Shown here piece after piece: positions 1-64,000 of a DNA stretch of 64,000 nucleotides. Source of the stretch: [Clostridium] aerotolerans DSM 5434 (GTDB lineage Bacteria; Bacillota; Clostridia; Lachnospirales; Lachnospiraceae); assembly GCF_000687555.1 (NCBI RefSeq), contig NZ_JHWJ01000003.1, positions 124,001 to 188,000 on the forward strand, given 5' to 3'. Made by a program: the position numbers and the translations under genes. The notes under the pieces are model-generated. The model saw only the letters and a program-made list of their open reading frames with translations. It did not search any database and was not told the origin of the DNA. Each line of letters starts with the position of its first letter. Position 1 is the stretch's first letter.

Positions 1-55
1 ATAAACAAGAGCAACCCCAAAACTTGTTTGAACAAAAAACTTTTTTTCATAACTC

Positions 56-95
56 GCCGGTGAAACCCACATTTCACCGGCTCCTCCCTTTTTAT
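56..95 (+). terminator. Probable intrinsic terminator of an upstream gene
   Basis: A perfect 10-bp inverted repeat (GCCGGTGAAA at 56-65, its complement at 72-81, 6-nt loop) is followed by a pyrimidine-rich tail ending in five T. It probably ends a gene lying to the left of the window. The rest of 1-277 shows no convincing gene; it is the upstream region of pfp. Confidence 0.55.
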
Positions 96-277
96 GGGGC
101 ATTTCTTACTACTTCCTCCATTTCCCATCCTTCCAAAATCAATAGTACTTACAGCTTTTACGCCTCTCAGACCGAAAAAGGGGTAAAATATAGGGAAATG
201 ACCGTTGCAAAGATACTCGTTCTATTATAGAATAGGAGACGTGCCTAAAGCATACGCAAATCTGGAGGATATATTAC

Positions 278-1495
278 ATGAAGAAAAACGCAATCGTAGG
301 ACAGTCCGGCGGCCCTACCGCTGTGATCAATGCAAGTCTTTACGGGATAATTAAAGAAGGAATGGCTCACGATGAAATCGACAGAGTTTACGGCATGATT
401 AACGGCATTGAAGGCTTTATGTCCGGGAATTATATGGATTTATCAAATGACTTGACCGCAGAGGAACTAGAGCTGCTTAAATTAACACCTGCTGCTTATT
501 TGGGCTCATGCCGCTATAAGCTTCCGGATGATCTCTCTTCTCCATTTTATCCGGCTCTGTTTGAAAAGTTCCGGGTTATGGACATCGGATATTTCTTTTA
601 TATCGGCGGAAATGATTCCATGGATACGGTGAGCAAACTTTCCCGCTATGCAGCCCATCACCAAAGCGACATCCGCTTTATCGGAATCCCAAAAACCATT
701 GATAACGACCTGGTTCTCACAGACCACACTCCTGGATACGGCAGTGCGGCCAAATATGTGGCAGATACCGTTCGTGAAATTGTTTTGGACGCTTCCGTTT
801 ACCAGCAGAAGTCCGTTACCATCATAGAACTGATGGGGCGCCATGCTGGATGGCTTACTGCAGCCAGTGCCATGGCAAGAAAGTTTGAAGGTGACAACCC
901 TGTACTTATCTACCTCCCTGAATCAGATTTTGATTTTGAACAGTTTACATCTGACGTAGATTCTGCTCTACAAAAGAAAAATTCAATTATTATCTGTGTA
1001 TCAGAAGGGCTCTCCGATTCCAACGGCAAATTCATTTGTGAATACGCAGATGAAGCCCGTTTGGATACCTTCGGCCACAAAATGCTCACAGGAAGCGGTA
1101 AGATGCTGGAAAACTATGTTAGGGACCGTTTTGGGGTAAAGGTACGTTCCATAGAGCTGAATGTCAGCCAAAGATGCAGCGGAATGCTGGCTTCTGCTGT
1201 TGATATAGAAGAATCTGTTGAGGCAGGTGTCAAAGGAGTAAAAACTGCATTAGACGGCATAACAGGAATGATGATCGCTTTTAAGCGCACTGCTGATTCC
1301 CCTTATACCATGGAATGCGTTACCGTAGACGTAAACGAAGTATGTAACAAGGAAAAACTATTTCCAAATGAATGGATTAGTAAAAATGGTACTGATGTTA
1401 CAGACGATTTTTTAACCTATGCACTCCCTCTTATTCAGGGTGAGCCTGAGAGAAAGATGGAAGGCGGCCGTCCGGTCTATCTATATAGAAAATAA
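278..1495 (+). CDS. pfp: Pyrophosphate-dependent 6-phosphofructokinase
   Basis: Phosphorylates fructose 6-phosphate to fructose 1,6-bisphosphate in cytoplasmic glycolysis. The protein has 405 residues. Visible family motifs are GQSGGPT (8-14, phosphate-donor loop), GGNDS (110-114), PKTIDND (138-144, catalytic Asp with a Lys in place of the Gly found in ATP enzymes) and MGRHAGW (186-192). In this superfamily the Asp of GGNDS and the Lys of PKTIDND are the residues that go with pyrophosphate rather than ATP as donor, so PPi use is inferred and the reaction would be reversible. The start is supported by GGAGG about 8 bases upstream. It is monocistronic, closed by a strong terminator. Confidence 0.92.
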   Translation: MKKNAIVGQSGGPTAVINASLYGIIKEGMAHDEIDRVYGMINGIEGFMSGNYMDLSNDLTAEELELLKLTPAAYLGSCRYKLPDDLSSPFYPALFEKFRVMDIGYFFYIGGNDSMDTVSKLSRYAAHHQSDIRFIGIPKTIDNDLVLTDHTPGYGSAAKYVADTVREIVLDASVYQQKSVTIIELMGRHAGWLTAASAMARKFEGDNPVLIYLPESDFDFEQFTSDVDSALQKKNSIIICVSEGLSDSNGKFICEYADEARLDTFGHKMLTGSGKMLENYVRDRFGVKVRSIELNVSQRCSGMLASAVDIEESVEAGVKGVKTALDGITGMMIAFKRTADSPYTMECVTVDVNEVCNKEKLFPNEWISKNGTDVTDDFLTYALPLIQGEPERKMEGGRPVYLYRK

Positions 1496-1510
1496 AATAG
1501 TAACGTATTT

Positions 1511-1542
1511 AAAAAAGGATAGCTTTCGGGCTATCCTTTTTT
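1511..1542 (+). terminator. Intrinsic terminator of pfp
   Basis: A 13-bp perfect stem (1511-1523 with 1530-1542) and a 6-nt loop end in a run of six T. The A-run on the 5' side makes it potentially bidirectional. Confidence 0.9.
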
Positions 1543-1678
1543 CGGTTTCACTCCCAGCGGGAAATAAAACAATTTTTGTTTATTTGTAATATATTATTGC
1601 ATTTTTTTACAACATGTCTCATATATTTTATATAAGACCAATTCTATATTAAAAAGCACTTATGGGAGAAAGTGAACG

Positions 1679-3319
1679 ATGAACGAAGAATATTTTTTAG
1701 ACCGCATTCCCTGCGGCTTACTGAAGCTAAAAGCCCAGGAGCCTTTTTCAATTTTCTATTGTAACCAGACGGTCAGGGACTGGTTCTGTCTGCACGCATG
1801 TTTAAAAGATCTTGTCTGCGAAGCGGATTACGAAGCAATTGTAAAAGAAATACAAAGCCACCTTAAAACTACGATTAATCGGTTTGTTTTGGAATTCAGA
1901 GCCAGAAATACAGAGACATGCATCTGGCTTTCCATGGATGCCAATTACATCTCAGAGGATGGATTTTTATACTGTTGTGTTACCGACATAACAGACATTA
2001 AAAAGTCCCAGGAGCGGCTGCGGCTCAGAGAAGAACAATATCGCCTTGCAACTCAGCATTCCAGTTGTCTTGTCAGCATCTACGATATTTCTTCCAGAAG
2101 CATTTCTCCCACCCCGGAATTTTCCAGGAATTTTCCATTCCCTTATACCCAGTCTCTATCTCCTGAATCTCTTATTGAAAATGACATCGTACATAAAGAA
2201 AGCATTGAGGATTTTCTACAGTTCTTTCAAACGATGGAAGACGGAGCTGCGGAAGGAAAATGCATTGTACGCTTAAAAACAGGAGGGGATTACCGCTGGT
2301 TCTCCACCCGCTATTCACTTGTGTATGGGGAATCAAAGTCTCCTATTCGCAGCATTATATCCTATCAGGATATCACGGATGAATATGAGAAAGAACTGGC
2401 CTATCAACGATGGATGGAATACATGGAGGAGCAGAAAAGAAACTGTATCGGCTACTATGAATACAATATAAAGTTTGACCTGTTTGAGGAAATTATCGGA
2501 GAGTTGAAATGCAATATGCCGGATTACGCCTCCAATACGTTTTCTGAGATCATGGGATACGTAGCGGAACATTTTATTTACGAAGAGGACAAGGAAGCGT
2601 ATCTGAAATTTTTCAACAAAGACCAGCTGCTTCATCATTATTATAGAGGGAACCGCTCTCTCCAAATGGAGCACCGGAGAGTAAAGCCAGACGGCAGAAT
2701 CTTCTGGGCCAATGCCACTGTACAGATCGTCTGTGATCCTTATAATGATTCCATTAAGGCATTTATCCTGATCAAGGATATTGATGACTCCAAACGGGAA
2801 GCCATCTCCTTGCAGGAACTTTCAGAGCTTGATTCCCTTACAGGGCTGTTAAATCGGGCAACTGCCATAAGGTCCATACGCCATATACTGAAAAGCTGCC
2901 CTACTCATCATATTCTCATTATGCTGGATATAGACCGTTTCAAGCAATTAAATGACAGCTATGGGCATCAGTTTGGTGATAAGGCCCTTCATAGAGCGGC
3001 TTCCAGATTAAAGTCCGCGTTAAGACGAGAGGATATATTCGGACGCATGGGTGGAGATGAATTCATTATATTGTTAAAGGATGTATCATACAGCATTGAC
3101 TTATATACGAAACTGGAAAATCTCTGTAATTTAATAACAAGTGCCTTGGAACCGGAAATTCATATATCGGGAAGCCTTGGAACTGCCGCATTTCCAGAGG
3201 ATGGAACCTGTTTCGAAGAATTGTATGAAAAAGCGGATATCGCTCTATATCACGCAAAAAAACACGGCCGCAATCAATATACGGTTTATGAACCTGGTAT
3301 GAATATGAAAGAGTGCTGA
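1679..3319 (+). CDS. PAS-domain diguanylate cyclase (GGDEF)
   Basis: Predicted to make cyclic di-GMP from two GTP. The 546-residue protein has no evident signal peptide or membrane segment, so it should be a soluble sensor. About 400 N-terminal residues contain PAS-like modules, including a PAC-type stretch ending near residue 375 (DGRIFWANA followed by IKDIDDSK). The C-terminal cyclase domain has an intact active site GGDEF at 458-462 and a canonical inhibitory RxxD site (RRED, 449-452) exactly five residues before it, so product feedback inhibition is expected. GGGAG lies upstream of the ATG. No EAL domain is fused. The sensed ligand cannot be told from sequence. Confidence 0.9.
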   Translation: MNEEYFLDRIPCGLLKLKAQEPFSIFYCNQTVRDWFCLHACLKDLVCEADYEAIVKEIQSHLKTTINRFVLEFRARNTETCIWLSMDANYISEDGFLYCCVTDITDIKKSQERLRLREEQYRLATQHSSCLVSIYDISSRSISPTPEFSRNFPFPYTQSLSPESLIENDIVHKESIEDFLQFFQTMEDGAAEGKCIVRLKTGGDYRWFSTRYSLVYGESKSPIRSIISYQDITDEYEKELAYQRWMEYMEEQKRNCIGYYEYNIKFDLFEEIIGELKCNMPDYASNTFSEIMGYVAEHFIYEEDKEAYLKFFNKDQLLHHYYRGNRSLQMEHRRVKPDGRIFWANATVQIVCDPYNDSIKAFILIKDIDDSKREAISLQELSELDSLTGLLNRATAIRSIRHILKSCPTHHILIMLDIDRFKQLNDSYGHQFGDKALHRAASRLKSALRREDIFGRMGGDEFIILLKDVSYSIDLYTKLENLCNLITSALEPEIHISGSLGTAAFPEDGTCFEELYEKADIALYHAKKHGRNQYTVYEPGMNMKEC

Positions 3320-3345
3320 AAACAGTAGTTTTCAGCACTCTTATG
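3311..3345 (+). terminator. Terminator overlapping the end of the GGDEF gene
   Basis: A 12-bp perfect inverted repeat (3311-3322 with 3329-3340) includes the TGA stop of the cyclase gene and is followed by T-rich sequence. On the other strand it can also stop the tRNA-Leu transcript. Confidence 0.8.
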
Positions 3346-3360
3346 TTTTGGAGCATTTCA

Positions 3361-3444
3361 TGCAGAAGAAGGGACTTGAACCCTCAAGGTATTGCTACCA
3401 CACGGACCTGAACCGTGCGCGTCTGCCAATTCCGCCACTTCTGC
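3361..3444 (-). tRNA. tRNA-Leu (anticodon CAG), copy 1
   Basis: 84 nt with a complete cloverleaf: 7-bp acceptor stem GCAGAAG/CTTCTGC, anticodon loop TTCAGGT giving anticodon CAG (reads CUG), a long class II variable arm and a TTCAAGT T-loop. The CCA end is not encoded. It is identical in sequence to the copy at 3719-3802. Confidence 0.95.
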
Positions 3445-3552
3445 TCATCAATTGTATAAATTGGATAACCAATTCGTACAATTATATTACTATACTTCCA
3501 GCAATTAATCAAGCACTTTTTTATATTTTTAAATGCTCTCTTATGCGGATAA

Positions 3553-3583
3553 AAAAAGAACCCTTTGTTAAGGATTCTTTTTA
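3553..3583 (-). terminator. Terminator behind tRNA-Leu(AAG)
   Basis: Stem AAAAAGAA-CC against GG-TTCTTTTT with a run of T on the minus strand, placed directly after the minus-strand tRNA-Leu(AAG). Confidence 0.7.
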
Positions 3584-3587
3584 TTAA

Positions 3588-3671
3588 TGCGGGAGATGGG
3601 ACTTGAACCCACACGATCATACAACCACAAGATCCTTAGTCTTGCCTGTCTGCCAATTCCAGCACTCCCGC
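3588..3671 (-). tRNA. tRNA-Leu (anticodon AAG), minus-strand copy
   Basis: 84 nt class II tRNA with acceptor stem GCGGGAG/CTCCCGC, anticodon stem CAAGA/TCTTG and loop CTAAGGA, so the anticodon is AAG. An A at position 34 implies deamination to inosine by a TadA-type enzyme to read CUU, CUC and CUA. It is an exact copy of the plus-strand gene at 3961-4044, so the two form a large inverted repeat. See findings. Confidence 0.93.
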
Positions 3672-3718
3672 ACGTCATTTTATAAAACCAAACAGCCATG
3701 ACATTCTGTAAGGTTTCA

Positions 3719-3802
3719 TGCAGAAGAAGGGACTTGAACCCTCAAGGTATTGCTACCACACGGACCTGAACCGTGCGCGTCTGCCAATTCCGCCACTTCT
3801 GC
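3719..3802 (-). tRNA. tRNA-Leu (anticodon CAG), copy 2
   Basis: Identical over 84 nt to the gene at 3361-3444; the seven bases following the 3' end in transcription order are shared too, so the duplication is recent or maintained by gene conversion. It is the promoter-proximal gene of the minus-strand tRNA-Leu transcript. Confidence 0.95.
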
Positions 3803-3835
3803 ATTTCGTTGTTATCTCTCGCAACAACAATAGCT

Positions 3836-3864
3836 ATTATAGTATACAAGCACTATTATGTCAA
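3836..3864 (-). promoter_or_regulatory. Promoter of the minus-strand tRNA-Leu cluster
   Basis: Consensus sigma-A promoter on the minus strand: TTGACA (3859-3864), 17-bp spacer, TATAAT (3836-3841). Confidence 0.85.
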
Positions 3865-3919
3865 TATCTTTTTTCCAATTTTTTTCAAATTGTTTTTTGT
3901 ATATATTTTTCAAAAAACA

Positions 3920-3948
3920 TTGACAATAATCAAAAAGGATGATAAGAT
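3920..3948 (+). promoter_or_regulatory. Promoter of plus-strand tRNA-Leu(AAG)
   Basis: TTGACA (3920-3925), 17-bp spacer, TAAGAT (3943-3948), a few bases before the tRNA start. Confidence 0.7.
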
Positions 3949-3960
3949 TACTTTCGTTGC

Positions 3961-4044
3961 GCGGGAGTGCTGGAATTGGCAGACAGGCAAGACTAAGGAT
4001 CTTGTGGTTGTATGATCGTGTGGGTTCAAGTCCCATCTCCCGCA
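3961..4044 (+). tRNA. tRNA-Leu (anticodon AAG), plus-strand copy
   Basis: Identical in all 84 nt to the minus-strand gene at 3588-3671; anticodon loop CTAAGGA. It has its own promoter immediately upstream and is followed by a T-rich stretch and then the tRNA-Asn promoter. Confidence 0.93.
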
Positions 4045-4058
4045 TTTTTATTTTTTTA

Positions 4059-4086
4059 TTGACATATCTCTATTTTGAGGTATAAT
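4059..4086 (+). promoter_or_regulatory. Promoter of tRNA-Asn
   Basis: TTGACA (4059-4064), 16-bp spacer, TATAAT (4081-4086), ten bases before the tRNA. Confidence 0.85.
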
Positions 4087-4096
4087 AATAAAGTAT

Positions 4097-4169
4097 TCCT
4101 CGATAGCTCAGTCGGTAGAGCAAACGGCTGTTAACCGTTGGGTCGTAGGTTCAAGTCCTACTCGGGGAG
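4097..4169 (+). tRNA. tRNA-Asn (anticodon GTT)
   Basis: 73 nt cloverleaf: acceptor TCCTCGA paired with TCGGGGA (one G-U), D-arm AGCTCAGTCGGTAGAGC, anticodon loop CTGTTAA with anticodon GTT, T-loop TTCAAGT, discriminator G. CCA is not encoded. Confidence 0.96.
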
Positions 4170-4173
4170 TTTT

Positions 4174-4200
4174 AAATCACACCTTTGGTGTGATTTTTTA
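4174..4200 (+). terminator. Terminator of tRNA-Asn
   Basis: Stem AAATCACACC (4174-4183) with its complement (4187-4196), a 3-nt loop and a T-run. Confidence 0.9.
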
Positions 4201-4204
4201 TTTT

Positions 4205-4276
4205 ATAAAAGAGCTGCTGTAAAAGAAACTTTGGTGTCGACGACACCATTATTTCTTGTTACAGCAGCTCTTTATA
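4205..4276. repeat. Long two-part hairpin of unknown role
   Basis: A 15-bp perfect outer stem (4208-4222 with 4259-4273) encloses a second arm pair (AAGAAA/TTTCTT) and a 7-bp inner hairpin built on TGGTGTC/GACACCA. It lies beyond the tRNA-Asn terminator and is not tied to a gene. Read on the minus strand it ends in a T/A-rich tail and could terminate transcription coming from the right. Confidence 0.6.
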
Positions 4277-4421
4277 ATTTATGACGATTGGCATATTTTC
4301 TATTAATATTGAATAATATTAAACGTACATACCTAACAAGGTAGTACTTAGGTGTTTGCGAGCACCCGTATTATTGGGCGGAAGGTCTCTATCTCCTGTA
4401 GATCTTCCGCTTCTTTTCATA

Positions 4422-4625
4422 TTAGCATCCACAATCATCATCATTATCATCATTATTATTATCCCATCTGCATCCGCAATGGCGAAAACCATCCCAATAG
4501 CCTCTCCAGTAAGCTCTTCTTCTCTCTTCCTCGCAATCATCATTTGATCCATTGCAATCATTGTTCCAGTTGTTACCGCAACGACGATTCCAATTGTTGT
4601 TACAAGAACCCCAAAAACAGCCCAT
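4422..4625 (-). CDS. Small Cys/Asn/Asp-rich protein, candidate spore-surface protein
   Basis: 67 residues when begun at the ATG at 4625, eight bases after AGAGG; a GTG three codons earlier would overlap that site. The composition is striking: Cys, Asn, Asp, Trp and Arg dominate, with several spaced Cys, an Asn/Trp-rich N-terminal half and an Asp/Asn-rich tail ending in DDCGC. No signal peptide or membrane segment is seen. A sigma-K-like promoter lies directly upstream and a divergent small gene shares the region, so a late mother-cell (spore coat or crust) role is inferred. I do not recognise the family, and low complexity leaves a small chance that it is not a gene. Confidence 0.6.
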   Translation of the reverse strand: MGCFWGSCNNNWNRRCGNNWNNDCNGSNDDCEEERRRAYWRGYWDGFRHCGCRWDNNNDDNDDDCGC

Positions 4626-4656
4626 ACAGTACACCTCTTTTCTAATATTTATACCT

Positions 4657-4685
4657 TATTGTATGAGAAGTACAGACAAGATGTG
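4657..4685 (-). promoter_or_regulatory. Sigma-K-like promoter of the Cys-rich gene
   Basis: On the minus strand CATACAATA (4657-4665) fits the CATAnnnTA -10 element of sigma-K, with a -35 AC about 17 bases upstream. The motif is short, so support comes mainly from the matching site for the divergent neighbour. Confidence 0.45.
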
Positions 4686-4739
4686 AGCCCACACCTTCCA
4701 GGCTCTAAATTACAAGGAAATGAATTCTATTTTTCATTA

Positions 4740-4766
4740 ACTGCTTTCATCCTTCTTCATATATTA
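4740..4766 (+). promoter_or_regulatory. Sigma-K-like promoter of the 100-residue gene
   Basis: AC at 4740-4741, exactly 16 bases, then CATATATTA (4758-4766), matching the sigma-K pattern AC-N16-CATAnnnTA. The ribosome binding site follows about 20 bases later. Confidence 0.5.
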
Positions 4767-4798
4767 TTAATATAAATAACAAAAAAGGATGTAATAAT

Positions 4799-5101
4799 AT
4801 GCCTCCATTCCCCCCTAATAATAATTTCGGCGGTCCCATGCCAATGGGCCCACCTCCTTCCAGACCACCACAGAAACCGGCGCAGATGCGCTCAGGAACC
4901 AGAATGGTAGATGCAGGTTCTATTCGTTACTGTATTGGTCGTTTTACCTATATCTGGATGCGCAATGGTCAGGAATTCTGGTTCTTCCCCATTCAAGTTT
5001 GGCGTAACAGTGTTTCTGGCTTCCGTTGGGACAGAAGATTTGGCTGGTCATATGCCGGAATTTCCTTAAACCGGATTGATATGTTTACCTGCTCCCGTTA
5101 A
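4799..5101 (+). CDS. Small Pro-rich protein with aromatic C-terminal domain, candidate spore protein
   Basis: 100 residues, ATG preceded by AAGGATG with good spacing. Residues 1-33 are low complexity, rich in Pro, Asn, Gly and Met. Residues 38-100 form a compact module rich in aromatic and basic residues (RYCIGRFTYIWMRNGQEFWF, then FPIQVWRNSVSGFRW) ending in a Cys. I recall similar C-terminal modules in small or collagen-like clostridial proteins, but no function is established. The sigma-K-like promoter and the divergent Cys-rich gene suggest production late in sporulation. No signal peptide. Confidence 0.7.
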   Translation: MPPFPPNNNFGGPMPMGPPPSRPPQKPAQMRSGTRMVDAGSIRYCIGRFTYIWMRNGQEFWFFPIQVWRNSVSGFRWDRRFGWSYAGISLNRIDMFTCSR

Positions 5102-5255
5102 GAAAGAAGCAAAGGTCCATAAAGGATTATTTGGCAACTCTTGCTCTTCTCTGCAACTAACATTCCTTTTCAGGTAAATGTTAATTCCAGGGAGGAGCAT
5201 TTTGCTTGATATTAATCCTATCTTTCACAGTAAAAAATGGTTCAATGTCCTGGCA

Positions 5256-6155
5256 TTAAGACTGCATACTGGCTCCTCCGTCTACATGAAGAACCTGACC
5301 TGTCACATAAGAAGAATCATTGCTTGCCAGATAAACATAGGTTGGGGCAAGCTCCACTGGCTGCCCGGCTCTTCTCATTGGGGTATTAGATCCAAAGGTA
5401 GGGATACGATCTGCCGGCTGGCTCGCTGGCTGAAGAGGCGTCCAGATCGGACCAGGTGCAACTGCATTTACCCGAATTCCTTTTGATACCAGGGAACGGG
5501 CCATAGACCGGGTAAAGCTGACAATCGCTCCTTTCGTGCTGGAATAATCAATCATCTGATCATTTCCCGTGTAGGCCAGGACAGAAGCTGTGCTGATTAT
5601 GGTACTACCCTTTGTAAGATAAGGCACGGCAAACTTCGTCATCATAAAGATTCCAAAGAAGTTTACTTCAAATGTAAATAGCATCTGTTCTATAGGTATA
5701 TTCTCAATACCATTTTGGGGAAACTGGACTCCCGCATTATTAACCAGAATATCCAGACCTCCCAAAGCGGAAACAGTTTTTTCTATGGAGCTCCTGCAAA
5801 ACGATTCATCCCTGATATCTCCTGATATCAAAAGACATTTTCGGCCTTGAGCTTCGATATAGGCTTTTGTTATTTGTGCATCTTCGTGTTCATCATAATA
5901 AACAATACAAACATCAGCTCCTTCTTTTGCAAATGCAATGGATACCGCTCTTCCTATTCCACTGTCCCCGCCAGTAACTAAAGCCACTTTGTCCATAAGC
6001 TTTCCTGTGCCAATATAATTCGGATCATCAAATACCGGGGGAGGATCCATAAGAGTTTCTAATCCCGGCTGCGCCGGCTGGTGCTGGGGAGGAAACTGAA
6101 TGGGGACTTGCTGACAAACTTCCTCATAACCTAAATATGGATAGAATTCAGACAA
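5256..6155 (-). CDS. SDR-family oxidoreductase, YhdF/YdaD stress type
   Basis: A 299-residue short-chain dehydrogenase of the glucose/ribitol-dehydrogenase-like group. About 50 N-terminal residues are Pro/Gln-rich, typical of the Bacillus general-stress members YdaD and YhdF. The Rossmann nucleotide motif TGGDSGIG is at 61-68, NNAG at 139-142, and the catalytic tetrad is N165, S191, Y204, K208 (YSSTKG). NAD(P)-linked oxidation of a sugar alcohol or other alcohol is inferred; the substrate is unknown. The start is a TTG (minus strand, 6155) because AGGAGAG sits just upstream and no ATG is well placed. It is monocistronic. The 154 bases behind it (5102-5255) contain nothing clear. Confidence 0.88.
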   Translation of the reverse strand: MSEFYPYLGYEEVCQQVPIQFPPQHQPAQPGLETLMDPPPVFDDPNYIGTGKLMDKVALVTGGDSGIGRAVSIAFAKEGADVCIVYYDEHEDAQITKAYIEAQGRKCLLISGDIRDESFCRSSIEKTVSALGGLDILVNNAGVQFPQNGIENIPIEQMLFTFEVNFFGIFMMTKFAVPYLTKGSTIISTASVLAYTGNDQMIDYSSTKGAIVSFTRSMARSLVSKGIRVNAVAPGPIWTPLQPASQPADRIPTFGSNTPMRRAGQPVELAPTYVYLASNDSSYVTGQVLHVDGGASMQS

Positions 6156-6327
6156 AACTTCTCTCCTATCTAACTAATTTCTTTTATTATTTATATATTG
6201 ATAAATCCATTGTGCGGTTACTGTTTTTCAAAAAAGTTTATCTGTATTATAATCATGGACTTAATTTTCTTTTTTCCAAACTTTAAAATAATTCTTTAGT
6301 GTTTAATTAAATTTTCGCAAATACCCT

Positions 6328-6356
6328 TTGACAAATCCCTTTGGATAAATTATAAT
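6328..6356 (+). promoter_or_regulatory. Consensus promoter of the guanidinium exporter
   Basis: TTGACA (6328-6333), 17-bp spacer, TATAAT (6351-6356). Transcription should start near 6363, leaving a leader of about 115 nt before the gene. Confidence 0.9.
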
Positions 6357-6370
6357 GAAACAAATAAATA

Positions 6371-6457
6371 ATGATACGTTGCCGCCGGGCAACAAAATGA
6401 ACATTCAATTATCATGTCGTTAGGCCATAGAAGACATGAGATTTGGGTGTTTTTTTC
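6371..6457 (+). promoter_or_regulatory. Riboswitch-like leader with terminator, probably guanidine-sensing
   Basis: The leader holds two hairpins. The first is GTTGCC-GCCG-GGCAAC (6378-6393). The second is CATGTC/GACATG (6413-6438) with loop GTTAGGCCATAGAA. The GCC of loop 1 can pair with the GGC of loop 2, giving a kissing-loop arrangement. The second hairpin extends with ACATTCAA/TTGGGTGT into a longer stem followed by seven T (6451-6457), so it is an intrinsic terminator. This layout fits an ON-type transcriptional riboswitch. Because the gene behind it is a guanidinium exporter, the guanidine-IV (mepA motif) class is the best guess; I recall that class as two interacting hairpins but could not align it to a covariance model. 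Confidence 0.6.
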
Positions 6458-6477
6458 ATTTAAAGGAGGATATTAAA

Positions 6478-6798
6478 ATGGCATGGATCTTTTTGTTTAT
6501 TGCAGGAATTGTTGAGGTTGTATGGGCTACATTATTAAAGCTATCCGACGGTTTTAGTAAACCTATATTTACCGTTGGCACCATCGCAGGAATGATAATC
6601 AGTTTTTACTTTCTATCTCAGGCGACTAAAGTACTTCCCTTGGGTACTGCTTATGCAATCTGGACAGGAATCGGGGCCATTGGCGCAACCATTGTAGGAG
6701 TACTCATATTCAATGAGTCAATGACATTGGCGCGAGGCTGTTTCGTTATCATGTTAATTGTAGGTATTATAGGTCTTAAATTTACATCGGCACATTAG
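6478..6798 (+). CDS. gdx: Guanidinium exporter of the SMR family (Gdx/SugE type)
   Basis: 106 residues, four predicted membrane helices, working as a dual-topology dimer that exchanges guanidinium for protons. The start is the ATG after AAAGGAGGA; an upstream in-frame start would lie inside the terminator. The essential membrane Glu lies in GIVEVVWATLLK (residue 13), and the Gdx signature PLGTAYAIWTGIGAIG is present and very close to E. coli SugE/Gdx; multidrug EmrE-type pumps lack this pattern. The riboswitch-like leader supports guanidinium as the substrate. Monocistronic, with its own promoter and terminator. Confidence 0.92.
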   Translation: MAWIFLFIAGIVEVVWATLLKLSDGFSKPIFTVGTIAGMIISFYFLSQATKVLPLGTAYAIWTGIGAIGATIVGVLIFNESMTLARGCFVIMLIVGIIGLKFTSAH

Positions 6799-6887
6799 CT
6801 CTCAAAGATGCTCTGTTTTATATACAATAGAATACGGTGTTTAAGTTGATTCTCATAATATGAAATATTAAAGAATTATAGATTCTA

Positions 6888-6924
6888 AAAAAGACGATTG
6901 CCAAATTTCTGGCGTCGTCTTTTT
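6888..6924 (+). terminator. Terminator downstream of gdx
   Basis: Stem AAAAAGACGA/TCGTCTTTTT extended inward by GCCA/TGGC, ending in five T. Confidence 0.85.
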
Positions 6925-7051
6925 AATTTACTCATTTAATAAAATAAATCTATAATTAAAATGATACATTTATTAATTTATATTACCACGAACTATTACA
7001 TATCAATAAACCAATGCCTAAATCAATGACGATCTCATTTATCGAATATTT

Positions 7052-7579
7052 TTAAGATAACTTAACTAAATTTTTAACCAGAATCAAATCAGTCTGCTCC
7101 TCTTCTCCCATAAAAAAGGCATGAGAGCCAATTGGACAAAAGCCCATTCTTTCATAGAAAGCCAGTGCATCATGATTTTCTTCCCAGACTCCAAGCCAAA
7201 CTTCCTTCTTATATTGAACTTTTGCAATCTCTATGGCTTTTTGAATTAATTGTTCTCCAAGTTTCTTTCTTTGATATTTTTTTCTGATATAAATCCGTTC
7301 AATTTCCAAAGTTTCATTACCCATCTTTTCTGTCTGAGAGTCCCCTGTATTTACTTTTAAGTATCCAGCCATTTCATTATTATAAAAAATGAAGTAAAAT
7401 TCTGTACTTTTATCTTCAAGCTCTTTTATAAGTTTTTGTTTAGAAAATGCCTTTTCTATATATTCTTTTATGCTTTCCGGTGAATTTTGAGATTCAAACG
7501 TGTCTACGAATGTTTCAATACCTATTTCTCTCAGTTCCTCTGCATTCTCATAGTTGGCTTTTTTAATATATACTTTCAT
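7052..7579 (-). CDS. paiA: PaiA-like GNAT acetyltransferase (spermine/spermidine N-acetyltransferase)
   Basis: A 175-residue GNAT fold protein. The body is very similar to Bacillus PaiA as I remember it, for example the blocks IETFVDTFE, SPESIKEYIEKAF, LEIERIYIRKKYQ, VWLGVWEENHDALAFYERMGF and MGEEEQTDLIL. The RKKYQRKKLGEQL stretch is the acetyl-CoA-binding loop. The expected role is acetylating excess polyamines in the cytoplasm. It is the second gene of a two-gene operon, 26 bases behind a MarR regulator, which suggests local control. AGGAG lies upstream of the ATG. Confidence 0.85.
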   Translation of the reverse strand: MKVYIKKANYENAEELREIGIETFVDTFESQNSPESIKEYIEKAFSKQKLIKELEDKSTEFYFIFYNNEMAGYLKVNTGDSQTEKMGNETLEIERIYIRKKYQRKKLGEQLIQKAIEIAKVQYKKEVWLGVWEENHDALAFYERMGFCPIGSHAFFMGEEEQTDLILVKNLVKLS

Positions 7580-7605
7580 AACTTCTAATTACTCCTATTT
7601 AACTA

Positions 7606-8058
7606 TTAATAGATTCTCTTTTTTCCGTTTTTAACATTCTTCCAATCTACTTCAATATTCTTTCTGGCTCTGTGTAATAGCTGATAAAAAATTTCTTTTT
7701 CTTCATCTGAAAATCCGGTCAAAACTACCTGATTTGAATGAGTGTTCTCCCTAATAATAAATGGATAAACATTAGAACCTTTAATCGTTGAATAGAGCTT
7801 TTTAATTTTTTTATTATCCTTATCACTTTGCTTTTCAATGAATTCATTCATCTCAAGCTTTTGAATAGCTCGCGCAGCAGTAGCACGGTCAACCTTAATT
7901 AAATCAATCAATTTTTCCTGAATAATGCCTGGGTTCTCACAAATTCTTACAAGATATAGATATTGACCTTTTGTCAGTTCAAGTTCCTTAAATTCTATAT
8001 TACTTATAGAGTCCAAAGCTCTGGATATCATACCTATTTCCCTTAAAACTTCTACCAT
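7606..8058 (-). CDS. MarR-family transcriptional regulator
   Basis: A 150-residue winged-helix protein with the MarR order: N-terminal dimerisation helix, LTKGQYLYLVRICENPG, the recognition region IDLIKVDRATAARAIQKLE, and a wing rich in Lys/Asp (SDKDNKKIKKLY). It is cotranscribed with paiA and probably represses this operon; an inverted repeat overlaps its promoter -35. The inducer may be a polyamine or another paiA substrate, which is inference only. Confidence 0.88.
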   Translation of the reverse strand: MVEVLREIGMISRALDSISNIEFKELELTKGQYLYLVRICENPGIIQEKLIDLIKVDRATAARAIQKLEMNEFIEKQSDKDNKKIKKLYSTIKGSNVYPFIIRENTHSNQVVLTGFSDEEKEIFYQLLHRARKNIEVDWKNVKNGKKRIY

Positions 8059-8090
8059 TACCTCATCTCCTATTTTTTTACTTTCTTATC

Positions 8091-8119
8091 ATTATAAAGT
8101 ATTTTTGTTGCAAATGCAA
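8091..8119 (-). promoter_or_regulatory. marR-paiA promoter with overlapping inverted repeat
   Basis: Minus-strand -35 TTGCAT (8114-8119), 17-bp spacer, -10 TATAAT (8091-8096). The -35 lies in the inverted repeat TTGCA-AA-TGCAA (8108-8119), a plausible MarR operator. The remaining 8120-8429 is AT-rich and holds no gene I can support. Confidence 0.6.
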
Positions 8120-8429
8120 TAATTATCTTCTTCCATTTTATACTAAACTTGCAATAGCTTATGCTCATAGATATTTCTATATTTTGCTATGCATTAAAAG
8201 ATTTTAAAATTGTCTGCATAATTACGAGTTACAAAATCAAAATTTATGTTGTAGATTACTAATTTATTATGGTACTATGAAAATGTAAAATAATTTAACA
8301 TATCTACATATTTAATGTAACTAATGGCAGATACTATTACCATAAAAATTTATGAAACACTGAATTTGAATTTCAAAACAGATAAAAAGAATTGCTTATT
8401 ATATTCATATAGAAAGGCGGTTGATTCCT

Positions 8430-8987
8430 ATGTGCGGAAGATATTATATCGAAATAGATAACGCGGAATTTCGCTCCATTATAGCCGAGGTGGAGAGAAA
8501 TACAGCAATTAAGACAGGGGAAATCTATCCTACTAATGTAGCTCCTGTTTTATCACCAACCGGAGTCATGACGGCCATGCGCTGGGGATTTCCAAAATTT
8601 GATGGTAAGGGTGAAATTATAAATGCCCGAAGCGAAACCGCTGCTGAGAAGAGTATGTTTCGAAATCCAATGATGGAAGGTCGTTGCCTGATCCCTGCCA
8701 GCTGGTATTTTGAATGGGAGAAACGTGGTACGAAAAAAATAAAATATGCGTTGATGAATCCCAATAAGAAGCCAGTATGGATGGCTGGTCTATCTAAAAT
8801 CGACTATAAGACAGGTCTTCCCTCTTATGTGGTATTAACCCGCCCTGCCTGGTCTGGAATTTCTTTTATACACGATAGGATGCCGGTTATATTGCCGGAA
8901 GAACGCCATGACGAATGGCTGAATGGCCACGATCCGGTAGGCACTATGAATCGGGCTGTGAATGAGGTTAGTTATGAGATGGTATAA
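8430..8987 (+). CDS. SRAP-family (YedK/HMCES-type) abasic-site protein
   Basis: A 185-residue SOS-response-associated peptidase-family protein. This family forms a thiazolidine DNA-protein crosslink at abasic sites in single-stranded DNA, shielding them. The start was set to the ATG at 8430 because the catalytic Cys must be residue 2 (MCGRYY) and AAAGGCGG lies upstream; a TTG three codons earlier would add residues before it. Conserved residues: C2, N65 in NARSET, E95 in SWYFEWEKRG and H148 in IHDRMP, all intact. Monocistronic, with a terminator behind it. Confidence 0.92.
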   Translation: MCGRYYIEIDNAEFRSIIAEVERNTAIKTGEIYPTNVAPVLSPTGVMTAMRWGFPKFDGKGEIINARSETAAEKSMFRNPMMEGRCLIPASWYFEWEKRGTKKIKYALMNPNKKPVWMAGLSKIDYKTGLPSYVVLTRPAWSGISFIHDRMPVILPEERHDEWLNGHDPVGTMNRAVNEVSYEMV

Positions 8988-9063
8988 TTGCGACATGCAA
9001 TACGCCTTTAATAATAGGTTTAAAATTAGACAAAAACAATAATACAACTCGTTAAGACAAAGA

Positions 9064-9101
9064 AACTACCAGCTATCAGTATAATGCTGGTAGTTCTTTT
9101 T
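9064..9101 (+). terminator. Terminator of the SRAP gene
   Basis: Ten-bp stem AACTACCAGC/GCTGGTAGTT (9064-9073 with 9086-9095) followed by CTTTTT. Confidence 0.85.
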
Positions 9102-9172
9102 GCATGCAACATTTTACTTCATGCAGAATGCTTTTGAAGAAACGAACAAAGTTCCTGTAAGATAGTAGTTCG

Positions 9173-9216
9173 CGTGTATATTACGCGTATATTGCTCGTA
9201 TACTGCGCGTATATTA
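9173..9216. repeat. Four tandem 11-bp repeats
   Basis: Consecutive units CGTGTATATTA, CGCGTATATTG, CTCGTATACTG, CGCGTATATTA lie between the SRAP terminator and the rplT terminator. The period is close to one DNA helical turn. Apart from this and the two terminators, 8988-9307 holds nothing clear. Confidence 0.8.
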
Positions 9217-9255
9217 CAAACTTAAATCTACTCATTTGCTCCATCTAAGGGTAAC

Positions 9256-9287
9256 AAAAAACCCCGCAAACACGAAGTCTTTGGGGT
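9256..9287 (-). terminator. Terminator of infC-rpmI-rplT
   Basis: On the minus strand a CCCC...GGGG stem with extra AAA/TTT pairing is followed by six T, shortly after the rplT stop. Confidence 0.75.
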
Positions 9288-9307
9288 CGTTCTATCTTTA
9301 TATATAA

Positions 9308-9664
9308 TTAAGCCACTTTAGATTTTGCAAGTTCTGCTAATTTAGCAAAGCCAGCTGCATCGTTAACAGCCATGTCAGCCAGAACTTTTCTGTTCAAGTC
9401 AACACCAGCTAACTTTAATCCGTGCATAAATACGCTGTAGGATACTCCATTGATACGAGCTGCTGCATTGATACGAGCAATCCATAACTGTCTGAACTGT
9501 CTCTTTCTCTGTTTTCTGCCTGCGTAGGAGCTTGTTAATGCTCTCATTACGGACTGCTTTGCTACTCTATACTGTTTGGAACGAGCGCCTCTGTAGCCTT
9601 TAGCCATCTTTAACACTCTATTATGTTTTTTCTTAGCGTTCATACCGCCTTTAATTCTTGCCAT
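9308..9664 (-). CDS. rplT: 50S ribosomal protein L20
   Basis: A 118-residue, strongly basic protein needed early in 50S assembly, where it binds 23S rRNA. The N-terminal [19 protein letters not shown] and the block [18 protein letters not shown] are diagnostic. L20 also commonly represses its own operon through the leader mRNA. Last gene of infC-rpmI-rplT, 29 bases after rpmI, normal length, ribosome binding site GGAGG upstream. Confidence 0.98.
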
Positions 9665-9693
9665 CGGTTTTTCCTCCTTCTTAACTTAAAATC

Positions 9694-9891
9694 TTATAAA
9701 TATGGTAAAATCTTTTTCATTACTTTTGCGTTAGTTGCATCTGTAACAATATCTTTTCTAAGGTTTCTTTTTCTCTTAGTTGATTTCTTAGTTAAGATGT
9801 GGGATTTGTAAGCTTTATTTCTTACAAGCTTTCCTGTTCCTGTAACTTTGAAGCGTTTTGCTGCTGCTTTGCTTGTTTTTAATTTAGGCAT
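9694..9891 (-). CDS. rpmI: 50S ribosomal protein L35
   Basis: A 65-residue, very basic protein starting [20 protein letters not shown], the universal L35 signature. It sits between infC and rplT in the standard operon, and GGAGG precedes the ATG. Confidence 0.98.
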
Positions 9892-9918
9892 TGTATTTTC
9901 CTCCTTGATAATGTTCTT

Positions 9919-10425
9919 TTAGCGTTTTGCGGTTAAAAACATAACCATGCTTCTTCCTTCCACCTTTGACGGCTTGTCAATGGTCGCTATATCAGCCAGC
10001 TTTTCTGCAAAATCATCCAGAATGTATTTAGACTTAGACATATGCGCCATCTCACGACCTCTGAAACGTAAGGTTACCTTAACTTTATCTCCTTTTTCCA
10101 GGAACTTTCTTGCGGCTCCCATCTTCGTGTTCAAATCATTCGTGTCGATGTTAGGAGATAAACGAACTTCTTTTATTTCGATTACCTTCTGCTTCTTTTT
10201 AGCTTCTTTTTCTTTTCTTGCCAGCTCGTAACGATATTTACCGTAGTCAATAATCTTACAAACCGGTGGTTTCGCAGTCGGAGCAATTTTTACCAAGTCA
10301 AGCTCTGCTTCCTTTGCAAGCTGCATCGCGTCTTTGGTAGCCATAATCCCTAACTTTTCTCCGTTTTCACCAATCAACAGAATCTCTTTATCCCGGATCT
10401 GTTCATTAATCATTAAATCGCTAAT
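9919..10425 (-). CDS. infC: Translation initiation factor IF-3, AUU start
   Basis: 168 residues. IF-3 binds the 30S subunit, keeps subunits apart and checks the start codon. The N domain begins MINEQIRDKEILLIGENGEKLG, linked by a Lys-rich helix to a C domain with EVRLSPNID and FLEKGDKVKVTLRFRGREM. The ATG at 10413 is 21 bases from the GGAGG at 10435-10439, which is too far. An in-frame ATT four codons upstream (10425-10423) is nine bases from it and would give MSDLMINEQIR, matching the known MSKDFIINEQIR start of Geobacillus IF-3, which also begins at AUU. I therefore call the AUU start, which lets IF-3 repress its own synthesis. Confidence 0.93.
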   Translation of the reverse strand: MSDLMINEQIRDKEILLIGENGEKLGIMATKDAMQLAKEAELDLVKIAPTAKPPVCKIIDYGKYRYELARKEKEAKKKQKVIEIKEVRLSPNIDTNDLNTKMGAARKFLEKGDKVKVTLRFRGREMAHMSKSKYILDDFAEKLADIATIDKPSKVEGRSMVMFLTAKR

Positions 10426-10632
10426 TGTCGTGCACCTCCATCATATAGTGTGTGTATTGGTCGGAATCCACATTGCTCGCCCATAGGCATAAAAAAAAGT
10501 AGATAGACAAACGCTATCCACCACCAAAGTCTCTACACAGTACACCTATGTATCAAAGGCTATGAACCAGGGACACTTACTCGTGCCGTGGTGAGGCGGA
10601 TACCTACTTTCCTGTCTGTTGTTTCCACAACT
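10426..10632 (-). ncRNA. infC operon leader, L20-leader type, with attenuator
   Basis: About 200 nt of untranslated, structured leader separate the promoter from infC. It contains an intrinsic terminator (10491-10521) ahead of the gene. In low-GC Gram-positives this leader is the site where L20 causes premature termination; I infer the same here from position and layout rather than from a model match. Confidence 0.6.
10491..10521 (-). terminator. Leader attenuator before infC
   Basis: Minus-strand stem GTGGATAG/CTATCTAC (one G-U pair, 7-nt loop) followed by eight T. Confidence 0.85.
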
Positions 10633-10638
10633 TATATT

Positions 10639-10667
10639 ATGATACAATAAAACAATCTTTTTGTCAA
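10639..10667 (-). promoter_or_regulatory. Promoter of infC-rpmI-rplT
   Basis: Minus-strand TTGACA (10662-10667), 17-bp spacer, TATCAT (10639-10644). Confidence 0.85.
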
Positions 10668-10742
10668 TCTATTTTTTTCAGTTACCATTTCTCAGGAAAA
10701 TTCCACTTGTATTCTTCTATATATAACGTTACAATTTATGGT

Positions 10743-10768
10743 AATGCACATGAGATGTGCATTATAAT
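10743..10768 (+). promoter_or_regulatory. Inverted repeat over a TATAAT box
   Basis: AATGCACAT (10743-10751), GAG, ATGTGCATT (10755-10763): a 9-bp perfect inverted repeat whose last T begins a TATAAT (10763-10768) just before the EamA gene. It is a candidate operator over a promoter; the -35 is unclear. Confidence 0.5.
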
Positions 10769-10790
10769 ATGAATGAAAAGGAGTTATATT

Positions 10791-11204
10791 ATGTGGTTTA
10801 TTTTTGCAATCCTTTCTTCTATCTTTGCCGCACTCACTTCCATTCTGGCAAAGCTTGGGATCGAAAATGTCAATTCCAATCTGGCCACTGCGATTAGAAC
10901 CTTCGTGGTATTAATCATGGCCTGGGGCATTGCTTTTCTCACCGGAGGCATGAGCGGAATTTCTGAAATAAGTAAAAAAAGCTGGATATTCCTTATATTA
11001 TCCGGACTTGCAACTGGAGCATCCTGGATCTGCTATTACAAGGCGCTTCAGATTGGTGAGGCCACGAAAGTGGTTCCGGTGGATAAATTCAGCATTGTTC
11101 TCACCATGCTTTTGGCATTTGTTATTCTTCACGAGCAGATTACTGTATATAAGCTGATCGGTATCCTGCTCATCACAGCGGGAACCTTTGTTATGCTAAT
11201 ATAA
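10791..11204 (+). CDS. Small EamA/DMT-family transporter, single repeat
   Basis: 137 residues and about five hydrophobic helices, corresponding to one EamA repeat where typical DMT carriers have two. Such half-length forms are presumed to act as dimers. Start set to the ATG at 10791, seven bases after AAAGGAG; the earlier in-frame ATG overlaps that site. The sequence SWICYYKALQIGEATKVVPVDKFS is typical of the C-terminal EamA repeat. Substrate unknown. Monocistronic between two regulated operons. Confidence 0.85.
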   Translation: MWFIFAILSSIFAALTSILAKLGIENVNSNLATAIRTFVVLIMAWGIAFLTGGMSGISEISKKSWIFLILSGLATGASWICYYKALQIGEATKVVPVDKFSIVLTMLLAFVILHEQITVYKLIGILLITAGTFVMLI

Positions 11205-11239
11205 AAAGATGCGCCAGGCCAATACCTGCGCATCTTTTC
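11204..11239 (+). terminator. Terminator of the EamA gene
   Basis: A 14-bp stem with a single bulged C (AAAAGATGCGC-CAGG with CCTG-CGCATCTTTT) lies immediately after the stop. It is symmetrical enough to serve the convergent DUF1540 gene as well. Confidence 0.85.
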
Positions 11240-11247
11240 ATTTTCGT

Positions 11248-11562
11248 TTAACGTGTTTTAAATGTGGCACACTCGGTATGCTCTGCCTGACTTGCACCAT
11301 CGCCTGCAATGCCGATATGCTCTGCAGAACAGTGGCGGCCTTCGTTGTAAACACAGTTTACAGCTTCGCAGTCCACTTCCAGACGGCTTTCCGGTGTTTT
11401 AAACAGGTTGCGGAAAGAACCATCTTTATTTTCGTCAAAGCTGCCGCAGCAGGTATCGTAGGTATCCTTTGCCTGATTTCCTTCTACAATAATAGCAGAT
11501 TTGCAACAGAAATTATCAGAGTTATGGAGACAACTTGTTACATTGCAGTCTAATTTCGTCAT
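11248..11562 (-). CDS. Tandem DUF1540 Cys-rich protein
   Basis: 104 residues with two copies of the DUF1540 module, at about 4-42 and 62-101. Each has the spacing L-D/E-C-x(3)-x(2)-C-x(5)-C then a later Thr/Cys pair (CNVTSCLHNSDNFC and CEAVNCVYNEGRHC; later DTCCGSF and TECATF). The regular Cys pattern suggests a small metal-binding fold, but the function of DUF1540 is not established. GGAGG lies upstream of the ATG. It follows thrS on the same strand, separated by a strong hairpin, so it is probably separately expressed. Confidence 0.85.
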   Translation of the reverse strand: MTKLDCNVTSCLHNSDNFCCKSAIIVEGNQAKDTYDTCCGSFDENKDGSFRNLFKTPESRLEVDCEAVNCVYNEGRHCSAEHIGIAGDGASQAEHTECATFKTR

Positions 11563-11618
11563 AGCACATTACCTCCTGGCATTCTTATTGAGATTATATT
11601 TCAGGAAGTAGTATGCAC

Positions 11619-11662
11619 CATGGGGAAGGATAATATTCTCACGAATATCGTCCTTCCCCATG
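11619..11662. repeat. Strong hairpin between thrS and the DUF1540 gene
   Basis: A 12-bp perfect stem (CATGGGGAAGGA, 11619-11630, with 11651-11662) and an inner ATATTC/GAATAT pairing. In the direction of thrS transcription it is not followed by T; the T-run lies on the plus-strand side. It could end thrS mRNA by structure alone or protect its 3' end. Confidence 0.6.
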
Positions 11663-11682
11663 TGATTTTTTAAACAACTTAA

Positions 11683-13644
11683 TTATTTCGCTTCTTCTGT
11701 TACATTTACTTTTTTAATTTCCTTTGTACGGATTTCGCGACTGATGTCATCTATGAAATCGGCAAGCGGACGCTGGCCCTCGTCACCATTAAACCGGCTG
11801 CGAACAGAAACCACTGCCTCTTCTTCTTCCTTCTGGCCTACCACCAGCATATAAGGAAGCTTTGATAAACGGGCCTCACGAATCTTATAACCGATCTTTT
11901 CCGCACGCTCATCAACTGTTGCCAGAATGCCGTTATCCTTTAACTGAGCAACCACCTTTTGTGCATACTCATGATATTTCTCAGAGATAGGAAGTACACG
12001 TACCTGCTCCGGACATAACCATGTTGGGAATGCAGCCTCATATTTTTCAATGAGCCATGCAAGAGTTCTCTCATAGCATCCAATAGAAGTTCTGTGAATG
12101 ATAAACGGACGTTTCTTTGTTCCATCCTTATCCACAAAGCTCATATCAAAACGCTCTGCAAGGAACATATCAAGCTGAATGGTAATCATGGTATCTTCCT
12201 TACCGTACACGTTCTTAGCCTGGATATCAAGCTTTGGACCATAGAATGCAGCTTCTCCTACTGCTTCTGTATACTCAATTCCGATATGATCCAGAATCTT
12301 ACGCATCATATCCTGAACTTCATCCCACATTTCAGTATTACCAAGATAATGGTCTGCTTTTTCCGGATCCCATTTTGACATCCGGTAAGTTACATCTCCT
12401 TCAAGTCCAAGAGTTGTCAGACAGTATTTTGCCAGATCCACACAGCCTTTGAACTCTTCTTCTATCTGATCCGGACGCACAATCAAATGGCCTTCTGAGA
12501 TTGTAAACTGACGAACACGAGTCAGACCATGCATCTCACCGGAATCCTCATTACGGAACAGAGTGGAAGTCTCGCCATATCTGCAAGGCAGATCACGATA
12601 GGATTTCTGGCTCTGCTTGTATACATAATACTGGAATGGACATGTCATAGGGCGAAGTGCGAATACTTCATCATCCTTCTCCTCGTCACCTAATACGAAC
12701 ATGCCTTCCTTATAGTGATCCCAGTGGTCAGAAATGATATATAAATCTTTTTTTGCCATGAGAGGTGTTTTTGTCCTCATGTAGCCGCGTTTCTCTTCTT
12801 CATCTTCAATCCATCTTTGTAATGTCTGGATGATCTTAGCACCCTTAGGCATTAAGAGCGGAAGGCCCTGACCGATTACATCCACTGTGGAGAACAGTTC
12901 CAGATCTCTTCCCAGCTTATTGTGATCGCGATTTTTGATATTCGCTAAATACTCCAGGTATTCATTTAACTCTTCTTTCTTTGAGAATGCAGTTCCGTAT
13001 ACACGTGTCAGCATGGCATTCTTTTCGCTGCCTCTCCAGTAAGCGCCTGAGGAAGATGTAAGCTTAAAGGCCTTGATTGGTTTTGTGCTCATCAGGTGAG
13101 GGCCCGCACACAAATCTGTAAAATCACCCTGGCGGTAGAAGGATATCTCCTCGCCTTCGGGAAGGTCCTTTATCAGCTCCACCTTATATGGCTCGCCTTT
13201 TTCTTCCATGAACTTGATTGCTTCTTCTCTGGGAAGAGTATAGCGTTCAATCTTTTCCCCTTCTTTAATGATCTTCTTCATCTCAGATTCTATCTTATCA
13301 AGATCTTCTCTTGAAAAAGAAGGAATATCAAAATCGTAGTAAAAACCATTCTCTATGGATGGCCCAATGGCAAGCTTTGCCTCCGGATAAAGTCTCTTTA
13401 CTGCCTGAGCCAATATGTGACTTGCGGTATGACGGTAAGCAGAAAGACCTGCCGGGTCGTTTACGGTTAAAATGTTTAAGTTACAGTCGGTTGTCACTAC
13501 AGTTCTTAAATCTACAACCTCTCCATCTATTTCGCCTGCACAGGCGTTTCTAGCCAGACCTTCGCTGATATCAGACGCGATTTCGATCACTGACATTTCA
13601 TGTTCATATTCTTTGATTGATCCATCTTTTAATGTAATCTTCAT
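11683..13644 (-). CDS. thrS: Threonine--tRNA ligase
   Basis: 653 residues, class II synthetase charging tRNA-Thr. Order: N-terminal TGS domain (starting MKITLKDGSIKEYEHE), editing domain with the HTASHILAQAVK helix, class II catalytic core (motif 2 around RYGETSTLFRNEDSGEMHG), and the anticodon-binding domain at the C-terminus (VRVLPISEKYHEYA onward). The start is the ATG at 13644, ten bases behind GGAG; a longer reading frame extends into the T-box terminator and is rejected. Control is by the T-box leader upstream. Confidence 0.97.
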   Translation of the reverse strand: MKITLKDGSIKEYEHEMSVIEIASDISEGLARNACAGEIDGEVVDLRTVVTTDCNLNILTVNDPAGLSAYRHTASHILAQAVKRLYPEAKLAIGPSIENGFYYDFDIPSFSREDLDKIESEMKKIIKEGEKIERYTLPREEAIKFMEEKGEPYKVELIKDLPEGEEISFYRQGDFTDLCAGPHLMSTKPIKAFKLTSSSGAYWRGSEKNAMLTRVYGTAFSKKEELNEYLEYLANIKNRDHNKLGRDLELFSTVDVIGQGLPLLMPKGAKIIQTLQRWIEDEEEKRGYMRTKTPLMAKKDLYIISDHWDHYKEGMFVLGDEEKDDEVFALRPMTCPFQYYVYKQSQKSYRDLPCRYGETSTLFRNEDSGEMHGLTRVRQFTISEGHLIVRPDQIEEEFKGCVDLAKYCLTTLGLEGDVTYRMSKWDPEKADHYLGNTEMWDEVQDMMRKILDHIGIEYTEAVGEAAFYGPKLDIQAKNVYGKEDTMITIQLDMFLAERFDMSFVDKDGTKKRPFIIHRTSIGCYERTLAWLIEKYEAAFPTWLCPEQVRVLPISEKYHEYAQKVVAQLKDNGILATVDERAEKIGYKIREARLSKLPYMLVVGQKEEEEAVVSVRSRFNGDEGQRPLADFIDDISREIRTKEIKKVNVTEEAK

Positions 13645-13683
13645 TTGCCCTACACTCCTTTGCTTTAATAAAATTTCTAATAA

Positions 13684-13947
13684 ATAAAAAAGTCCCTTTC
13701 CATACGTTTCCATACAGAAAGGGACGATTTAATCAAAATAAATCGCGGTTCCACCCTAAATTGAGCGGACAAAAATGTCCAAACCACTTCATTTGATGAT
13801 AACGGAATCACCGTTCCCGATTAAGGGACGCTCCAAGATGGTTTTCTCATAGCATTCCGGTAAAGCACTTTCACCTTATGTGCTTCTCTCTGGACGTTCC
13901 TGCAATGATACTGTTCTTATCCACGCGTTTTCTATATAGCTTTCTAT
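13684..13947 (-). ncRNA. T-box riboswitch (threonine) of thrS
   Basis: The minus strand carries the T-box core AGGGTGGAACCGCG (13743-13756), which pairs with the uncharged tRNA end, followed by a terminator (13684-13725) with stem GTCCCTTTC/GAAAGGGAC and T-run. The 5' part folds into the long stem I; an ACC Thr codon in CTTTACCGGAATG is the likely specifier. The RNA switches on thrS when tRNA-Thr is uncharged. Confidence 0.93.
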
Positions 13948-13953
13948 GTTTTG

Positions 13954-13981
13954 ATTATAGCACGGTTAAGCATTTTGTCAA
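13954..13981 (-). promoter_or_regulatory. thrS promoter
   Basis: Minus-strand TTGACA (13976-13981), 16-bp spacer, TATAAT (13954-13959). Confidence 0.85.
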
Positions 13982-13999
13982 GCTACATGAAAAAATTTC

Positions 14000-14911
14000 T
14001 TATAACAGAACAATTAGAGCAATTGTGATTGCGATGATACTGACTACAATAGACAAGGAATTAATGGCGCTGGCCGTTCCCACATCACCCTTTAATGCTC
14101 CGGTAAAAGCAGGGGCTACCGATGATACAGGACCAAGGCTCACAATGGCTAGAGCCCGGCGGATCTCAATATCAAATGGTGCTATTAAGTAAAATGCCAC
14201 CGACACTAAAATAGCAAAAAGATACCTGGCTCCAAGTATTTTGATAATCTGTGCCATCTTCTCTTTTTCCATTCGTATTTCAAATCCAATACCAAGCATC
14301 AAAAGAGCCAGAAATGCATTGGCTCCTCCTGCCGTATCAGCCAGACTGATAATCACAGCTGGGAGCTTAATATTTAATATGCTTAAAACCGTCATCATGA
14401 CATAAGTATCAAACGGCGCCGAGGAAAACAGTTTTTTTGCCATATTGCGTATAGAAGGTTTTCCGTCTTCGCCGATTACCATACCAGCCATAGAGTAGGT
14501 AAGTCCGGTACACATAACAGAGTTTCCTGCATCGAAAAGACTTGTGACCGCAAACCCAACAGGACTTAGAAAGCTTTGTACAAATGGCATGGTAAAATTC
14601 CCCACATTATACCCTGACATATTGAGCATGGCAAAGGCTTTCTCTTCCTTACTCCTTCGCAAATTCATAATATAGCCTGCTGCAATGGTCATCAAATTAC
14701 AAAGGATGCCTATGATACAGATAAACAGCAGTGATTTTTCCATTGTTATCTTACTGAAATTAGAGATAATGGCTGCCGGAAGGGTAATCTTTATTACGAT
14801 TCTGGAAACCAGATAAAAATCCTTGGCTTCAAAAAATCCTGCTCTCTTAAGCAGATAGCCTATGATGATAATTGCTACAAATGCAACCGCTTTTGTTATT
14901 ACTGCCGCCAT
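14000..14911 (-). CDS. AEC-family transporter
   Basis: A 303-residue membrane protein of the auxin efflux carrier/malonate permease superfamily with about ten helices in two five-helix halves. The motif LNMSGYNVGNFTMPFVQ matches the conserved Asn/Gly crossover of the family. Members move organic anions; the substrate here is unknown. ATG at 14911 chosen because AGGA lies eight bases upstream; a TTG two codons earlier is possible. Its stop lies only 18 bases before the thrS promoter. Confidence 0.85.
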   Translation of the reverse strand: MAAVITKAVAFVAIIIIGYLLKRAGFFEAKDFYLVSRIVIKITLPAAIISNFSKITMEKSLLFICIIGILCNLMTIAAGYIMNLRRSKEEKAFAMLNMSGYNVGNFTMPFVQSFLSPVGFAVTSLFDAGNSVMCTGLTYSMAGMVIGEDGKPSIRNMAKKLFSSAPFDTYVMMTVLSILNIKLPAVIISLADTAGGANAFLALLMLGIGFEIRMEKEKMAQIIKILGARYLFAILVSVAFYLIAPFDIEIRRALAIVSLGPVSSVAPAFTGALKGDVGTASAINSLSIVVSIIAITIALIVLL

Positions 14912-14940
14912 ACGCAACTTCCTCTATGCAAGTATTTCCC

Positions 14941-14975
14941 CAAAAGATTCCGGTGGTGCAATCGCCCCACCGGAT
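14941..14975 (-). terminator. Terminator of ilvE
   Basis: Minus-strand stem TCCGGTGG paired with CCACCGGA and a T-rich tail (TCTTTTGG), just downstream of the ilvE stop. Confidence 0.75.
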
Positions 14976-14988
14976 AGTTTTCATGGAT

Positions 14989-16059
14989 TTATTTTACTTC
15001 AACACTCCACCCCTCAGGACCGCTTAATATTCCAAGCTGAATCCCGGTAATGGTATCATAGAACTTTTGAGTGAGTTCCCCGATTTTACCTTCGCCGATT
15101 GGCATTCTGTCGTCTTCAAAGCGAAGCTCTCCGACAGGAGATATAACGGCTGCTGTACCCGTTCCAAAGCATTCTTCCAGGGTACCTTTTTTTGCAGCTT
15201 CAAGAATCTCATCCACGGATATCTGTCTTTCCTCAACCGGAATGCTCCACTCCTTGCAAAGAGATATTACGGAATCTCTGGTTACTCCAGGAAGGATGCT
15301 CCCATTTAACTCAGGAGTGATTACCACACCGTTTATTTTAAAGAATATGTTCATCGCCCCTACTTCTTCAATGTATTTGCGGTGAACGCCATCCAGCCAG
15401 AGAACCTGGGAATATCCTTCGTCATGAGCTTTTACCTGGGAAGCAAGAGATGCCACATAATTTCCGCCAGTCTTTGCCTCACCAATACCGCCCTTAACCG
15501 CTCTCACATATTCATCCTCGATCCAGATTTTAACAGGGTTTAAGCCACTGGCATAGTAAGCACCTACCGGAGATAAGATGATCATGAACTTGTAGGAATG
15601 AGATGGTCTTACCCCTAAAAATGGATCTGTGGCGATAACAAATGGTCTGATATAAAGAGAAGTACCTGGTTTTGTAGGAATCCAGTCCTGGTCTACATCT
15701 ACCACTGCCTTTAAGGCCTCTAAGAATACGTCCTCCGGAATCTCTGGGATGCAAAGTCTGTTGTTGCTGCGGTTGGCACGTTCAATGTTCTTATCCGGAC
15801 GGAACAATAACACTCTTCCATCTTCAGTCTTATAGGCCTTTAATCCCTCAAACATCTCCTGTCCGTAATGAAATACCATACAGGAAGGCTCCAGCTCCAG
15901 CTTATGATACGGCACGACTCTTGGATCATACCAGCCTTTTCCTTCTTCATAGTCCATCTCAAACATGTGGTCTGTAAAAATGGTACCAAATGTCAATGGG
16001 TTATCATTGCCTGGTTTCTCCTTCGGGCAAGTTGTTTTCTCGATTCTGATATTCTGCAT
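14989..16059 (-). CDS. ilvE: Branched-chain amino acid aminotransferase
   Basis: 356 residues, PLP fold type IV. Transfers the amino group between glutamate and the keto acids of Leu, Ile and Val, the last step of their synthesis. The PLP Lys is in GEAKTGGNYVASL; other signatures are YIRPFVIATD and GTGTAAVISPVGE near the C-terminus. Length fits the class II BCAT group. Start at the ATG at 16059 with AAGGAAG eight bases upstream; the longer frame overlaps the promoter. Confidence 0.95.
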   Translation of the reverse strand: MQNIRIEKTTCPKEKPGNDNPLTFGTIFTDHMFEMDYEEGKGWYDPRVVPYHKLELEPSCMVFHYGQEMFEGLKAYKTEDGRVLLFRPDKNIERANRSNNRLCIPEIPEDVFLEALKAVVDVDQDWIPTKPGTSLYIRPFVIATDPFLGVRPSHSYKFMIILSPVGAYYASGLNPVKIWIEDEYVRAVKGGIGEAKTGGNYVASLASQVKAHDEGYSQVLWLDGVHRKYIEEVGAMNIFFKINGVVITPELNGSILPGVTRDSVISLCKEWSIPVEERQISVDEILEAAKKGTLEECFGTGTAAVISPVGELRFEDDRMPIGEGKIGELTQKFYDTITGIQLGILSGPEGWSVEVK

Positions 16060-16114
16060 GTTACTATCTTCCTTTCCCAATCCGGCATATCTGTCAGTTT
16101 TATAATTGTTTATC

Positions 16115-16143
16115 ATTATGTTCCAAAAAATGCAGACTGTCAA
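16115..16143 (-). promoter_or_regulatory. ilvE promoter
   Basis: Minus-strand TTGACA (16138-16143), 17-bp spacer, CATAAT (16115-16120). Confidence 0.8.
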
Positions 16144-16223
16144 GAATTTTCAAAACATATGCTCTACCGAAATGGAATCCAAAGTATAACCTTAAGTTAT
16201 AGAAGTAAAATCATATCCTGGCA

Positions 16224-17624
16224 TTAATCAACAGCTATTTCTTTCTCCATTAATTTTTCTTTTTCTTTTATTTTCCGGTTAAGCTCTCTCCAGACCGTAA
16301 GAAGCATGGTTATGAAGCAGGCTCCGCCTCCAATTACATTGGACACTGGTTCCGCCATAAAAACACCGGAAGTTCCGTTGGAAAAAATGATAGGCAGAAG
16401 GATAATCAATGGAGCTACAATAATCAGCTTTCTAAAAATGGAAAAGAACACGGCCTGTTTTGCCTTACCAAGTGCCACAAATATGGACTGGCCCGCAAAC
16501 TGAAGCGACATAAAAAAGAAGCCGAAATAATAAATCCGCATGGCGGGAACGCCTGCACGAATGAGTTCAGGGTCCTGGTTGAATATTCGAATGAAAAATT
16601 CCGGGAAACCATGAACGACTCCCCACATGGCGGTGGTGTAAATAATAGGAACTACGGAAGTAAATACAATGGCTTTTTTGACTCTCCCGTATTCCTCTGC
16701 GCCGTAGTTATAGCCCATAACCGGCTGGCCACTGTTGGTAAGACCTCTGACCGGCATAGAGATTACTTCACGAACGGAATTGACAATGGTCATTACGCCT
16801 ACATATAAGTCTCCACCGTACATCTGTAAAGATGCATTGTACATGACCTGTACCACACTGTTGGTAACATTCATGGTAAACCCGGACATGCCAAGGCCGA
16901 CGATGCTCTTCACTCTGTGCTTCTTTAACCGGAAGCAGGAAAACTTCAGTTTTAATATAGCCTTTTTACCTGTGAGGAATCTAACGGTCCAGACTGCGGA
17001 AAGGAACTGGGCAATCACAGTCGCAAGTGCTGCTCCCCTGACTCCCATATCTAAGGTAAAGATGAAGATGGGATCTAAGATAATATTGACGATGGCTCCC
17101 ATAAGAACCGTCATCATTCCGATGGTTCCAAACCCCTGGGAATTAATAAAGCTGTTTAGTCCAAGCCCTACCATTACAAATATGGTTCCCAAAAGATAAA
17201 TTTCGGCAAACTGAGCTGCATAAGGATAGGTGGCGTCGCTGGCTCCAAACATATAAAGAAGAGGCTTTTTAAAAATCAGGCCAAGAACGGTGAGTACAAC
17301 ACCAAAGAACACCATGAGCACAAAGGAATTTCCCATAATTTTTTCCGCTTCCTCATCATTGCCTCTACCTCGTTCAATCGAACACAAGGGAGCACCTCCC
17401 ATGCCGAACAGATTTGCAAAAGCCATTACGATAGAGGTAATAGGCAGGCAAAGCCCCAGGCCAGTGAGTGCCAGTGTTGCATTTTCAGGAATTCTTCCTA
17501 TAAAAATTCTGTCAATGATACTGTAAAGAACATTAATAAGCTGGGCCAGTGTCATCGGAAGTGCCAGCTTTAAAATATTCCCCACTATGTTCCCTTTTGT
17601 AAAATCATTCTTGGTATCAGTCAT
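16224..17624 (-). CDS. MATE-family efflux transporter
   Basis: 466 residues with about 12 membrane helices in two six-helix halves. It belongs to the multi-antimicrobial extrusion family, which uses Na+ or H+ gradients. Family features include the N-terminal KLALPMTLAQLINVLYSIIDRIFIGRI region (shown here split: KLALPMTLAQL, YSIIDRIFIGRI) and GANPx-type glycines replaced by GLTNSGQPVMGYNYGA in the second half. Start at the ATG at 17624, nine bases after GAAAGG. Substrate unknown. Monocistronic. Confidence 0.9.
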   Translation of the reverse strand: MTDTKNDFTKGNIVGNILKLALPMTLAQLINVLYSIIDRIFIGRIPENATLALTGLGLCLPITSIVMAFANLFGMGGAPLCSIERGRGNDEEAEKIMGNSFVLMVFFGVVLTVLGLIFKKPLLYMFGASDATYPYAAQFAEIYLLGTIFVMVGLGLNSFINSQGFGTIGMMTVLMGAIVNIILDPIFIFTLDMGVRGAALATVIAQFLSAVWTVRFLTGKKAILKLKFSCFRLKKHRVKSIVGLGMSGFTMNVTNSVVQVMYNASLQMYGGDLYVGVMTIVNSVREVISMPVRGLTNSGQPVMGYNYGAEEYGRVKKAIVFTSVVPIIYTTAMWGVVHGFPEFFIRIFNQDPELIRAGVPAMRIYYFGFFFMSLQFAGQSIFVALGKAKQAVFFSIFRKLIIVAPLIILLPIIFSNGTSGVFMAEPVSNVIGGGACFITMLLTVWRELNRKIKEKEKLMEKEIAVD

Positions 17625-17740
17625 TATCCATTGCCTTTCTTTATTCACGCAGCTTTATTTTTTGCCTCTATCATATCATCTGTTTATCTATTTTGCATGT
17701 ATTTTTCCTTAATAAATATTTATAATTGGCAATAAATGCC

Positions 17741-17782
17741 AAAAAATCCCGATTGGCTTTCACGCCTTCACCGGGATTTTTT
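17741..17782 (-). terminator. Terminator of the fucO-like gene
   Basis: An 11-bp stem AAAAAATCCCG/CGGGATTTTTT with a 20-nt loop. A second small hairpin TTGGCA/TGCCAA lies next to it (17726-17742). The terminator is symmetrical and may act in both directions. Confidence 0.85.
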
Positions 17783-17811
17783 GTTATTTTGATGGGTGGC
17801 TGTGTCCGTTT

Positions 17812-18960
17812 TTACATCAGTGATTGATAGAGGCTTATAATATCCTCCAAGCTGGCTTCTCTTGGATTTCCGGGAGCACAGGCATCTGCTACTGCTGATT
17901 CTGCCAGAAAATCTACATCCTCTTCCTTTACAATTTCCTTTAAGTCAGCGGGAATTCCTACATCAGCAGAAAGCTTTCTTACTGCCTCAACTGCTGCATC
18001 ACGGTACTCCTTAGCAGTCATATGTTCTGTATTCTCCACTCCCATTGCCCTTGCGATATCCCGGTATTTTTCTCCGGTCTCACTGGCATTAAAAGCCATA
18101 ACCGTCGGCAGCAAGATGGCATTTCCTACACCGTGGGGAGTATCGTAAACAGCACCAAGTGCATGAGCCATGGAATGCACGATTCCAAGACCACAGTTGG
18201 AAAAGCCCATGCCAGTGATGTACTGGCCAAGTGCCATCCCCTCTCGGCCCTCAGGAGAATTGTCCACTGCTCCTCGTAAGCTCTTTGCAATAAGCTCAAC
18301 AGCTTTTATATTAAACATATCTGTAATGGGATTGGCCCCTTTTGTGATGTAGCCCTCAATGGCATGAGTCAGGGCATCCATACCGGTGGCTGCTGTCAGT
18401 CCCTTTGGCATGGTGGCCATCATATCAGGGTCGACCACTGCAACCACTGGAATATCATGAGGATCCACACAAACAAATTTACGCTTTTTCTCCACATCCG
18501 TAATGACATAGTTGATGGTAACTTCAGCTGCCGTGCCTGCTGTGGTTGGCACCGCAATGATAGGCACACTGGGATTTTTCGTAGGTGCGACCCCTTCTAA
18601 GCTTCTTACATCAGAGAATTCAGGATTGGCAATTATGATTCCAATGGCTTTTGAGGTATCCATGGAGGAACCTCCGCCAATGGCAATGATATAATCAGCC
18701 CCTGATTTTTTAAAGGCCTCCACTCCATTTATTACATTCTCAATGGTGGGATTTGGCTTGATGTCAGAAAATATTTCATAATCCAGACCGTTGTCTTCCA
18801 GTATCTTCGTAACCTTTGACGTAACCTGGAATTTGATTAAATCCGGATCGGAGGATACAAACGCCTTTTTAAATCCCCGTCTTTTTACCTCCCCTGGAAT
18901 CTCCATAATTGCTCCGGCTCCGTGATAGGATGTCTCATTTAATACGATTCTGTTTACCAT
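17812..18960 (-). CDS. fucO: Iron-containing alcohol dehydrogenase, lactaldehyde reductase type
   Basis: 382 residues of the group III Fe-dependent alcohol dehydrogenases. Similarity to E. coli FucO is visible throughout, for example PTTAGTAAEVTINYVITD, KFVCVDPHDIP, ATGMDALTHAIEGYIT, MGFSN and GNPREATLED-like GNPREASLEDI. The NAD site is AIGGGSSMDTSKAIG, and metal ligands are expected in DALTHAIE and the His of HSMAHALGAVYDTPHGVGNA (H residues of HSMAHALG and TPHG). The expected reaction is lactaldehyde or related aldehyde to diol. Start at 18960 with GGAGAG upstream. A TetR gene lies upstream and a palindrome lies in between. Confidence 0.9.
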   Translation of the reverse strand: MVNRIVLNETSYHGAGAIMEIPGEVKRRGFKKAFVSSDPDLIKFQVTSKVTKILEDNGLDYEIFSDIKPNPTIENVINGVEAFKKSGADYIIAIGGGSSMDTSKAIGIIIANPEFSDVRSLEGVAPTKNPSVPIIAVPTTAGTAAEVTINYVITDVEKKRKFVCVDPHDIPVVAVVDPDMMATMPKGLTAATGMDALTHAIEGYITKGANPITDMFNIKAVELIAKSLRGAVDNSPEGREGMALGQYITGMGFSNCGLGIVHSMAHALGAVYDTPHGVGNAILLPTVMAFNASETGEKYRDIARAMGVENTEHMTAKEYRDAAVEAVRKLSADVGIPADLKEIVKEEDVDFLAESAVADACAPGNPREASLEDIISLYQSLM

Positions 18961-19047
18961 AATTATCTCTCCTTTTTCATTACTTTCCGTTTTCATAACA
19001 CGGTTCTTTCTGTTATAACTTTAACAAAATGAGGAGAGAAAATAAAG

Positions 19048-19080
19048 TTACAAACCCTGACTTTTGTAACATATGTTACA
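19048..19080 (-). promoter_or_regulatory. Palindromic operator candidate upstream of fucO
   Basis: A perfect 16-bp palindrome TGTAACATATGTTACA (19065-19080) and an overlapping second inverted repeat GTTACAAA...TTTTGTAAC (19048-19070), with another TTGTAAC just beyond. Repeated GTAAC half-sites between tetR and fucO fit a TetR-type operator. Confidence 0.6.
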
Positions 19081-19123
19081 CTTCATCAGGATTGTAACTT
19101 TTTTTATGTATATTTTCCACATA

Positions 19124-19693
19124 TCAAATCAGCCCTGCTTCTAAAAAAACGGCTGCCAAACCAGGAGGCATGGCCTCGGTAAGGCTCTCAGCCATCTCTT
19201 TCGGACTCTGCTTCATTCCGGATAATACCCACTTAACCGTCATATAGACCGACCCACGGCAGTACATCTCTAGTTGAAACTGGATGTCTTCAGAAAGGGG
19301 CTCTCTTTTCTTTCTTACCACCAGCTCCGTATAAAAGCCCATAATCAGTTCAAAATCATGTTCCTTTAAGGAGTTATAATCATCAGAGCGAAACGCCTCT
19401 GTAAAAAAAACCTTTTCTTTTTTTATAAATTCAAATTTTTCCCGAAGACTTTCGCAAACCGTTTTTTCCACTCCAATCTGAGCAAAGGATTGCAACACCA
19501 GCTTATCAAAATACCAGTTGATCAAATCATACTTGTCCTTAAAATTCCGATAGAAGGTCTGCCTTGTCATCCCGCAGCCATCTACAATATTCTGGACTGT
19601 GATTTTATCCACATGTCTGGTCTTCATACATTCCTTTACGGAATCTGCCAAACGATATTTGGTTTTCTCACTTTTATTAAGATTCTCCGCCAT
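19124..19693 (-). CDS. TetR-family regulator, DhaS-like
   Basis: 189 residues. The N-terminal helix-turn-helix is KITVQNIVDGCGMTRQTFYRNFKDKYDLINW, given here in parts (KITVQNIVDGCGMTRQ and TFYRNFKDKYDL). The C-terminal region resembles the TetR C-terminal domain of DhaS-type regulators of dihydroxyacetone and diol metabolism. It probably controls the adjacent fucO-like gene through the palindrome between them, as activator or repressor; ligand unknown. ATG preceded by GGGAG. Confidence 0.85.
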   Translation of the reverse strand: MAENLNKSEKTKYRLADSVKECMKTRHVDKITVQNIVDGCGMTRQTFYRNFKDKYDLINWYFDKLVLQSFAQIGVEKTVCESLREKFEFIKKEKVFFTEAFRSDDYNSLKEHDFELIMGFYTELVVRKKREPLSEDIQFQLEMYCRGSVYMTVKWVLSGMKQSPKEMAESLTEAMPPGLAAVFLEAGLI

Positions 19694-19788
19694 AGCCCGC
19701 TCCCGTCCTCTAACTGTTATGTTTTATTTTACCATAAAGAGGGCGGTTTGTGAACAAAAAAGGAGACATATTGACGGCCAAAATCCCT

Positions 19789-20469
19789 TTAAGCCGCTTC
19801 CCCTTTTTCTTCTATGAACATGATAAGAAATGCTGTAATCAACAGACCACAGGAAAACCATATGGTTTTTTCAGCAAAAAATGGAGTGAGATAACAGCCT
19901 GCCGCCGCTCCTATGGCAAAGAATAAAATAATCACATAATAGCGGATGCTTTTTTCCAGGCTATCTCTATCCTTTGTATGGCGGTAATGGAACAGCATCT
20001 CGGTGGCACTCCTTAAATTACCGATGCACATGGTGCTTGCATAGGCATTTCCTTTGATCTTACGAAATGTCTCCACCTGCATGGCACAGACAAAGGAAAT
20101 CATTACATTGGCAGCTGTATCCATGGAATGAGGGAAAAAGCCTACTAAAAACAGCAGGAATATTTCAAACAATACAACAATCTGCCGCCAGTGCAGAAGC
20201 TTATATTCCTTAAAAATCTTCCGTATTGCTTCCGATACATAGATTCCAGCCACAAAAGCAAGAACTGGAAGAAGATATCGAAATGCCGTGTTCCAGTCTC
20301 CTTCCATCACATGATATCCTAAAATTACAATATTACCGGTCTGCGCATTGGCAAAGACCTTATCTCTGAAATAATAGGTGTAAGCATCCTGAAAGCCGCC
20401 GGAAAGCGTAAGAAGCAATGCGGTGGGAACGGATTCTGACACCTGTCCCCTGACCCAGTCTTTTATCAT
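19789..20469 (-). CDS. YoaK/DUF1275 family membrane protein
   Basis: 226 residues with about six membrane helices. The DUF1275 hallmarks are TLSGGFQDAYTYYFRDKVFANAQTGN (here: LTLSGGFQDAY and VFANAQTGNIVILG) and the mid-region MQVETFRKIKGNAYASTMCIGNLRS (MQVETFRK, STMCIGNLRS). The function of this family is not established. ATG at 20469 preferred over a GTG three codons earlier; AAAGG lies upstream. Confidence 0.85.
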   Translation of the reverse strand: MIKDWVRGQVSESVPTALLLTLSGGFQDAYTYYFRDKVFANAQTGNIVILGYHVMEGDWNTAFRYLLPVLAFVAGIYVSEAIRKIFKEYKLLHWRQIVVLFEIFLLFLVGFFPHSMDTAANVMISFVCAMQVETFRKIKGNAYASTMCIGNLRSATEMLFHYRHTKDRDSLEKSIRYYVIILFFAIGAAAGCYLTPFFAEKTIWFSCGLLITAFLIMFIEEKGEAA

Positions 20470-20653
20470 TAGTATCACCAGCCTTTCAGAAGTTTAATAT
20501 ACCACAATTCCTATTTAATAGGAACTTGGATTTCTAAAATGACAAATTTCCTGTAGTTTTAGGCAAATATAGCATTTTATTCGTATCTTTTGTTTTTTAT
20601 ATGCTATATGCTTATTCATACATAAGATTAGATTGCACAAAAGGAGAAAAATC

Positions 20654-22081
20654 ATGTCACCCAAAGCACACTTATCCGCCAAGGATGAGAAATTCCGTAA
20701 TTTTGCATTAAACGATAATATGTGGAAAGTCGTCCTGTACGTGGGTGCCCCTCTGGCCTTATACCAGAGCTTAAATCAGCTGTTTAAAATCTTTGACGCC
20801 ATGATGGCAGCCCATATCAGCGCCAATTCTGTCTCAGCGGTCGCATATTTATCTCAGATCAACTTGACCCTTTCCGCTTTGGGAGGCGGCCTTGCCATTG
20901 GCTCCAGCTTAAAGATCAGCGAAGCTTACGGGGCCGGTGACTTTGAACTGGTAAAGAAACGAGTCAGCAGCCTCTTTGCCATGTGCGGCATTTTAGGCGC
21001 AGCCATTCTTCTCTTTCTGATTCCGGCTGCTCCCCAGTTTTTAAAGCTGGCAAAGACTCCTGAAAGCTTTATATCAGAAGGAACTCAGTATTTTCGCCTG
21101 GAGCTTATTGGAATGGTCATCAGCTTTTTCAACAATGTCTATATTGCCATTGAAAGGGCCAGGGGAAATTCCAAACGAATCCTGCATTTAAACATGGGTG
21201 TTATAGCAATCAAACTGTCCATGACAGCATTGTTTGTATACGTTCTCCACGGGGGAATCAATATGATTTCTACTGCGACCATCATATCCCAATGCTTTCT
21301 TTTGGCAGCCGCCATGGTGAATCTCAATCAGAAGGATAATGCCTTTGGCTTTTCCTTCCACAGTATCAGCTTAAAGCGTGCGGTCACTAGACCTATGATT
21401 GTCCTATCCATTCCGGTAATCATTGAAAAAATGGCCTTTTCCTTTGGTAAGGTAATCATCAATTCCATGAGCACCATATACAGTGCTCTAACCGTAGGCG
21501 CCCTGGGTATCTCCAACAACATCGGCGGCATTACTACCATGCCTCAGATGGGATTTCAGGAGGGTGGCTCTGCTATTATCAGCCAGAGCATGGGTGCCGG
21601 AAAACCAAAACGGGCAATCAAGGCTTTTGGCTGCATTCTGCTCATCAATATCATGCTGGGTGCTGTACTCATGTCTCTTTCCCTGTTGTTTTTAAAACAG
21701 ATCAGCGGCTTGTTTGCTGGAGATAATGTGGAATTTGGCAACATGATTTCTTCGATTTACCGGTATGAGGCTTACGGGGCCATTCCTCTTGGTATCAATT
21801 CCTCCGTACTCGCCCTTTTATATGGCTTTGGAAAGACAAAAATAACACTCACCATTAATTTCTGCAGGGTATTTATTTTCCGGGTCCCAGTCCTTTTTAT
21901 GTTACAGAACTTTACAGACCTTGGAAGTGTCAGTCTGGGATTTGTTATGGCTTTCAGCAATACAGCCACAGGACTGATGGCACTTATCATCGGAATCATT
22001 GAAATACGAAGGATCTGCAGGCAGTATAACGTAACCTTCTCCCGCTTTTCTCTCACCGGAAAGACCTTAATGGATAATTAG
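20654..22081 (+). CDS. MATE-family efflux transporter, second paralogue
   Basis: 475 residues, about 12 helices, distant from the MATE gene at 16224-17624. It starts after AAAGGAG at the ATG at 20654. The N-terminal half has VLYVGAPLALYQSLNQLF and FDAMMAAHIS; the second half has QEGGSAIISQSMGAGKPKRA, the conserved loop of the family. Substrate unknown. Convergent with nrdG, sharing a very strong terminator. Confidence 0.88.
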   Translation: MSPKAHLSAKDEKFRNFALNDNMWKVVLYVGAPLALYQSLNQLFKIFDAMMAAHISANSVSAVAYLSQINLTLSALGGGLAIGSSLKISEAYGAGDFELVKKRVSSLFAMCGILGAAILLFLIPAAPQFLKLAKTPESFISEGTQYFRLELIGMVISFFNNVYIAIERARGNSKRILHLNMGVIAIKLSMTALFVYVLHGGINMISTATIISQCFLLAAAMVNLNQKDNAFGFSFHSISLKRAVTRPMIVLSIPVIIEKMAFSFGKVIINSMSTIYSALTVGALGISNNIGGITTMPQMGFQEGGSAIISQSMGAGKPKRAIKAFGCILLINIMLGAVLMSLSLLFLKQISGLFAGDNVEFGNMISSIYRYEAYGAIPLGINSSVLALLYGFGKTKITLTINFCRVFIFRVPVLFMLQNFTDLGSVSLGFVMAFSNTATGLMALIIGIIEIRRICRQYNVTFSRFSLTGKTLMDN

Positions 22082-22097
22082 ACTTTTTCTTATAAAA

Positions 22098-22143
22098 ACA
22101 GGACGTGCTGCCCTGGCCAAATGGCCGTGGCAGCACGTCCTGT
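22098..22143. terminator. Convergent terminator between MATE and nrdG
   Basis: A 15-bp perfect stem (22098-22112 with 22129-22143) topped by a second GGCC/GGCC hairpin. It stands between two convergent genes and lacks a long T-run, so it may act mainly as a structural barrier. Confidence 0.75.
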
Positions 22144-22146
22144 CAT

Positions 22147-22665
22147 TTAATCCCACATTACGATGCTCCTTGCTAAAAGAGACTCTGGTACCTTAATGAT
22201 TCTTTGGTTTGAGGAACCTTTGAACCGAAGCTTTAAGTCTTTGTTCTCCATCTGGAATTTCCCATCTACCATAACATCAAAGCAGGCTAAAAGTCTGCTT
22301 GTCTCTGGCAGGCGCTCTAACATATCACCTGTAATATCCCGTTCAAAATCATATCCGGTGTAACACCAGATAGACTTTTGTGGATAGCGCTCCTTAACCC
22401 GTTCCACAAGGGGAATCAGAGATTTCTGATTATTGGGGTGCATAGGCTCTCCCCCAAGCAGGGTGAGTCCAGAGATATAATCATGATTTAGGTAGTTCAA
22501 TATGGTTTCTATTGTCTCTTCCGTAAATTCCTCTCCATACTGGAAATCCCAGGCCTCAGAGTTAAAGCACCCTTCACAGTAATGGGTACAGCCGCTTACA
22601 AACAGGGACACTCTCACTCCAGGCCCGTTAGCCACATCCGTAGGCTTTATGGTGGCGTATTTCAT
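22147..22665 (-). CDS. nrdG: Anaerobic ribonucleotide reductase activating protein (radical SAM)
   Basis: 172 residues. Uses S-adenosylmethionine and a [4Fe-4S] cluster to create the glycyl radical of NrdD. The cluster Cys are C26, C30 and C33 (SGCTHYCEGCFN), and GGEP follows in LLGGEPMHP. Start is the ATG at 22665, six bases behind AGGAGG; the longer frame overlaps the end of nrdD. It lies ten bases downstream of nrdD in one operon. Confidence 0.97.
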   Translation of the reverse strand: MKYATIKPTDVANGPGVRVSLFVSGCTHYCEGCFNSEAWDFQYGEEFTEETIETILNYLNHDYISGLTLLGGEPMHPNNQKSLIPLVERVKERYPQKSIWCYTGYDFERDITGDMLERLPETSRLLACFDVMVDGKFQMENKDLKLRFKGSSNQRIIKVPESLLARSIVMWD

Positions 22666-22675
22666 GATGGGCCTC

Positions 22676-24805
22676 CTACAGATGAAGAACTCTTGATTTA
22701 ATCTCTTTGGTTTTACCGGTATTCCAGAAATTCTCTCCAAGATAGCCGCAGGTCCTTCTGGTAACATTCATACGGTTTTTGTCCTTGTTATGACATTGAG
22801 GGCATTCCCATTCCATATCATCGTTAATGATGATTTCTCCGTCAAATCCGCACTCCTGACAGTAATCAGACTTGGTATTGAATTCCGCATACTGGATATT
22901 GTCATAGATGAACTTAACCACTTCCTCCATAGCTTCCAGATTATGGCTCATGTTAGGCACTTCCACATAAGAGATGGAACCACCGGAGGATATCTTCTGG
23001 AACTGGCTTTCAAAGGTAAACTTTGTAAAGGCATCAATATTCTCTCTGACATCTACGTGATAAGAATTGGTATAGTAGCCTTTATCCGTAACATCCGGAA
23101 TGATTCCAAACCGCTCCCGGTCAATTTTAGCAAAACGGTAGCAGAGAGATTCTGCTGGTGTTCCGTAAAGACCAAAGCCAAGTCCGGTCTCTTCCTTCCA
23201 ACGGTCCACAGTCTCACGCAAATGATTCATAACACGAAGGGCAAAATCTTCTCCCTCTTTTGTGGTATGGCTCTGATCCTTCATCAATCTGGTCGTCTCA
23301 TAAAGGCCGATATATCCAAGGGAAATGGTGGAGTAGCCGTCTTTTAAGAGGCGGTCGATGGTCTCTCCTTTTTTAAGCCTTGCAATGGCACCGTACTGCC
23401 AGTGAATGGGACTTACGTCTGAGAGGGTTCCTTCCAATGATTTATGTCTGTACATAAGCGCTTCATAAGCCAGAGATAATCGGTCCTCTAATAGCTTCCA
23501 GAACATCTCCTCGTCACCCTTAGCCAGTATACCAAGCTGAGGCAAATTAAGACTTACCACACCCTGATTGAATCGTCCTTCAAATTTATAATTGCCGTTT
23601 TCATCCTTCCATGGGGATAAAAAGCTTCTGCATCCCATACAGCTGAATACATTTCCTTCATAATATTCTCTCATCTTCTTTGCAGAGATATAATCCGGAT
23701 ACATACGCTTGGAAGAACATCTTACCGCAAGCTTTGTAATGTGATCGTATCTGCCGCCTTTTAAGCAGTTATTTTCATCAAGAACATAGATGAGCTTTGG
23801 GAAAGCCGGGGTCACATAGACTCCTGCCTCATTCTTAATTCCTTCAAGCCTTTGACGCAGGACCTCTTCTACGATCAATGCATTTTCTTCGATGTACTCA
23901 TCCTGTTCATCCAGGCATAAAAACAGCGTAACAAATGGCGCCTGTCCATTGGTTGTCATTAAGGTGTTGATCTGATACTGAATGGTCTGTACGCCGGATC
24001 TTAACTCATCTCTCAGGCGGATAGCAGCCATCTTCTCTACGATCTCCTTTGAAACAGAATCACCAAATTCTTCTTTGATCTGTTTGCGGAATTTATCATT
24101 GCTTTTTCTTAAATATTTTCCAAGATGACGGATGTCTACGGACTGACCACCGTACTGGTTGCTGGCAACTGCGGCAATGATCTGAGTCATGACTGTACAT
24201 GCAACCTGAAAGCTCTTAGGGCTTTCAATCATCTTTTCGTTCATTACGGTCCCGTTATCCAGCATGTCACCAATGTTGATCAGACAGCAGTTAAAGATGG
24301 GCTGTACGAAATAATCCGCATCATGAAAATGAATGGCTCCCTGCTCGTGAGCAAGAGAAATCCTCTCAGGAAGCAGCATCCTCTTCGTTAAGTCCCTGGA
24401 TACTTCGCCTGCTATGTAGTCTCTCTGAGTCGATGCCAGAATGGTATTCTTATTGGAATTTTCTTCTGCAAGCTCTTTATTCTCATTCTTGATCAGCTTT
24501 AAGATAGACTCATCCGTGGTATTGGCCTTTCTAAGCAGCGCTCTTTGGTAACGGTATATGATATACTTCTTGGAAAGGGTGTATTTGTTTCTTTTTACAA
24601 GGATGCTTTCGATCATATCCTGAATGGTCTCAACATTGACTACATCCTCTGCATGGTCTTCCACAAAATCCAAAATGGAATCGATCATCTCATCGCTAGC
24701 CTGCTCAGAGGGCTCTACTTCTGCATTTGCCTTTTGGATTGCCTTTATGATTTTCGCCCTATCATATTCCGCCATTCTGCCATCACGCTTTTGAACCTTA
24801 ATCAT
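22676..24805 (-). CDS. nrdD: Anaerobic ribonucleoside-triphosphate reductase
   Basis: 709 residues. Reduces ribonucleoside triphosphates to deoxy forms without oxygen. Order: N-terminal ATP-cone (starts MIKVQKRDGRMAEYDRAKI), the large barrel, then a zinc site near the C-terminus (CQECGFDG and CPQCHNKD), and the glycyl radical motif RTCGYLG with the radical Gly at about 687. Start at 24805 with AGGTGA upstream. Transcribed with nrdG; two NrdR boxes lie at the promoter. Confidence 0.97.
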   Translation of the reverse strand: MIKVQKRDGRMAEYDRAKIIKAIQKANAEVEPSEQASDEMIDSILDFVEDHAEDVVNVETIQDMIESILVKRNKYTLSKKYIIYRYQRALLRKANTTDESILKLIKNENKELAEENSNKNTILASTQRDYIAGEVSRDLTKRMLLPERISLAHEQGAIHFHDADYFVQPIFNCCLINIGDMLDNGTVMNEKMIESPKSFQVACTVMTQIIAAVASNQYGGQSVDIRHLGKYLRKSNDKFRKQIKEEFGDSVSKEIVEKMAAIRLRDELRSGVQTIQYQINTLMTTNGQAPFVTLFLCLDEQDEYIEENALIVEEVLRQRLEGIKNEAGVYVTPAFPKLIYVLDENNCLKGGRYDHITKLAVRCSSKRMYPDYISAKKMREYYEGNVFSCMGCRSFLSPWKDENGNYKFEGRFNQGVVSLNLPQLGILAKGDEEMFWKLLEDRLSLAYEALMYRHKSLEGTLSDVSPIHWQYGAIARLKKGETIDRLLKDGYSTISLGYIGLYETTRLMKDQSHTTKEGEDFALRVMNHLRETVDRWKEETGLGFGLYGTPAESLCYRFAKIDRERFGIIPDVTDKGYYTNSYHVDVRENIDAFTKFTFESQFQKISSGGSISYVEVPNMSHNLEAMEEVVKFIYDNIQYAEFNTKSDYCQECGFDGEIIINDDMEWECPQCHNKDKNRMNVTRRTCGYLGENFWNTGKTKEIKSRVLHL

Positions 24806-24822
24806 TCCTGTCACCTTTACCT

Positions 24823-24879
24823 CTTCTATATTTTGTATACACAATTTCTCAAGCACAACATCTAGTGCTTTTTTATTAT
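24823..24879 (-). promoter_or_regulatory. nrdDG promoter with two NrdR boxes
   Basis: Minus strand: TATAAT at about 24874-24879 with TTTACT 16 bases upstream. Box 1 GCACTAGATGTTGTGC (24853-24868) and box 2 ATACAAAATATAGAAG (24823-24838) both match the core CwAnATnTwG of the NrdR consensus, with a 14-bp gap (30 bp centre to centre, about three helical turns). Confidence 0.75.
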
Positions 24880-24918
24880 ACACCACAAGAGAAAAAAGTA
24901 AAGAGGATTTTAAGTCTT

Positions 24919-25539
24919 TTAATCAACAAAATTAGTCCAAATTTTTTCTTCTTGTACGGGAAGGCTGATTCCTGCTGCTTTTCCAGCCTCAATGGATTTT
25001 AATAACCACGCCATATTTTTTCCAAGGTCTCTCATGACCTGGAGTCCTTCCTTATCCTGCTCCACATCCTCAGGAGTTCTTCCGTGTACCATGTTCCAAT
25101 AACGGGATGAAACCACAGGCATCTGGGATATGGTAAAATATTTATTCAGCGCATCAAAGGTAGCCGTAGTGCCGGCCCTGCGGGCGGACACAACCGCTGC
25201 CGCCGGCTTAAAAGCAAATTTTCTTCCTGCAAAAAAAAGACGGTCCAGCAGGGAAAATAAGGAACCATTGGCAGAAGCATAATAAACTGGTGATCCAACA
25301 ATCAGCCCATCGATTTCTTCCACTTTGTCCAGGATTTCATTTACCAGGTCATCCCCGAAGATGCATCGGCCCGTCTGGGCACATTTTCCGCATGCGATGC
25401 AGCCGTGAATGGCTTTTGTTCCGATATGAAGGATCTCTGTTTTAACTCCCTCTTTGTTCAAAGATTCTGACACCTCCATCAGTGCCCGGTTTGTACAGCC
25501 TGCTTTGTGTGGACTTCCATTAATCAGCAATACGTTCAT
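24919..25539 (-). CDS. Iron-sulfur flavoprotein / NAD(P)H-dependent FMN reductase family
   Basis: 206 residues, flavodoxin-like fold. The FMN phosphate loop is NGSPHKAGCTNRAL near the N-terminus, followed by a compact Cys motif HGCIACGKCAQTGRC that fits the [4Fe-4S] site of clostridial iron-sulfur flavoproteins, and GSPVYYASANGSLFS in the second FMN region. It probably moves electrons in the cytoplasm; partner unknown. The ATG at 25539 is 14 bases after the stop of the SNF2 gene, so it is likely in the same transcript. Confidence 0.85.
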   Translation of the reverse strand: MNVLLINGSPHKAGCTNRALMEVSESLNKEGVKTEILHIGTKAIHGCIACGKCAQTGRCIFGDDLVNEILDKVEEIDGLIVGSPVYYASANGSLFSLLDRLFFAGRKFAFKPAAAVVSARRAGTTATFDALNKYFTISQMPVVSSRYWNMVHGRTPEDVEQDKEGLQVMRDLGKNMAWLLKSIEAGKAAGISLPVQEEKIWTNFVD

Positions 25540-25553
25540 GACTCTCCATCCTT

Positions 25554-28500
25554 TCATTCTGTTAATAGACCAAGTAAATCATCCCTGCTTAAATTGCTCA
25601 GGGAAATGGTACCCTCTGTAATAATCTGTTCTGCAAGATCCTTTTTCGATTCCTGCAGCTTTAATATATTTTCCTCAATCGTACCTTTCGTAATCAGCTT
25701 GAATACTGACACCTGTTTTTCCTGTCCCATTCGGTGTGCACGGTCTGTGGCCTGATTCTGGGCCGCTACGTTCCACCAGGGATCAAAGTGTATTACCATA
25801 TCTGCCGCTGTCAGATTAAGCCCTGTTCCGCCTGCTTTTAAGGAAATCAAGAATAAAGGCACCTCATCATCTTTAAAGGAGCTGACCATTCGGATTCGCT
25901 CCTCCTTAGGCGTTGCCCCGGTAAGAATATAATAAGGGATTCCCTCGTTTTTAAGCCTCTGGCTTATGACCTCAAGCATGGATGTGAACTGAGAGAACAG
26001 AAGGATCTTATGGCCCCCTTCCACTCCATTTCTCACAAGGTCAATACAGGTTTCAAGCTTCGCAGACTCTCCGCTGTAATCGCCATAACAAAGATGAGGA
26101 TCGCAGCAGATCTGTCTTAGTCTTGTAAGCTGGGCAAGAATCTGTATATTGTCTCTTCCCTGTCTGCCCTCCATACTTTCCAGCTCTTTTTTAAGCTGAT
26201 ATGCATTGGCGGTGTAGATCTCCTTTTGTTTTTTGTCAAAGGCGGAATAGACTACCGTTTCCAGCTTATCCGGCAGCTCCTTTAGTACATCCTTTTTTAA
26301 TCTTCGTAGGATAAATGGCCCAATGAGGCGATGAAGGTTTATCAGTGCCTGCCCATCCTGATCCCTGACAATAGGGAGCTCATACTCTTTCTTAAACCTC
26401 TGATAGCTGAATAAGAAGCCTGGCATAAGATAATCAAAAATACTCCAAAGCTCTGACAGCCTGTTTTCGATTGGTGTTCCTGTCAGGGCAAACCGGCTGC
26501 GGGCCTCAATGCCTTTTACAGCCTTAGCACTCTGAGTGGAAGCATTCTTAATATACTGGGCCTCATCAATGATCTGAAAGCGAAAGGATTTGTCTTCATA
26601 AAGAACGGCATCCCTTTTTAACAGATCATAAGAGGTAATGAGCACATCATATTCATGGGAACGGGCTAACAGCTCTTCTCTTTCAGCCGCCGTTCCTGTC
26701 ACAGTTAAAACCTTAAGACCTGGTCCAAATGTGTGTATTTCATTTTCCCAGTTGTATACCAGAGAGGCCGGACAAACAATAAGGGAACGGGCGGACCCTT
26801 CCTTCTCTTTTTCATCCAGAAGCAGTGCTATGACCTGAATGGTCTTACCAAGGCCCATATCATCTGCAAGAATGCCACCAAACCCATAATGATCCAGGGT
26901 CTTTAGCCAACGGTATCCCGTCTTTTGGTATCCTCGCAAAATATGGTCCAGGCTTTTCGGTATTTCAAAGTCACTGTCTTCCACTGACTTCATCCCCCGG
27001 ACCACAGCTTTATAAAGCTGATCCCGGTAAAGAGTGATACCGCTGCCCTCTTTTAAAATGCCATCCAGATAAAGGGCTCTGTAGGCAGGCAGACGAAACG
27101 TTCTGCTCTCAAGCTCTGAAACAGAAACAGACATATCCTGGATCAGTCTTGCGACAGAAAGAAGACCATTGTCATCCAGATTGATAAATTCTCCGCTCTT
27201 TAGACGATAGTACTTCTTCTTTCTACTATATTCAGCAAGAAGCTTGTTTAGCTCTGAACCTGACAGCCCTTCCGTGTCAACGTTAAGCTCCAGCCAGTTT
27301 CCTATACTCTTAATCCCTACCGATATCTTAGGAGGAGGAAGTATCTTTAACTTTTTAAAGGGCTCCGAAAAATAGACCTCTCCAAAAGCCATAAATTCCG
27401 GGATTCCCACTGTCAAAAGGCTGTAAACTGCCTCCTCGTCGTTTCGTATGGCAGGAAGGGAGGATTCATACTCCTTGTATTTAAAATATTTGGTGATCAG
27501 CTGGCTGATTCTGAATTCTCCCGGAACATCTCTGCATACCGTGCGTGGAAGACGTTCATCTTCCACCGGCTGAAAGGAATAATCTCCATAGGAAAGAGTG
27601 GGCTTTAGAATCAGGCTGTTTGGTCCATCGGAATCAAAATCAAAACGCGCCTTAAGCTCTTCCGGCTTAAAGGTCTCCAGATTTATATTTCCGGAATCAA
27701 TGGTACAGTATGCCGCGATTCTCTTTAAGACCCGCTCATAAAATAGTGGCATATCTTTATTATTTACCTCAATCTCATAGGCAGAGCCAAACCCCTCGGT
27801 CATCTGCTTAAAGAAGATGAGGAGCGCCTCACTGCATTCCTGGTCACAGCAGTACAGATTTTTGGTATCTGCAAAATACAAATACCGCTCCCCTTCTAAC
27901 ACCATCAAATCCTTGGGAATGGAAACAAGCACCCCTTCCCTGCCTCTCCTTCGGACGGTCACCGTAAGCTCCGGAGACTTATCCGTCACCGCCACCTGGC
28001 GGCTATGGCCTTTATGATCCTCAATTTCTAAGAGGTTTCCCTTCATCAGTCCAAAAAAGCGGTCCATGCTGGTACGGCTTAAGGTGAGAAAACGCATCAA
28101 AGGACTTGTGGTAAAGGCTGCCTTCTGAAACTGTTCATGATGCTCTAAGTAGGTATTCACTACCTCCATAACAAATTCAAGGAGCGGCTGGCTTTCTTTT
28201 TGAAATGCCTGAACGCTATGATGAAAGGATAAGTTTTTTCCATATTCCACATAAGTACCGTTGGCTACCGCCCGTACAAACGCTGAGAGGTCCTTTAGTA
28301 CATACAAACGGTCCTTACCCAGCTTGAATTCAAGCTTTAGCTCTCTGCGGCCAGCCATCATTGCAACAAAAAGCTTTACCTGCTCTCCCTCTCCTTCGCT
28401 CATAATGCGGGCAACCTCCCGGTTGGTGTATTCCCGAATCATCGCCCTTGCCTGTTGGGAGGTGGTTACAATCCTCCCCTGGTTTTCTGATTCCTGTTCC

Positions 28501-28703
28501 TTATACGCCTGGAATAAGGCCTGACAGTGAGAGCACATGCCCCGGTAGGAATTTCCCTGGGCACAGGAACAAGAGTAGTCAATTGCCTGACTACCCTTGA
28601 TATGGAGACTTGCCTTATATTCTCTTCCCTGATCCTCTACAACTGCTTTGACGCCTGATTCACCCTTCCAGAAAGCGTTAGTCGTTATATGTGATACTTT
28701 CAT
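25554..28703 (-). CDS. SNF2-family helicase with N-terminal SWIM zinc finger
   Basis: 1049 residues. The SWIM zinc motif is near residues 43-60 (CSCAQGN then CSHCQ). The DEXH core lies in the C-terminal half: Walker A ADDMGLGKTIQVIALL, Walker B IIDEAQYIKN (DEAQ), GTPIENRLSELWSIFDYL, then the second RecA domain with SQFTSML and the motif VI QATDRAHRMGQ. This is the bacterial SNF2_N/SWIM type, an ATP-driven DNA translocase whose role in bacteria is largely unknown; remodelling of protein-DNA complexes or RNA polymerase recycling are options. It lies between argS and the iron-sulfur flavoprotein gene with very short gaps. Confidence 0.9.
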   Translation of the reverse strand: MKVSHITTNAFWKGESGVKAVVEDQGREYKASLHIKGSQAIDYSCSCAQGNSYRGMCSHCQALFQAYKEQESENQGRIVTTSQQARAMIREYTNREVARIMSEGEGEQVKLFVAMMAGRRELKLEFKLGKDRLYVLKDLSAFVRAVANGTYVEYGKNLSFHHSVQAFQKESQPLLEFVMEVVNTYLEHHEQFQKAAFTTSPLMRFLTLSRTSMDRFFGLMKGNLLEIEDHKGHSRQVAVTDKSPELTVTVRRRGREGVLVSIPKDLMVLEGERYLYFADTKNLYCCDQECSEALLIFFKQMTEGFGSAYEIEVNNKDMPLFYERVLKRIAAYCTIDSGNINLETFKPEELKARFDFDSDGPNSLILKPTLSYGDYSFQPVEDERLPRTVCRDVPGEFRISQLITKYFKYKEYESSLPAIRNDEEAVYSLLTVGIPEFMAFGEVYFSEPFKKLKILPPPKISVGIKSIGNWLELNVDTEGLSGSELNKLLAEYSRKKKYYRLKSGEFINLDDNGLLSVARLIQDMSVSVSELESRTFRLPAYRALYLDGILKEGSGITLYRDQLYKAVVRGMKSVEDSDFEIPKSLDHILRGYQKTGYRWLKTLDHYGFGGILADDMGLGKTIQVIALLLDEKEKEGSARSLIVCPASLVYNWENEIHTFGPGLKVLTVTGTAAEREELLARSHEYDVLITSYDLLKRDAVLYEDKSFRFQIIDEAQYIKNASTQSAKAVKGIEARSRFALTGTPIENRLSELWSIFDYLMPGFLFSYQRFKKEYELPIVRDQDGQALINLHRLIGPFILRRLKKDVLKELPDKLETVVYSAFDKKQKEIYTANAYQLKKELESMEGRQGRDNIQILAQLTRLRQICCDPHLCYGDYSGESAKLETCIDLVRNGVEGGHKILLFSQFTSMLEVISQRLKNEGIPYYILTGATPKEERIRMVSSFKDDEVPLFLISLKAGGTGLNLTAADMVIHFDPWWNVAAQNQATDRAHRMGQEKQVSVFKLITKGTIEENILKLQESKKDLAEQIITEGTISLSNLSRDDLLGLLTE

Positions 28704-28726
28704 AGCTCCTCACATCCGTTCGCTGT

Positions 28727-30496
28727 TTACATACGCTCTGGTGCTTCAATACCCAGAACATCGATGCATTCATTTAACACATCTTTGGTAAGACTGATTA
28801 AGCATATCCAGGATGCCTGACGCTCTTTGTTCTCTTCAGAAATAATCTTGGTTTCATGATAGAACCGGTTAAAAGCATTGGCTAATTCATAGATATACTG
28901 GCATATCTTGTGGGGAGCAAGCTCTGTAAAGCTTGTTTCCATGATTTCGTTATACCGGGAAAGCTGAAGCATTAAATCTTTTTCTGAGCCTGATACAGCA
29001 GGAAGGATCTTTGCTTCTCCCTCGTACTTTTCTTCCTGGCTCTGGTATTTAGCAAGAATGGATTTAATGCGGACGATGGTATAAAGAATGTATGGTCCGG
29101 TATTTCCTTCAAAGGATACGAAACGATCCATATCAAAAATATAATCCTTGGAAGCCTGGTTTGAAAGATCTCCATACTTTAAGGCAGCAAGTCCGATAAT
29201 CTTTGATGTTTCTCTCGCTTCTTCCTCTGAAACTGTCCGATTTTCCGTTATCTTTTCATAGGCAGCCTGGCAGATATCTGAAATCAGATTCTCAAGACGC
29301 ATAACGCCGCCGTCTCTTGTTTTAAAAGGCTTTCCATCCTTGCCATTCATCGTACCAAAAGGAAGGTGAGACATCTTTTTATCTTCTGAAACAAATCCAG
29401 CCTTTTTGGCTACGCGGAAGACCTGAACAAAATGCAGTTCCTGACGCTTATCGGTAATGTAAATATACCAGTCAGGCTTAATGTCTTTTTCTCTTTCAAT
29501 AATGGTTCCAAGATCTGATGTGGAGTAAAGAGCTGCTCCGTCAGATTTTCTTACGATACATGGCGGCAGCTCCTTGGAATCTCCCTCTTCTGTGACATCA
29601 ACAACAAGAGCGCCCTGACTTTCATATGCCAGCCCTTTTTCCACCAGCTCCTGAATCAAACCGGGAATGTAGGGTTCTGCATGGCTCTCCCCTTTCCACA
29701 AATCAAAGGAAACCTTAAGATTGCCGTAATTCTTCTTTAAATCAGTAACTGAAACAGCAATGATATGCTGCCAGATGGCGCGGTAAGGACGATAACCATT
29801 CTGAAGCTTTAACGTCGCATCATGGGCTCTTTTGCTGAATGCCTCGTCTGCCTTAGACTTTGCACTTGCAGCTGGATAGATTTCCTCCAGTTCGCTGATG
29901 GTAAATGGCGCTTCCGCTGGATATTCTCCGTCAAAAGAATCATCAAAATAAGAAAGCTCCGGCTTTCTGTCTCTTAATTCTTCAATGATGAGTCCCATCT
30001 GAAGGCCCCAGTCACCCAGATGAACGTCACCTATGACCTTATGGCCCAGTAAGCGTCCGTTTCTTTTAATGGCCTCGCCAATAATTGCAGAGCGCAGATG
30101 ACCTACGTGAAGAGGCTTGGCCACATTGGCACCGCCGTAATCCACTACAATGGTCAAAGGATTTTCTGTCTTATCTAAGCCGCACTGGTCAGCCTTAGCC
30201 ATGCCATTCATATATTCTGCCAGATAGCTGGAGTCAAGCTTTAAATTGATAAATCCCGGCATAACCGCTTCTACTGCAGCAAATACTCTGTTTCCAGCAA
30301 GCTTTGCCACCACTTCTGACGCTATATCAAAAGGTTTCTTTTTAAACGCCTTGGCCGCTGCCATCGCTCCGTTGCACTGGTATTCGCAAAGGTCCGGGCG
30401 GTTGGACAGCGTCACCTTTGCATAGGCTTCCTCGTATCCGCAATCTGCAAATGCAGCCTTCATCTCTGCCGTAATCAAATCAAGAATCTTATTCAT
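28727..30496 (-). CDS. argS: Arginine--tRNA ligase
   Basis: 589 residues, class I. The HIGH motif reads HVGH in VAKPLHVGHLRSAIIGE; a canonical KMSKS is absent, as usual in ArgRS. An N-terminal Add-1-like domain and a C-terminal DALR anticodon domain (NTGPYILYTIVRI onward, ending EAPERM) are present. GGAG precedes the ATG. It is the first gene of a run with the SNF2 helicase and flavoprotein genes. No T-box was seen. Confidence 0.97.
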   Translation of the reverse strand: MNKILDLITAEMKAAFADCGYEEAYAKVTLSNRPDLCEYQCNGAMAAAKAFKKKPFDIASEVVAKLAGNRVFAAVEAVMPGFINLKLDSSYLAEYMNGMAKADQCGLDKTENPLTIVVDYGGANVAKPLHVGHLRSAIIGEAIKRNGRLLGHKVIGDVHLGDWGLQMGLIIEELRDRKPELSYFDDSFDGEYPAEAPFTISELEEIYPAASAKSKADEAFSKRAHDATLKLQNGYRPYRAIWQHIIAVSVTDLKKNYGNLKVSFDLWKGESHAEPYIPGLIQELVEKGLAYESQGALVVDVTEEGDSKELPPCIVRKSDGAALYSTSDLGTIIEREKDIKPDWYIYITDKRQELHFVQVFRVAKKAGFVSEDKKMSHLPFGTMNGKDGKPFKTRDGGVMRLENLISDICQAAYEKITENRTVSEEEARETSKIIGLAALKYGDLSNQASKDYIFDMDRFVSFEGNTGPYILYTIVRIKSILAKYQSQEEKYEGEAKILPAVSGSEKDLMLQLSRYNEIMETSFTELAPHKICQYIYELANAFNRFYHETKIISEENKERQASWICLISLTKDVLNECIDVLGIEAPERM

Positions 30497-30603
30497 TGGT
30501 TGCTAGTCTCCTTTATATCCAGAAATTTCTAAGCTAAATATTAATTATATTACAAACAAGGTTAAAAATCAAATTCTTTTCTAAGTACCAAGGGTTATAA
30601 TAG

Positions 30604-30627
30604 CAAAAAAGACCGGGCATGCCGGTC
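30604..30627 (-). terminator. Terminator of efp
   Basis: Minus-strand stem GACCGG/CCGGTC with a 5-nt loop followed by six T. Confidence 0.9.
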
Positions 30628-30641
30628 CTTTTACATACGGA

Positions 30642-31199
30642 TTAAACTCTGGACAGATATTCACCTGAACGTGTATCAATCTTAATTTTATCACCCTGCT
30701 CAACGAACAGAGGAACATACACAATTGCTCCAGTCTCAACGGTAGCTGGTTTTGTAGCGCCCTGTGCAGTATCACCCTTAAAGCCTGGCTCTGTTTCTGT
30801 GATAACTAACTCAACAAATAACGGAGGCTCTACGGAATATACCTTACCATTATAGGAACATACCTTAACCGTCTCATTCTCTTTTACGAACTTAAGTGCA
30901 TCACCAATTACTTCATTGCTTAATGCAACCTGCTCGTAAGTACTTGTATCCATAAAATTATGAAGATCTCCATCAGCATACAGATACTGCATATCTACTC
31001 TGTCGATTCTTGCCTGTGGAAACTTTTCTGTCGGGCGGAATGTGCGTTCGTTGATGCCTCCGTTTACCACATCTCTAATTTTTGTTCTTACGAAAGCAGC
31101 ACCCTTTCCAGGTTTTACGTGCTGGAACTCAATAATCTGATAAACAGTACCATCGATCTCCAATGTGATACCGTTTCTAAAATCACCCGCTGATATCAT
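30642..31199 (-). CDS. efp: Elongation factor P
   Basis: 185 residues, three beta-barrel domains. Relieves ribosome stalling at consecutive prolines. The tip Lys that is modified in many species is K32 in KPGKGAAF; the C-terminal signature is [17 protein letters not shown]. No epmA/epmB modification genes are in this window. GGAGG lies upstream of the ATG. Monocistronic. Confidence 0.97.
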
Positions 31200-31311
31200 A
31201 AATGATATTCCTCCTTGAATTTCTCTTCTTAACCTTTTATATTCTATACTATAACAAACGCATTTTCAACCGTTTTTTTGCAAATATCTCCATTTTCTCC
31301 CCAGGAAGAGC

Positions 31312-31740
31312 TTATCTTCCCGTTAAAAAGTCCATGGCCAAAGCATATCCTTTCAGTCCAAGACCGACAACTTGTCCCGTACACACCGGTGCCGTTACGG
31401 ACAAATGGCGGAATTCTTCTCTTTTATGGACATTGGATATATGAACTTCGATCTTTGGAATCTCCACAGATCCTAAGGCATCCCGCAGTGCATAACTATA
31501 ATGTGTAAATGCACCAGGATTGATGATAATACCCTCTGTACCGTTATGATACGCCTCCTGAATCTTGTCAATGAGACCGCCTTCATAATTGCTTTGGTAG
31601 ACTTCCAACTCATGGCCTTCCTTTTTTGCCTTCTCTTCCAGGGAAGCAACCAGGGAACTGTAATCTTCACTTCCATAGATCCCTTTTTCCCGAATCCCTA
31701 AAAAGTTAATATTAGGCCCGTTTAAAACAAGAATTTTCAT
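31312..31740 (-). CDS. aroQ: Type II 3-dehydroquinate dehydratase
   Basis: 142 residues, third step of the shikimate pathway. The N-terminal LNGPNINFLGIREKGIYG holds the catalytic Arg and Tyr (Y22), NPGAFTHYSYAL is at 74-85, and the catalytic His is H100 in EVHISN. The start was set to the ATG at 31740, before the family's MKILVLNGPN; a longer in-frame extension is not conserved. No other aro gene is adjacent. Confidence 0.94.
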   Translation of the reverse strand: MKILVLNGPNINFLGIREKGIYGSEDYSSLVASLEEKAKKEGHELEVYQSNYEGGLIDKIQEAYHNGTEGIIINPGAFTHYSYALRDALGSVEIPKIEVHISNVHKREEFRHLSVTAPVCTGQVVGLGLKGYALAMDFLTGR

Positions 31741-31859
31741 AGATTTTCTTCTGCCTTTCCTCCTACCGGTCAAAATAATGGCAGACATTTGCGAATTCTC
31801 CATTTCTATTATGTCCGAAAAGCTGTCTTTTAGCCCGGAAGAAGACTTTTTTTCATTGG

Positions 31860-32369
31860 TTACATGACTTTCTTCTTATCTCTATGGTAGAAAAATAATA
31901 CAATTGCTTCCAAATACCTCTTTAACACAATCTGGATTTCTTCCTTTGGATTGATGGGTCTTACCAGTATACTGTAAATGCCGGCCCTTTTTGCACCAAA
32001 AACATCTGTAAACAGCTGATCTCCCACAAAAATAGTAGTCTCAATATTGGTGCCCATAACCTTCATGGCCCTGTGATAGCCGGCAATGCCAGGCTTGTTT
32101 CCTTTAAAGATATAGTTGGTGCTTCCTGCTGCACGTGCAAAGGAAGCAACTCTTGGTTCTTTGTTATTGGAAAGGAGACATGATTTAAGCCCGATTTCAT
32201 TTAAACGGGCAAAAAGCTTTTTTGCCCTTTCATCTGCTGGTGCACCATGAGGGACCAGAGTATTGTCAATATCAAAAATCACACCACGGATTCCGCTTTT
32301 ATATAAGCGCTCATAAGGTATGTCGTATGCGGATACCACATCTTCGTCCGGATAAAATGTATTAAACAT
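31860..32369 (-). CDS. yqeG: YqeG-family HAD IIIA phosphatase
   Basis: 169 residues of the HAD superfamily. Motif I is FDIDNTLVPHG (nucleophile Asp and DxD), motif II Ser in LLSNN, and motif III/IV FVGDQLFTDVFGAKRAG. Members are widespread in Firmicutes; the substrate is uncertain. It starts seven bases after nrdR, so the two are cotranscribed. Confidence 0.9.
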   Translation of the reverse strand: MFNTFYPDEDVVSAYDIPYERLYKSGIRGVIFDIDNTLVPHGAPADERAKKLFARLNEIGLKSCLLSNNKEPRVASFARAAGSTNYIFKGNKPGIAGYHRAMKVMGTNIETTIFVGDQLFTDVFGAKRAGIYSILVRPINPKEEIQIVLKRYLEAIVLFFYHRDKKKVM

Positions 32370-32376
32370 AATTCTC

Positions 32377-32829
32377 CTACTTCTTTAACAATTTTCCTAT
32401 TTCTTCTATAAACGTATTCACATCTTTAAATTCCCGATATACAGAAGCAAATCGTACATAAGCCACCTCATCGATTTCCTGCAGCTTCTTCATCACAAGC
32501 TCACCGATGACGGTGCTCTCCACTTCTTTTTCTTCCCGGTTAAAAACCTGAAGCTCCACTTCATCGACCATGGAATCAATCTGTTGGGATGACACAGGCC
32601 TCTTATGGCAGGAATGCAAAATCCCTGACTCTATCTTCGAACGGTCATAGACCTCTCTGGAACGATCCTTCTTAATTACCATGAGAGGCATGGTCTCAAG
32701 CTTCTCATAGGTTGTAAAGCGCTTCCCGCATTTCTCGCACTGTCTGCGCCGCCTGATGGAACTGTTGTCATCCGCTGGTCTTGAATCAATGACCTTAGTA
32801 TCTGCCTCGTTGCAAAATGGACATTTCAC
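32377..32829 (-). CDS. nrdR: Transcriptional repressor NrdR
   Basis: 150 residues. An N-terminal zinc ribbon (CPFCN at 3-7 and CEKCGKRF later) is followed by an ATP-cone domain (MVIKKDRSREVYDRSKIESG) that senses ATP/dATP. It represses ribonucleotide reductase genes when dATP is high. The matching boxes before nrdDG in this window are the expected target. Cotranscribed with yqeG. Confidence 0.97.
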   Translation of the reverse strand: MKCPFCNEADTKVIDSRPADDNSSIRRRRQCEKCGKRFTTYEKLETMPLMVIKKDRSREVYDRSKIESGILHSCHKRPVSSQQIDSMVDEVELQVFNREEKEVESTVIGELVMKKLQEIDEVAYVRFASVYREFKDVNTFIEEIGKLLKK

Positions 32830-32912
32830 GCCTCTATCCTCCTATCTTACGGACTGTATTATATTATGTATATCATAACTTACATTCCGTAGATTGACAA
32901 GCCTATCTTCCA

Positions 32913-33173
32913 TTATATCCCGCATTTTTCCGTTGCTTTATCAAGATCCACATTTACAAGGATAATATCCGGCCCTACCTGTCTGATATCGCAGAAGGGA
33001 ATGATATACTCTTTTTCTCTTACCAAAAAACCGCAAAAGCAGCCTGGGCCGGGGACAATGATTGCCAGGAGACACCCCGTATCCATATCAAAATCCACAT
33101 CGCCCACATACCCCAGTCGTCTGCAGTCACAGATATTTATCACTTCTTTTGCCTTAAGATCACAAATGCGCAT
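32913..33173 (-). CDS. YlmC/YmxH-family PRC-barrel protein, sporulation-associated
   Basis: 86 residues forming one PRC-barrel domain (LKAKEVINICDCRRLGYVGD). Such small proteins are conserved in endospore formers and annotated as YlmC/YmxH sporulation proteins, with no defined biochemical role. GGAGG lies before the ATG. Monocistronic or a distal part of the run from the right. Confidence 0.85.
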   Translation of the reverse strand: MRICDLKAKEVINICDCRRLGYVGDVDFDMDTGCLLAIIVPGPGCFCGFLVREKEYIIPFCDIRQVGPDIILVNVDLDKATEKCGI

Positions 33174-33244
33174 AGATACACCTCCTACAATGCTTAGTGT
33201 ATTCTATGCGCACAAAAACCAGGTGACACGGTTTACAAATGATT

Positions 33245-34063
33245 TTAATAATTCTGCATGGATTCGTAAGAATGATCCACCTGACTTGCAGGTACGCTCT
33301 CTGTTCTTTCTGTCTTAATGTCAAGATAAAACTCGGTTAATGTACATTGTATATAAGGCATGATCCATAACAATCCAATTCCCATGGAACCATATCCAAG
33401 CAACAACATTCCGGTAAAGCTTAACATGATATAGAAAAAGCGTCCTTTGTTCCCCTTCATAAGCTCTACACTTTCCCGTAAGCATTGAAGCACTCCTTTA
33501 TCCGGTGATTCAATCAGGATAAATAAGCACTGGGAAAAATAAATTGTGACCACGATGCTGCCGACAATAAGTGCAATATACATAAGGACTAAAAGTACCA
33601 GCATGACCGGAATAAAATCTGTAATGATTGAAACAACAAATACGACCATGAAGGGTATACCTATGATTATCCCAATAAGAAATAACAAAAGATTAATACC
33701 TATAAATTTCAAAGGTTTATTTTTCAAAGCAAAGACCAAATCAGATATGCCATATTTCTGGTCCGTGGTTATATTAAGAAACATCTTTATGTAACCCGGC
33801 ATTAACAGAGCCATAACTGCTGTATATATGATACCGAAAAGGATGGTGAAAATCTGAAATAATATATATCCTATTCCAGAGTCTAATCCATCGTAAAAAA
33901 GCCTTTCACTCGTCACACCAAATATAATAGCGAAAATAATAAATACAGTAATAAGAACAGATAAAACAGCTCCAATAATCAGGCCAGCTCCCACACTTAT
34001 AGGGTATTTGCCTTTTAATTTTCTTCTAGCCCGTAATTTAAGCTCCGCAGATGTGGTCTTCAT
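33245..34063 (-). CDS. DUF975 family membrane protein
   Basis: 272 residues with about six hydrophobic segments. The N-terminal LKLRARRKLKGKYPISVG is the DUF975 start signature, and CLRESVELMKGNKGRFF is its conserved cytoplasmic loop. Function unknown. Its ATG overlaps the TAA of the DUF4190 gene (TAATG), implying translational coupling. Confidence 0.85.
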   Translation of the reverse strand: MKTTSAELKLRARRKLKGKYPISVGAGLIIGAVLSVLITVFIIFAIIFGVTSERLFYDGLDSGIGYILFQIFTILFGIIYTAVMALLMPGYIKMFLNITTDQKYGISDLVFALKNKPLKFIGINLLLFLIGIIIGIPFMVVFVVSIITDFIPVMLVLLVLMYIALIVGSIVVTIYFSQCLFILIESPDKGVLQCLRESVELMKGNKGRFFYIMLSFTGMLLLGYGSMGIGLLWIMPYIQCTLTEFYLDIKTERTESVPASQVDHSYESMQNY

Positions 34064-34458
34064 TAAAATACACCTCCTCTGTCAATATATCCTTCAGTAA
34101 CTAAAATTAAGTATACCATAAGTAATAAGGACATCAGGATAAAGGAAATGATGGAAGTAATCAGACCTGCCTTGGCATATCCTTCCATTCTGTCTTCTGT
34201 CCTGGATAACAACGCAAACAAGATACCAAGGCTTGCAAATATGAAGCCGCCGTAAATACAGCAGCATGTGACAAGACTCAATATTCCCATAACCAACGAG
34301 GCAAGAGCCATGGTGCTTTGAGAAGGTCTTACTTGCTGAGGGGAGACATTTTGTGTATTCCAGATGGGTTCTTCTGTCTTTAAGGTATCAGGATATGTAT
34401 CTTCCCTTTGTTCCACTGATGGTTCATTGTTGTAATCATTTTGGTTCTCTTGATCCAT
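34063..34458 (-). CDS. DUF4190-type membrane protein
   Basis: 131 residues: a polar, Gln/Glu-rich N-terminal half (about 1-45) followed by two hydrophobic helices (ALASLVMGILSLVTCCCIYGG split over 50-75, and 95-120). The layout ALVMGILSL...GGFIFASLGILFAL is typical of DUF4190. Function unknown; it is coupled to the DUF975 gene. Confidence 0.8.
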   Translation of the reverse strand: MDQENQNDYNNEPSVEQREDTYPDTLKTEEPIWNTQNVSPQQVRPSQSTMALASLVMGILSLVTCCCIYGGFIFASLGILFALLSRTEDRMEGYAKAGLITSIISFILMSLLLMVYLILVTEGYIDRGGVF

Positions 34459-34543
34459 ATAGTATCAACTCCCTTTTGTAATATTATATAGATTATACAA
34501 TAATTAAAGGAATCTGTAAATTCAATTATTTGCATACTATATA

Positions 34544-34584
34544 CAAAAAACGCCATGAACCAGATAGCTGCCGATTCATGGCGT
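34544..34584 (-). terminator. Terminator of metNIQ
   Basis: Minus-strand 10-bp stem ACGCCATGAA/TTCATGGCGT followed by TTTTTTG, just after the metQ stop. Confidence 0.9.
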
Positions 34585-34607
34585 CTCGTTTCTTTTAATA
34601 TTTACTC

Positions 34608-35507
34608 TTAGAATGAAGGAACAACTGCTCCATCATACTTATCATTGATGAATTTCTTCACATCTTCACTTGTAAGTGCTTCTACAAGCGCTTTTGTCTT
34701 TTCGTTGCTCTCATCACCGGAACGAACTGCTACGATATTGCTGTAACGGGTTGCTGCCACTGATTTTGCATCTTCTACTGCTAAGGCATCGGATACCTTT
34801 AAACCAGCTTCAATCGCATAGTTTCCGTTAATAACTGCAACATCAACATCTCCAAGAGAACGTGGAAGCTGAGCTGCTTCTACTTCAATGATCTTAAAGT
34901 TCTTTTCATTTTTAACAATATCATTCTTAGTTGCTTCCAGTTCTACGCCTTCCTTAAGCTCAATGAGGCCATTGTCTGCCAGAAGAAGAAGTGCTCTTGC
35001 TTCATTAGAAACATCGTTAGGAACCGCAATCTGTGCTCCTTCTTTCAGCTCATCCAGGGATTTTGTTTTTCCTGCATAAATTCCGAAAGGCTCATAATGA
35101 ATGGATGCTGCGCTGACAAGAGTGGTTTTATTCTCTTCGTTGAACTGATCTAAATAAGGCTGATGCTGAAAATAGTTGGCATCCAGATCACCAGAGTCCA
35201 GTGCCAGGTTTGGCTGTACGTAATCGGTATACTCTTTTACTACCAGCTCATAACCTTTTTCTTTTAAAATATCTTTTGCTGCGTTTAAAATCTCTGCGTG
35301 TGGAGCTGGAGTTGCACCAACAACAATTTTTTCTAAATCGCCAGCTGCCTTTGTTTCATCGCCTGCTTTTGTTGTCTCTGCGGAAGCTGCTTCTGTCTTA
35401 GACTCTGCTGCTGTTGTTGTAGCAGTAGTTCCCTTGCCTGAGGAGCATGCAGTTAATGCACCTGCTAAAAGTACGGATGCGGTAAGAACATAAAGTGATT
35501 TTTTCAT
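34608..35507 (-). CDS. metQ: Methionine ABC transporter substrate-binding lipoprotein
   Basis: 299 residues. Signal peptide with lipobox (LLAGALTACSSG, Cys about 21), then a Thr/Ala/Glu-rich linker and the NlpA/MetQ domain (KIVVGATPAPHAEIL, DANYFQHQPYLDQF, VDVAVINGNYAI). It captures methionine outside the membrane for MetNI. Last gene of metN-metI-metQ. Confidence 0.95.
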   Translation of the reverse strand: MKKSLYVLTASVLLAGALTACSSGKGTTATTTAAESKTEAASAETTKAGDETKAAGDLEKIVVGATPAPHAEILNAAKDILKEKGYELVVKEYTDYVQPNLALDSGDLDANYFQHQPYLDQFNEENKTTLVSAASIHYEPFGIYAGKTKSLDELKEGAQIAVPNDVSNEARALLLLADNGLIELKEGVELEATKNDIVKNEKNFKIIEVEAAQLPRSLGDVDVAVINGNYAIEAGLKVSDALAVEDAKSVAATRYSNIVAVRSGDESNEKTKALVEALTSEDVKKFINDKYDGAVVPSF

Positions 35508-35554
35508 AATTTCTTCCTCCTTAAATTTTATATGGTAACGCCTGTGGCGGTTAC

Positions 35555-36220
35555 TTACTTAATTCTTTTGTCACTGACTCTGGAAAGCTTCATACCAGCT
35601 TCCTGAATAATCTGTACGATGATAACAAGGATTGCAACGGTTGCAAACATCATTGCTGTCTGATAACGGTAATAGCCGTATTTGATTGCAATATCTCCTA
35701 AACCACCACCGCCTACAAAGCCTGACATGGCGGAATAACCGAGAATCGTTGTTATGGATAAAGCCGCTCCCACTAACAGAGAAGGTTTGGCTTCCGGTAA
35801 AAGCACCTTCCATATAATCTGTAATGGTGAGGCACCCATGGATTTTGCAGCTTCAATGACACCTGCATCTACTTCCTTAAAGGAAGATTCCACGACTCTT
35901 GCAACGTATGGAGCTGAGGCGATGACAAGGGGCGGAATGACCGCACTTGCACCCAGAGTGGTTCCTACTACCATCTTTGTAATAGGAAGAACCATGATCA
36001 GTAAAATAATAAATGGTACGGAACGAAGAAGGTTTATAATAAGACCCAGGATTCTCTGAAACCAGGGAATTGGAAAAATTCCGTCTTTATCCGTTACAAT
36101 AAGTATGATTCCCAAAGGAATTCCGATTAAATATGCAAAAAAGGATGAGGTAAAGGTCATGTATAGTGTTTCCCAAATTCCTAATTTAAGCATGCTTACG
36201 GTAGCCGCATCAAATATCAT
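35555..36220 (-). CDS. metI: Methionine ABC transporter permease
   Basis: 221 residues, about five membrane helices, with the EAA loop EAAKSMGASPLQIIWKVLLPEA that contacts MetN. Its ATG overlaps the stop of metN by four bases (ATGA), so the subunits are translationally coupled. Confidence 0.96.
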   Translation of the reverse strand: MIFDAATVSMLKLGIWETLYMTFTSSFFAYLIGIPLGIILIVTDKDGIFPIPWFQRILGLIINLLRSVPFIILLIMVLPITKMVVGTTLGASAVIPPLVIASAPYVARVVESSFKEVDAGVIEAAKSMGASPLQIIWKVLLPEAKPSLLVGAALSITTILGYSAMSGFVGGGGLGDIAIKYGYYRYQTAMMFATVAILVIIVQIIQEAGMKLSRVSDKRIK

Positions 36221-37233
36221 AGATCCTTCACCTCCTCATGAGTTATTTTGGCTGTTTTTAAGTAATTTAATATACGGTTCTGGTCTAATTCATCCTCCGG
36301 AAGCTGGATTACCATCTGACCCATGGCAGTTCCGTTAATATCCTTTGTTTCCGCATGTATGATATTCACAGGAACCTTGCAGGCAAGGATTAAATTAGAA
36401 AGAACAGGTTCAAAGGAGGATCTTCCGTCAAAAGTAATTCTGACTCTTTTGGACTCTCCAAACTGAATGGCACGTTCTGTAGCCTCTCCTAAGATCAGCT
36501 GTCGTCCAATTTTAGACTTTGGCTCGGAAAAGATATCCGCTACGCAGCCTGACTCCGCGATGTGGCTTTGGTCAATGATTGCCACACGGTCACATATAGC
36601 TTCAATGACTGACATCTCATGGGTGATAACAACTACCGTTACCCCAAGTGTTTTGTTGATCTCTTTTAAAAGGCCGAGAATGGACTTTGTGGTATTAGGA
36701 TCAAGAGCACTGGTGGCTTCGTCGCAAAGAAGAATCTTTGGTTTCGTCGCTAAGGCTCTTGCAATGGCAACTCTCTGCTTCTGTCCACCGGAAAGCTGAG
36801 ATGGGTATGCCTTAGACCGATCGCTTAAGCCGACCATCTCAAGAAGCTCCATGGCTCTGTCTACCGCTTCCTTCTTTGAGACTCCCGCTATTTCCAGGGG
36901 AAAGCAGACATTTTGAAGGACATTCCTCTGGGCCAGTAGGTTAAACTGCTGAAAGATCATGCCCATGGACTGTCTTGCCAGACGCTGCTCTCTTGGCCGC
37001 ATGGCTGTAAGACTTTTGTTTTCAAAAAGCACAGTACCTGATGTGGGTACTTCTAAGTAGTTAATACAGCGGACTAAGGTACTCTTTCCGGCTCCGCTCA
37101 AACCGATTATTCCAAAAATCTCCCCCCGTCCTATGGAGAGATTAATATCATCCAATGCCTTAATAGGGCCGTTTGAAGTATGAAATTCTTTTCCGAGCCC
37201 TACCAGCTCAATAATTGGTTCTGCTGACTGCAT
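36217..37233 (-). CDS. metN: Methionine ABC transporter ATP-binding protein
   Basis: 338 residues. Walker A GLSGAGKSTL, signature [15 protein letters not shown], Walker B ILLCDEATSALDP and the switch His in VVITHEM. The C-terminal 80 residues form the NIL/ACT domain that binds methionine and inhibits uptake. Start behind AAAGGAA. First gene of the operon, directly after a leader with peptide ORF and terminator. Confidence 0.96.
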   Translation of the reverse strand: MQSAEPIIELVGLGKEFHTSNGPIKALDDINLSIGRGEIFGIIGLSGAGKSTLVRCINYLEVPTSGTVLFENKSLTAMRPREQRLARQSMGMIFQQFNLLAQRNVLQNVCFPLEIAGVSKKEAVDRAMELLEMVGLSDRSKAYPSQLSGGQKQRVAIARALATKPKILLCDEATSALDPNTTKSILGLLKEINKTLGVTVVVITHEMSVIEAICDRVAIIDQSHIAESGCVADIFSEPKSKIGRQLILGEATERAIQFGESKRVRITFDGRSSFEPVLSNLILACKVPVNIIHAETKDINGTAMGQMVIQLPEDELDQNRILNYLKTAKITHEEVKDL

Positions 37234-37259
37234 GTGTGTATTTCCTTTCTTTTAGATAC

Positions 37260-37293
37260 AAAAAGGCCGCAAGTCCTGCACAGACTTGCGACC
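37260..37293 (-). terminator. Attenuator in the metNIQ leader
   Basis: Minus-strand stem GGTCGCAAGTC (37283-37293) with GACTTGCGGCC (37265-37275, one G-U), loop of seven, then five T. It stands between the leader peptide and metN. Confidence 0.9.
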
Positions 37294-37355
37294 TGATAAT
37301 CTCCGCGTTAGCTGCTTCTTGCGAATTCAATCACAATCCATACAAATGAAAATCA

Positions 37356-37451
37356 TTATCGGTTTTTTACGCACTCTGACATACAACACATCATCATACA
37401 CATGTCGTTCTTCCGATCCATATTCATCTGCATAGCTTCTGAATGATTCAT
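37356..37451 (-). CDS. Methionine/cysteine-rich leader peptide of metNIQ
   Basis: A 31-codon ORF with 9 Met and 4 Cys (reading ..MQMNMDRK.. and then MCMMMCCM), starting seven to eight bases after AAGGAG and ending TAA. It lies between a consensus promoter and the terminator before metN, so it is transcribed with the operon. The codons most demanding for Met-tRNA (residues 17-24) precede the terminator. I infer a ribosome-stalling attenuator sensing methionine (possibly also cysteine) supply. It could instead be a small metal-binding peptide. I do not know a described example in this group. Confidence 0.7.
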   Translation of the reverse strand: MNHSEAMQMNMDRKNDMCMMMCCMSECVKNR

Positions 37452-37507
37452 GGCAGCTACTCCTTCCCTGATTCCTATAGTAAAAGTAGGAATTACTTCT
37501 GAGGCGT

Positions 37508-37536
37508 ATTTTACGCTTTCTTTTGGTATTTGTCAA
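37508..37536 (-). promoter_or_regulatory. metNIQ promoter
   Basis: Minus-strand TTGACA (37531-37536), 17-bp spacer, TAAAAT (37508-37513). A small hairpin ATTCCTA/TAGGAAT (37471-37493) forms at the mRNA 5' end. Confidence 0.85.
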
Positions 37537-37571
37537 TACTATTTTTGAAATATTGGCAAAAGTACCTTATA

Positions 37572-38975
37572 TTAGGAGCAAAGATCTACAATTACCTGTG
37601 CGAATATTTTGGCGCTTACTACAAGCTCCTCCACAACGGCAAATTCATCTGCTCCGTGCATACGGTTGTCTGTTTCCGGCATGGAAGCACCGAATGCCAC
37701 TCCATTTTTCAGATCATGGACATAAGTACCGCCGCCCATGGAGATGCATTCCCCTTTTCTGCCGGTGTAAGTTTCGTAAATCTGTAACAGTGTTTTTACA
37801 AACTCTGAGTTTCCGTCCACATGGTGAGGAGGTCTCATGGAGTCATTATGAAGAGTAAAGCCCTTATCTTCCATATTCTTCTTTACTACCTGAAGAACAT
37901 TTTCTTCGTTGGAACAGATGGGGCAACGGCTGTCAAAGGTTCCTTCCAGTCCGGTGTCTGTTACTTTTAATAAGCTGAATGCCAGAGTTAAATCACCAGA
38001 GATTTCATCTCCCATAGCGATTCCAAGTGATTTTCCACTGGTATCTCCATGAGGAATCAAATCATGAAGCCTGCGAAGCATGGTAACCTGCGGGCATTCT
38101 GCAAGGGGAAGCTTTAACAGGTAATAGAGAAGTCCGGTCAAAGCGTTGTTACCCTCTTCTGGAGTAGATGCATGAGCGCCTTCCCCGATAGCGGTTATGA
38201 TACCCTGGTCTCCTATCATCTCTATCTCATAACGAATTCCTGTCGTTACCTGAGTTTCATCCGCAACTTTCTTTAACAGTGCTTCTTCCACTCCAGCAAC
38301 AGTAGCAGATACCTTACCGGGAACCACATTGACTTTAAGTCCTGCTTCCAGCTTTACGATCTTAGGAAGTTGACCTGATGCCTCCCATTCTGCCGTAAAG
38401 TGACCAGCCAGACCGCCTTTTTCTGTATTCACCACTGGGAAAGCCCCATCTGGTGAAAATGTCATAGGCGCTTCTTTTTCCACAGAATAATAGTGGGCAA
38501 TATCGGAGCTTCCGCATTCTTCGTCTGTACCAAGAATCAAACGTACATTTTTACTGAGAGGAATGTTTAAATCCTTTACCGCTCTAAGGGCATAAAGTGC
38601 AGCTACTGCAGGTCCCTTATCATCAGAGGAACCACGGCCAAAAAGCTTTCCATTCTTGACGATGGGATTAAATGGCTCTGTTTCCTTCCAGCCTTCTCCG
38701 GCCGGAACTACATCAAGATGAGCCAGGATATCAAGCTGAGTCTCTTTGTCGTTTATATCCACAGTCCCAACATAATTGTCGTAGTTATTAATGGAAAAGC
38801 CGTAAGATTCTGCTATGGTCAAAGCTTCTGTCAGGGCTTCAAATGCTCCCGGGCCAAAGGGCATTCCTTCTTTATAAGGCATCTTTTCGCTGTTGATCCG
38901 GCACAGGGTGCAGATATCGTCAAGCATTTCCTGCTTATGGGCCTCTATATATTCTTCGATTTCCTTCTTATACAT
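37572..38975 (-). CDS. pepV: Sapep/PepV-family M20 dipeptidase
   Basis: 467 residues, metal-dependent dipeptidase of the M20 family. Metal and catalytic motifs: LAHLDVVPAG (His ligand, catalytic Asp), GRGSSDDKGP (bridging Asp), GTDEECGSSD (catalytic Glu) and SPDGAFPV. It likely hydrolyses dipeptides taken up by the cell. It follows yqeY by 16 bases in a prfC-yqeY-pepV run. Confidence 0.93.
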   Translation of the reverse strand: MYKKEIEEYIEAHKQEMLDDICTLCRINSEKMPYKEGMPFGPGAFEALTEALTIAESYGFSINNYDNYVGTVDINDKETQLDILAHLDVVPAGEGWKETEPFNPIVKNGKLFGRGSSDDKGPAVAALYALRAVKDLNIPLSKNVRLILGTDEECGSSDIAHYYSVEKEAPMTFSPDGAFPVVNTEKGGLAGHFTAEWEASGQLPKIVKLEAGLKVNVVPGKVSATVAGVEEALLKKVADETQVTTGIRYEIEMIGDQGIITAIGEGAHASTPEEGNNALTGLLYYLLKLPLAECPQVTMLRRLHDLIPHGDTSGKSLGIAMGDEISGDLTLAFSLLKVTDTGLEGTFDSRCPICSNEENVLQVVKKNMEDKGFTLHNDSMRPPHHVDGNSEFVKTLLQIYETYTGRKGECISMGGGTYVHDLKNGVAFGASMPETDNRMHGADEFAVVEELVVSAKIFAQVIVDLCS

Positions 38976-38991
38976 AAAAACACCCCTTTTC

Positions 38992-39444
38992 TTATTTCAT
39001 CATTGCTGCCAGAACTTCATTTACTACCTTGCCGTCAGCCTTTCCTTTTACCTTTGGCATCAGGACTTTCATGATCTTACCCTTATCCGCTGGTGACGGA
39101 GTTTCAATGCTAAGCTCAGCAAGAACAGAAAGAACGATCTCTTTGATCTGATCTTCTCCCATATCCTCTGGAGCAAATTCTTTAAATATGGAGATACGAA
39201 TGGCAGCTTCTTCTCTGATGTCATCTCTGTCAGCAGGTGCCAGCTCATAGGTTTCCTGGGTCTGCTTGATTTCCTTTTTCACAACTGCATTTGCCTCTTC
39301 TTCTGTGATAGGGGAATGATCCTTTTTATCAATCTCAAAATTTTTCAGTGCTGATAAAAGCATGGATAAAGAATCTTTTCTCGCCTTATCTTTTGCCTTC
39401 ATCGCCTCAACCATGGCTGCTCTTACTTCATCAATCTTACTCAT
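38992..39444 (-). CDS. yqeY: GatB/YqeY-domain protein
   Basis: 150 residues, all alpha, resembling the tail of GatB (KDSLSMLLSALKNFEIDKK and EEEANAVVKKEIKQTQETYE). Thought to bind tRNA or aid amidation, but function is uncertain. Between prfC and pepV. Confidence 0.92.
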   Translation of the reverse strand: MSKIDEVRAAMVEAMKAKDKARKDSLSMLLSALKNFEIDKKDHSPITEEEANAVVKKEIKQTQETYELAPADRDDIREEAAIRISIFKEFAPEDMGEDQIKEIVLSVLAELSIETPSPADKGKIMKVLMPKVKGKADGKVVNEVLAAMMK

Positions 39445-39467
39445 CGTACTTCCTCCTTAAAAATTTA

Positions 39468-41057
39468 TTAATTATGGCCAAACTCAGAAAGCTTAAGTTC
39501 TGGGTTACGTTCCAGTACCATTCCAATACTCCAGCTGTTTACAAATAGAAGCAGTGGATTGTCTTTTAAATCCTTGATCCGTTTCATATCGGATGTGCCC
39601 TGTATCTTAGCCACATCGATTTCATTTTTATTCTCGATCCAACGGATATATTCATAGGGAAGCTTCTCAAGCCTTACTTCCACGTTGTATTCATTTTCCA
39701 GACGGTAGGTTAGCACCTCGAACTGCAGTTCTCCTACTACACCTACAATGATCTCTTCCATACCTGTGTTAAACTCCTGGAAGATCTGAATGGCACCTTC
39801 CTGAGCGATCTGGTTTACACCTTTGATGAACTGTTTTCGTTTCATGGTATCCATCTGGCGCACTCTGGCAAAATGCTCCGGGGCAAAGGTAGGGATTCCT
39901 TCGTATTCAAACTTTTGACCGGATTTGCAAAGAGTATCTCCAATGGAGAAAATACCGGGGTCAAAGACACCGATAATATCGCCTGCATACGCCTCTTCCA
40001 CGATTTTTCTGTCCTGGGCCATCATCTGCTGTGGCTGGGACAGACGAAGTTTTTTATTGCCCTGGACATGATTCACTTCCATACCGGCATCAAATTTGCC
40101 GGAAACGATTCTCATAAAAGCAATACGGTCCCGGTGGGCTTTGTTCATATTGGCCTGAATCTTGAAAACAAAAGCGGAGAAATCCTCTTCAAAGGGATCT
40201 ACAACTCCAGTAGTCGTAAGCCTTGGAAGAGGAGAAGTTGTCATCTGAAGGAAATGCTGTAAAAATGTCTCAACACCAAAGTTTGTAAGAGCGGAACCAA
40301 AGAATACCGGAGATAAATCACCTCTGCTTACCCGATCCATATCAAGCTCGTCACTGGCACCGTCTAACAGTTCGATTTCATCCATGAGCTGACGGTGGAA
40401 GGATTCACCAATCAAAGCATCCACTCGCTCATCTCCTAAGGTGACCTCTGTGGATTCCACTTCTTTCTGTCCATTCATGGTTGCCTTAAAAGTAGTGATG
40501 GTTTCTTTGTAACGGTCATAAACGCCTTTAAAATCTCTTCCACATCCAATGGGCCAGTTGACCGGACAGGTACGGATACCAAGTACGTTTTCAATTTCGT
40601 CCATAAGCTCAAAGGGATCTCTTGCTTCCCGGTCCATCTTGTTTACAAAGGTAAAAATAGGGATATGTCTCATGACACAAACCTTAAATAGCTTTATAGT
40701 CTGTGCCTCAACACCCTTGGAACCGTCAATGACCATGACCGCAGAGTCAGCCGCCATTAGAGTACGGTAGGTATCCTCTGAGAAATCCTGGTGGCCAGGC
40801 GTGTCCAGAATGTTGATGCAGAATCCGTCGTAATTAAACTGCAGCACGGAAGAGGTGACGGAAATACCTCTCTCTTTTTCGATCTCCATCCAGTCAGAGA
40901 CTGCATGTTTTGCGCCCTTTCTTCCTTTCACGGTACCAGCAAGATTAATCGCACCTCCATAGAGCAAAAACTTCTCTGTCAGTGTGGTCTTACCAGCATC
41001 CGGGTGGGAAATAATGGCAAATGTTCTTCTCTTTTTTATTTCTTCCGCTATATTCAC
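39468..41057 (-). CDS. prfC: Peptide chain release factor 3
   Basis: 529 residues, translational GTPase that removes RF1/RF2 after termination. G1 SHPDAGKTTLTEK, effector region RGISVTSSVLQF, G3 DTPGHQDFSEDT and G4 FVNKMDRE are present, followed by the RF3 C-terminal domain. Full length. Confidence 0.97.
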   Translation of the reverse strand: MNIAEEIKKRRTFAIISHPDAGKTTLTEKFLLYGGAINLAGTVKGRKGAKHAVSDWMEIEKERGISVTSSVLQFNYDGFCINILDTPGHQDFSEDTYRTLMAADSAVMVIDGSKGVEAQTIKLFKVCVMRHIPIFTFVNKMDREARDPFELMDEIENVLGIRTCPVNWPIGCGRDFKGVYDRYKETITTFKATMNGQKEVESTEVTLGDERVDALIGESFHRQLMDEIELLDGASDELDMDRVSRGDLSPVFFGSALTNFGVETFLQHFLQMTTSPLPRLTTTGVVDPFEEDFSAFVFKIQANMNKAHRDRIAFMRIVSGKFDAGMEVNHVQGNKKLRLSQPQQMMAQDRKIVEEAYAGDIIGVFDPGIFSIGDTLCKSGQKFEYEGIPTFAPEHFARVRQMDTMKRKQFIKGVNQIAQEGAIQIFQEFNTGMEEIIVGVVGELQFEVLTYRLENEYNVEVRLEKLPYEYIRWIENKNEIDVAKIQGTSDMKRIKDLKDNPLLLFVNSWSIGMVLERNPELKLSEFGHN

Positions 41058-41152
41058 AAAAATAGTTCCTCCAATTATACGTCTAAGTCTTGTCTATTGT
41101 AGTATGATTCCAGTCATAAGTCAAGATTCACTCTTATAGAAGAAACCTTATT

Positions 41153-42340
41153 TTAACGGCAGAATATCTCATCCAGAACGCGGTGGGCCACCTCTTCCTT
41201 GGTCATCATCTCTAACTCCTGGTCACCATCCCTGGTGATCAGGGTCACGATATTCGTATCGGTGCCAAATCCAGCTCCTGCCATTTTTAAATTATTGGCT
41301 ACAATCATATCAATGTTTTTCTTTTCAAGCTTTTTCCTGGAATTCTCCAGCATATTCTGAGTTTCCATGGAAAAACCACAGAGGAACTGGCCTTCCCTTC
41401 GGTGCTGTCCGAGCCACAATAGGATGTCATCCGTCCGTTCCAGTTCAACAGCCATATCTCCATCTGTCTTTTTCGTCTTTTCCGTTCCTACCGTTTTTGG
41501 CCGGTAATCTGCTACCGCTGCTGCCTTTATGATGGCATCCTGCACCATATGGCAGTCTTTTACGGCATCAAACATATCTTTTGCACTTTCCACTTCAATC
41601 ACCTTTGCAAAGGGTGGTTTTTTCGTCTCTGTTTTACCAGTGACCAAAGTCACCTCAGCACCTCTTAAATATGCTGCCTTAGCTACCGCATAGCCCATCT
41701 TACCAGAGGAATGGTTGGAGATAAACCGAACCGGATCAATGGCCTCAATGGTAGGTCCTGCGGTAACCAGAATCTTCTTTCCGGATAAATCTTTGTTACA
41801 GGCAACTTCCTTTTCAATATAGTCATAAAGCACCTCCGGTTCCGGCATCTTTCCGGCTCCCGTATCTCCGCAGGCTAAGTAGCCTACCGCTGGATTAATA
41901 ATTTCCATGCCGTAGGAAGCACAGAGCTTTAGGTTGTCCTGTAGGATGGGATTTTCAAACATGTTGGTGTTCATGGCTGGTGCAATAATTTTTTTACACT
42001 TACATGCAAGGAGTGTGGTGGTAAGCATATCATCGGCCATACCATGAGCAATTTTTGAAATCACATTGGCACTGGCAGGTGCCACCATGACTACATCCGC
42101 AAGCTTTGCCAGGGACACGTGCTCCACACTATACTGAAAATTCCGGTCAAAGGTATCTACCAGGCATTTGTTGCCTGTTAAAGTTTCAAAGGTTATGGGG
42201 TTTATAAAATTCGTTGCATTCTGGGACATCATGACGTGAACGTTGCAGCCCTGTTTCATCAGCATACTGGCAAGTGATGCAATTTTATAGGCTGCGATGC
42301 TTCCTGTTACTCCCAGTATGATATTTTTTCCTTTTAGCAT
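41153..42340 (-). CDS. coaBC: Bifunctional phosphopantothenoylcysteine decarboxylase/synthetase
   Basis: 395 residues. The N-terminal flavoprotein CoaC domain has GVTGSIAAYK, the His in EHVSLAKLAD and PAMNTNMFENP; the C-terminal CoaB domain begins LVTAGPTIEAIDPVRFISN. It makes 4'-phosphopantetheine for coenzyme A. It is divergent from coaX, the kinase of the same pathway. Confidence 0.97.
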   Translation of the reverse strand: MLKGKNIILGVTGSIAAYKIASLASMLMKQGCNVHVMMSQNATNFINPITFETLTGNKCLVDTFDRNFQYSVEHVSLAKLADVVMVAPASANVISKIAHGMADDMLTTTLLACKCKKIIAPAMNTNMFENPILQDNLKLCASYGMEIINPAVGYLACGDTGAGKMPEPEVLYDYIEKEVACNKDLSGKKILVTAGPTIEAIDPVRFISNHSSGKMGYAVAKAAYLRGAEVTLVTGKTETKKPPFAKVIEVESAKDMFDAVKDCHMVQDAIIKAAAVADYRPKTVGTEKTKKTDGDMAVELERTDDILLWLGQHRREGQFLCGFSMETQNMLENSRKKLEKKNIDMIVANNLKMAGAGFGTDTNIVTLITRDGDQELEMMTKEEVAHRVLDEIFCR

Positions 42341-42424
42341 AAGCGCCTCCCGTTGTGTTTCGACTTAAAATGTGATACTCTACAGTATAGCATAAGAAAA
42401 AAAAGTTGGAAAGGAGTTCCCTCT

Positions 42425-43201
42425 ATGATTTTAGCCATTGATTTGGGAAACAGCAATATCGTCATAGGAGGTATCGACAATACCAGAACTTACTTTGTAG
42501 AACGTGTCACTACCAATCATGGAAAAACTGAGTTAGAATATGCAGTTAATATAAAAGATATTATGGAAATTCACAACTACTCTCTTTCTGAGATAGAAGG
42601 TGCCATTGTTTCCTCCGTCGTGCCGCCTCTTACTGAAGTGGTGATTACTGCAGTCAAAAAGATAACCGGAAAAACACCGCTCTTAGTTGGTCCTGGAATG
42701 AAGACCGGGCTTAATATAAAAATGGACAATCCAAAAACCGTAGGCAGTGATTTAATCGTTGATGCAGTTGCTGCACTAAAAGATTACCCATCTCCTATTA
42801 TTATTATCGATATGGGCACTGCAACCACCATGTCAGTCATTGACCAGGCAGGCAATTATACCGGCGGCATTATTTTTCCAGGACTTCGGGTCTCTCTGGA
42901 TTCCTTAAGCAGCCGGGCTGCCCAGCTTCCATACATCGGCCTGAATAACCCTACCAAGATTATCGGTAAGAACACCATTGACTGTATGAGAAATGGGATT
43001 CTTTACGGCAATGCTGCCATGATCGATGGAGTCATTGATCGTATGGAGGAAGAATTAAAAGCATCTGCCAGTATCGTTGCCACCGGCGGCCTTGCAGCTG
43101 CAGTGGTTCCTTTATGCCGTCATGAAATTCATTATGATGACGCACTTTTATTAAAAGGATTATTGATCCTTTATGAAAAAAATAATCAGGAAACGCTATG
43201 A
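42425..43201 (+). CDS. coaX: Type III pantothenate kinase
   Basis: 258 residues, ASKHA fold: MILAIDLGNSNIVIGG (phosphate 1), GADLIVDA-like GSDLIVDAVAAL, IDMGTATTMSVI (phosphate 2), ATGGLAAAV. First step of CoA synthesis; type III enzymes are not feedback-inhibited by CoA. Start at the ATG at 42425, eight bases behind AAGGAG; a longer frame lacks this match. Confidence 0.96.
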   Translation: MILAIDLGNSNIVIGGIDNTRTYFVERVTTNHGKTELEYAVNIKDIMEIHNYSLSEIEGAIVSSVVPPLTEVVITAVKKITGKTPLLVGPGMKTGLNIKMDNPKTVGSDLIVDAVAALKDYPSPIIIIDMGTATTMSVIDQAGNYTGGIIFPGLRVSLDSLSSRAAQLPYIGLNNPTKIIGKNTIDCMRNGILYGNAAMIDGVIDRMEEELKASASIVATGGLAAAVVPLCRHEIHYDDALLLKGLLILYEKNNQETL

Positions 43202-43235
43202 CCAAAAACTGGAAATAAAAATTAATCCGGCAGTC

Positions 43236-43263
43236 GTATAAAAGCCCTCGAATGAGTACATCA
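43236..43263 (+). promoter_or_regulatory. Possible sigma-F/sigma-G promoter of sigG
   Basis: GTATA (43236-43240), 15 bases, then GTACATCAT, which resembles the forespore -10 GGnnAnnAT. Weak motif; the position before sigG makes it plausible. Confidence 0.35.
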
Positions 43264-43300
43264 TTTCTTTAGAGAATAAAGATGATGCGGAGGGAAAGAT

Positions 43301-44077
43301 ATGTCTGGATATAAAGTAGAAATTTGCGGCGTCAATACTTCCAAACTGCCTCTTCTCACCAACGAGGAGAAGGAAGTTCTGTTCAAGCGTATACTTGAGG
43401 GGGATAAAAAAGCCCGGGAAGATTACATCAAAGGAAACTTAAGACTGGTTCTCAGTGTCATACAGCGATTTTCCGGCAGCAGCGAAAATGTGGACGATTT
43501 GTTCCAGATTGGCTGCATCGGCCTGATTAAAGCCATCGACAATTTTGATATTACTCAGAATGTCCGGTTTTCCACTTATGCCGTTCCCATGATTCTTGGG
43601 GAAGTGCGGCGTTATCTTCGAGATAATAACTCGATCCGTGTCAGCCGTTCTCTGCGTGATACCGCTTATAAAGCAATTTATGCAAAAGAAAACTTGATGA
43701 AAAGAAACTTAAAGGAACCCACCCTTATGGAAATCGCAGAGGAAATCGGTGTCAGCAAGGAAGATATCACCTATGCTCTCGATGCCATCCAAAGCCCTGT
43801 GAGCCTTTATGAACCTGTTTATTCTGACGGTGGGGACCCTCTTTTCGTCATGGATCAGATCAGCGATAAGAAGAATCTGGAAGAGAACTGGGTTGAGGAT
43901 ATCTCCTTAAACGAGGCAATGAGACGACTTCCGGAAAGAGAACGCCACATCATTGATATGAGATTTTTCGAAGGCAAGACTCAGACGGAAGTGGCAGAAG
44001 AAATTCATATCAGCCAGGCCCAGGTCAGCCGTCTGGAAAAGAATGCACTGAAAACCATGAAAAATTACCTTTCTTGA
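43301..44077 (+). CDS. sigG: RNA polymerase sigma-G (forespore)
   Basis: 258 residues. Regions 2 (DDLFQIGCIGLIKAIDNFD, FSTYAVPMILGEVRRYLRDN) and 4 (MRRLPERERHIIDMRFFEG, TQTEVAEEIHISQAQVSRLEK) match sporulation sigma factors, and the N-terminal MSGYKVEICGVNTSKLPLL is diagnostic for sigma-G. It drives late forespore genes. GGAGGG precedes the ATG. Unusually, it is convergent to, and separated from, sigE. Confidence 0.95.
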   Translation: MSGYKVEICGVNTSKLPLLTNEEKEVLFKRILEGDKKAREDYIKGNLRLVLSVIQRFSGSSENVDDLFQIGCIGLIKAIDNFDITQNVRFSTYAVPMILGEVRRYLRDNNSIRVSRSLRDTAYKAIYAKENLMKRNLKEPTLMEIAEEIGVSKEDITYALDAIQSPVSLYEPVYSDGGDPLFVMDQISDKKNLEENWVEDISLNEAMRRLPERERHIIDMRFFEGKTQTEVAEEIHISQAQVSRLEKNALKTMKNYLS

Positions 44078-44089
44078 TTCCTCCATAGC

Positions 44090-44122
44090 ATAAGCCCACC
44101 TTTGAGACAAAGGCAGGCTTAT
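44090..44122. terminator. Hairpin between sigG and rsiV
   Basis: Stems ATAAGCC/GGCTTAT and CCTTTG/CAAAGG with matching internal CA bulges lie between two convergent genes. No T-run, so terminator function is likely but unproven. Confidence 0.55.
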
Positions 44123-44133
44123 CCTACATAGTA

Positions 44134-45000
44134 TTAATATCCAGTCACTGACTTGGGTATGGTAAATTCTACGACCCCCATATATCCTGGTGCAACTTCA
44201 TATTCATCAAAAACGATGACAATCTCGCCTTTCTCATTAAAGTAATAGCTTTCTTCTCCTTTTAATCCCTTAAAATCTTCGGCTGGCTCTTCTGAGTTAT
44301 AATAATAGACTTTTGAATCATCGGCTGCCATTTGCTCTACCATCTGGCTTTTGATATTATCACTGATATGATCTAAAATCTTGTTATCTCCGCGAAATAA
44401 ATGATTTAAGGAAACCACTTCTCCAGTCCCTTTGTCAATGGTAAAGATTTTTACGTATTCTGCTCCACTTGCCATAATAACCGTGGTGTTAATTCTCAGG
44501 CTTAGATATTTGCTGTTATCCGTTACTACCTCATATCCGGAAGTCACAGAATAATGACCATTTCCCGCAATATCCTGGGTGACCTGGGTTTCATATTCTT
44601 TAATCAACTGATTCGCATAGTCTTCTATGGAACGGTTTACCCCGGTATTATCTTTTTCATTGATAGAAACCTTGGGTATATCAATTTGGGCTTCGTAATT
44701 ATTCTGGCTGTCCGAAAAGGTGCGGAAGGTTACAACTTTGGCTATGGCTGAGATGACAGGGATATTTTCCATTGCGTTGGCGGTAACAGGGCTGGCGTTA
44801 GCCATAATAGCAATAATAGAAACTGCGGCGGCGGCGGATAGAGCTGATCTTTTTGTTATTTTCATCATAATCGTATTCCTCTTTTCTTTTTTTCCTTTTT
44901 GTATTCCTTCCAAAACAGCTTTACGTGCCTGATCTGGTACAGGAATTTGATGATAGCTGTCTTTTAGATTCAATAATGTATCTTTATCCTTATGTTCCAT
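44134..45000 (-). CDS. rsiV: RsiV-like anti-sigma factor, DUF3298 type
   Basis: 288 residues. A cytoplasmic N-terminal part of about 50 residues binds the sigma factor, then one membrane helix (SALSAAAAVSIIAIMANAS), then an external DUF4163/DUF3298 region like Bacillus RsiV, which binds lysozyme. A signal-peptidase-like AxA site (TANA) follows the helix, matching the known cleavage of RsiV upon lysozyme binding. Cotranscribed with the sigma gene, 16 bases apart. Lysozyme sensing is inferred from family. Confidence 0.85.
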   Translation of the reverse strand: MEHKDKDTLLNLKDSYHQIPVPDQARKAVLEGIQKGKKEKRNTIMMKITKRSALSAAAAVSIIAIMANASPVTANAMENIPVISAIAKVVTFRTFSDSQNNYEAQIDIPKVSINEKDNTGVNRSIEDYANQLIKEYETQVTQDIAGNGHYSVTSGYEVVTDNSKYLSLRINTTVIMASGAEYVKIFTIDKGTGEVVSLNHLFRGDNKILDHISDNIKSQMVEQMAADDSKVYYYNSEEPAEDFKGLKGEESYYFNEKGEIVIVFDEYEVAPGYMGVVEFTIPKSVTGY

Positions 45001-45016
45001 TGTAACGGCTCCTCTC

Positions 45017-45496
45017 TTAAACCATTTCCGGTTCCAGTATTCCCTTAAGCTTCTTTAGGGCACGATATAGCCGGCTCTTTACCGTACTTATGTTCATATC
45101 AAGTGCCTCTGAGATTTCTTCCAGTTTCCAGTCCTCTAAGTATTTTAAGATGACCAGTGCACGGTCCTTATCCTCCAGCACATCTAAAATTTCAAGTGGA
45201 TCCTCTTCTTTGTACTGGTCTTCATGAACGATTTCTATGTCCTCAAAGCTTACTGTTTCCCGTTTCCTTTTTCTTAAGGTGTCAATGGCCGTATTGATGA
45301 CAATCCGATAGATCCAGGTAGATAAATAATCCCTTTCTTTTAGTTTGTCTAAATCCTTAATCACCCGGCAGGCACTCTCCTGAACAATATCCAGGGCATC
45401 CTGTTCATTCTTTGCATAGCTGTATGCAAGCCGGTAATACTTATCATAATTGTCAATAAGCATTCTCTCTGCTTCGTCTTCCATCTTTTGTTTCAT
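45017..45496 (-). CDS. sigV: ECF sigma factor, SigV-like
   Basis: 159 residues, only sigma regions 2 and 4: DALDIVQESACRVIKDLDKL and the -35 helix EEISEALDMNISTVKSRLYRALKKL (EISEALDMNISTVKSRL). Start at the ATG at 45496, four bases behind AGGAGGG. Its promoter matches its own expected specificity, so it is self-activating; rsiV holds it at the membrane. Confidence 0.92.
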   Translation of the reverse strand: MKQKMEDEAERMLIDNYDKYYRLAYSYAKNEQDALDIVQESACRVIKDLDKLKERDYLSTWIYRIVINTAIDTLRKRKRETVSFEDIEIVHEDQYKEEDPLEILDVLEDKDRALVILKYLEDWKLEEISEALDMNISTVKSRLYRALKKLKGILEPEMV

Positions 45497-45525
45497 TTTT
45501 CCCTCCTATATAAGGTTCTATCTAT

Positions 45526-45553
45526 TAGACGATATTCTCATAAAAAAGTTTCA
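45526..45553 (-). promoter_or_regulatory. ECF-type promoter of sigV-rsiV
   Basis: Minus strand TGAAAC (45548-45553), exactly 16 bases, CGTCTA (45526-45531): the TGAAAC-N16-CGTC pattern of Bacillus ECF sigma factors of the W/V/X/M group. Confidence 0.85.
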
Positions 45554-45561
45554 ATCCACAC

Positions 45562-45592
45562 AAAAATAGGAAAGACTCCTATGAGCCTTTCC
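45562..45592 (-). terminator. Terminator of spoIIGA-sigE
   Basis: Minus-strand stem GGAAAGGCTC/GAGTCTTTCC with loop ATAG, followed by TATTTTTG. It lies just upstream of the sigV promoter. Confidence 0.8.
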
Positions 45593-45607
45593 CACTATAT
45601 TATATCA

Positions 45608-46348
45608 TTATTCAAAACGAACAATCTCTTTTTTCAGTCGTTTCATGATTTTTTTCTCCAGCCTGGAGATATAAGACTGGGAAATGCCAAGGAGATCTGC
45701 GACCTCTTTCTGGGTCATCTCTTCCCCTTCATCGTCCGTCAGACCAAAGCGGAGTTCTACAATCTTACGCTCCCTTGGACTGAGACGGCTGATGGCAGTA
45801 TTTAAGAGATTACGCTCTACCTCTGTTTCCAGATCCTTATAAATTACATCCTCTTCTGTTCCCAGGATATCTGATAAGAGCAGCTCATTGCCGTCCCAAT
45901 CCACATTCAGAGGCTCATCTATGGACACTTCCATCTTTGTTTTATTATTCCGGCGCAGATACATTAGTATTTCATTTTCAATACATCGGGATGCATAAGT
46001 TGCAAGTTTAATATTCTTTAACGGATTAAAGGTATTAATCGCCTTAATGAGTCCAATGGTCCCTATGGAAATCAGATCCTCCACACCGACGCTGGTGTTA
46101 TCAAACTTCTTCGCTATGTATACAACAAGCCGGAGATTGTGCTCGATCAATTCAGATTTTGCCCTCTGGTCATCGTCTCCGCCAAGGAGCCCAATAACTT
46201 GTGCCTCCTTTTCATTGTCTAGCGGCGGAGGCAGGATATCTGCTCCTCCGATGTAATGGATCTCCCCCTGAGACGGCATCATAAGCGTCCTGAACGTTGG
46301 AATTGCCTTGAACTGGAAACGATTTGGTACAGAAACTTTTATAATCAT
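45608..46348 (-). CDS. sigE: RNA polymerase sigma-E (early mother cell), pro-form
   Basis: 246 residues. The first ~30 residues form the pro-sequence and linker ([14 protein letters not shown]) removed by SpoIIGA. Region 2 [19 protein letters not shown]-like block ([16 protein letters not shown]) and region 4 [15 protein letters not shown] with [23 protein letters not shown] are present. It directs early mother-cell transcription. 29 bases behind spoIIGA. Confidence 0.96.
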
Positions 46349-46377
46349 GTCGATACTCTCTCCTTTACATCAAACAT

Positions 46378-47214
46378 TTACTCTTCGTGCAGCAGCATCT
46401 GATATTCACCGTTAACGGATAATGTCTTTTTACAGACAGCTATCAAAGGCTTTTCAATTACTTTTACTTCATCTCCCTGACGTACCTCCATCTCGTCTAA
46501 AAAAATCCCGGGCATTACTCCACTGCTTTTCCCCACACTTCCAAAGGGGATATAAATAACCTCTGATACGGTCTCGCAGATCTCCCGTACAGCCTCATAA
46601 GTCACAACATGGACAGGCCTGCGGCTTACTGGTTCATAGAGTCGGTTACCCGTGTCAAGAAGAGCCATCACCTTTTTTTCCTTTCCCCGATAACGCATGG
46701 TGACTTCAAAAAAATTGCTCTTACCTTTCCATATGGCGGGAATCCTCCAAAGAAAATACCGAATGCCAAAATAAGCGCCTGCTGCAAGAAAAATTAACCG
46801 GTAAAGAGGCATGGCAGCTCTGCCATTTCCTCTAAGAATCTGTTCTATATAATAACCGGCCTTCGTATGTTGATATAGGGCATACATAATACCGGCTGTC
46901 AATGCCGTTGCCAGGTAAAGCGCTGCCACTGCCTTAACTATTTCCTTTGGTTTTTTTATACAAAAGGCTGTCATCACCATCAGAGTGCTTATCACAAGAT
47001 AGGTGATTCCCATTAAAAGCCATGGGGGCAACAAGGAAAATGCGGCGGCAAATACAGCCCAGGAAGCTCCTAACCCTGCCCCAAGAATCATTCTCCACCA
47101 GATCAAACGATATTTGAGACCTCGTCTCACGATGGATAATACAAGCAAATCCATGGTAAAATTAATAAAGAACAACACGTCTATGTACAGGTTTATTTCC
47201 GTTGCTGCATTCAC
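46378..47214 (-). CDS. spoIIGA: Sigma-E processing peptidase SpoIIGA
   Basis: 278 residues when started at GTG 47214. Five membrane helices at the N-terminus (YIDVLFFINFTMDLLVLSIV onward) and a C-terminal aspartic-protease domain with the catalytic Asp in ALLDTGNRLYEP. It activates sigma-E at the septum. The start is unusual: the frame is open further upstream but that part lies in the promoter, no in-frame ATG follows, and AGGAGG (47214-47219) abuts the GTG. The GTG would need the weaker AGGG six bases upstream; ACG or ATA further down are other options. A frame-shift error cannot be excluded. Confidence 0.85.
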   Translation of the reverse strand: MNAATEINLYIDVLFFINFTMDLLVLSIVRRGLKYRLIWWRMILGAGLGASWAVFAAAFSLLPPWLLMGITYLVISTLMVMTAFCIKKPKEIVKAVAALYLATALTAGIMYALYQHTKAGYYIEQILRGNGRAAMPLYRLIFLAAGAYFGIRYFLWRIPAIWKGKSNFFEVTMRYRGKEKKVMALLDTGNRLYEPVSRRPVHVVTYEAVREICETVSEVIYIPFGSVGKSSGVMPGIFLDEMEVRQGDEVKVIEKPLIAVCKKTLSVNGEYQMLLHEE

Positions 47215-47232
47215 CTCCTGCCCTGTACGAAC

Positions 47233-47267
47233 ATTATAGCCAGTATACCTTTCAGAATTTGTCAAAA
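47233..47267 (-). promoter_or_regulatory. Spo0A-type promoter of spoIIGA-sigE
   Basis: Minus strand TTGACA (47260-47265) and TATAAT (47233-47238) are separated by 21 bp, longer than the 17 bp optimum, just as the Bacillus spoIIG promoter (22 bp) that needs Spo0A. A TTTGTCAAAA sequence (47258-47267, plus strand) fits the 0A box and overlaps the -35. Confidence 0.7.
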
Positions 47268-47404
47268 CCAAGGGAATAATTCCACTTTTTCATCGTCTTT
47301 TTCCATCCCGCTACGGCATTTGCTGACATATTTTTACACCAAAAACTTGTCTTAGAAGTCAATCCAGTGCTTCTGTGCTCTCCCCTCCACTCCCACTTTC
47401 CCAC

Positions 47405-47455
47405 CACAAAAAAACAGCCGGACACGGCCCTATGGCCATGTTCGACTGTTTTTAC
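47405..47455 (-). terminator. Terminator of valS
   Basis: A 17-bp stem with one mismatch and two G-U pairs, arms ending GGCC/GGCC around ATAG, followed by seven T on the minus strand. Confidence 0.9.
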
Positions 47456-47491
47456 CAAACTATTTTTAATTGTCGATTATTTTATAACGGT

Positions 47492-50131
47492 TTAAGAAAG
47501 CTGATCAAGTCTTTCCTTAACCTGTAGAAGCATCTGGGTATATTTTTGAAGCTTTGCCTTTTCTTCTTCGATCTTTTCTTCCGGCGCCTTGCTTACGAAC
47601 CTTTCGTTGTTCAGCATTCCGTTTACACGGGCAAGCTCTTTCTCCAAACGTTCTTCCTCTTTCTTCAGACGCTCAATCTCTTTCTCAATGTCTACCAGCT
47701 CTGCAAACGGCATATAGATTACCGCCTGATGGATAACTGCGGATACTGCATCGTCAGAAATACCGTTCTTATCCTTTTGGAGACAAACCTCACTTGCATA
47801 TCCAAGGGTAGCAAAAAATACTTTGCTCTGCTCAAAGATAGTAAGGATTTCCTGGTTTTCAGAAACAACGTAAACCTTAGCCTTTTTGCTTGGCGGAACA
47901 TTCATAGAGGTACGCACATTACGGATTCCTCTAACAGCTTCCTTAATGGTCTCTACTGCGTGCTCCTCTGAGGCAAAATTCCAGGAATCTTTAAATACCG
48001 GCCACTGAGAAATCATGATAGACTCCTCCTCATCCTGAAGATTACAGAAAATCTCCTCGGTAAGGAATGGCATATATGGGTGAAGAAGCTTTAAGGACTG
48101 AATGAGTACTGTCTTTAATGTCCAGATGGCCGCCGCCTTTGTGGTGTCTTCATCGTTCCACAATCTTGGTTTTACCATCTCAATATACCAGTCACAGAAT
48201 TCTTCCCAAATAAAATCATATACCTTCTGAAGGGCAATTCCAAGCTCATATTTATCCAGGTTTTCTGTTACATCTTTTGCAAGAGAGTTGACCTTAGATA
48301 AAATCCACTTATCCGCCATGGTAAGTTTGGATAACTCAGCCTCCGCATTTGGTGCCTTCTCAATATTCATCATGATGAAACGGGATGCATTCCAAACCTT
48401 ATTGGCAAAGTTTCTGCTGGCTTCTACTCTCTCCCAGTAAAAACGCATATCATTTCCAGGAGCATTTCCTGTAATCAGGGTCATACGAAGCGCATCGGCG
48501 CCGTACTTATCAATGATTTCCAGAGGATCAATTCCATTGCCTAAGGATTTGCTCATCTTACGTCCTTCCGAATCTCTAACAAGGCCGTGGATCAGTACGG
48601 TGTGGAATGGAAGCTTTCCTGTCTGCTCAATGCCTGAGAATACCATACGGATTACCCAGAAGAAAATAATATCATAGCCTGTTACCAGTACGTCTGTTGG
48701 ATAGAAATATTTAAGCTCTTCTGTTTCATTGGGCCAGCCCAGTGTGGAGAACGGCCATAATGCAGAGGAGAACCAGGTATCCAGGGTATCTTCATCCTGA
48801 GCAAAGTGAGTGCAGCCGCATTTGGGGCAAACATCCGGGGCTTCCTTCCCCACGATAATTTCCTTGCACTCATCGCAGTAGTAAGCCGGAATCCGGTGTC
48901 CCCACCAAAGCTGTCTGGAAATACACCAGTCACGGATGTTCTCAAGCCAGTGAAGATAAGTCTTGTCAAAACGCTCTGGAACAAACTTTAAGGCACCGTT
49001 ATTCAACGCTTCAATAGCTGGCTTTGCCATCTCTTCCATCTTAACGAACCACTGCTGTTTTACCAGAGGCTCTACTGTGGTACCACAGCGGTCATGGGTT
49101 CCTACTGCATGAGTATGGGGAACTACCTTTACTAATAAGCCAAGTGCTTCTAAATCCTTTACCATGGCCTTTCTTGCCTCATAGCGGTCCATGCCATGAT
49201 ACTTGCTTCCAGGAAGATGAATGGTTGCATCGTCATTCATTATGGTAAGCTCCGGCAGATTGTGTCTTTTTCCTACCTCAAAGTCGTTAGGGTCATGGGC
49301 CGGTGTGATTTTAACACAGCCGGTACCAAAGTCTTTATCTACATAGGAATCTGCAACAACAGGTATCTCACGGTCTGTAAGAGGAAGCTTAAGCATCTTT
49401 CCAATGAGTCCCTGATACCGCTCATCTTCCGGATTTACAGCAACAGCTGTATCTCCAAGGAGTGTCTCCGGTCTTGTGGTGGCGATCTCTACATATCTTC
49501 CCTCTTCCCCTGCAATGGGATAGTTGATATGCCAGAAGAAGCCGTTCTGGTCCTCATGCTCTACCTCAGCATCTGAAATGGAGGTCTGACACACTGGACA
49601 CCAGTTAATAATTCTTGATCCTTTATAGATATACCCTTTTTTATGAAGGCGGATAAATACCTCCTGTACGGCTTCGGAGCACCCTTCATCCATGGTAAAA
49701 CGTTCTCTCTCCCAGTCAGCGGAAGAGCCCATCTTATGAAGCTGGTTAATGATCTTGCTGCCGTACTCCTGTTTCCAGTCCCAGCACTTTTCTAAAAAGC
49801 CATCTCTGCCAAGATCAGCCTTATCAATTCCCTGTTTTTTTAAATTCTCAATGACCTTTACTTCCGTTGCAATGGCCGCATGGTCGGTTCCCGGCTGCCA
49901 AAGAGCCTCAAAGCCCTGCATCCTCTTATAACGGATAAGGATATCCTGCATGGTATTATCAAGTGCATGCCCCATGTGAAGCTGTCCTGTAATGTTTGGC
50001 GGCGGCATTACAATGGTAAATGGTTTTTTATCCTTATTAGGCTCTGCGTGAAAATATTTTTTATCCAGCCACTTCTGATAAAGCTTTCCTTCGATCCCTG
50101 CCGGATCATAAGTTTTTTCCAACTCTTTCAT
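47492..50131 (-). CDS. valS: Valine--tRNA ligase
   Basis: 879 residues, class I. HIGH motif PPPNITGQLHMGHAL, editing CP1 domain, zinc-like CDECKEI and CPKCGCTHF, KMSKS in GRKMSKSLGNGIDP, and a C-terminal coiled coil (IEKEIERLKKEEERLEKELA). Start at the ATG at 50131 with AAAGGAG upstream; the longer frame extends into the T-box and is rejected. Controlled by the T-box leader. Confidence 0.97.
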   Translation of the reverse strand: MKELEKTYDPAGIEGKLYQKWLDKKYFHAEPNKDKKPFTIVMPPPNITGQLHMGHALDNTMQDILIRYKRMQGFEALWQPGTDHAAIATEVKVIENLKKQGIDKADLGRDGFLEKCWDWKQEYGSKIINQLHKMGSSADWERERFTMDEGCSEAVQEVFIRLHKKGYIYKGSRIINWCPVCQTSISDAEVEHEDQNGFFWHINYPIAGEEGRYVEIATTRPETLLGDTAVAVNPEDERYQGLIGKMLKLPLTDREIPVVADSYVDKDFGTGCVKITPAHDPNDFEVGKRHNLPELTIMNDDATIHLPGSKYHGMDRYEARKAMVKDLEALGLLVKVVPHTHAVGTHDRCGTTVEPLVKQQWFVKMEEMAKPAIEALNNGALKFVPERFDKTYLHWLENIRDWCISRQLWWGHRIPAYYCDECKEIIVGKEAPDVCPKCGCTHFAQDEDTLDTWFSSALWPFSTLGWPNETEELKYFYPTDVLVTGYDIIFFWVIRMVFSGIEQTGKLPFHTVLIHGLVRDSEGRKMSKSLGNGIDPLEIIDKYGADALRMTLITGNAPGNDMRFYWERVEASRNFANKVWNASRFIMMNIEKAPNAEAELSKLTMADKWILSKVNSLAKDVTENLDKYELGIALQKVYDFIWEEFCDWYIEMVKPRLWNDEDTTKAAAIWTLKTVLIQSLKLLHPYMPFLTEEIFCNLQDEEESIMISQWPVFKDSWNFASEEHAVETIKEAVRGIRNVRTSMNVPPSKKAKVYVVSENQEILTIFEQSKVFFATLGYASEVCLQKDKNGISDDAVSAVIHQAVIYMPFAELVDIEKEIERLKKEEERLEKELARVNGMLNNERFVSKAPEEKIEEEKAKLQKYTQMLLQVKERLDQLS

Positions 50132-50170
50132 ATTCTTCTCCTTTATTCTTCCATCAGTTTTTAGAACATA

Positions 50171-50430
50171 AGAAAAGCCCCTTGCATCCTGGGATGCAAA
50201 GGGCGAATCGTCGCGGTACCACCTTATATTATGGCACTTGGCCATATCTCTTAAGGCCTTTAACGCTGCCAGGCGTGAAGACTTACTTCTTAAATTTCAG
50301 CCTTCCGGTTCCAAAGCTACCTTCCGAACATACTTCCTTAACCGCCTTTCAGCCGATGGACGGTTTTCTCTTTCAGGGTTATGAACGTACTCCTCTTTTT
50401 CTTAACCTTTTTCTTATTGTTATCTTATAC
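50171..50430 (-). ncRNA. T-box riboswitch (valine) of valS
   Basis: Minus-strand T-box core AAGGTGGTACCGCG (50212-50225) followed by the terminator GCCCTTTGCATCC/GGATGCAAGGGGC and T-run (50171-50204). The 5' part has the expected long stem I; I did not assign the specifier with confidence. Confidence 0.92.
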
Positions 50431-50436
50431 CATGTA

Positions 50437-50465
50437 ATGATAGTGTGTTTTCCTGGTTTTGTCAA
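50437..50465 (-). promoter_or_regulatory. valS promoter
   Basis: Minus-strand TTGACA (50460-50465), 17-bp spacer, TATCAT (50437-50442). The -35 overlaps the stop codon of the upstream TPR gene. Confidence 0.85.
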
Positions 50466-51277
50466 GACATAATGTTACGGTATTCCTGCTTCCATTTTTG
50501 CACAAGCTCTCCAGCTCCCTGGAAACGCTTAATAGGATCCTTTTGAAACAGCTTATCAAGCTCTAAGAGGCTGTCTGCCTGTTCTGCCTTTTCTTCTGCT
50601 TCCTTTCGGTCCTGCCCGGATTCCTGCAAAAGCTCCTCTGTAATCAGAACCTTTAACCGCTCACTGATGACAAGGCCAGGATTCCACTGGGAAAGATGGC
50701 AGATCCTTTTTAACACCTCGCTGCTCTTTACAAGATCAAAGGATTTCTGATAGGCCAGATAAGCCTTGTCCGTCATAAACAGCCTGGCATAGGATGCTCC
50801 CAGGTTATTATAAATTTTTGCCTGAAATACCTCTGATCCACGGCTTCCCTTAGGGAGATCTAAAATCTTTTGGTATTCTGCCGCTGATTTTCCATATTGC
50901 TTTCTGGAAAATAGGTAATCGGCTCTTTCTTTTAAGAATTCTGCCTCAGGCATTCTGCGGTAGGATGAGAGCTTTTGTCTAAAACGGCTTACCTCTGCCC
51001 CATTGTAATAATCGCATTCATGGAGAATGAGAGCCAGCAGCTCGTCGCCGTCTTCACCACTTTGCTGCCATTTGACCAGCTTAAGCGCAAGAAAGGCCAT
51101 ATCAAGATCATCCCGAATGAAATCAATCAATGCATTATCTACGAAGCCCTCCATAACAAGGAGAGGATTGTTATAAATAACATAGCAAAGCTCCTGAGAA
51201 GAATACAAGCGAACTCCCAGGCCTTCGAAATAATATGGATGTTTAACCGGCTCCTGCCGGCAAAGTATCAGACTCAT
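50462..51277 (-). CDS. TPR protein of the DUF5717-DUF5716 operon
   Basis: 271 residues, soluble. An N-terminal domain (about 1-105) unrelated to TPR (EPVKHPYYFEGLGVRLYS, then ALIDFIRDDLDM) is followed by two TPR-like hairpins, at about 112-141 (FLKERADYLFSRKQYGKSAA) and 152-182 (AKIYNNLGASYARLFMTDKA), and a charged helical tail. Its ATG overlaps the stop of the DUF5716 gene by four bases, so the two should be made in step. No known function; a co-factor or adaptor of the neighbouring ATPase-fold protein is inferred. Confidence 0.8.
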   Translation of the reverse strand: MSLILCRQEPVKHPYYFEGLGVRLYSSQELCYVIYNNPLLVMEGFVDNALIDFIRDDLDMAFLALKLVKWQQSGEDGDELLALILHECDYYNGAEVSRFRQKLSSYRRMPEAEFLKERADYLFSRKQYGKSAAEYQKILDLPKGSRGSEVFQAKIYNNLGASYARLFMTDKAYLAYQKSFDLVKSSEVLKRICHLSQWNPGLVISERLKVLITEELLQESGQDRKEAEEKAEQADSLLELDKLFQKDPIKRFQGAGELVQKWKQEYRNIMS

Positions 51278-52497
51278 AGCATGACCTCTTGTCTTATGAT
51301 GGTATCCGAAGCCGGAAACAATTCCCCAAAGCCTTTGTCTTTTAATACCACTGCCATGGTTTTTTCGTCCAGAAACCCAAAGCTGATGCCAAGCCTTGTG
51401 GTTCTCCCTGGACGCTTTGGAAATCCTTCCAGATCTATTTTTATTAAACGCTTTTGTTTTGGATCCATGGGAGTTACCATAAATTCAACGTAATCCTGAT
51501 TATCCACAATCAAATCTACGCTGCTCTTTGATTCATACCAGTTGTCACCTGCGGCTGCAACCACCAGCTGGCTCTCCCGTTCCTTATGAAGCACTCGCAT
51601 GGAAACGGTGGAATGGAGACGTCCTTCACAAATACAGATAAATGGATATGCTGATTTTTCCTGGAGATAATCCATCCCACGTATAGCGGCTCCTCTTGCA
51701 AACAATTCCGGCTCCATAAATACCTTTCTGCGATGGCAGAGAAGTTTCATGGAGTCAGGTGCCCAGTCGTGGCGTTCAAAGCCTTTTCCGGTGAGGAACA
51801 AGGAGGAGAACAGCTTTTTCTGAAGGAGTCTGTCTGCACAGGAGCTTAAGATCTTATCCGCCAGCTTGCCGCCGGAAGGTGTATCTAAAATATCCAGGTT
51901 AAAGCTCTCTTCTAACGCTTCATCCTCTGCAATGACCATCATCTTTCGAAGCCCTCTTTGAACCTTTAATTCATGATAATGAAAGGAATCCTCGGATAAG
52001 TCAAATACTCCTACCTGATTGCTCCAGACTTCTTTTTTCTGGCTGAGAACGTAATACACGAATGCTTCCGTGTGGCTTACGATATGAATCCGTTCCCTGG
52101 GGATGCCAAGGGCGTCTCCGCAATACATGAGAGCGTCCATAATCTTCGCATCCGCCTTTTGCAGTGTGACCACAAGCTGCTTTACTTCTTCGCAGAAGAA
52201 TTCCTCCATGGGAAGCTTTAATATCTTTTTTAAGAACATTGTCAGAAGGTTAAGACCTTCATATTTGATACCGCCCAAAGTGGCAGTCCCTTCTTTTCTA
52301 ACCATTTTTATCAGCTTGTCTACTATGATGCCCTCACCTACAAGCGTGTAGGCGTAGGCTTCCTCTCCTACATACCAGGCATCTTCATCCTTTTTACGGC
52401 AGATTACCGTTGGAATGCACCATGACTTTTCCCTGTCATGGCAGCATATGCGGGTATAGGCATCACACAGATCAAGCCCTATTATCAGTCCGTCCAT
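51274..52497 (-). CDS. DUF5716 protein with actin/Hsp70-like (ASKHA) fold
   Basis: 407 residues, no signal or membrane segment. Features resembling Hsp70/actin ATPases appear in order: phosphate-1-like GLDLCDAYTRI (7-17), connect-like SHTEAFVYYVLS (141-152), phosphate-2-like GVFDLSED (163-170), adenosine-like LFLTGKGFE (233-241) and PELFARGAAIRG (263-274). Some positions are degenerate (no DxGGGT), so ATP hydrolysis is uncertain. A beta-rich C-terminal region follows. I recall this as DUF5716, uncharacterised, usually beside DUF5717. GGGGG precedes the ATG. Function unknown. Confidence 0.8.
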   Translation of the reverse strand: MDGLIIGLDLCDAYTRICCHDREKSWCIPTVICRKKDEDAWYVGEEAYAYTLVGEGIIVDKLIKMVRKEGTATLGGIKYEGLNLLTMFLKKILKLPMEEFFCEEVKQLVVTLQKADAKIMDALMYCGDALGIPRERIHIVSHTEAFVYYVLSQKKEVWSNQVGVFDLSEDSFHYHELKVQRGLRKMMVIAEDEALEESFNLDILDTPSGGKLADKILSSCADRLLQKKLFSSLFLTGKGFERHDWAPDSMKLLCHRRKVFMEPELFARGAAIRGMDYLQEKSAYPFICICEGRLHSTVSMRVLHKERESQLVVAAAGDNWYESKSSVDLIVDNQDYVEFMVTPMDPKQKRLIKIDLEGFPKRPGRTTRLGISFGFLDEKTMAVVLKDKGFGELFPASDTIIRQEVML

Positions 52498-52514
52498 CGA
52501 CAGCCCCCTTTATC

Positions 52515-55500
52515 TTACATCAGTGGAAATAATTCTTCTGCAGCAGCATTCTTCCTTAAATACTCCTGCATCCGTATTTTAAGCGCCGCTTCATCTCTTA
52601 AACTCAAAGACAGGCTCATTTCATTGAGACACGCAAATCTGCTGTCCATATCTTTTGAAGATTCCCCGGCATCGCAGCTTATGCTGCCTTCTTTTTTAAG
52701 AACCCAGTCTTCGTCAATCAGCTCGCTGATCCGGTATTCCATAATCTCGCCTTCAAACAGAATTTTCTGCTTTACGAACACGCCCTGATAAACCCGGGAG
52801 ATATCCTCACTATGGAACTCTTCCTCATCCGGCAGAATCCTTATCTGAAGGTCAATCTTTGAATCACGGCCTGCGCAGTACTGAATCATAGCTTTATCAA
52901 GGATATCCTCAGGCATGGGAACATAGTTTGACAAGTCTTTAAAATGAGGGAAGACATATCCTTCCTCCAGTAAAAACTCCACCGTCTCCCTGCACAGTTC
53001 CTTCTGCTCATCTGAAAGCTCTGAAAGCTTGGCATAATACTTGGAGAGGGACAGTAAATAAATGGTGGGCAGACGTCCCTTTATGGAGGAGCCTTTTACC
53101 ACTCCTTCCAGATAAGCCAATACCTTTTCTTCCGGTTCCTTATCCTCCATAAAGTATTCCGTACACTTTATAGTCAGATATGCCTTAACGATATTTTCAC
53201 TGGTTTCCTTGCGGTTTCTATATAAATGGAAAACCTTATCCAGCTTGATCATAGCCCCGGAAAACATCATCTGGGCCGTCAGTCTTTCCTCTAAATCATA
53301 GGTTTCCACATGACCGGAAACCGATTGCATGAGAACGTGATACATCTGGTCTGACAGGCCGTTAAAATGTTCACACAGATAGTCCAAAATAACACTGTCA
53401 TTTTTTCCTTCTTTAAAAACTTCATAGGCGATGGTAAGGAGCAGAGAATCCTCATCAAATAGCTTTTGGAGAATCATCTTTGTACACAGCTTATATAACT
53501 GCTCCATTCCTATGCCTTCGCAGCCAAATTCCCGGATCATATGAAATGCCTCTTCCATATAACCGTTAAGGATCAGGGTATTGCAGACTCCAATCCGCTC
53601 CTCTTTGGTAAGAACCTTTTTATCCAGAGTCAGAAGATATTTAGCTCCATCTCCGCCCTCTTCCGGAGCATCGGTCTGCTTTTGATAGAACTCAATCACC
53701 TTTGATAATAATAGCCGCTGATAATATGGACGAAGCTTCGGATCCTCTAAGGTCGCTTCTAAGATCTTAACTTCTTTTCTGTCAGTGACTCCCTTTGACA
53801 GTGCTTTTTCACACGCCCTTAAGCGAAGCATGGAATGCTCCGGAAACAGTTCAAAGCAACGCTCCTCAAGCTCCGGCCGGTCCATGACCGCGTCTTTCTT
53901 ATAGGGGATATTGGCATACCGGTTTCCGTAGGCATCCTGGAATAACAGAATGCTGTGCTCTGAAAATAATGGCACATAGGCGACTCCATCATCAAGAAGG
54001 AACGCATCCTCTTCTGTCAGCTCTTCGTAGCAGACTATCACATATTTCATCTTTTTATTCTGGCATTCCACCCGGTAAGAACGTAAGATGGATGGCAGTA
54101 CCATAGCCATAGGAAGATCTATGACATCCTTAAATATCATCTTTTCATAGATGGAGGCCAGACGATTGTCGATCCTGGACTCAAACAGCTGCTCGGTCGC
54201 AAACTTTTCTATGGTCCGCTCATAAGCCTGGTATAGCGGATCTGTAGGCTCCAGATATACCAGGACATTTTTATAAAGGACTGTCCTGCTGTTTAAATCC
54301 AGTTCACTTCCTCCGTAGGAAAAATATAAAAGTACTTCCTTAGGCAGAAGATAGCAATAATTCTTTGGAAGGGCATAAATATAATATTCGTAAAGCCTTG
54401 TAAGGCTGATCCCTGCTTTGATTCCTTTTTCATACCAGGCAAAGGCCTCTGCCATACGGCACTCTCCCTTAATCAGGAGTGCGCAAATAGCTTCCAGAAC
54501 TTCCTTTTCCTGAAATTCCTCATAAAGCTTTATAAGCATCCGGTAATGCAGCCTGTTAAAATGCTTTGCTGAAAGAGTCAGCTTTGAAACTGCCAGAGCC
54601 AGCTTTTTATCCACCAGGCCCTTGCCCACGCAGTGATAAAGGATCTGCAGCTCCATAGGTCCCAGGGACCGGATTAAGTCTGGAGCTTCATTGAGCACCC
54701 GGCAGCCCCATAGGTAGAAAAATGGGCTTCTTACTCCCGTATCAAATTGACGTTTTAACATGGAAAACAAAGCAGGCATATTGTCAAACAGCCTGCGATC
54801 CAGCTTGATCAGCAGAAGGAACAGCCAAAATAGTTTTCTGTCTTCCTCCAGATACTTCTTCATGAGGCGGATCAGGGATTCCCTCTGATATTCATCCGGC
54901 TGAACCTGTAACCGCAGACACTGATAGTAACAGTATATTTCCCGTTTTTCCTGACGCTCATTTAAGATTACATCCCGGCACTCGTCTAGCAAAAGAGCGG
55001 CTTTTGACGGTTTCCCCTGTAACAGGCAGACCTCAGCACGAAAAAGCTTATAAAGGCTTTGCTCTCCCTTCATCAGCTCCAGCTCATCAAGGGCCTTTTC
55101 CATGTCTTCACAGAGAACATCGCCACTTCTTTGACCGCTTTCCTCCAAAAGGCGCAGCCGCAAAAATCGGCCGAAAGCCTCTTTTGCAAAGGCATCCTCC
55201 GCCGATATCCCTCCTCCGGGGTTCACAACCGCCGTTACCGGTATTATAAATTTATCTTCCATTCCGGTTATCATGATTCTGCCGGAATTCTCTCCCTGAT
55301 GCATCCGTTCCGGGTGAATCAGAAACGGTACGCTGCACTGGTCGTTTTCAAAGTCAAGTTCACCAACCGTCTTTTTGGGCAGCTCTATAAAATCACAGTC
55401 CGTTGTCACGTCCAGATTCACGTAGCCCCAACCGCTCCGTGTAATGAATACCTGATCGTGTAAAACGTCCTCCAGTTCTCCAAATCTTAGCTCCTTATCA

Positions 55501-56087
55501 TCCACCGACAGCACGACCGGCTTCTTTACCTTAAGGGCGGTCAAAAACTCTTCCAGTTCTTTTCGTCTGTCCAGTCTTCCCTTTAATCCGTCATAGATCG
55601 CCCTTATGTGGAGATCATCCATAAAAGGAGCCGTAACAAAATCCCGGTACTCGAATAAACGAAGAGCCGTGTCCATATCTTTCTTTGCAGCATCTGCAAA
55701 ATCTTCTGCTGTCTTTAAATCACTGAGCGCTTTCCCTGACGTCCCCAGCTCCACACGAAAAGAATAAGGGACTTCTCTCTCGCCGCCATTGGTAACCAGG
55801 TAAAAAGATCCCTTAATGACATCCCCATCTTCCAAGAAACTTCCGTTTATCTCATAGACCAGATGGTTATATGTACCGCCAAACGCTCCGCTTAACAGCC
55901 TGACGCGGAAGTTTGAGGAATAGGCAAGCCCTTTTATGTGCAGATTATTCTCACTGGTAACGACAAGCTCCCGCCTGGTAGCTCCTCCGGAGCGCACCAC
56001 ATCATCAATTCCCGATGGGGTAACCTTTATCTTTGGAATTTCAGAATCAATGATGCCTTTTGCCAGCCTGTTGATTCGTTCTCTCAT
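52515..56087 (-). CDS. DUF5717 giant protein: beta domains plus alpha-solenoid
   Basis: 1190 residues, no signal peptide or membrane segment. Residues about 1-290 look like two beta-sandwich modules, each starting with an extracellular-type Ig pattern (RRELVVTSENNLHIKG; FIELPKKTVGELDFENDQ). Residues about 300-1070 are helical repeats resembling a TPR/HEAT solenoid. The last 120 residues return to beta structure (LQIRILPDEEEF, IMEYRISELIDEDW). Family recalled as DUF5717. First gene of a three-gene operon with DUF5716 and TPR genes (17-base gap, then overlap). Function unknown; the design suggests a large cytosolic scaffold or chaperone. Confidence 0.82.
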   Translation of the reverse strand: MRERINRLAKGIIDSEIPKIKVTPSGIDDVVRSGGATRRELVVTSENNLHIKGLAYSSNFRVRLLSGAFGGTYNHLVYEINGSFLEDGDVIKGSFYLVTNGGEREVPYSFRVELGTSGKALSDLKTAEDFADAAKKDMDTALRLFEYRDFVTAPFMDDLHIRAIYDGLKGRLDRRKELEEFLTALKVKKPVVLSVDDKELRFGELEDVLHDQVFITRSGWGYVNLDVTTDCDFIELPKKTVGELDFENDQCSVPFLIHPERMHQGENSGRIMITGMEDKFIIPVTAVVNPGGGISAEDAFAKEAFGRFLRLRLLEESGQRSGDVLCEDMEKALDELELMKGEQSLYKLFRAEVCLLQGKPSKAALLLDECRDVILNERQEKREIYCYYQCLRLQVQPDEYQRESLIRLMKKYLEEDRKLFWLFLLLIKLDRRLFDNMPALFSMLKRQFDTGVRSPFFYLWGCRVLNEAPDLIRSLGPMELQILYHCVGKGLVDKKLALAVSKLTLSAKHFNRLHYRMLIKLYEEFQEKEVLEAICALLIKGECRMAEAFAWYEKGIKAGISLTRLYEYYIYALPKNYCYLLPKEVLLYFSYGGSELDLNSRTVLYKNVLVYLEPTDPLYQAYERTIEKFATEQLFESRIDNRLASIYEKMIFKDVIDLPMAMVLPSILRSYRVECQNKKMKYVIVCYEELTEEDAFLLDDGVAYVPLFSEHSILLFQDAYGNRYANIPYKKDAVMDRPELEERCFELFPEHSMLRLRACEKALSKGVTDRKEVKILEATLEDPKLRPYYQRLLLSKVIEFYQKQTDAPEEGGDGAKYLLTLDKKVLTKEERIGVCNTLILNGYMEEAFHMIREFGCEGIGMEQLYKLCTKMILQKLFDEDSLLLTIAYEVFKEGKNDSVILDYLCEHFNGLSDQMYHVLMQSVSGHVETYDLEERLTAQMMFSGAMIKLDKVFHLYRNRKETSENIVKAYLTIKCTEYFMEDKEPEEKVLAYLEGVVKGSSIKGRLPTIYLLSLSKYYAKLSELSDEQKELCRETVEFLLEEGYVFPHFKDLSNYVPMPEDILDKAMIQYCAGRDSKIDLQIRILPDEEEFHSEDISRVYQGVFVKQKILFEGEIMEYRISELIDEDWVLKKEGSISCDAGESSKDMDSRFACLNEMSLSLSLRDEAALKIRMQEYLRKNAAAEELFPLM

Positions 56088-56166
56088 AGTACCACCTGTA
56101 TCTTTAATTTCCTTATATTATTCGTTTGCTAAAAATTAATTACTCTATATTCTAACACATTTTCTA

Positions 56167-56195
56167 TTGATTTAAAACCCTAAAATTGGTATGAT
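56167..56195 (+). promoter_or_regulatory. Promoter of the malic enzyme gene
   Basis: TTGATT (56167-56172), 17-bp spacer, TATGAT (56190-56195), overlapping a TATAAT (56195-56200). Confidence 0.65.
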
Positions 56196-56230
56196 ATAAT
56201 AAAAACTGTGGAAAAAAGGACAAACTGATT

Positions 56231-57388
56231 ATGACAACCAACGAGAAAGCTTTATTGCTGCATGAAGAATGGAACGGAAAGCTGGAAATAAATTCCAAAG
56301 CAAAGGTCAAAACCAGGGAAGATCTTGCCCTTGCTTATACACCTGGAGTGGCTGAACCCTGCAAGGTCATTGCCGAGAATCCGGAAGCGGCTTATAAGTA
56401 TACCATCAAATCCAATACAGTTGCTGTAGTCTCTGACGGAAGCGCTGTTCTAGGTCTTGGAAACATCGGTCCTCTGGCTGCCATGCCGGTCATGGAAGGA
56501 AAGGCCGTGCTATTTAAAGAATTTGGCGGAATCAACGCGATCCCGATCTGTCTGGATACCCAGGATACGGAAGAGATCATTAAAACCGTTGTTCATATCG
56601 CTCCTGCCTTTGGCGGAATCAACTTAGAAGACATATCTGCTCCTCGCTGCTTTGAAATTGAAGAACGGCTTAAGGAGCTTCTTACTATTCCTGTTTTTCA
56701 TGATGACCAGCACGGAACAGCGATTGTGGTGTTAGCCGGAATCATCAATGCCTTAAAGGTCACCGGAAAGAAGATGGAGGAATGCCGTGTTGTGGTAAAT
56801 GGAGCCGGTTCTGCCGGAATCGCCATTACAAAGCTTCTTTTGACTTATGGATTTAAAAACATTATCATGTGCGACCGTATCGGCATCCTGGCAAAAGGCA
56901 TGGAAGGCCTGAACTGGATGCAGGAAAAGATGATGGAAGTTACCAACCTTACCGGTATAAAAGGTTCCCTGGCTGACGCCTTAAAAGGAGCTGATATCTT
57001 CGTAGGTGTTTCTGCTCCCGGGATTGTAACTCAGGAGATGGTATCCTCCATGAATTCTGATGCCATTCTTTTTGCCATGGCAAACCCGGTTCCAGAAATC
57101 ATGCCGGATCTTGCAAAAGCAGCCGGAGCCAGAGTCGTAGGTACCGGACGGTCCGATTTCCCAAATCAGGTCAATAACGTCGTTGTTTTCCCTGGTATCT
57201 TTAAAGGTGCAATGGAGGGACGTTCCTCTTCCATTACAGAAGAGATGAAGCTGGCTGCTGCCGTTGCCATTGCTAATCTCGTAGCACCTTCAGAGTTAGA
57301 TGAAAACAACATCCTTCCTGAGGCATTTGATCCCCGGGTCGCCGATGCTGTGAGCCAGGCAGTAAAGGATCATATCCGTCAGGCGTAA
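56231..57388 (+). CDS. NAD(P)-dependent malic enzyme
   Basis: 385 residues, short bacterial form. Converts malate to pyruvate and CO2. Motifs: catalytic Tyr/Lys regions ALAYTPGVAEPC and KGKAVLFKEFGG-like MEGKAVLFKEFGGI, metal site VFHDDQHGTAIVVLAG, nucleotide motif VVNGAGSAGIAI. No C-terminal phosphotransacetylase extension. AAAGGA lies ten bases before the ATG. Possibly transcribed with the DUF4364 gene. Confidence 0.94.
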   Translation: MTTNEKALLLHEEWNGKLEINSKAKVKTREDLALAYTPGVAEPCKVIAENPEAAYKYTIKSNTVAVVSDGSAVLGLGNIGPLAAMPVMEGKAVLFKEFGGINAIPICLDTQDTEEIIKTVVHIAPAFGGINLEDISAPRCFEIEERLKELLTIPVFHDDQHGTAIVVLAGIINALKVTGKKMEECRVVVNGAGSAGIAITKLLLTYGFKNIIMCDRIGILAKGMEGLNWMQEKMMEVTNLTGIKGSLADALKGADIFVGVSAPGIVTQEMVSSMNSDAILFAMANPVPEIMPDLAKAAGARVVGTGRSDFPNQVNNVVVFPGIFKGAMEGRSSSITEEMKLAAAVAIANLVAPSELDENNILPEAFDPRVADAVSQAVKDHIRQA

Positions 57389-57395
57389 AACAAGA

Positions 57396-57430
57396 GGAAT
57401 GGCTGGAAGCTTTTCGGCCATCCTTTATAT
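57396..57430 (+). terminator. Weak hairpin after malic enzyme gene
   Basis: GGA(A)TGGC pairs with GCCATCC, followed by TTTATATT. Short and imperfect; may only attenuate. Confidence 0.4.
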
Positions 57431-57463
57431 TAGGGCGCAAAAAATGCGTCACTGGAGGTAACT

Positions 57464-57988
57464 ATGCTGTCAGAACCTATGACCCTGTACAAACTAATGA
57501 TTTTATATATGCTTAAACAGGTTAATTTCCCCCTGACCAGCGCACAATTGTCTAACTTTTTTCTGGAGCATGAATATACAACTTACTTTACATTGAACCA
57601 GGCGTTAAACGAACTGCTGGAGGCAAAGCTGCTTCATGTGGAGACCAATCACAACAGCAGCCGGTATGATATTACCAGAGAGGGCGAAGAGACTCTTTCC
57701 TTTTTTGGGAACAAAATATCACCTGCCATCATCAATGATATGGATGAGTATTTAAAGGACAACAAATTTCGTCTCCGCAATGAAGTTGGCGTCACAGCGG
57801 ATTATTACAAATCCACGAGCCAGGATTACATTGTACACTGCGAAGTACGGGAAGGAAAAAACTGTCTGATCAGCTTAGACCTATCTGTTCCTGACAAGGA
57901 CCAGGCAGAAATCATGTGTGACCACTGGAAATCAAAAAGCCAGGAAATTTATGCTTTTGCTATGAAATCTCTGATGAGCGGTTCCTGA
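57464..57988 (+). CDS. DUF4364 family protein, winged-helix type
   Basis: 174 residues. N-terminal MTLYKLMILYMLKQVNFPLTSAQLS and QALNELLEAKLLHVETNHNSSRYDITREGEE resemble a winged-helix DNA-binding domain (split here: TLYKLMILYMLKQ, LNELLEAKLLHVE). The C-terminal part is mixed. A common single gene in Clostridia, likely a regulator, target unknown. GGAGG precedes the ATG. Confidence 0.85.
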   Translation: MLSEPMTLYKLMILYMLKQVNFPLTSAQLSNFFLEHEYTTYFTLNQALNELLEAKLLHVETNHNSSRYDITREGEETLSFFGNKISPAIINDMDEYLKDNKFRLRNEVGVTADYYKSTSQDYIVHCEVREGKNCLISLDLSVPDKDQAEIMCDHWKSKSQEIYAFAMKSLMSGS

Positions 57989-58025
57989 CGATCCGGAGGT
58001 CAGTAAAAGTTAAGGGGGAATTTAC

Positions 58026-58268
58026 TTGAATAAAGCCCAAGTGAAACAAACGTGGTTTCATACCATTCATGACCATTATGAGTCTGTACGAAAGCAGCAG
58101 AATAAAAGATTGTTCCGTTTGAAAGTAAAGTTGTTTTTAACTGTCTTTCTTCCAATCTTTATTTTTGCTCTTGCAATTAAGGTGACTCGCACGTTTATAC
58201 AGATTAAGGTCAGGAGTCTTTTTACTAAGACAACATGTCCTTTTAAAGATGACCACCTGCCCAAATAA
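58026..58268 (+). CDS. Small single-pass membrane protein
   Basis: 80 residues from a TTG start seven bases after GGGGG. A basic N-terminal stretch, one hydrophobic helix at about 34-52 (LFLTVFLPIFIFALAIKV) and a basic tail. Family not recognised. It lies 37 bases after DUF4364 and ends before a strong terminator, so it is probably real and cotranscribed. Confidence 0.55.
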   Translation: MNKAQVKQTWFHTIHDHYESVRKQQNKRLFRLKVKLFLTVFLPIFIFALAIKVTRTFIQIKVRSLFTKTTCPFKDDHLPK

Positions 58269-58301
58269 TATTGGAGCTTTTGTGATTCGTTCCTGAAACG
58301 T

Positions 58302-58342
58302 AAAAGAGGCGGCCTGAGTGTTAACACTCAGACCGCCTTTTT
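58302..58342 (+). terminator. Bidirectional terminator
   Basis: AGGCGG/CCGCCT stem topped by the palindrome CTGAGTGTTAACACTCAG, ending in five T on the plus strand, between convergent genes. Confidence 0.85.
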
Positions 58343-59306
58343 AATTCCCTCCATTTACGATATTTCTTTCTTCCCCTCTCAGATATGCACTGATATTCTC
58401 ATAGATTTCTGACAGGCACCTTCTTCTCGCTTCTACGGTTGCCCAGCCTATATGGGGCGTAATGATCAATCTGGTACTGTCCTTAATGCTTAAAAGCGGA
58501 TTATCCTTGCTCATTGGCTCTTCACTGAGAACATCGAGGCCAGCCCCGGCAATCTCCCCCTCTAACAGAGCCCAGGTAAGTGCTTCTTCATCAATAATTT
58601 TTCCTCTTCCCAGATTTAACAGCACCCCAGTTCGTTTCATCGCCTTTAGAGCCTTTTTATCCATGAGATTCCCGGTTTTCTCATTAAGAGGAGCGTGTAT
58701 GGAAATGATATCAGAATCTTTCAGCAGGGTCTCAAATTCTACCCTTTCATAATTGGACTGATTGTTCATCCCTGAGGTGGAATAATAGATGATCCGGCAG
58801 CCAAAGGCCTCTGCCACCTTTGCTACTTCCCGACCGATTTCTCCAAGGCCAATGATCCCCCAGGTCTTTCCATAAAGCTCATTAAACTTTTTATCAAAAC
58901 AGCTGAACACATCACTGTCTGTGTATTCCCCTGATTTTACAAAGGAGTCATAATAGGACAGCTTTTCATAGACGTAGAATAAAAGGGCGAAGGTATGCTG
59001 TACCACAGATCTTGTAGAGTAGCTTTTTACATTAGCCACAGCGATCTTCCGCTTGTTGGTATATTGAAAATCCACGTTGTTGGTTCCGGTAGCTGTCAGA
59101 CAGATAAGTCTTACCTTTGTTGCATCTCGAAGCAGTTCTTCGTTCATAGTTATTTTATTAGCCACTATGATATCTGCATCCCTTACACGTGCAGAATTTT
59201 CTTCTGGATTAGAATTGTTGTATTTCACCACTTCTCCTATGGAGTAAAATGGAGCGTAATCCACATCATCACCTAAAGAATCTGTTTCCAAAAAGACTAT
59301 TTTCAT
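58341..59306 (-). CDS. D-2-hydroxyacid dehydrogenase family protein
   Basis: 321 residues, NAD-dependent. Rossmann motif GIIGLGEIGREVA, catalytic Arg region LNLGRGKIIDEEAL, Glu in LSEEPM and His in PHIGWAT. The N-terminal catalytic domain lacks features that would fix the substrate; hydroxypyruvate/glycerate or D-lactate type are options. Start at 59306 after AGGAGG. Confidence 0.9.
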   Translation of the reverse strand: MKIVFLETDSLGDDVDYAPFYSIGEVVKYNNSNPEENSARVRDADIIVANKITMNEELLRDATKVRLICLTATGTNNVDFQYTNKRKIAVANVKSYSTRSVVQHTFALLFYVYEKLSYYDSFVKSGEYTDSDVFSCFDKKFNELYGKTWGIIGLGEIGREVAKVAEAFGCRIIYYSTSGMNNQSNYERVEFETLLKDSDIISIHAPLNEKTGNLMDKKALKAMKRTGVLLNLGRGKIIDEEALTWALLEGEIAGAGLDVLSEEPMSKDNPLLSIKDSTRLIITPHIGWATVEARRRCLSEIYENISAYLRGEERNIVNGGN

Positions 59307-59394
59307 ATATGACCTCCTTTTTGATTCATCATACCAAAAAGGAGCCTGCTCCACAACTGATTGTTCAGTTATATTGACTCAGCTCCTTCTTATG

Positions 59395-60138
59395 TTATCC
59401 CTGAATAAAACGGTCTAAAAACTCCTTTGTGGAATTTTTCTGGGGATTTCCAAATATATCAGATGGTTTTCCTTCTTCCTCAATGACACCGCCTGCCATG
59501 TAGACCACACGGCTGGAAACGTCTCTGGCAAAAGCCATCTCATGGGTTACGATAATCATCGTAAGCCCCTCTTTTGCAAGTGTTCTCATAACTGCCAGCA
59601 CCTCACCTACCATCTGAGGATCAAGGGCTGAAGTCGGCTCATCAAACAACAGGATCTCCGGCTCCATGGCCAATGCTCTGGCTATGGCAACTCTCTGCTT
59701 CTGTCCTCCAGAAAGCTGTCTTGGCTTGGCATTGATGTAGGGAGCCATACCAACCTTCTCTAAATACATCATGGCCTTTTTTCTTGCTTCGTCTTTATCC
59801 TTTTTCAGAACCTTAATCTGGCCCACCAGACAATTCTCAAGAACTGTCATGTTGTTGAACAGATTAAAACTCTGAAATACCATACCTACCTTAGTCCGGT
59901 ATGACGGAACGTTCATCTTTCTGTCCGTGATATCTACATCGTGATACAAAATCTCACCGGTAGTTGGTGTCTCTAAAAGATTGATGCAGCGAAGAAGGGT
60001 TGATTTACCGGAACCAGAAGCTCCGATAATACAGGTCACATCGCCAGCATTTACAGAAAAATCAATATCCCGCAGGACAACATTGGTTCCAAAGGTCTTA
60101 CTTAAGTGATGAATTTCCAGTACTTTCTCTTCTGCCAT
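59395..60138 (-). CDS. Polar amino acid ABC transporter ATP-binding protein
   Basis: 247 residues. Walker [19 protein letters not shown], signature [15 protein letters not shown], Walker [14 protein letters not shown], switch His in IVTHEM. GlnQ-like. Its ATG directly follows the stop of the permease gene. Energises uptake with the permease and binding protein. Confidence 0.95.
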
Positions 60139-60939
60139 TTATTTATCCTCCTTCTCTTTCGGATCTGGGAATTTCACCATACCGCTGGTATAAGCCAGGG
60201 TATCGGTAGTTGCCAGATCGTAGCTGTCAGGACCATCCATCTTCTTCTCCCAGTGACGCAGGATTCTGGAGCAGGTGAAGGTAAGAATAAAGTAAATGAT
60301 CATGGTAATGGTAAATGCTTCAAAGTAAGTATAGTACGCTCCTGCCACGCCTTTTGTGGCATAGAATAACTCAACCACACCGATAACGGAAAGTACACAG
60401 GTATCCTTAATATTAATGATTAAGTTATTACCGATCTGAGGCATAATATTACGGAGAGCCTGTGGCATGATAACATTGACCATGGTCTGAAAATGAGTCA
60501 TACCGATGGCTTTGGCGCCTTCTGTCTGGCCGGGATCAATGGAAAGAATTCCGCCTCTTACCGTTTCTGCCATATAAGCACCTGTATTGATGGATACGAT
60601 GAAATATGCAGCAAATACGATGGACATATTGATCTGAAAGAGAGCCGAGGAACCATAAAAAATGAACATGGCCTGAACCATCATAGGGGTTCCCCTGAAA
60701 ATCTCTACGTAAACATTCAAAATGACTTTAACTGCTTTCAGCAGAACTCGTTTTACCGGGTTATCATGCTTTGAAACAGGAATGGTCTGAACAATTCCCA
60801 CTGCAAAACCAATGATACAGCCAATCAGTGTTCCTACAATGGCAATCGCCATTGTCTTACCGGCGCCGCTCAGGAAGGAGGGACCGTATTCCCGCAGAAT
60901 AAACAGCATTCTGCCTAAAAAATCTGATGGTAAAGACAT
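60139..60939 (-). CDS. Amino acid ABC transporter permease (HisM/GlnP type)
   Basis: 266 residues, about five helices. The cytoplasmic EAA-like loop is EGAKAIGMTHFQTMVNVIMPQA, and ETVRGGILSIDPGQ precedes it. The C-terminal 45 residues are an unusual polar extension. Start at 60939 after AAGGAG. Middle gene of the operon. Confidence 0.92.
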   Translation of the reverse strand: MSLPSDFLGRMLFILREYGPSFLSGAGKTMAIAIVGTLIGCIIGFAVGIVQTIPVSKHDNPVKRVLLKAVKVILNVYVEIFRGTPMMVQAMFIFYGSSALFQINMSIVFAAYFIVSINTGAYMAETVRGGILSIDPGQTEGAKAIGMTHFQTMVNVIMPQALRNIMPQIGNNLIINIKDTCVLSVIGVVELFYATKGVAGAYYTYFEAFTITMIIYFILTFTCSRILRHWEKKMDGPDSYDLATTDTLAYTSGMVKFPDPKEKEDK

Positions 60940-61043
60940 ATTACCTTCTCCTTTTCTAACTGTCATTTAGACAGAACAAGCGGCACGAAGATAAGAACGC
61001 TCTTGTCCCGTGCCTGCAAGCCCTGATTCTTTTTTATTGCGTA

Positions 61044-61919
61044 CTACTTTGACAATGGCTGTACGGAAATGGCCTCTTCCATCATCTTGTCAAAGTCAGC
61101 CTTTGTCATCTTAGAAAGGACTCCGTTGATGGCATCCTTTAACTCCGTATTGCCTTTCTTTAAGGAAACTCCGATGTTAATGTCTTCATCAGATACCTTG
61201 AAGTCACCGTCTGTACCGGTAAAGTCAAGAAGCTTGAAATCAGGATAAGCAATTAATGCTGCTTGTCCGGTAGGTTTGTCTGTTACTACCACATCACATC
61301 TGCCAGAGCTTAAAGCTACTAACATGGCAGGTGCGGATTCCATAGCCGGCTGGATATCTGCATTGGGGATCTGAGGAAGGCAGCTGTCATACCAGATGGT
61401 GTTTAACTGGGAAGTACCAGTTGCACCGGAAAGGTCTGCTACGCTTTTTGCATTCTCATATTTGCCGCCGCTCTTTACAAGGGCAACAATGGTCGCATAG
61501 TAATATGGATCTGTAAAATCTACTGACTGGAGGCGCTCTGCTGTAATGGACTGTCCTGCAATGACGCAGTCAACCTTGCCAGACTGAACAGCAGGAACCA
61601 AAGAATCCCAGTCCAGCTTTACGATCTCAAGGCCGTATCCAAGTTCATCAGCAATTTTTTTAGCCATCATAACATCATAGCCGTAAGCAAAATCAGAACC
61701 ACCGGAAATAGGAACTGCTCCGTTGGCATCATTTGACTGGGTCCAGTTATAAGGCGCATAACTACACTCCATAGCAACTTTCAGTACTTTTTTACCATCT
61801 GCATCTTTACCAGCTGCATTGGTTCCTTTTCCAGCACCTCCGCCGCAGGCAGTAAGAGCTGCCGCTGCAAGGGAAACTGCTAAAAGAGTTGATGCGATTT
61901 TCTTTATTGTCTTTTTCAT
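61044..61919 (-). CDS. Amino acid ABC transporter substrate-binding lipoprotein
   Basis: 291 residues, SBP family 3. Lipobox LAAAALTACGGG (Cys about 25). Core VAMECSYAPYNWTQ, GYDVMMAKKIADEL and DCVIAGQSITAER are typical. Ligand unknown. First gene of the operon; an imperfect GGCACG/CGTGCC hairpin after it may lower downstream expression. Confidence 0.93.
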   Translation of the reverse strand: MKKTIKKIASTLLAVSLAAAALTACGGGAGKGTNAAGKDADGKKVLKVAMECSYAPYNWTQSNDANGAVPISGGSDFAYGYDVMMAKKIADELGYGLEIVKLDWDSLVPAVQSGKVDCVIAGQSITAERLQSVDFTDPYYYATIVALVKSGGKYENAKSVADLSGATGTSQLNTIWYDSCLPQIPNADIQPAMESAPAMLVALSSGRCDVVVTDKPTGQAALIAYPDFKLLDFTGTDGDFKVSDEDINIGVSLKKGNTELKDAINGVLSKMTKADFDKMMEEAISVQPLSK

Positions 61920-61971
61920 AACTGTTTTCTCCTCTTCTTGCCAAAATGAACTCTATGTAATAAATAGGTTC

Positions 61972-62000
61972 ATTATAAAAAGATTTTTATTCCTTGTCAA
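61972..62000 (-). promoter_or_regulatory. Promoter of the amino acid ABC operon
   Basis: Minus-strand TTGACA (61995-62000), 17-bp spacer, TATAAT (61972-61977). The -35 lies inside the last codons of engB. Confidence 0.88.
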
Positions 62001-62586
62001 GACTATTTGCGTAATCTGATATCAGCTCCCAAATTTCATCCCTTCCCTGCTTTGTTTCCGCAGAAAAAGGAATCACAGTTACATCACTTCCGATTCCCAA
62101 ACCGGTCCTCACTTGCTTAATTGCCTTCTGTACCTGGCTTCTCTTTAATTTGTCCAGTTTTGTGGCGATGATGACTGGCTGATACCCCTGATACACGATC
62201 CAGTCATACATGGTCTTATCGTTGACGGAAGGTTCGTGGCGGATATCAATCAATAAGAATACGCACTGGAGCATAGGGGATTTGTGGAGATAATTTTCAA
62301 TCATCTTTCCCCATTTTGCTTTTACCTCCAGGGCTACCTTTGCATAACCGTATCCTGGAAGATCCACATAATAAAACGCATCATTGATATTGTAAAAATT
62401 TATTGTCTGGGTCTTTCCCGGCTGGGAAGATGTCCTGGCAAATGATTTGCGGTTCATCAGAGCATTGATCAAAGAGGATTTTCCTACGTTTGATTTTCCT
62501 GCAAAGGCGAATTCCGGCTTAGTATTCTCCGGAAGCGTGCTTGTAATGCCACATACCGTTTCCAGTTCTACGGATTTAATAATCAT
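61987..62586 (-). CDS. engB: Ribosome-assembly GTPase EngB/YsxC
   Basis: 199 residues. G1 GKSNVGKSSLINALM, G2/G3 TQTINFYNI and DLPGYGYAK, G4 TKLDK, G5 FSAE. Needed for 50S assembly. It follows lon by 12 bases, the usual lon-engB pair. Confidence 0.97.
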   Translation of the reverse strand: MIIKSVELETVCGITSTLPENTKPEFAFAGKSNVGKSSLINALMNRKSFARTSSQPGKTQTINFYNINDAFYYVDLPGYGYAKVALEVKAKWGKMIENYLHKSPMLQCVFLLIDIRHEPSVNDKTMYDWIVYQGYQPVIIATKLDKLKRSQVQKAIKQVRTGLGIGSDVTVIPFSAETKQGRDEIWELISDYANSLDKE

Positions 62587-62598
62587 ATGATTTCCTTT

Positions 62599-64000
62599 CT
62601 ATTCCTGGAGAAATGCCTCCTGTAAGACCTCTGACATATGCTTGACATACACGATGGTAAGATTCCCGATAATCTCATCTGAAAGCTCCAGAATATCAGG
62701 TTTATTCTTAAATGGAACCAGCACGGTCTCCACATGTGCCATACGGGCAGCCAGTATCTTCTCCTTCAGACCACCGATCGGAAGCACACGGCCTCTTAGA
62801 GTTATTTCTCCAGTCATGGCCACCTTTGCCTTTACTTTGCGGTTAATGACCGCAGAAAGCATGGCTGTTGCCATGGTGATGCCTGCCGAAGGACCATCCT
62901 TTGGAACGGCTCCTTCCGGTATATGAAGATGGATGTCGTGCTTTTCGAAATAATTATCTGCCACCTTATAGTCCGGGCAGACCGAACGCACGTAACTAAG
63001 TGCCGTCCGGGCAGATTCCTTCATGACATCTCCCATCTGTCCGGTAAGGGATAAATTTCCTTTTCCAGGCATAACATTGACTTCGATCTGCAGGGTACTT
63101 CCTCCAACGCTGGTCCAGGCAAGGCCTCTTACGATTCCCACCTCATCATCCTCATTGACATCTTCAAAGGTTACTTTCTCTTTACCTAAGTATGTTTCAA
63201 GATTCAAATCTGTAATCTCGATGGCCTCTTTTTTGTTCTCCAAAAATTGTCTGGCAGCTTTACGGTAAACAGCACCGATTCTTCTCTCCAGCGTTCTGAC
63301 GCCTGCTTCTCTTGTATAATTGTGAATTATTTTTTCAAGGGCTTTATCTGTAATGGTGACCTGACTCTCTGTCAGCCCATTCTTTTCCCTTTGCTTTCTT
63401 ACTAAGTAATTCTTAGCAATATGGAATTTTTCATTCTCCGTATAGCTGGTTACTTCAATTAATTCCATACGGTCAAGGAGCGGCCCCGGTATGGTTGTGG
63501 TGGTATTGGCCGTAGCAATGAATAAAACATTGGATAAATCAATGGGAAGCTCTATATAATGATCCCGGAACTTTACATTCTGTTCACTGTCAAGGACTTC
63601 TAAAAGAGCGGAAGAAGTATCTCCCTTGTAATCTCTGCTGACCTTATCAATTTCGTCCAAAAGCATAAGAGGATTGCTGACTCCTGCCTGTCTTATAGCC
63701 TCTGCTATTCTTCCCGGCATAGCACCTACATATGTTTTCCTGTGACCTCTGATCTCAGCTTCGTCCCTGACTCCACCCAGACTGATTCTTACATATTCCT
63801 TATTCAGCGCCTTTGCCACAGAGCGGGCGATAGAGGTTTTACCGGTTCCTGGAGGTCCTACCAGACAAACGATAGGGCTTGTTCCTTTTTTTGTCAGCGT
63901 ACGGACTGCCAGGTATTCAAGAATACGTTCCTTCACTTTTTCAAGACCATAATGGTCCTCATTTAAAATATCTTCGGCATGGGATATGCTGTTGTTATCC
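62599..64000 (-). CDS. lon: ATP-dependent protease Lon, 5' part outside window
   Basis: 466 C-terminal residues visible; the frame is open to the window edge, so the N-terminal domain is missing. AAA+ Walker [17 protein letters not shown], Walker [10 protein letters not shown], the sensor arginine region and the protease domain with catalytic Ser in [10 protein letters not shown] and Lys in [13 protein letters not shown]. Degrades damaged and regulatory proteins. Transcribed with engB. Confidence 0.97.

What the first reader, a model, noticed from the sequence alone, without database searches (positions are those of the whole stretch)
37260..37536. Met/Cys-rich leader peptide and terminator before metNIQ: ribosome-mediated attenuation in a Firmicute
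Seen: a consensus promoter, a 31-codon ORF with a strong AAGGAG site, 9 Met and 4 Cys codons (a dense run at residues 17-24), then an intrinsic terminator before metN. The last codons (ACCGATAAT, minus strand, 37355-37363) can pair with ATTATCAGGT (37291-37300) next to the terminator, which would act as an antiterminator if the ribosome stalls upstream on Met codons and be masked if it reaches the stop. A CGCAAG copy before the terminator could also pair with its 3' arm. Established: in Firmicutes met genes are usually under SAM riboswitches or T-boxes; none is visible here. Inference: classical peptide attenuation sensing charged tRNA-Met (or Cys).
Basis: partly seen in the sequence, partly recalled or inferred. 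Interest (0 to 1): 0.82.

Follow-up and report, generated by a model that had tools for sequence, protein, structure and literature searches.

The report
Methionine-sensing leader peptide before metNIQ
A short reading frame rich in methionine and cysteine, followed by a switchable RNA hairpin, sits before a methionine-uptake operon in a clostridial bacterium and most likely lets the ribosome itself measure the methionine supply: a known kind of genetic switch, here used for methionine.

Summary
In detail: promoter, Shine-Dalgarno site, a 31-codon ORF with 9 Met and 4 Cys, and an intrinsic terminator precede metN. It is not chance: the leader is kept in 24 of 25 genus genomes, and 71 of the 80 nearest metN loci fetched have a Met-rich leader ORF (controls). 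In a wider family sample 21 of 90 metN places have a Met/Cys leader, 10 of them unrelated in sequence. No SAM riboswitch or T-box lies here; the only SAM riboswitch found in the genome precedes metK. In one clade of relatives metN carries instead a T-box with an AUG specifier, so charged tRNA-Met is the likely signal. Cys may be a second input; unproven. No expression data exist here, and folding tests are only partly supportive. The mechanism kind is known; a metNIQ leader was predicted in Streptomyces. I found no Firmicute methionine attenuator in the papers searched.

The parts
37531..37536 (-). -35 hexamer TTGACA
   Evidence: ATTGACAAA is invariant in the 24 aligned genus leaders
37508..37513 (-). 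-10 hexamer TAAAAT
   Evidence: nearly invariant
37474..37490 (-). inverted repeat CCTA-N9-TAGG between promoter and leader SD, role unknown
   Evidence: 34 of 80 leaders, 0.46 expected in mononucleotide shuffles; missing in the other 46
37460..37465 (-). Shine-Dalgarno site AAGGAG of the leader ORF
37356..37451 (-). leader ORF, 31 codons plus stop, 9 Met and 4 Cys
37423..37433 (-). region 1: ATGCAGATGAA, codons 7-10 (Met7, Met9)
   Evidence: pairs with region 2 in 96.6% of cells, slid at most 53.8%
37380..37403 (-). Met/Cys tract, codons 17-24 (MCMMMCCM)
   Evidence: Met17 in 50, Met21 in 51, Cys22 in 52 of 52 leaders of alignment A1
37329..37350 (-). region 2, starting 5 nt after the stop codon; complementary to region 1 and to region 3
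37275..37293 (-). region 3: 5' arm and loop of the terminator, partner of region 2 in the antiterminator
   Evidence: 90.5% of cells paired
37264..37294 (-). intrinsic terminator hairpin (region 3:4), U run 37264-37260
   Evidence: 5 of 13 pairs with changes on both sides, 0 of 500 shuffles as high on the covariation score
36217..37233 (-). metN-like ATPase gene
   Evidence: ABC_MetN 340.4 bits, below the equivalog cut-off of 499.7
35555..36220 (-). metI permease gene
   Evidence: 222.8 bits, above the cut-off of 212
34608..35507 (-). metQ-like lipoprotein gene
   Evidence: best MetQ model 192.9 bits, below its cut-off of 374

Best explanation
This is a ribosome-mediated transcription attenuator that sets metNIQ expression by the supply of charged tRNA-Met, possibly with charged tRNA-Cys as a second input. 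When Met is plentiful the ribosome translates the leader and leaves; region 1 (codons 7-10, with Met7 and Met9) then pairs with region 2, region 3 stays free, and the terminator (3:4) stops transcription before metN. When Met-tRNA is short, the ribosome stalls on the early Met codons and covers region 1; region 2 then pairs with region 3 (the 5' arm and loop of the terminator), the terminator cannot form, and metNIQ is transcribed. Shown: the parts, their conservation, the mutually exclusive complementarities, the association with metN, and an AUG-specifier T-box before metN in a clade of relatives. Inferred: the order of events, the stalling and the amino acid response.
For: Leader conserved in 24 of 25 genus genomes, with in-frame indels of 9, 3 and 6 nt. 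Met-rich ORF in 71 of the 80 nearest metN loci, controls. The 11 leader-peptide HMM hits with E<1e-5 in 200 genera of the family all sit before a metN; the 3 weak hits (E 0.02-0.03) do not. Region 1:2 96.6% paired, 2:3 90.5%, terminator 93.5% with covariation, on 44 distinct leaders chosen as told in Tried and rejected. Native partners pair better than permuted ones: 2:3 -16.98 against -15.59 (sd 0.39; 2 of 5000 permutations as low), 1:2 -30.62 against -24.78 (sd 0.55; 0 of 5000). 5 of the 9 leaderless loci carry a T-box before metN with specifier AUG, calibrated on the window's own T-boxes before ThrRS- and ValRS-like genes (ACC, GUA); the T-box loci form a group beside leader loci in the MetN tree. 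The only SAM riboswitch found in the genome precedes metK.
Against: No expression data. In alignment A2 neither 2:3 nor 1:2 has a pair changed on both sides, and neither exceeds shuffles (2:3 covariation 141 of 500 shuffles as high, cells paired 83 of 500; 1:2 481 and 500 of 500): conserved, not covarying. Single-locus 2:3 tests reach p<0.05 in only 9 of 48. Equilibrium folding with a ribosome footprint at early Met codons raises region-3 pairing by more than 0.05 in 17 of 48 leaders, lowers it so in 6 and changes it less in 25; for the window itself 1:2 collapses (0.73 to 0.01-0.03) but region-3 pairing only moves from 0.46 to 0.47-0.59, and in L011 a ribosome at the stop also gives 0.91. The most conserved columns are Met17, Met21 and Cys22, not the Met codons of region 1 (42 and 44 of 52). 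MetN and MetQ score below the NCBIfam equivalog cut-offs, so the substrate is inferred. In the wider family sample most metN places (69 of 90) have no Met/Cys leader by my scan.
Confidence: 0.85

Rival explanations
1. Ligand-dependent nascent-peptide arrest: the Met/Cys peptide itself, in the exit tunnel, halts the ribosome in response to a small molecule (Met, SAM or a Cys compound), as TnaC or SpeFL do (recalled), and the RNA switch follows.
For: Position-specific conservation, Gly16 42 of 52, Met17 50, Met21 51, Cys22 52, is more than a codon counter needs; the Cys22-to-region-2 distance is tight (median 48 nt, MAD 3) while stop-to-region-2 is loose (MAD 11.5) (40 of 48 leaders).
Against: Unrelated metN leaders (L162, L176, L178, L199, L208, L210 and the second metN of this genome) share little but Met/Cys richness; in a clade of relatives the gene has a T-box, which reads uncharged tRNA-Met.
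Confidence: 0.1
2. The ORF encodes a functional Met/Cys-rich metal- or thiol-binding micropeptide, and the terminator is incidental.
For: Met and Cys clusters resemble metal ligands (recalled); the frame is conserved, pN/pS 0.53 over codons 2-31, though 0.69 over codons 12-24 and 0.97 over codons 2-6.
Against: 11 of 11 hits with E<1e-5 in 200 genera lie before metN; in the 15 distinct genus ORFs codons 7-11 do not vary even at synonymous sites, where region 1 pairs; length and C-terminus vary; terminator and complementary regions are conserved.
Confidence: 0.03
3. An undescribed riboswitch or protein-bound leader in which the ORF plays no part.
For: The leader RNA is unusually stable (z -3.76) and conserved over its whole length in the genus; an inverted repeat lies upstream in part of the family; a weak Rfam match to the Rhizobiales sRNA Atu_C9 (E 0.038, 16 bits against a gathering score of 40) covers 37264-37360, which I take as chance.
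Against: In-frame ATG 419 against 17 and 27, in-frame indels, and Cys22 kept as TGC or TGT (43 and 9 of 52) point to translation; no match over a gathering score in the leader.
Confidence: 0.02

Closest known systems
trp/his/leu-type ribosome-mediated transcription attenuators of Proteobacteria (recalled)
   Same: Leader ORF with control codons in region 1, mutually exclusive 1:2, 2:3 and 3:4 pairings, intrinsic terminator before the cognate genes
   Different: Met (and Cys) control codons, a Firmicute host, a transporter operon, and a stop codon whose place relative to region 2 varies among relatives
metL leader predicted before metNIQ in Streptomyces lividans (PMC8079986; passages read)
   Same: Leader peptide with Met and Cys (CMCRRMC) before metNIQ
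   Different: Leaderless transcript, one species, no typical terminator found there; here ORF, terminator and antiterminator in a clade, with unrelated peptide sequence
Leader peptides replacing T-boxes in Firmicutes, hisZ/hisS (PMC2965389; passages read)
   Same: Predicted ribosome-mediated leader in Firmicutes standing where relatives have T-boxes
   Different: Histidine, not methionine
Leucine-rich attenuator peptide of branched-chain amino acid genes in Staphylococcus aureus (PMC5794164; title in listing)
   Same: Peptide attenuator of amino acid genes in a Firmicute
   Different: Branched-chain amino acid synthesis rather than methionine uptake
Met T-box before metN orthologues (L045, L073, L080, L082, L088)
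   Same: Same gene, same deduced signal (tRNA-Met charging)
   Different: Direct tRNA binding, no translation needed (recalled)

Membership tests
Ribosome-mediated transcription attenuator | Translatable leader ORF with SD and conserved frame | tested here: met
   translation itself not measured
Ribosome-mediated transcription attenuator | Control codons for the amino acid handled by the downstream genes | tested here: met
   Mean 29% Met over 80 leaders; MetI passes its model cut-off, MetN and MetQ do not
Ribosome-mediated transcription attenuator | Intrinsic terminator between leader ORF and first gene | tested here: met
Ribosome-mediated transcription attenuator | Antiterminator exclusive with the terminator | tested here: met
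   Conserved complementarity 90.5% against 25.8-49.3% slid and 2 of 5000 permutations; no covariation within A2, and 9 of 48 single-locus tests at p<0.05
Ribosome-mediated transcription attenuator | Region carrying control codons pairs with the antiterminator strand | tested here: met
   96.6% of cells; 0 of 5000 permutations; no covariation within A2
Ribosome-mediated transcription attenuator | Read-through rises when the cognate tRNA is uncharged | not testable with these tools
   needs Term-seq or reporters; the T-box in relatives is indirect support
Ribosome-mediated transcription attenuator | Stop codon placed over region 2 (as in trp; recalled; common but not held to be defining) | tested here: inconclusive
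   stop-to-region-2 anchor distance -35 to +43, MAD 11.5, in 40 of 48 leaders
SAM riboswitch (RF00162) | Aptamer match in the leader | tested here: not met
   the one copy found in the genome is at G000:C4:256978-257104 before metK
T-box (RF00230) | Stem I, specifier and T-box sequence in the leader | tested here: not met
   the window's two T-boxes precede ThrRS- and ValRS-like genes
Ligand-sensing arrest peptide | Conserved residues needed for stalling beyond codon identity | tested here: inconclusive
   Met17, Met21, Cys22 and Gly16 conserved; unrelated leaders lack the motif

The most novel reading that the evidence does not exclude
A dual sulfur-amino-acid attenuator: one leader whose Met and Cys codons, upstream of region 2 at a near-fixed ruler distance, integrate charging of both tRNA-Met and tRNA-Cys. 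The same design of Met runs next to Cys pairs (MMMCC, LMCC, MMCCCC) arose repeatedly in unrelated metN leaders, including a second metN operon in this genome, and is interchangeable with a Met T-box.
Probability: 0.35. Interest if true: 0.75.

Novelty: new member of a known kind. Interest (0 to 1): 0.6.

Why it matters
Methionine genes in Firmicutes are usually described as under SAM riboswitches and T-boxes (recalled). A methionine leader-peptide attenuator spread over a clade, with metK left to the SAM riboswitch and metNIQ to tRNA charging, would split sensing of the metabolite and of the charged tRNA between two genes of one genome. A leader peptide and a T-box on orthologues of one gene make the evolutionary exchange of tRNA sensors directly testable, and the company of Cys codons asks whether one leader can read two amino acids.

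Tried and rejected
SAM riboswitch, T-box or another Rfam family over its gathering score in this leader: none. A second copy of this leader in the own genome: besides the leader itself the HMM gave E 0.08 within a uvrB-like ORF (name is my reading) and E 2.2 just behind an ABC gene; the second metN has an unrelated leader instead. A chance origin: excluded by controls. Leaders outside the family: 291 Clostridia genomes gave own genome, one genus relative and one weak hit, G313 (E 0.00228), not followed up; this HMM search has limited reach, since it missed G165, whose metN has the leader (L188). Rfam was run on 52 of the 90 family metN places: T-boxes in L160 and L175, a Clostridiales-1 sRNA in L161, nothing else, so the control of many family metN genes is unexplained. 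The equilibrium ribosome-masking model was only weakly supportive; a cruder version masks everything upstream and so favours antitermination at late codons and at the stop. In-frame TGY (154) is not above frame +1 (200; mostly ATG followed by T or C), so that count is no evidence for Cys enrichment. Of 10 unrelated leaders, no 2:3 pairing at p<0.05 was found for the second metN (L002), L155, L171 (p 0.057), L194 (first try), L199 and L210.

Selections and rows dropped: one search kept the best 80 of 569 confirmed metN relatives, so 71 of 80 speaks for near relatives. One search used 75 leaders (80 with an ORF, less five mis-called terminators: L037, L050, L054, L061, L087), thinned to 48 at 85% likeness. 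Alignment A2 took 21 of 24 genus leaders (L092 failed my pattern; L091 and L100 left out as near copies) and 24 other loci picked for a recognisable region 2, so its percentages describe a chosen set. One search used 21 of 24 genus ORFs (31 codons only), 15 distinct. One search dropped 8 of 48 with duplexes weaker than -14. mis-called the L194 terminator (p 0.863); one search repeated it with the hairpin next to the ORF (11 of 1000 mononucleotide shuffles as low). One search crashed and was rerun. Some of the 90 family places have short or imperfect upstream stretches (for example L144, L159, L164).

Full report
What is there. On the minus strand between a PepV-like dipeptidase gene (37572-38975) and metN (ATG 37233) lie a consensus promoter (37536-37508), an SD site (37465-37460), a 31-codon ORF (37451-37356; 9 Met, 4 Cys) and an intrinsic terminator (37294-37264). 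The following genes match MetI above its NCBIfam cut-off and MetN and MetQ below their cut-offs, so 'metNIQ' is a family-level name and the exact substrate is inferred.

Not chance. The leader DNA is found in 24 of 25 genomes of the genus; the one miss is a 67% complete genome. In the alignment of those 24 the reading frame is kept, with indels of 9 and 3 nt inside the ORF. One search returned the best 80 of 569 confirmed metN relatives, mostly Lachnospiraceae or clostridia by their titles; 71 of these 80 have a Met-rich leader ORF with at least 5 Met. Composition over 80 leaders (these 71 and 9 more genus loci) is 29% Met and 9.7% Cys on average. With a fixed, stricter rule and 450 nt the count is 68 of 80, against 0 on the reverse strand, a mean of 0.15 in shuffles and 2 of 1646 control windows. 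Over 48 thinned leaders ATG is in frame 419 times and out of frame 17 and 27 times. In 15 distinct genus ORFs pN/pS is 0.53 over codons 2-31 (0.69 over codons 12-24), and codons 7-11 do not vary at all.

Anatomy. Folding the leader gives a long hairpin that joins the early Met codons to the stretch after the stop, plus the terminator (z -3.76). The same stretch after the stop is also complementary to the 5' arm and loop of the terminator. I name them region 1 (37433-37423), region 2 (37350-37329), region 3 (37293-37275) and the terminator (37294-37264). On 44 distinct leaders of alignment A2 (a chosen set, see Tried and rejected), 1:2 pairs in 96.6% of cells (slid at most 53.8%), 2:3 in 90.5% (slid 25.8-49.3%) and the terminator in 93.5% with five doubly changed pairs. 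For 2:3, 12 of 18 pairs vary on one side only and none on both; for 1:2, 6 of 11 and none. Neither exceeds column shuffles, so A2 gives conservation and tolerated change, not covariation. Over 48 more diverse leaders native 2:3 and 1:2 partners pair better than permuted ones (2 and 0 of 5000), and divergent leaders L052, L053, L077, L079 and L085 keep strong 2:3 pairing (p 0.005-0.01), though only 9 of 48 pass p<0.05 singly.

How it most likely works. Stalling on Met codons in region 1 frees region 2 to hold region 3 and stop the terminator; a ribosome that finishes and leaves lets 1:2 form and the terminator stop transcription. A rough footprint model agrees in part: in the window's leader a ribosome at Met7, 9 or 11 removes 1:2 (0.73 to 0.01-0.03) but barely moves region-3 pairing (0.46 to 0.47-0.59); in L011 it raises region-3 pairing from 0.01 to 0.55-0.91, but so does a ribosome at the stop (0.91). 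Stalls at codons 17-24 do neither in these two. Over 48 leaders the mean gain for early Met stalls is 0.12 (up in 17, down in 6). Equilibrium folding is not cotranscriptional folding. The ruler from codon to region 2 is tight (Cys22 to region 2 median 48 nt, MAD 3), whereas the stop lies from well before to well behind region 2's anchor (MAD 11.5; 40 of 48 leaders). I therefore think release or passage of the ribosome, not parking at the stop, gives the OFF state; this is inference.

What is sensed. Of the 9 named loci without the leader ORF, 5 carry a T-box directly before metN. These five, and the T-boxes of L160 and L175, read GAAN-AUG at the specifier (read by eye), the place being calibrated on the window's T-boxes before ThrRS- and ValRS-like genes, GAAA-ACC and GAAG-GUA (the enzyme names are my reading). 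In the MetN tree the five T-box loci and one locus with only 230 nt upstream (L074) form a supported group (99/93) whose sister is a group of eight leader loci, the two joined with 100/96. The tree is rooted only by a very long outgroup branch, so replacement of the leader by the T-box is likely rather than proven. Two further loci without the ORF, L058 and L064, keep a promoter and a terminator-like hairpin by eye. The only SAM riboswitch found in this genome precedes metK (metK named from its sequence). tRNA-Met charging is thus the best-supported signal.

Cysteine. Cys22 is present in 52 of 52 leaders of alignment A1 with either codon (TGC 43, TGT 9), and Met17 and Met21 in 50 and 51. In one genome per genus for 200 genera, 88 have a MetN-like gene at E<=1e-85. 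Of the 90 metN places besides the window's own, 21 have a Met/Cys-clustered leader ORF within 500 nt (shuffles mean 0.75, maximum 3; reverse strand 0); by my reading 11 belong to the main family and 10 are unrelated in sequence (for example MMMCC in L176 and L178, MMCCCC in L162). L171 has another, farther upstream. The second metN operon of this genome has such a leader, with Met/Cys leaders at its orthologues too, 7 loci in all of 25 genomes searched. Of 10 unrelated leaders tested, 4 have a 2:3-like pairing at p<0.05, and L194 on re-test. Either Cys charging is a second input, or the peptide acts in the tunnel; the data do not decide.

Known or new. Ribosome-mediated attenuation is a known kind, and Firmicute examples exist (PMC2965389, passages; PMC5794164, title in listing). 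A metL leader before metNIQ was predicted in Streptomyces lividans without a typical terminator (PMC8079986, passages). In the passages I saw, PMC8632094 and PMC1262725 describe Cys leaders and no Met leader; PMC1262725 states that no conserved RNA structure was observed before methionine operons in Actinobacteria. My searches, limited to open-licence PMC papers, listed no methionine attenuator in Firmicutes; absence from print elsewhere is not shown.

Noticed in passing
window 37474-37490 (-): Inverted repeat CCTA-N9-TAGG between promoter and leader SD, in 34 of 80 leaders against 0.46 expected in shuffles; operator or 5' stem-loop, unexplained.
   Followed up: partly
L002:292-411 (G000:C4): Second metN-metI operon of the same genome with its own, unrelated Met/Cys-rich leader peptide and a terminator-like hairpin.
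   Followed up: partly
L058 and L064, upstream of metN: A promoter and a terminator-like hairpin are kept but the Met-rich ORF is gone (by eye): natural loss variants that could serve as controls.
   Followed up: no
window 37410-37412 (-), codon 14 of the leader: Lys (AAG) in this genome where all but two of the other 23 aligned genus leaders have Met.
   Followed up: no
window 13717-13932 and 50196-50412 (-): T-boxes with Thr (ACC) and Val (GUA) specifiers before ThrRS- and ValRS-like genes.
   Followed up: yes
window 3361-4169: Cluster of five tRNA matches, four with the same score on both strands.
   Followed up: no
L011, L012, L017, L083: MAG contigs labelled Paenibacillaceae or Anaerolineaceae carry the leader and fall among Lachnospiraceae and clostridial rows in the MetN tree; probably mislabelled bins.
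   Followed up: partly
metN upstream regions among L151-L228: Many family metN genes show neither a Met/Cys leader nor, where Rfam was run (52 of 90 places), an Rfam element in my scans; their control is unknown.
   Followed up: no
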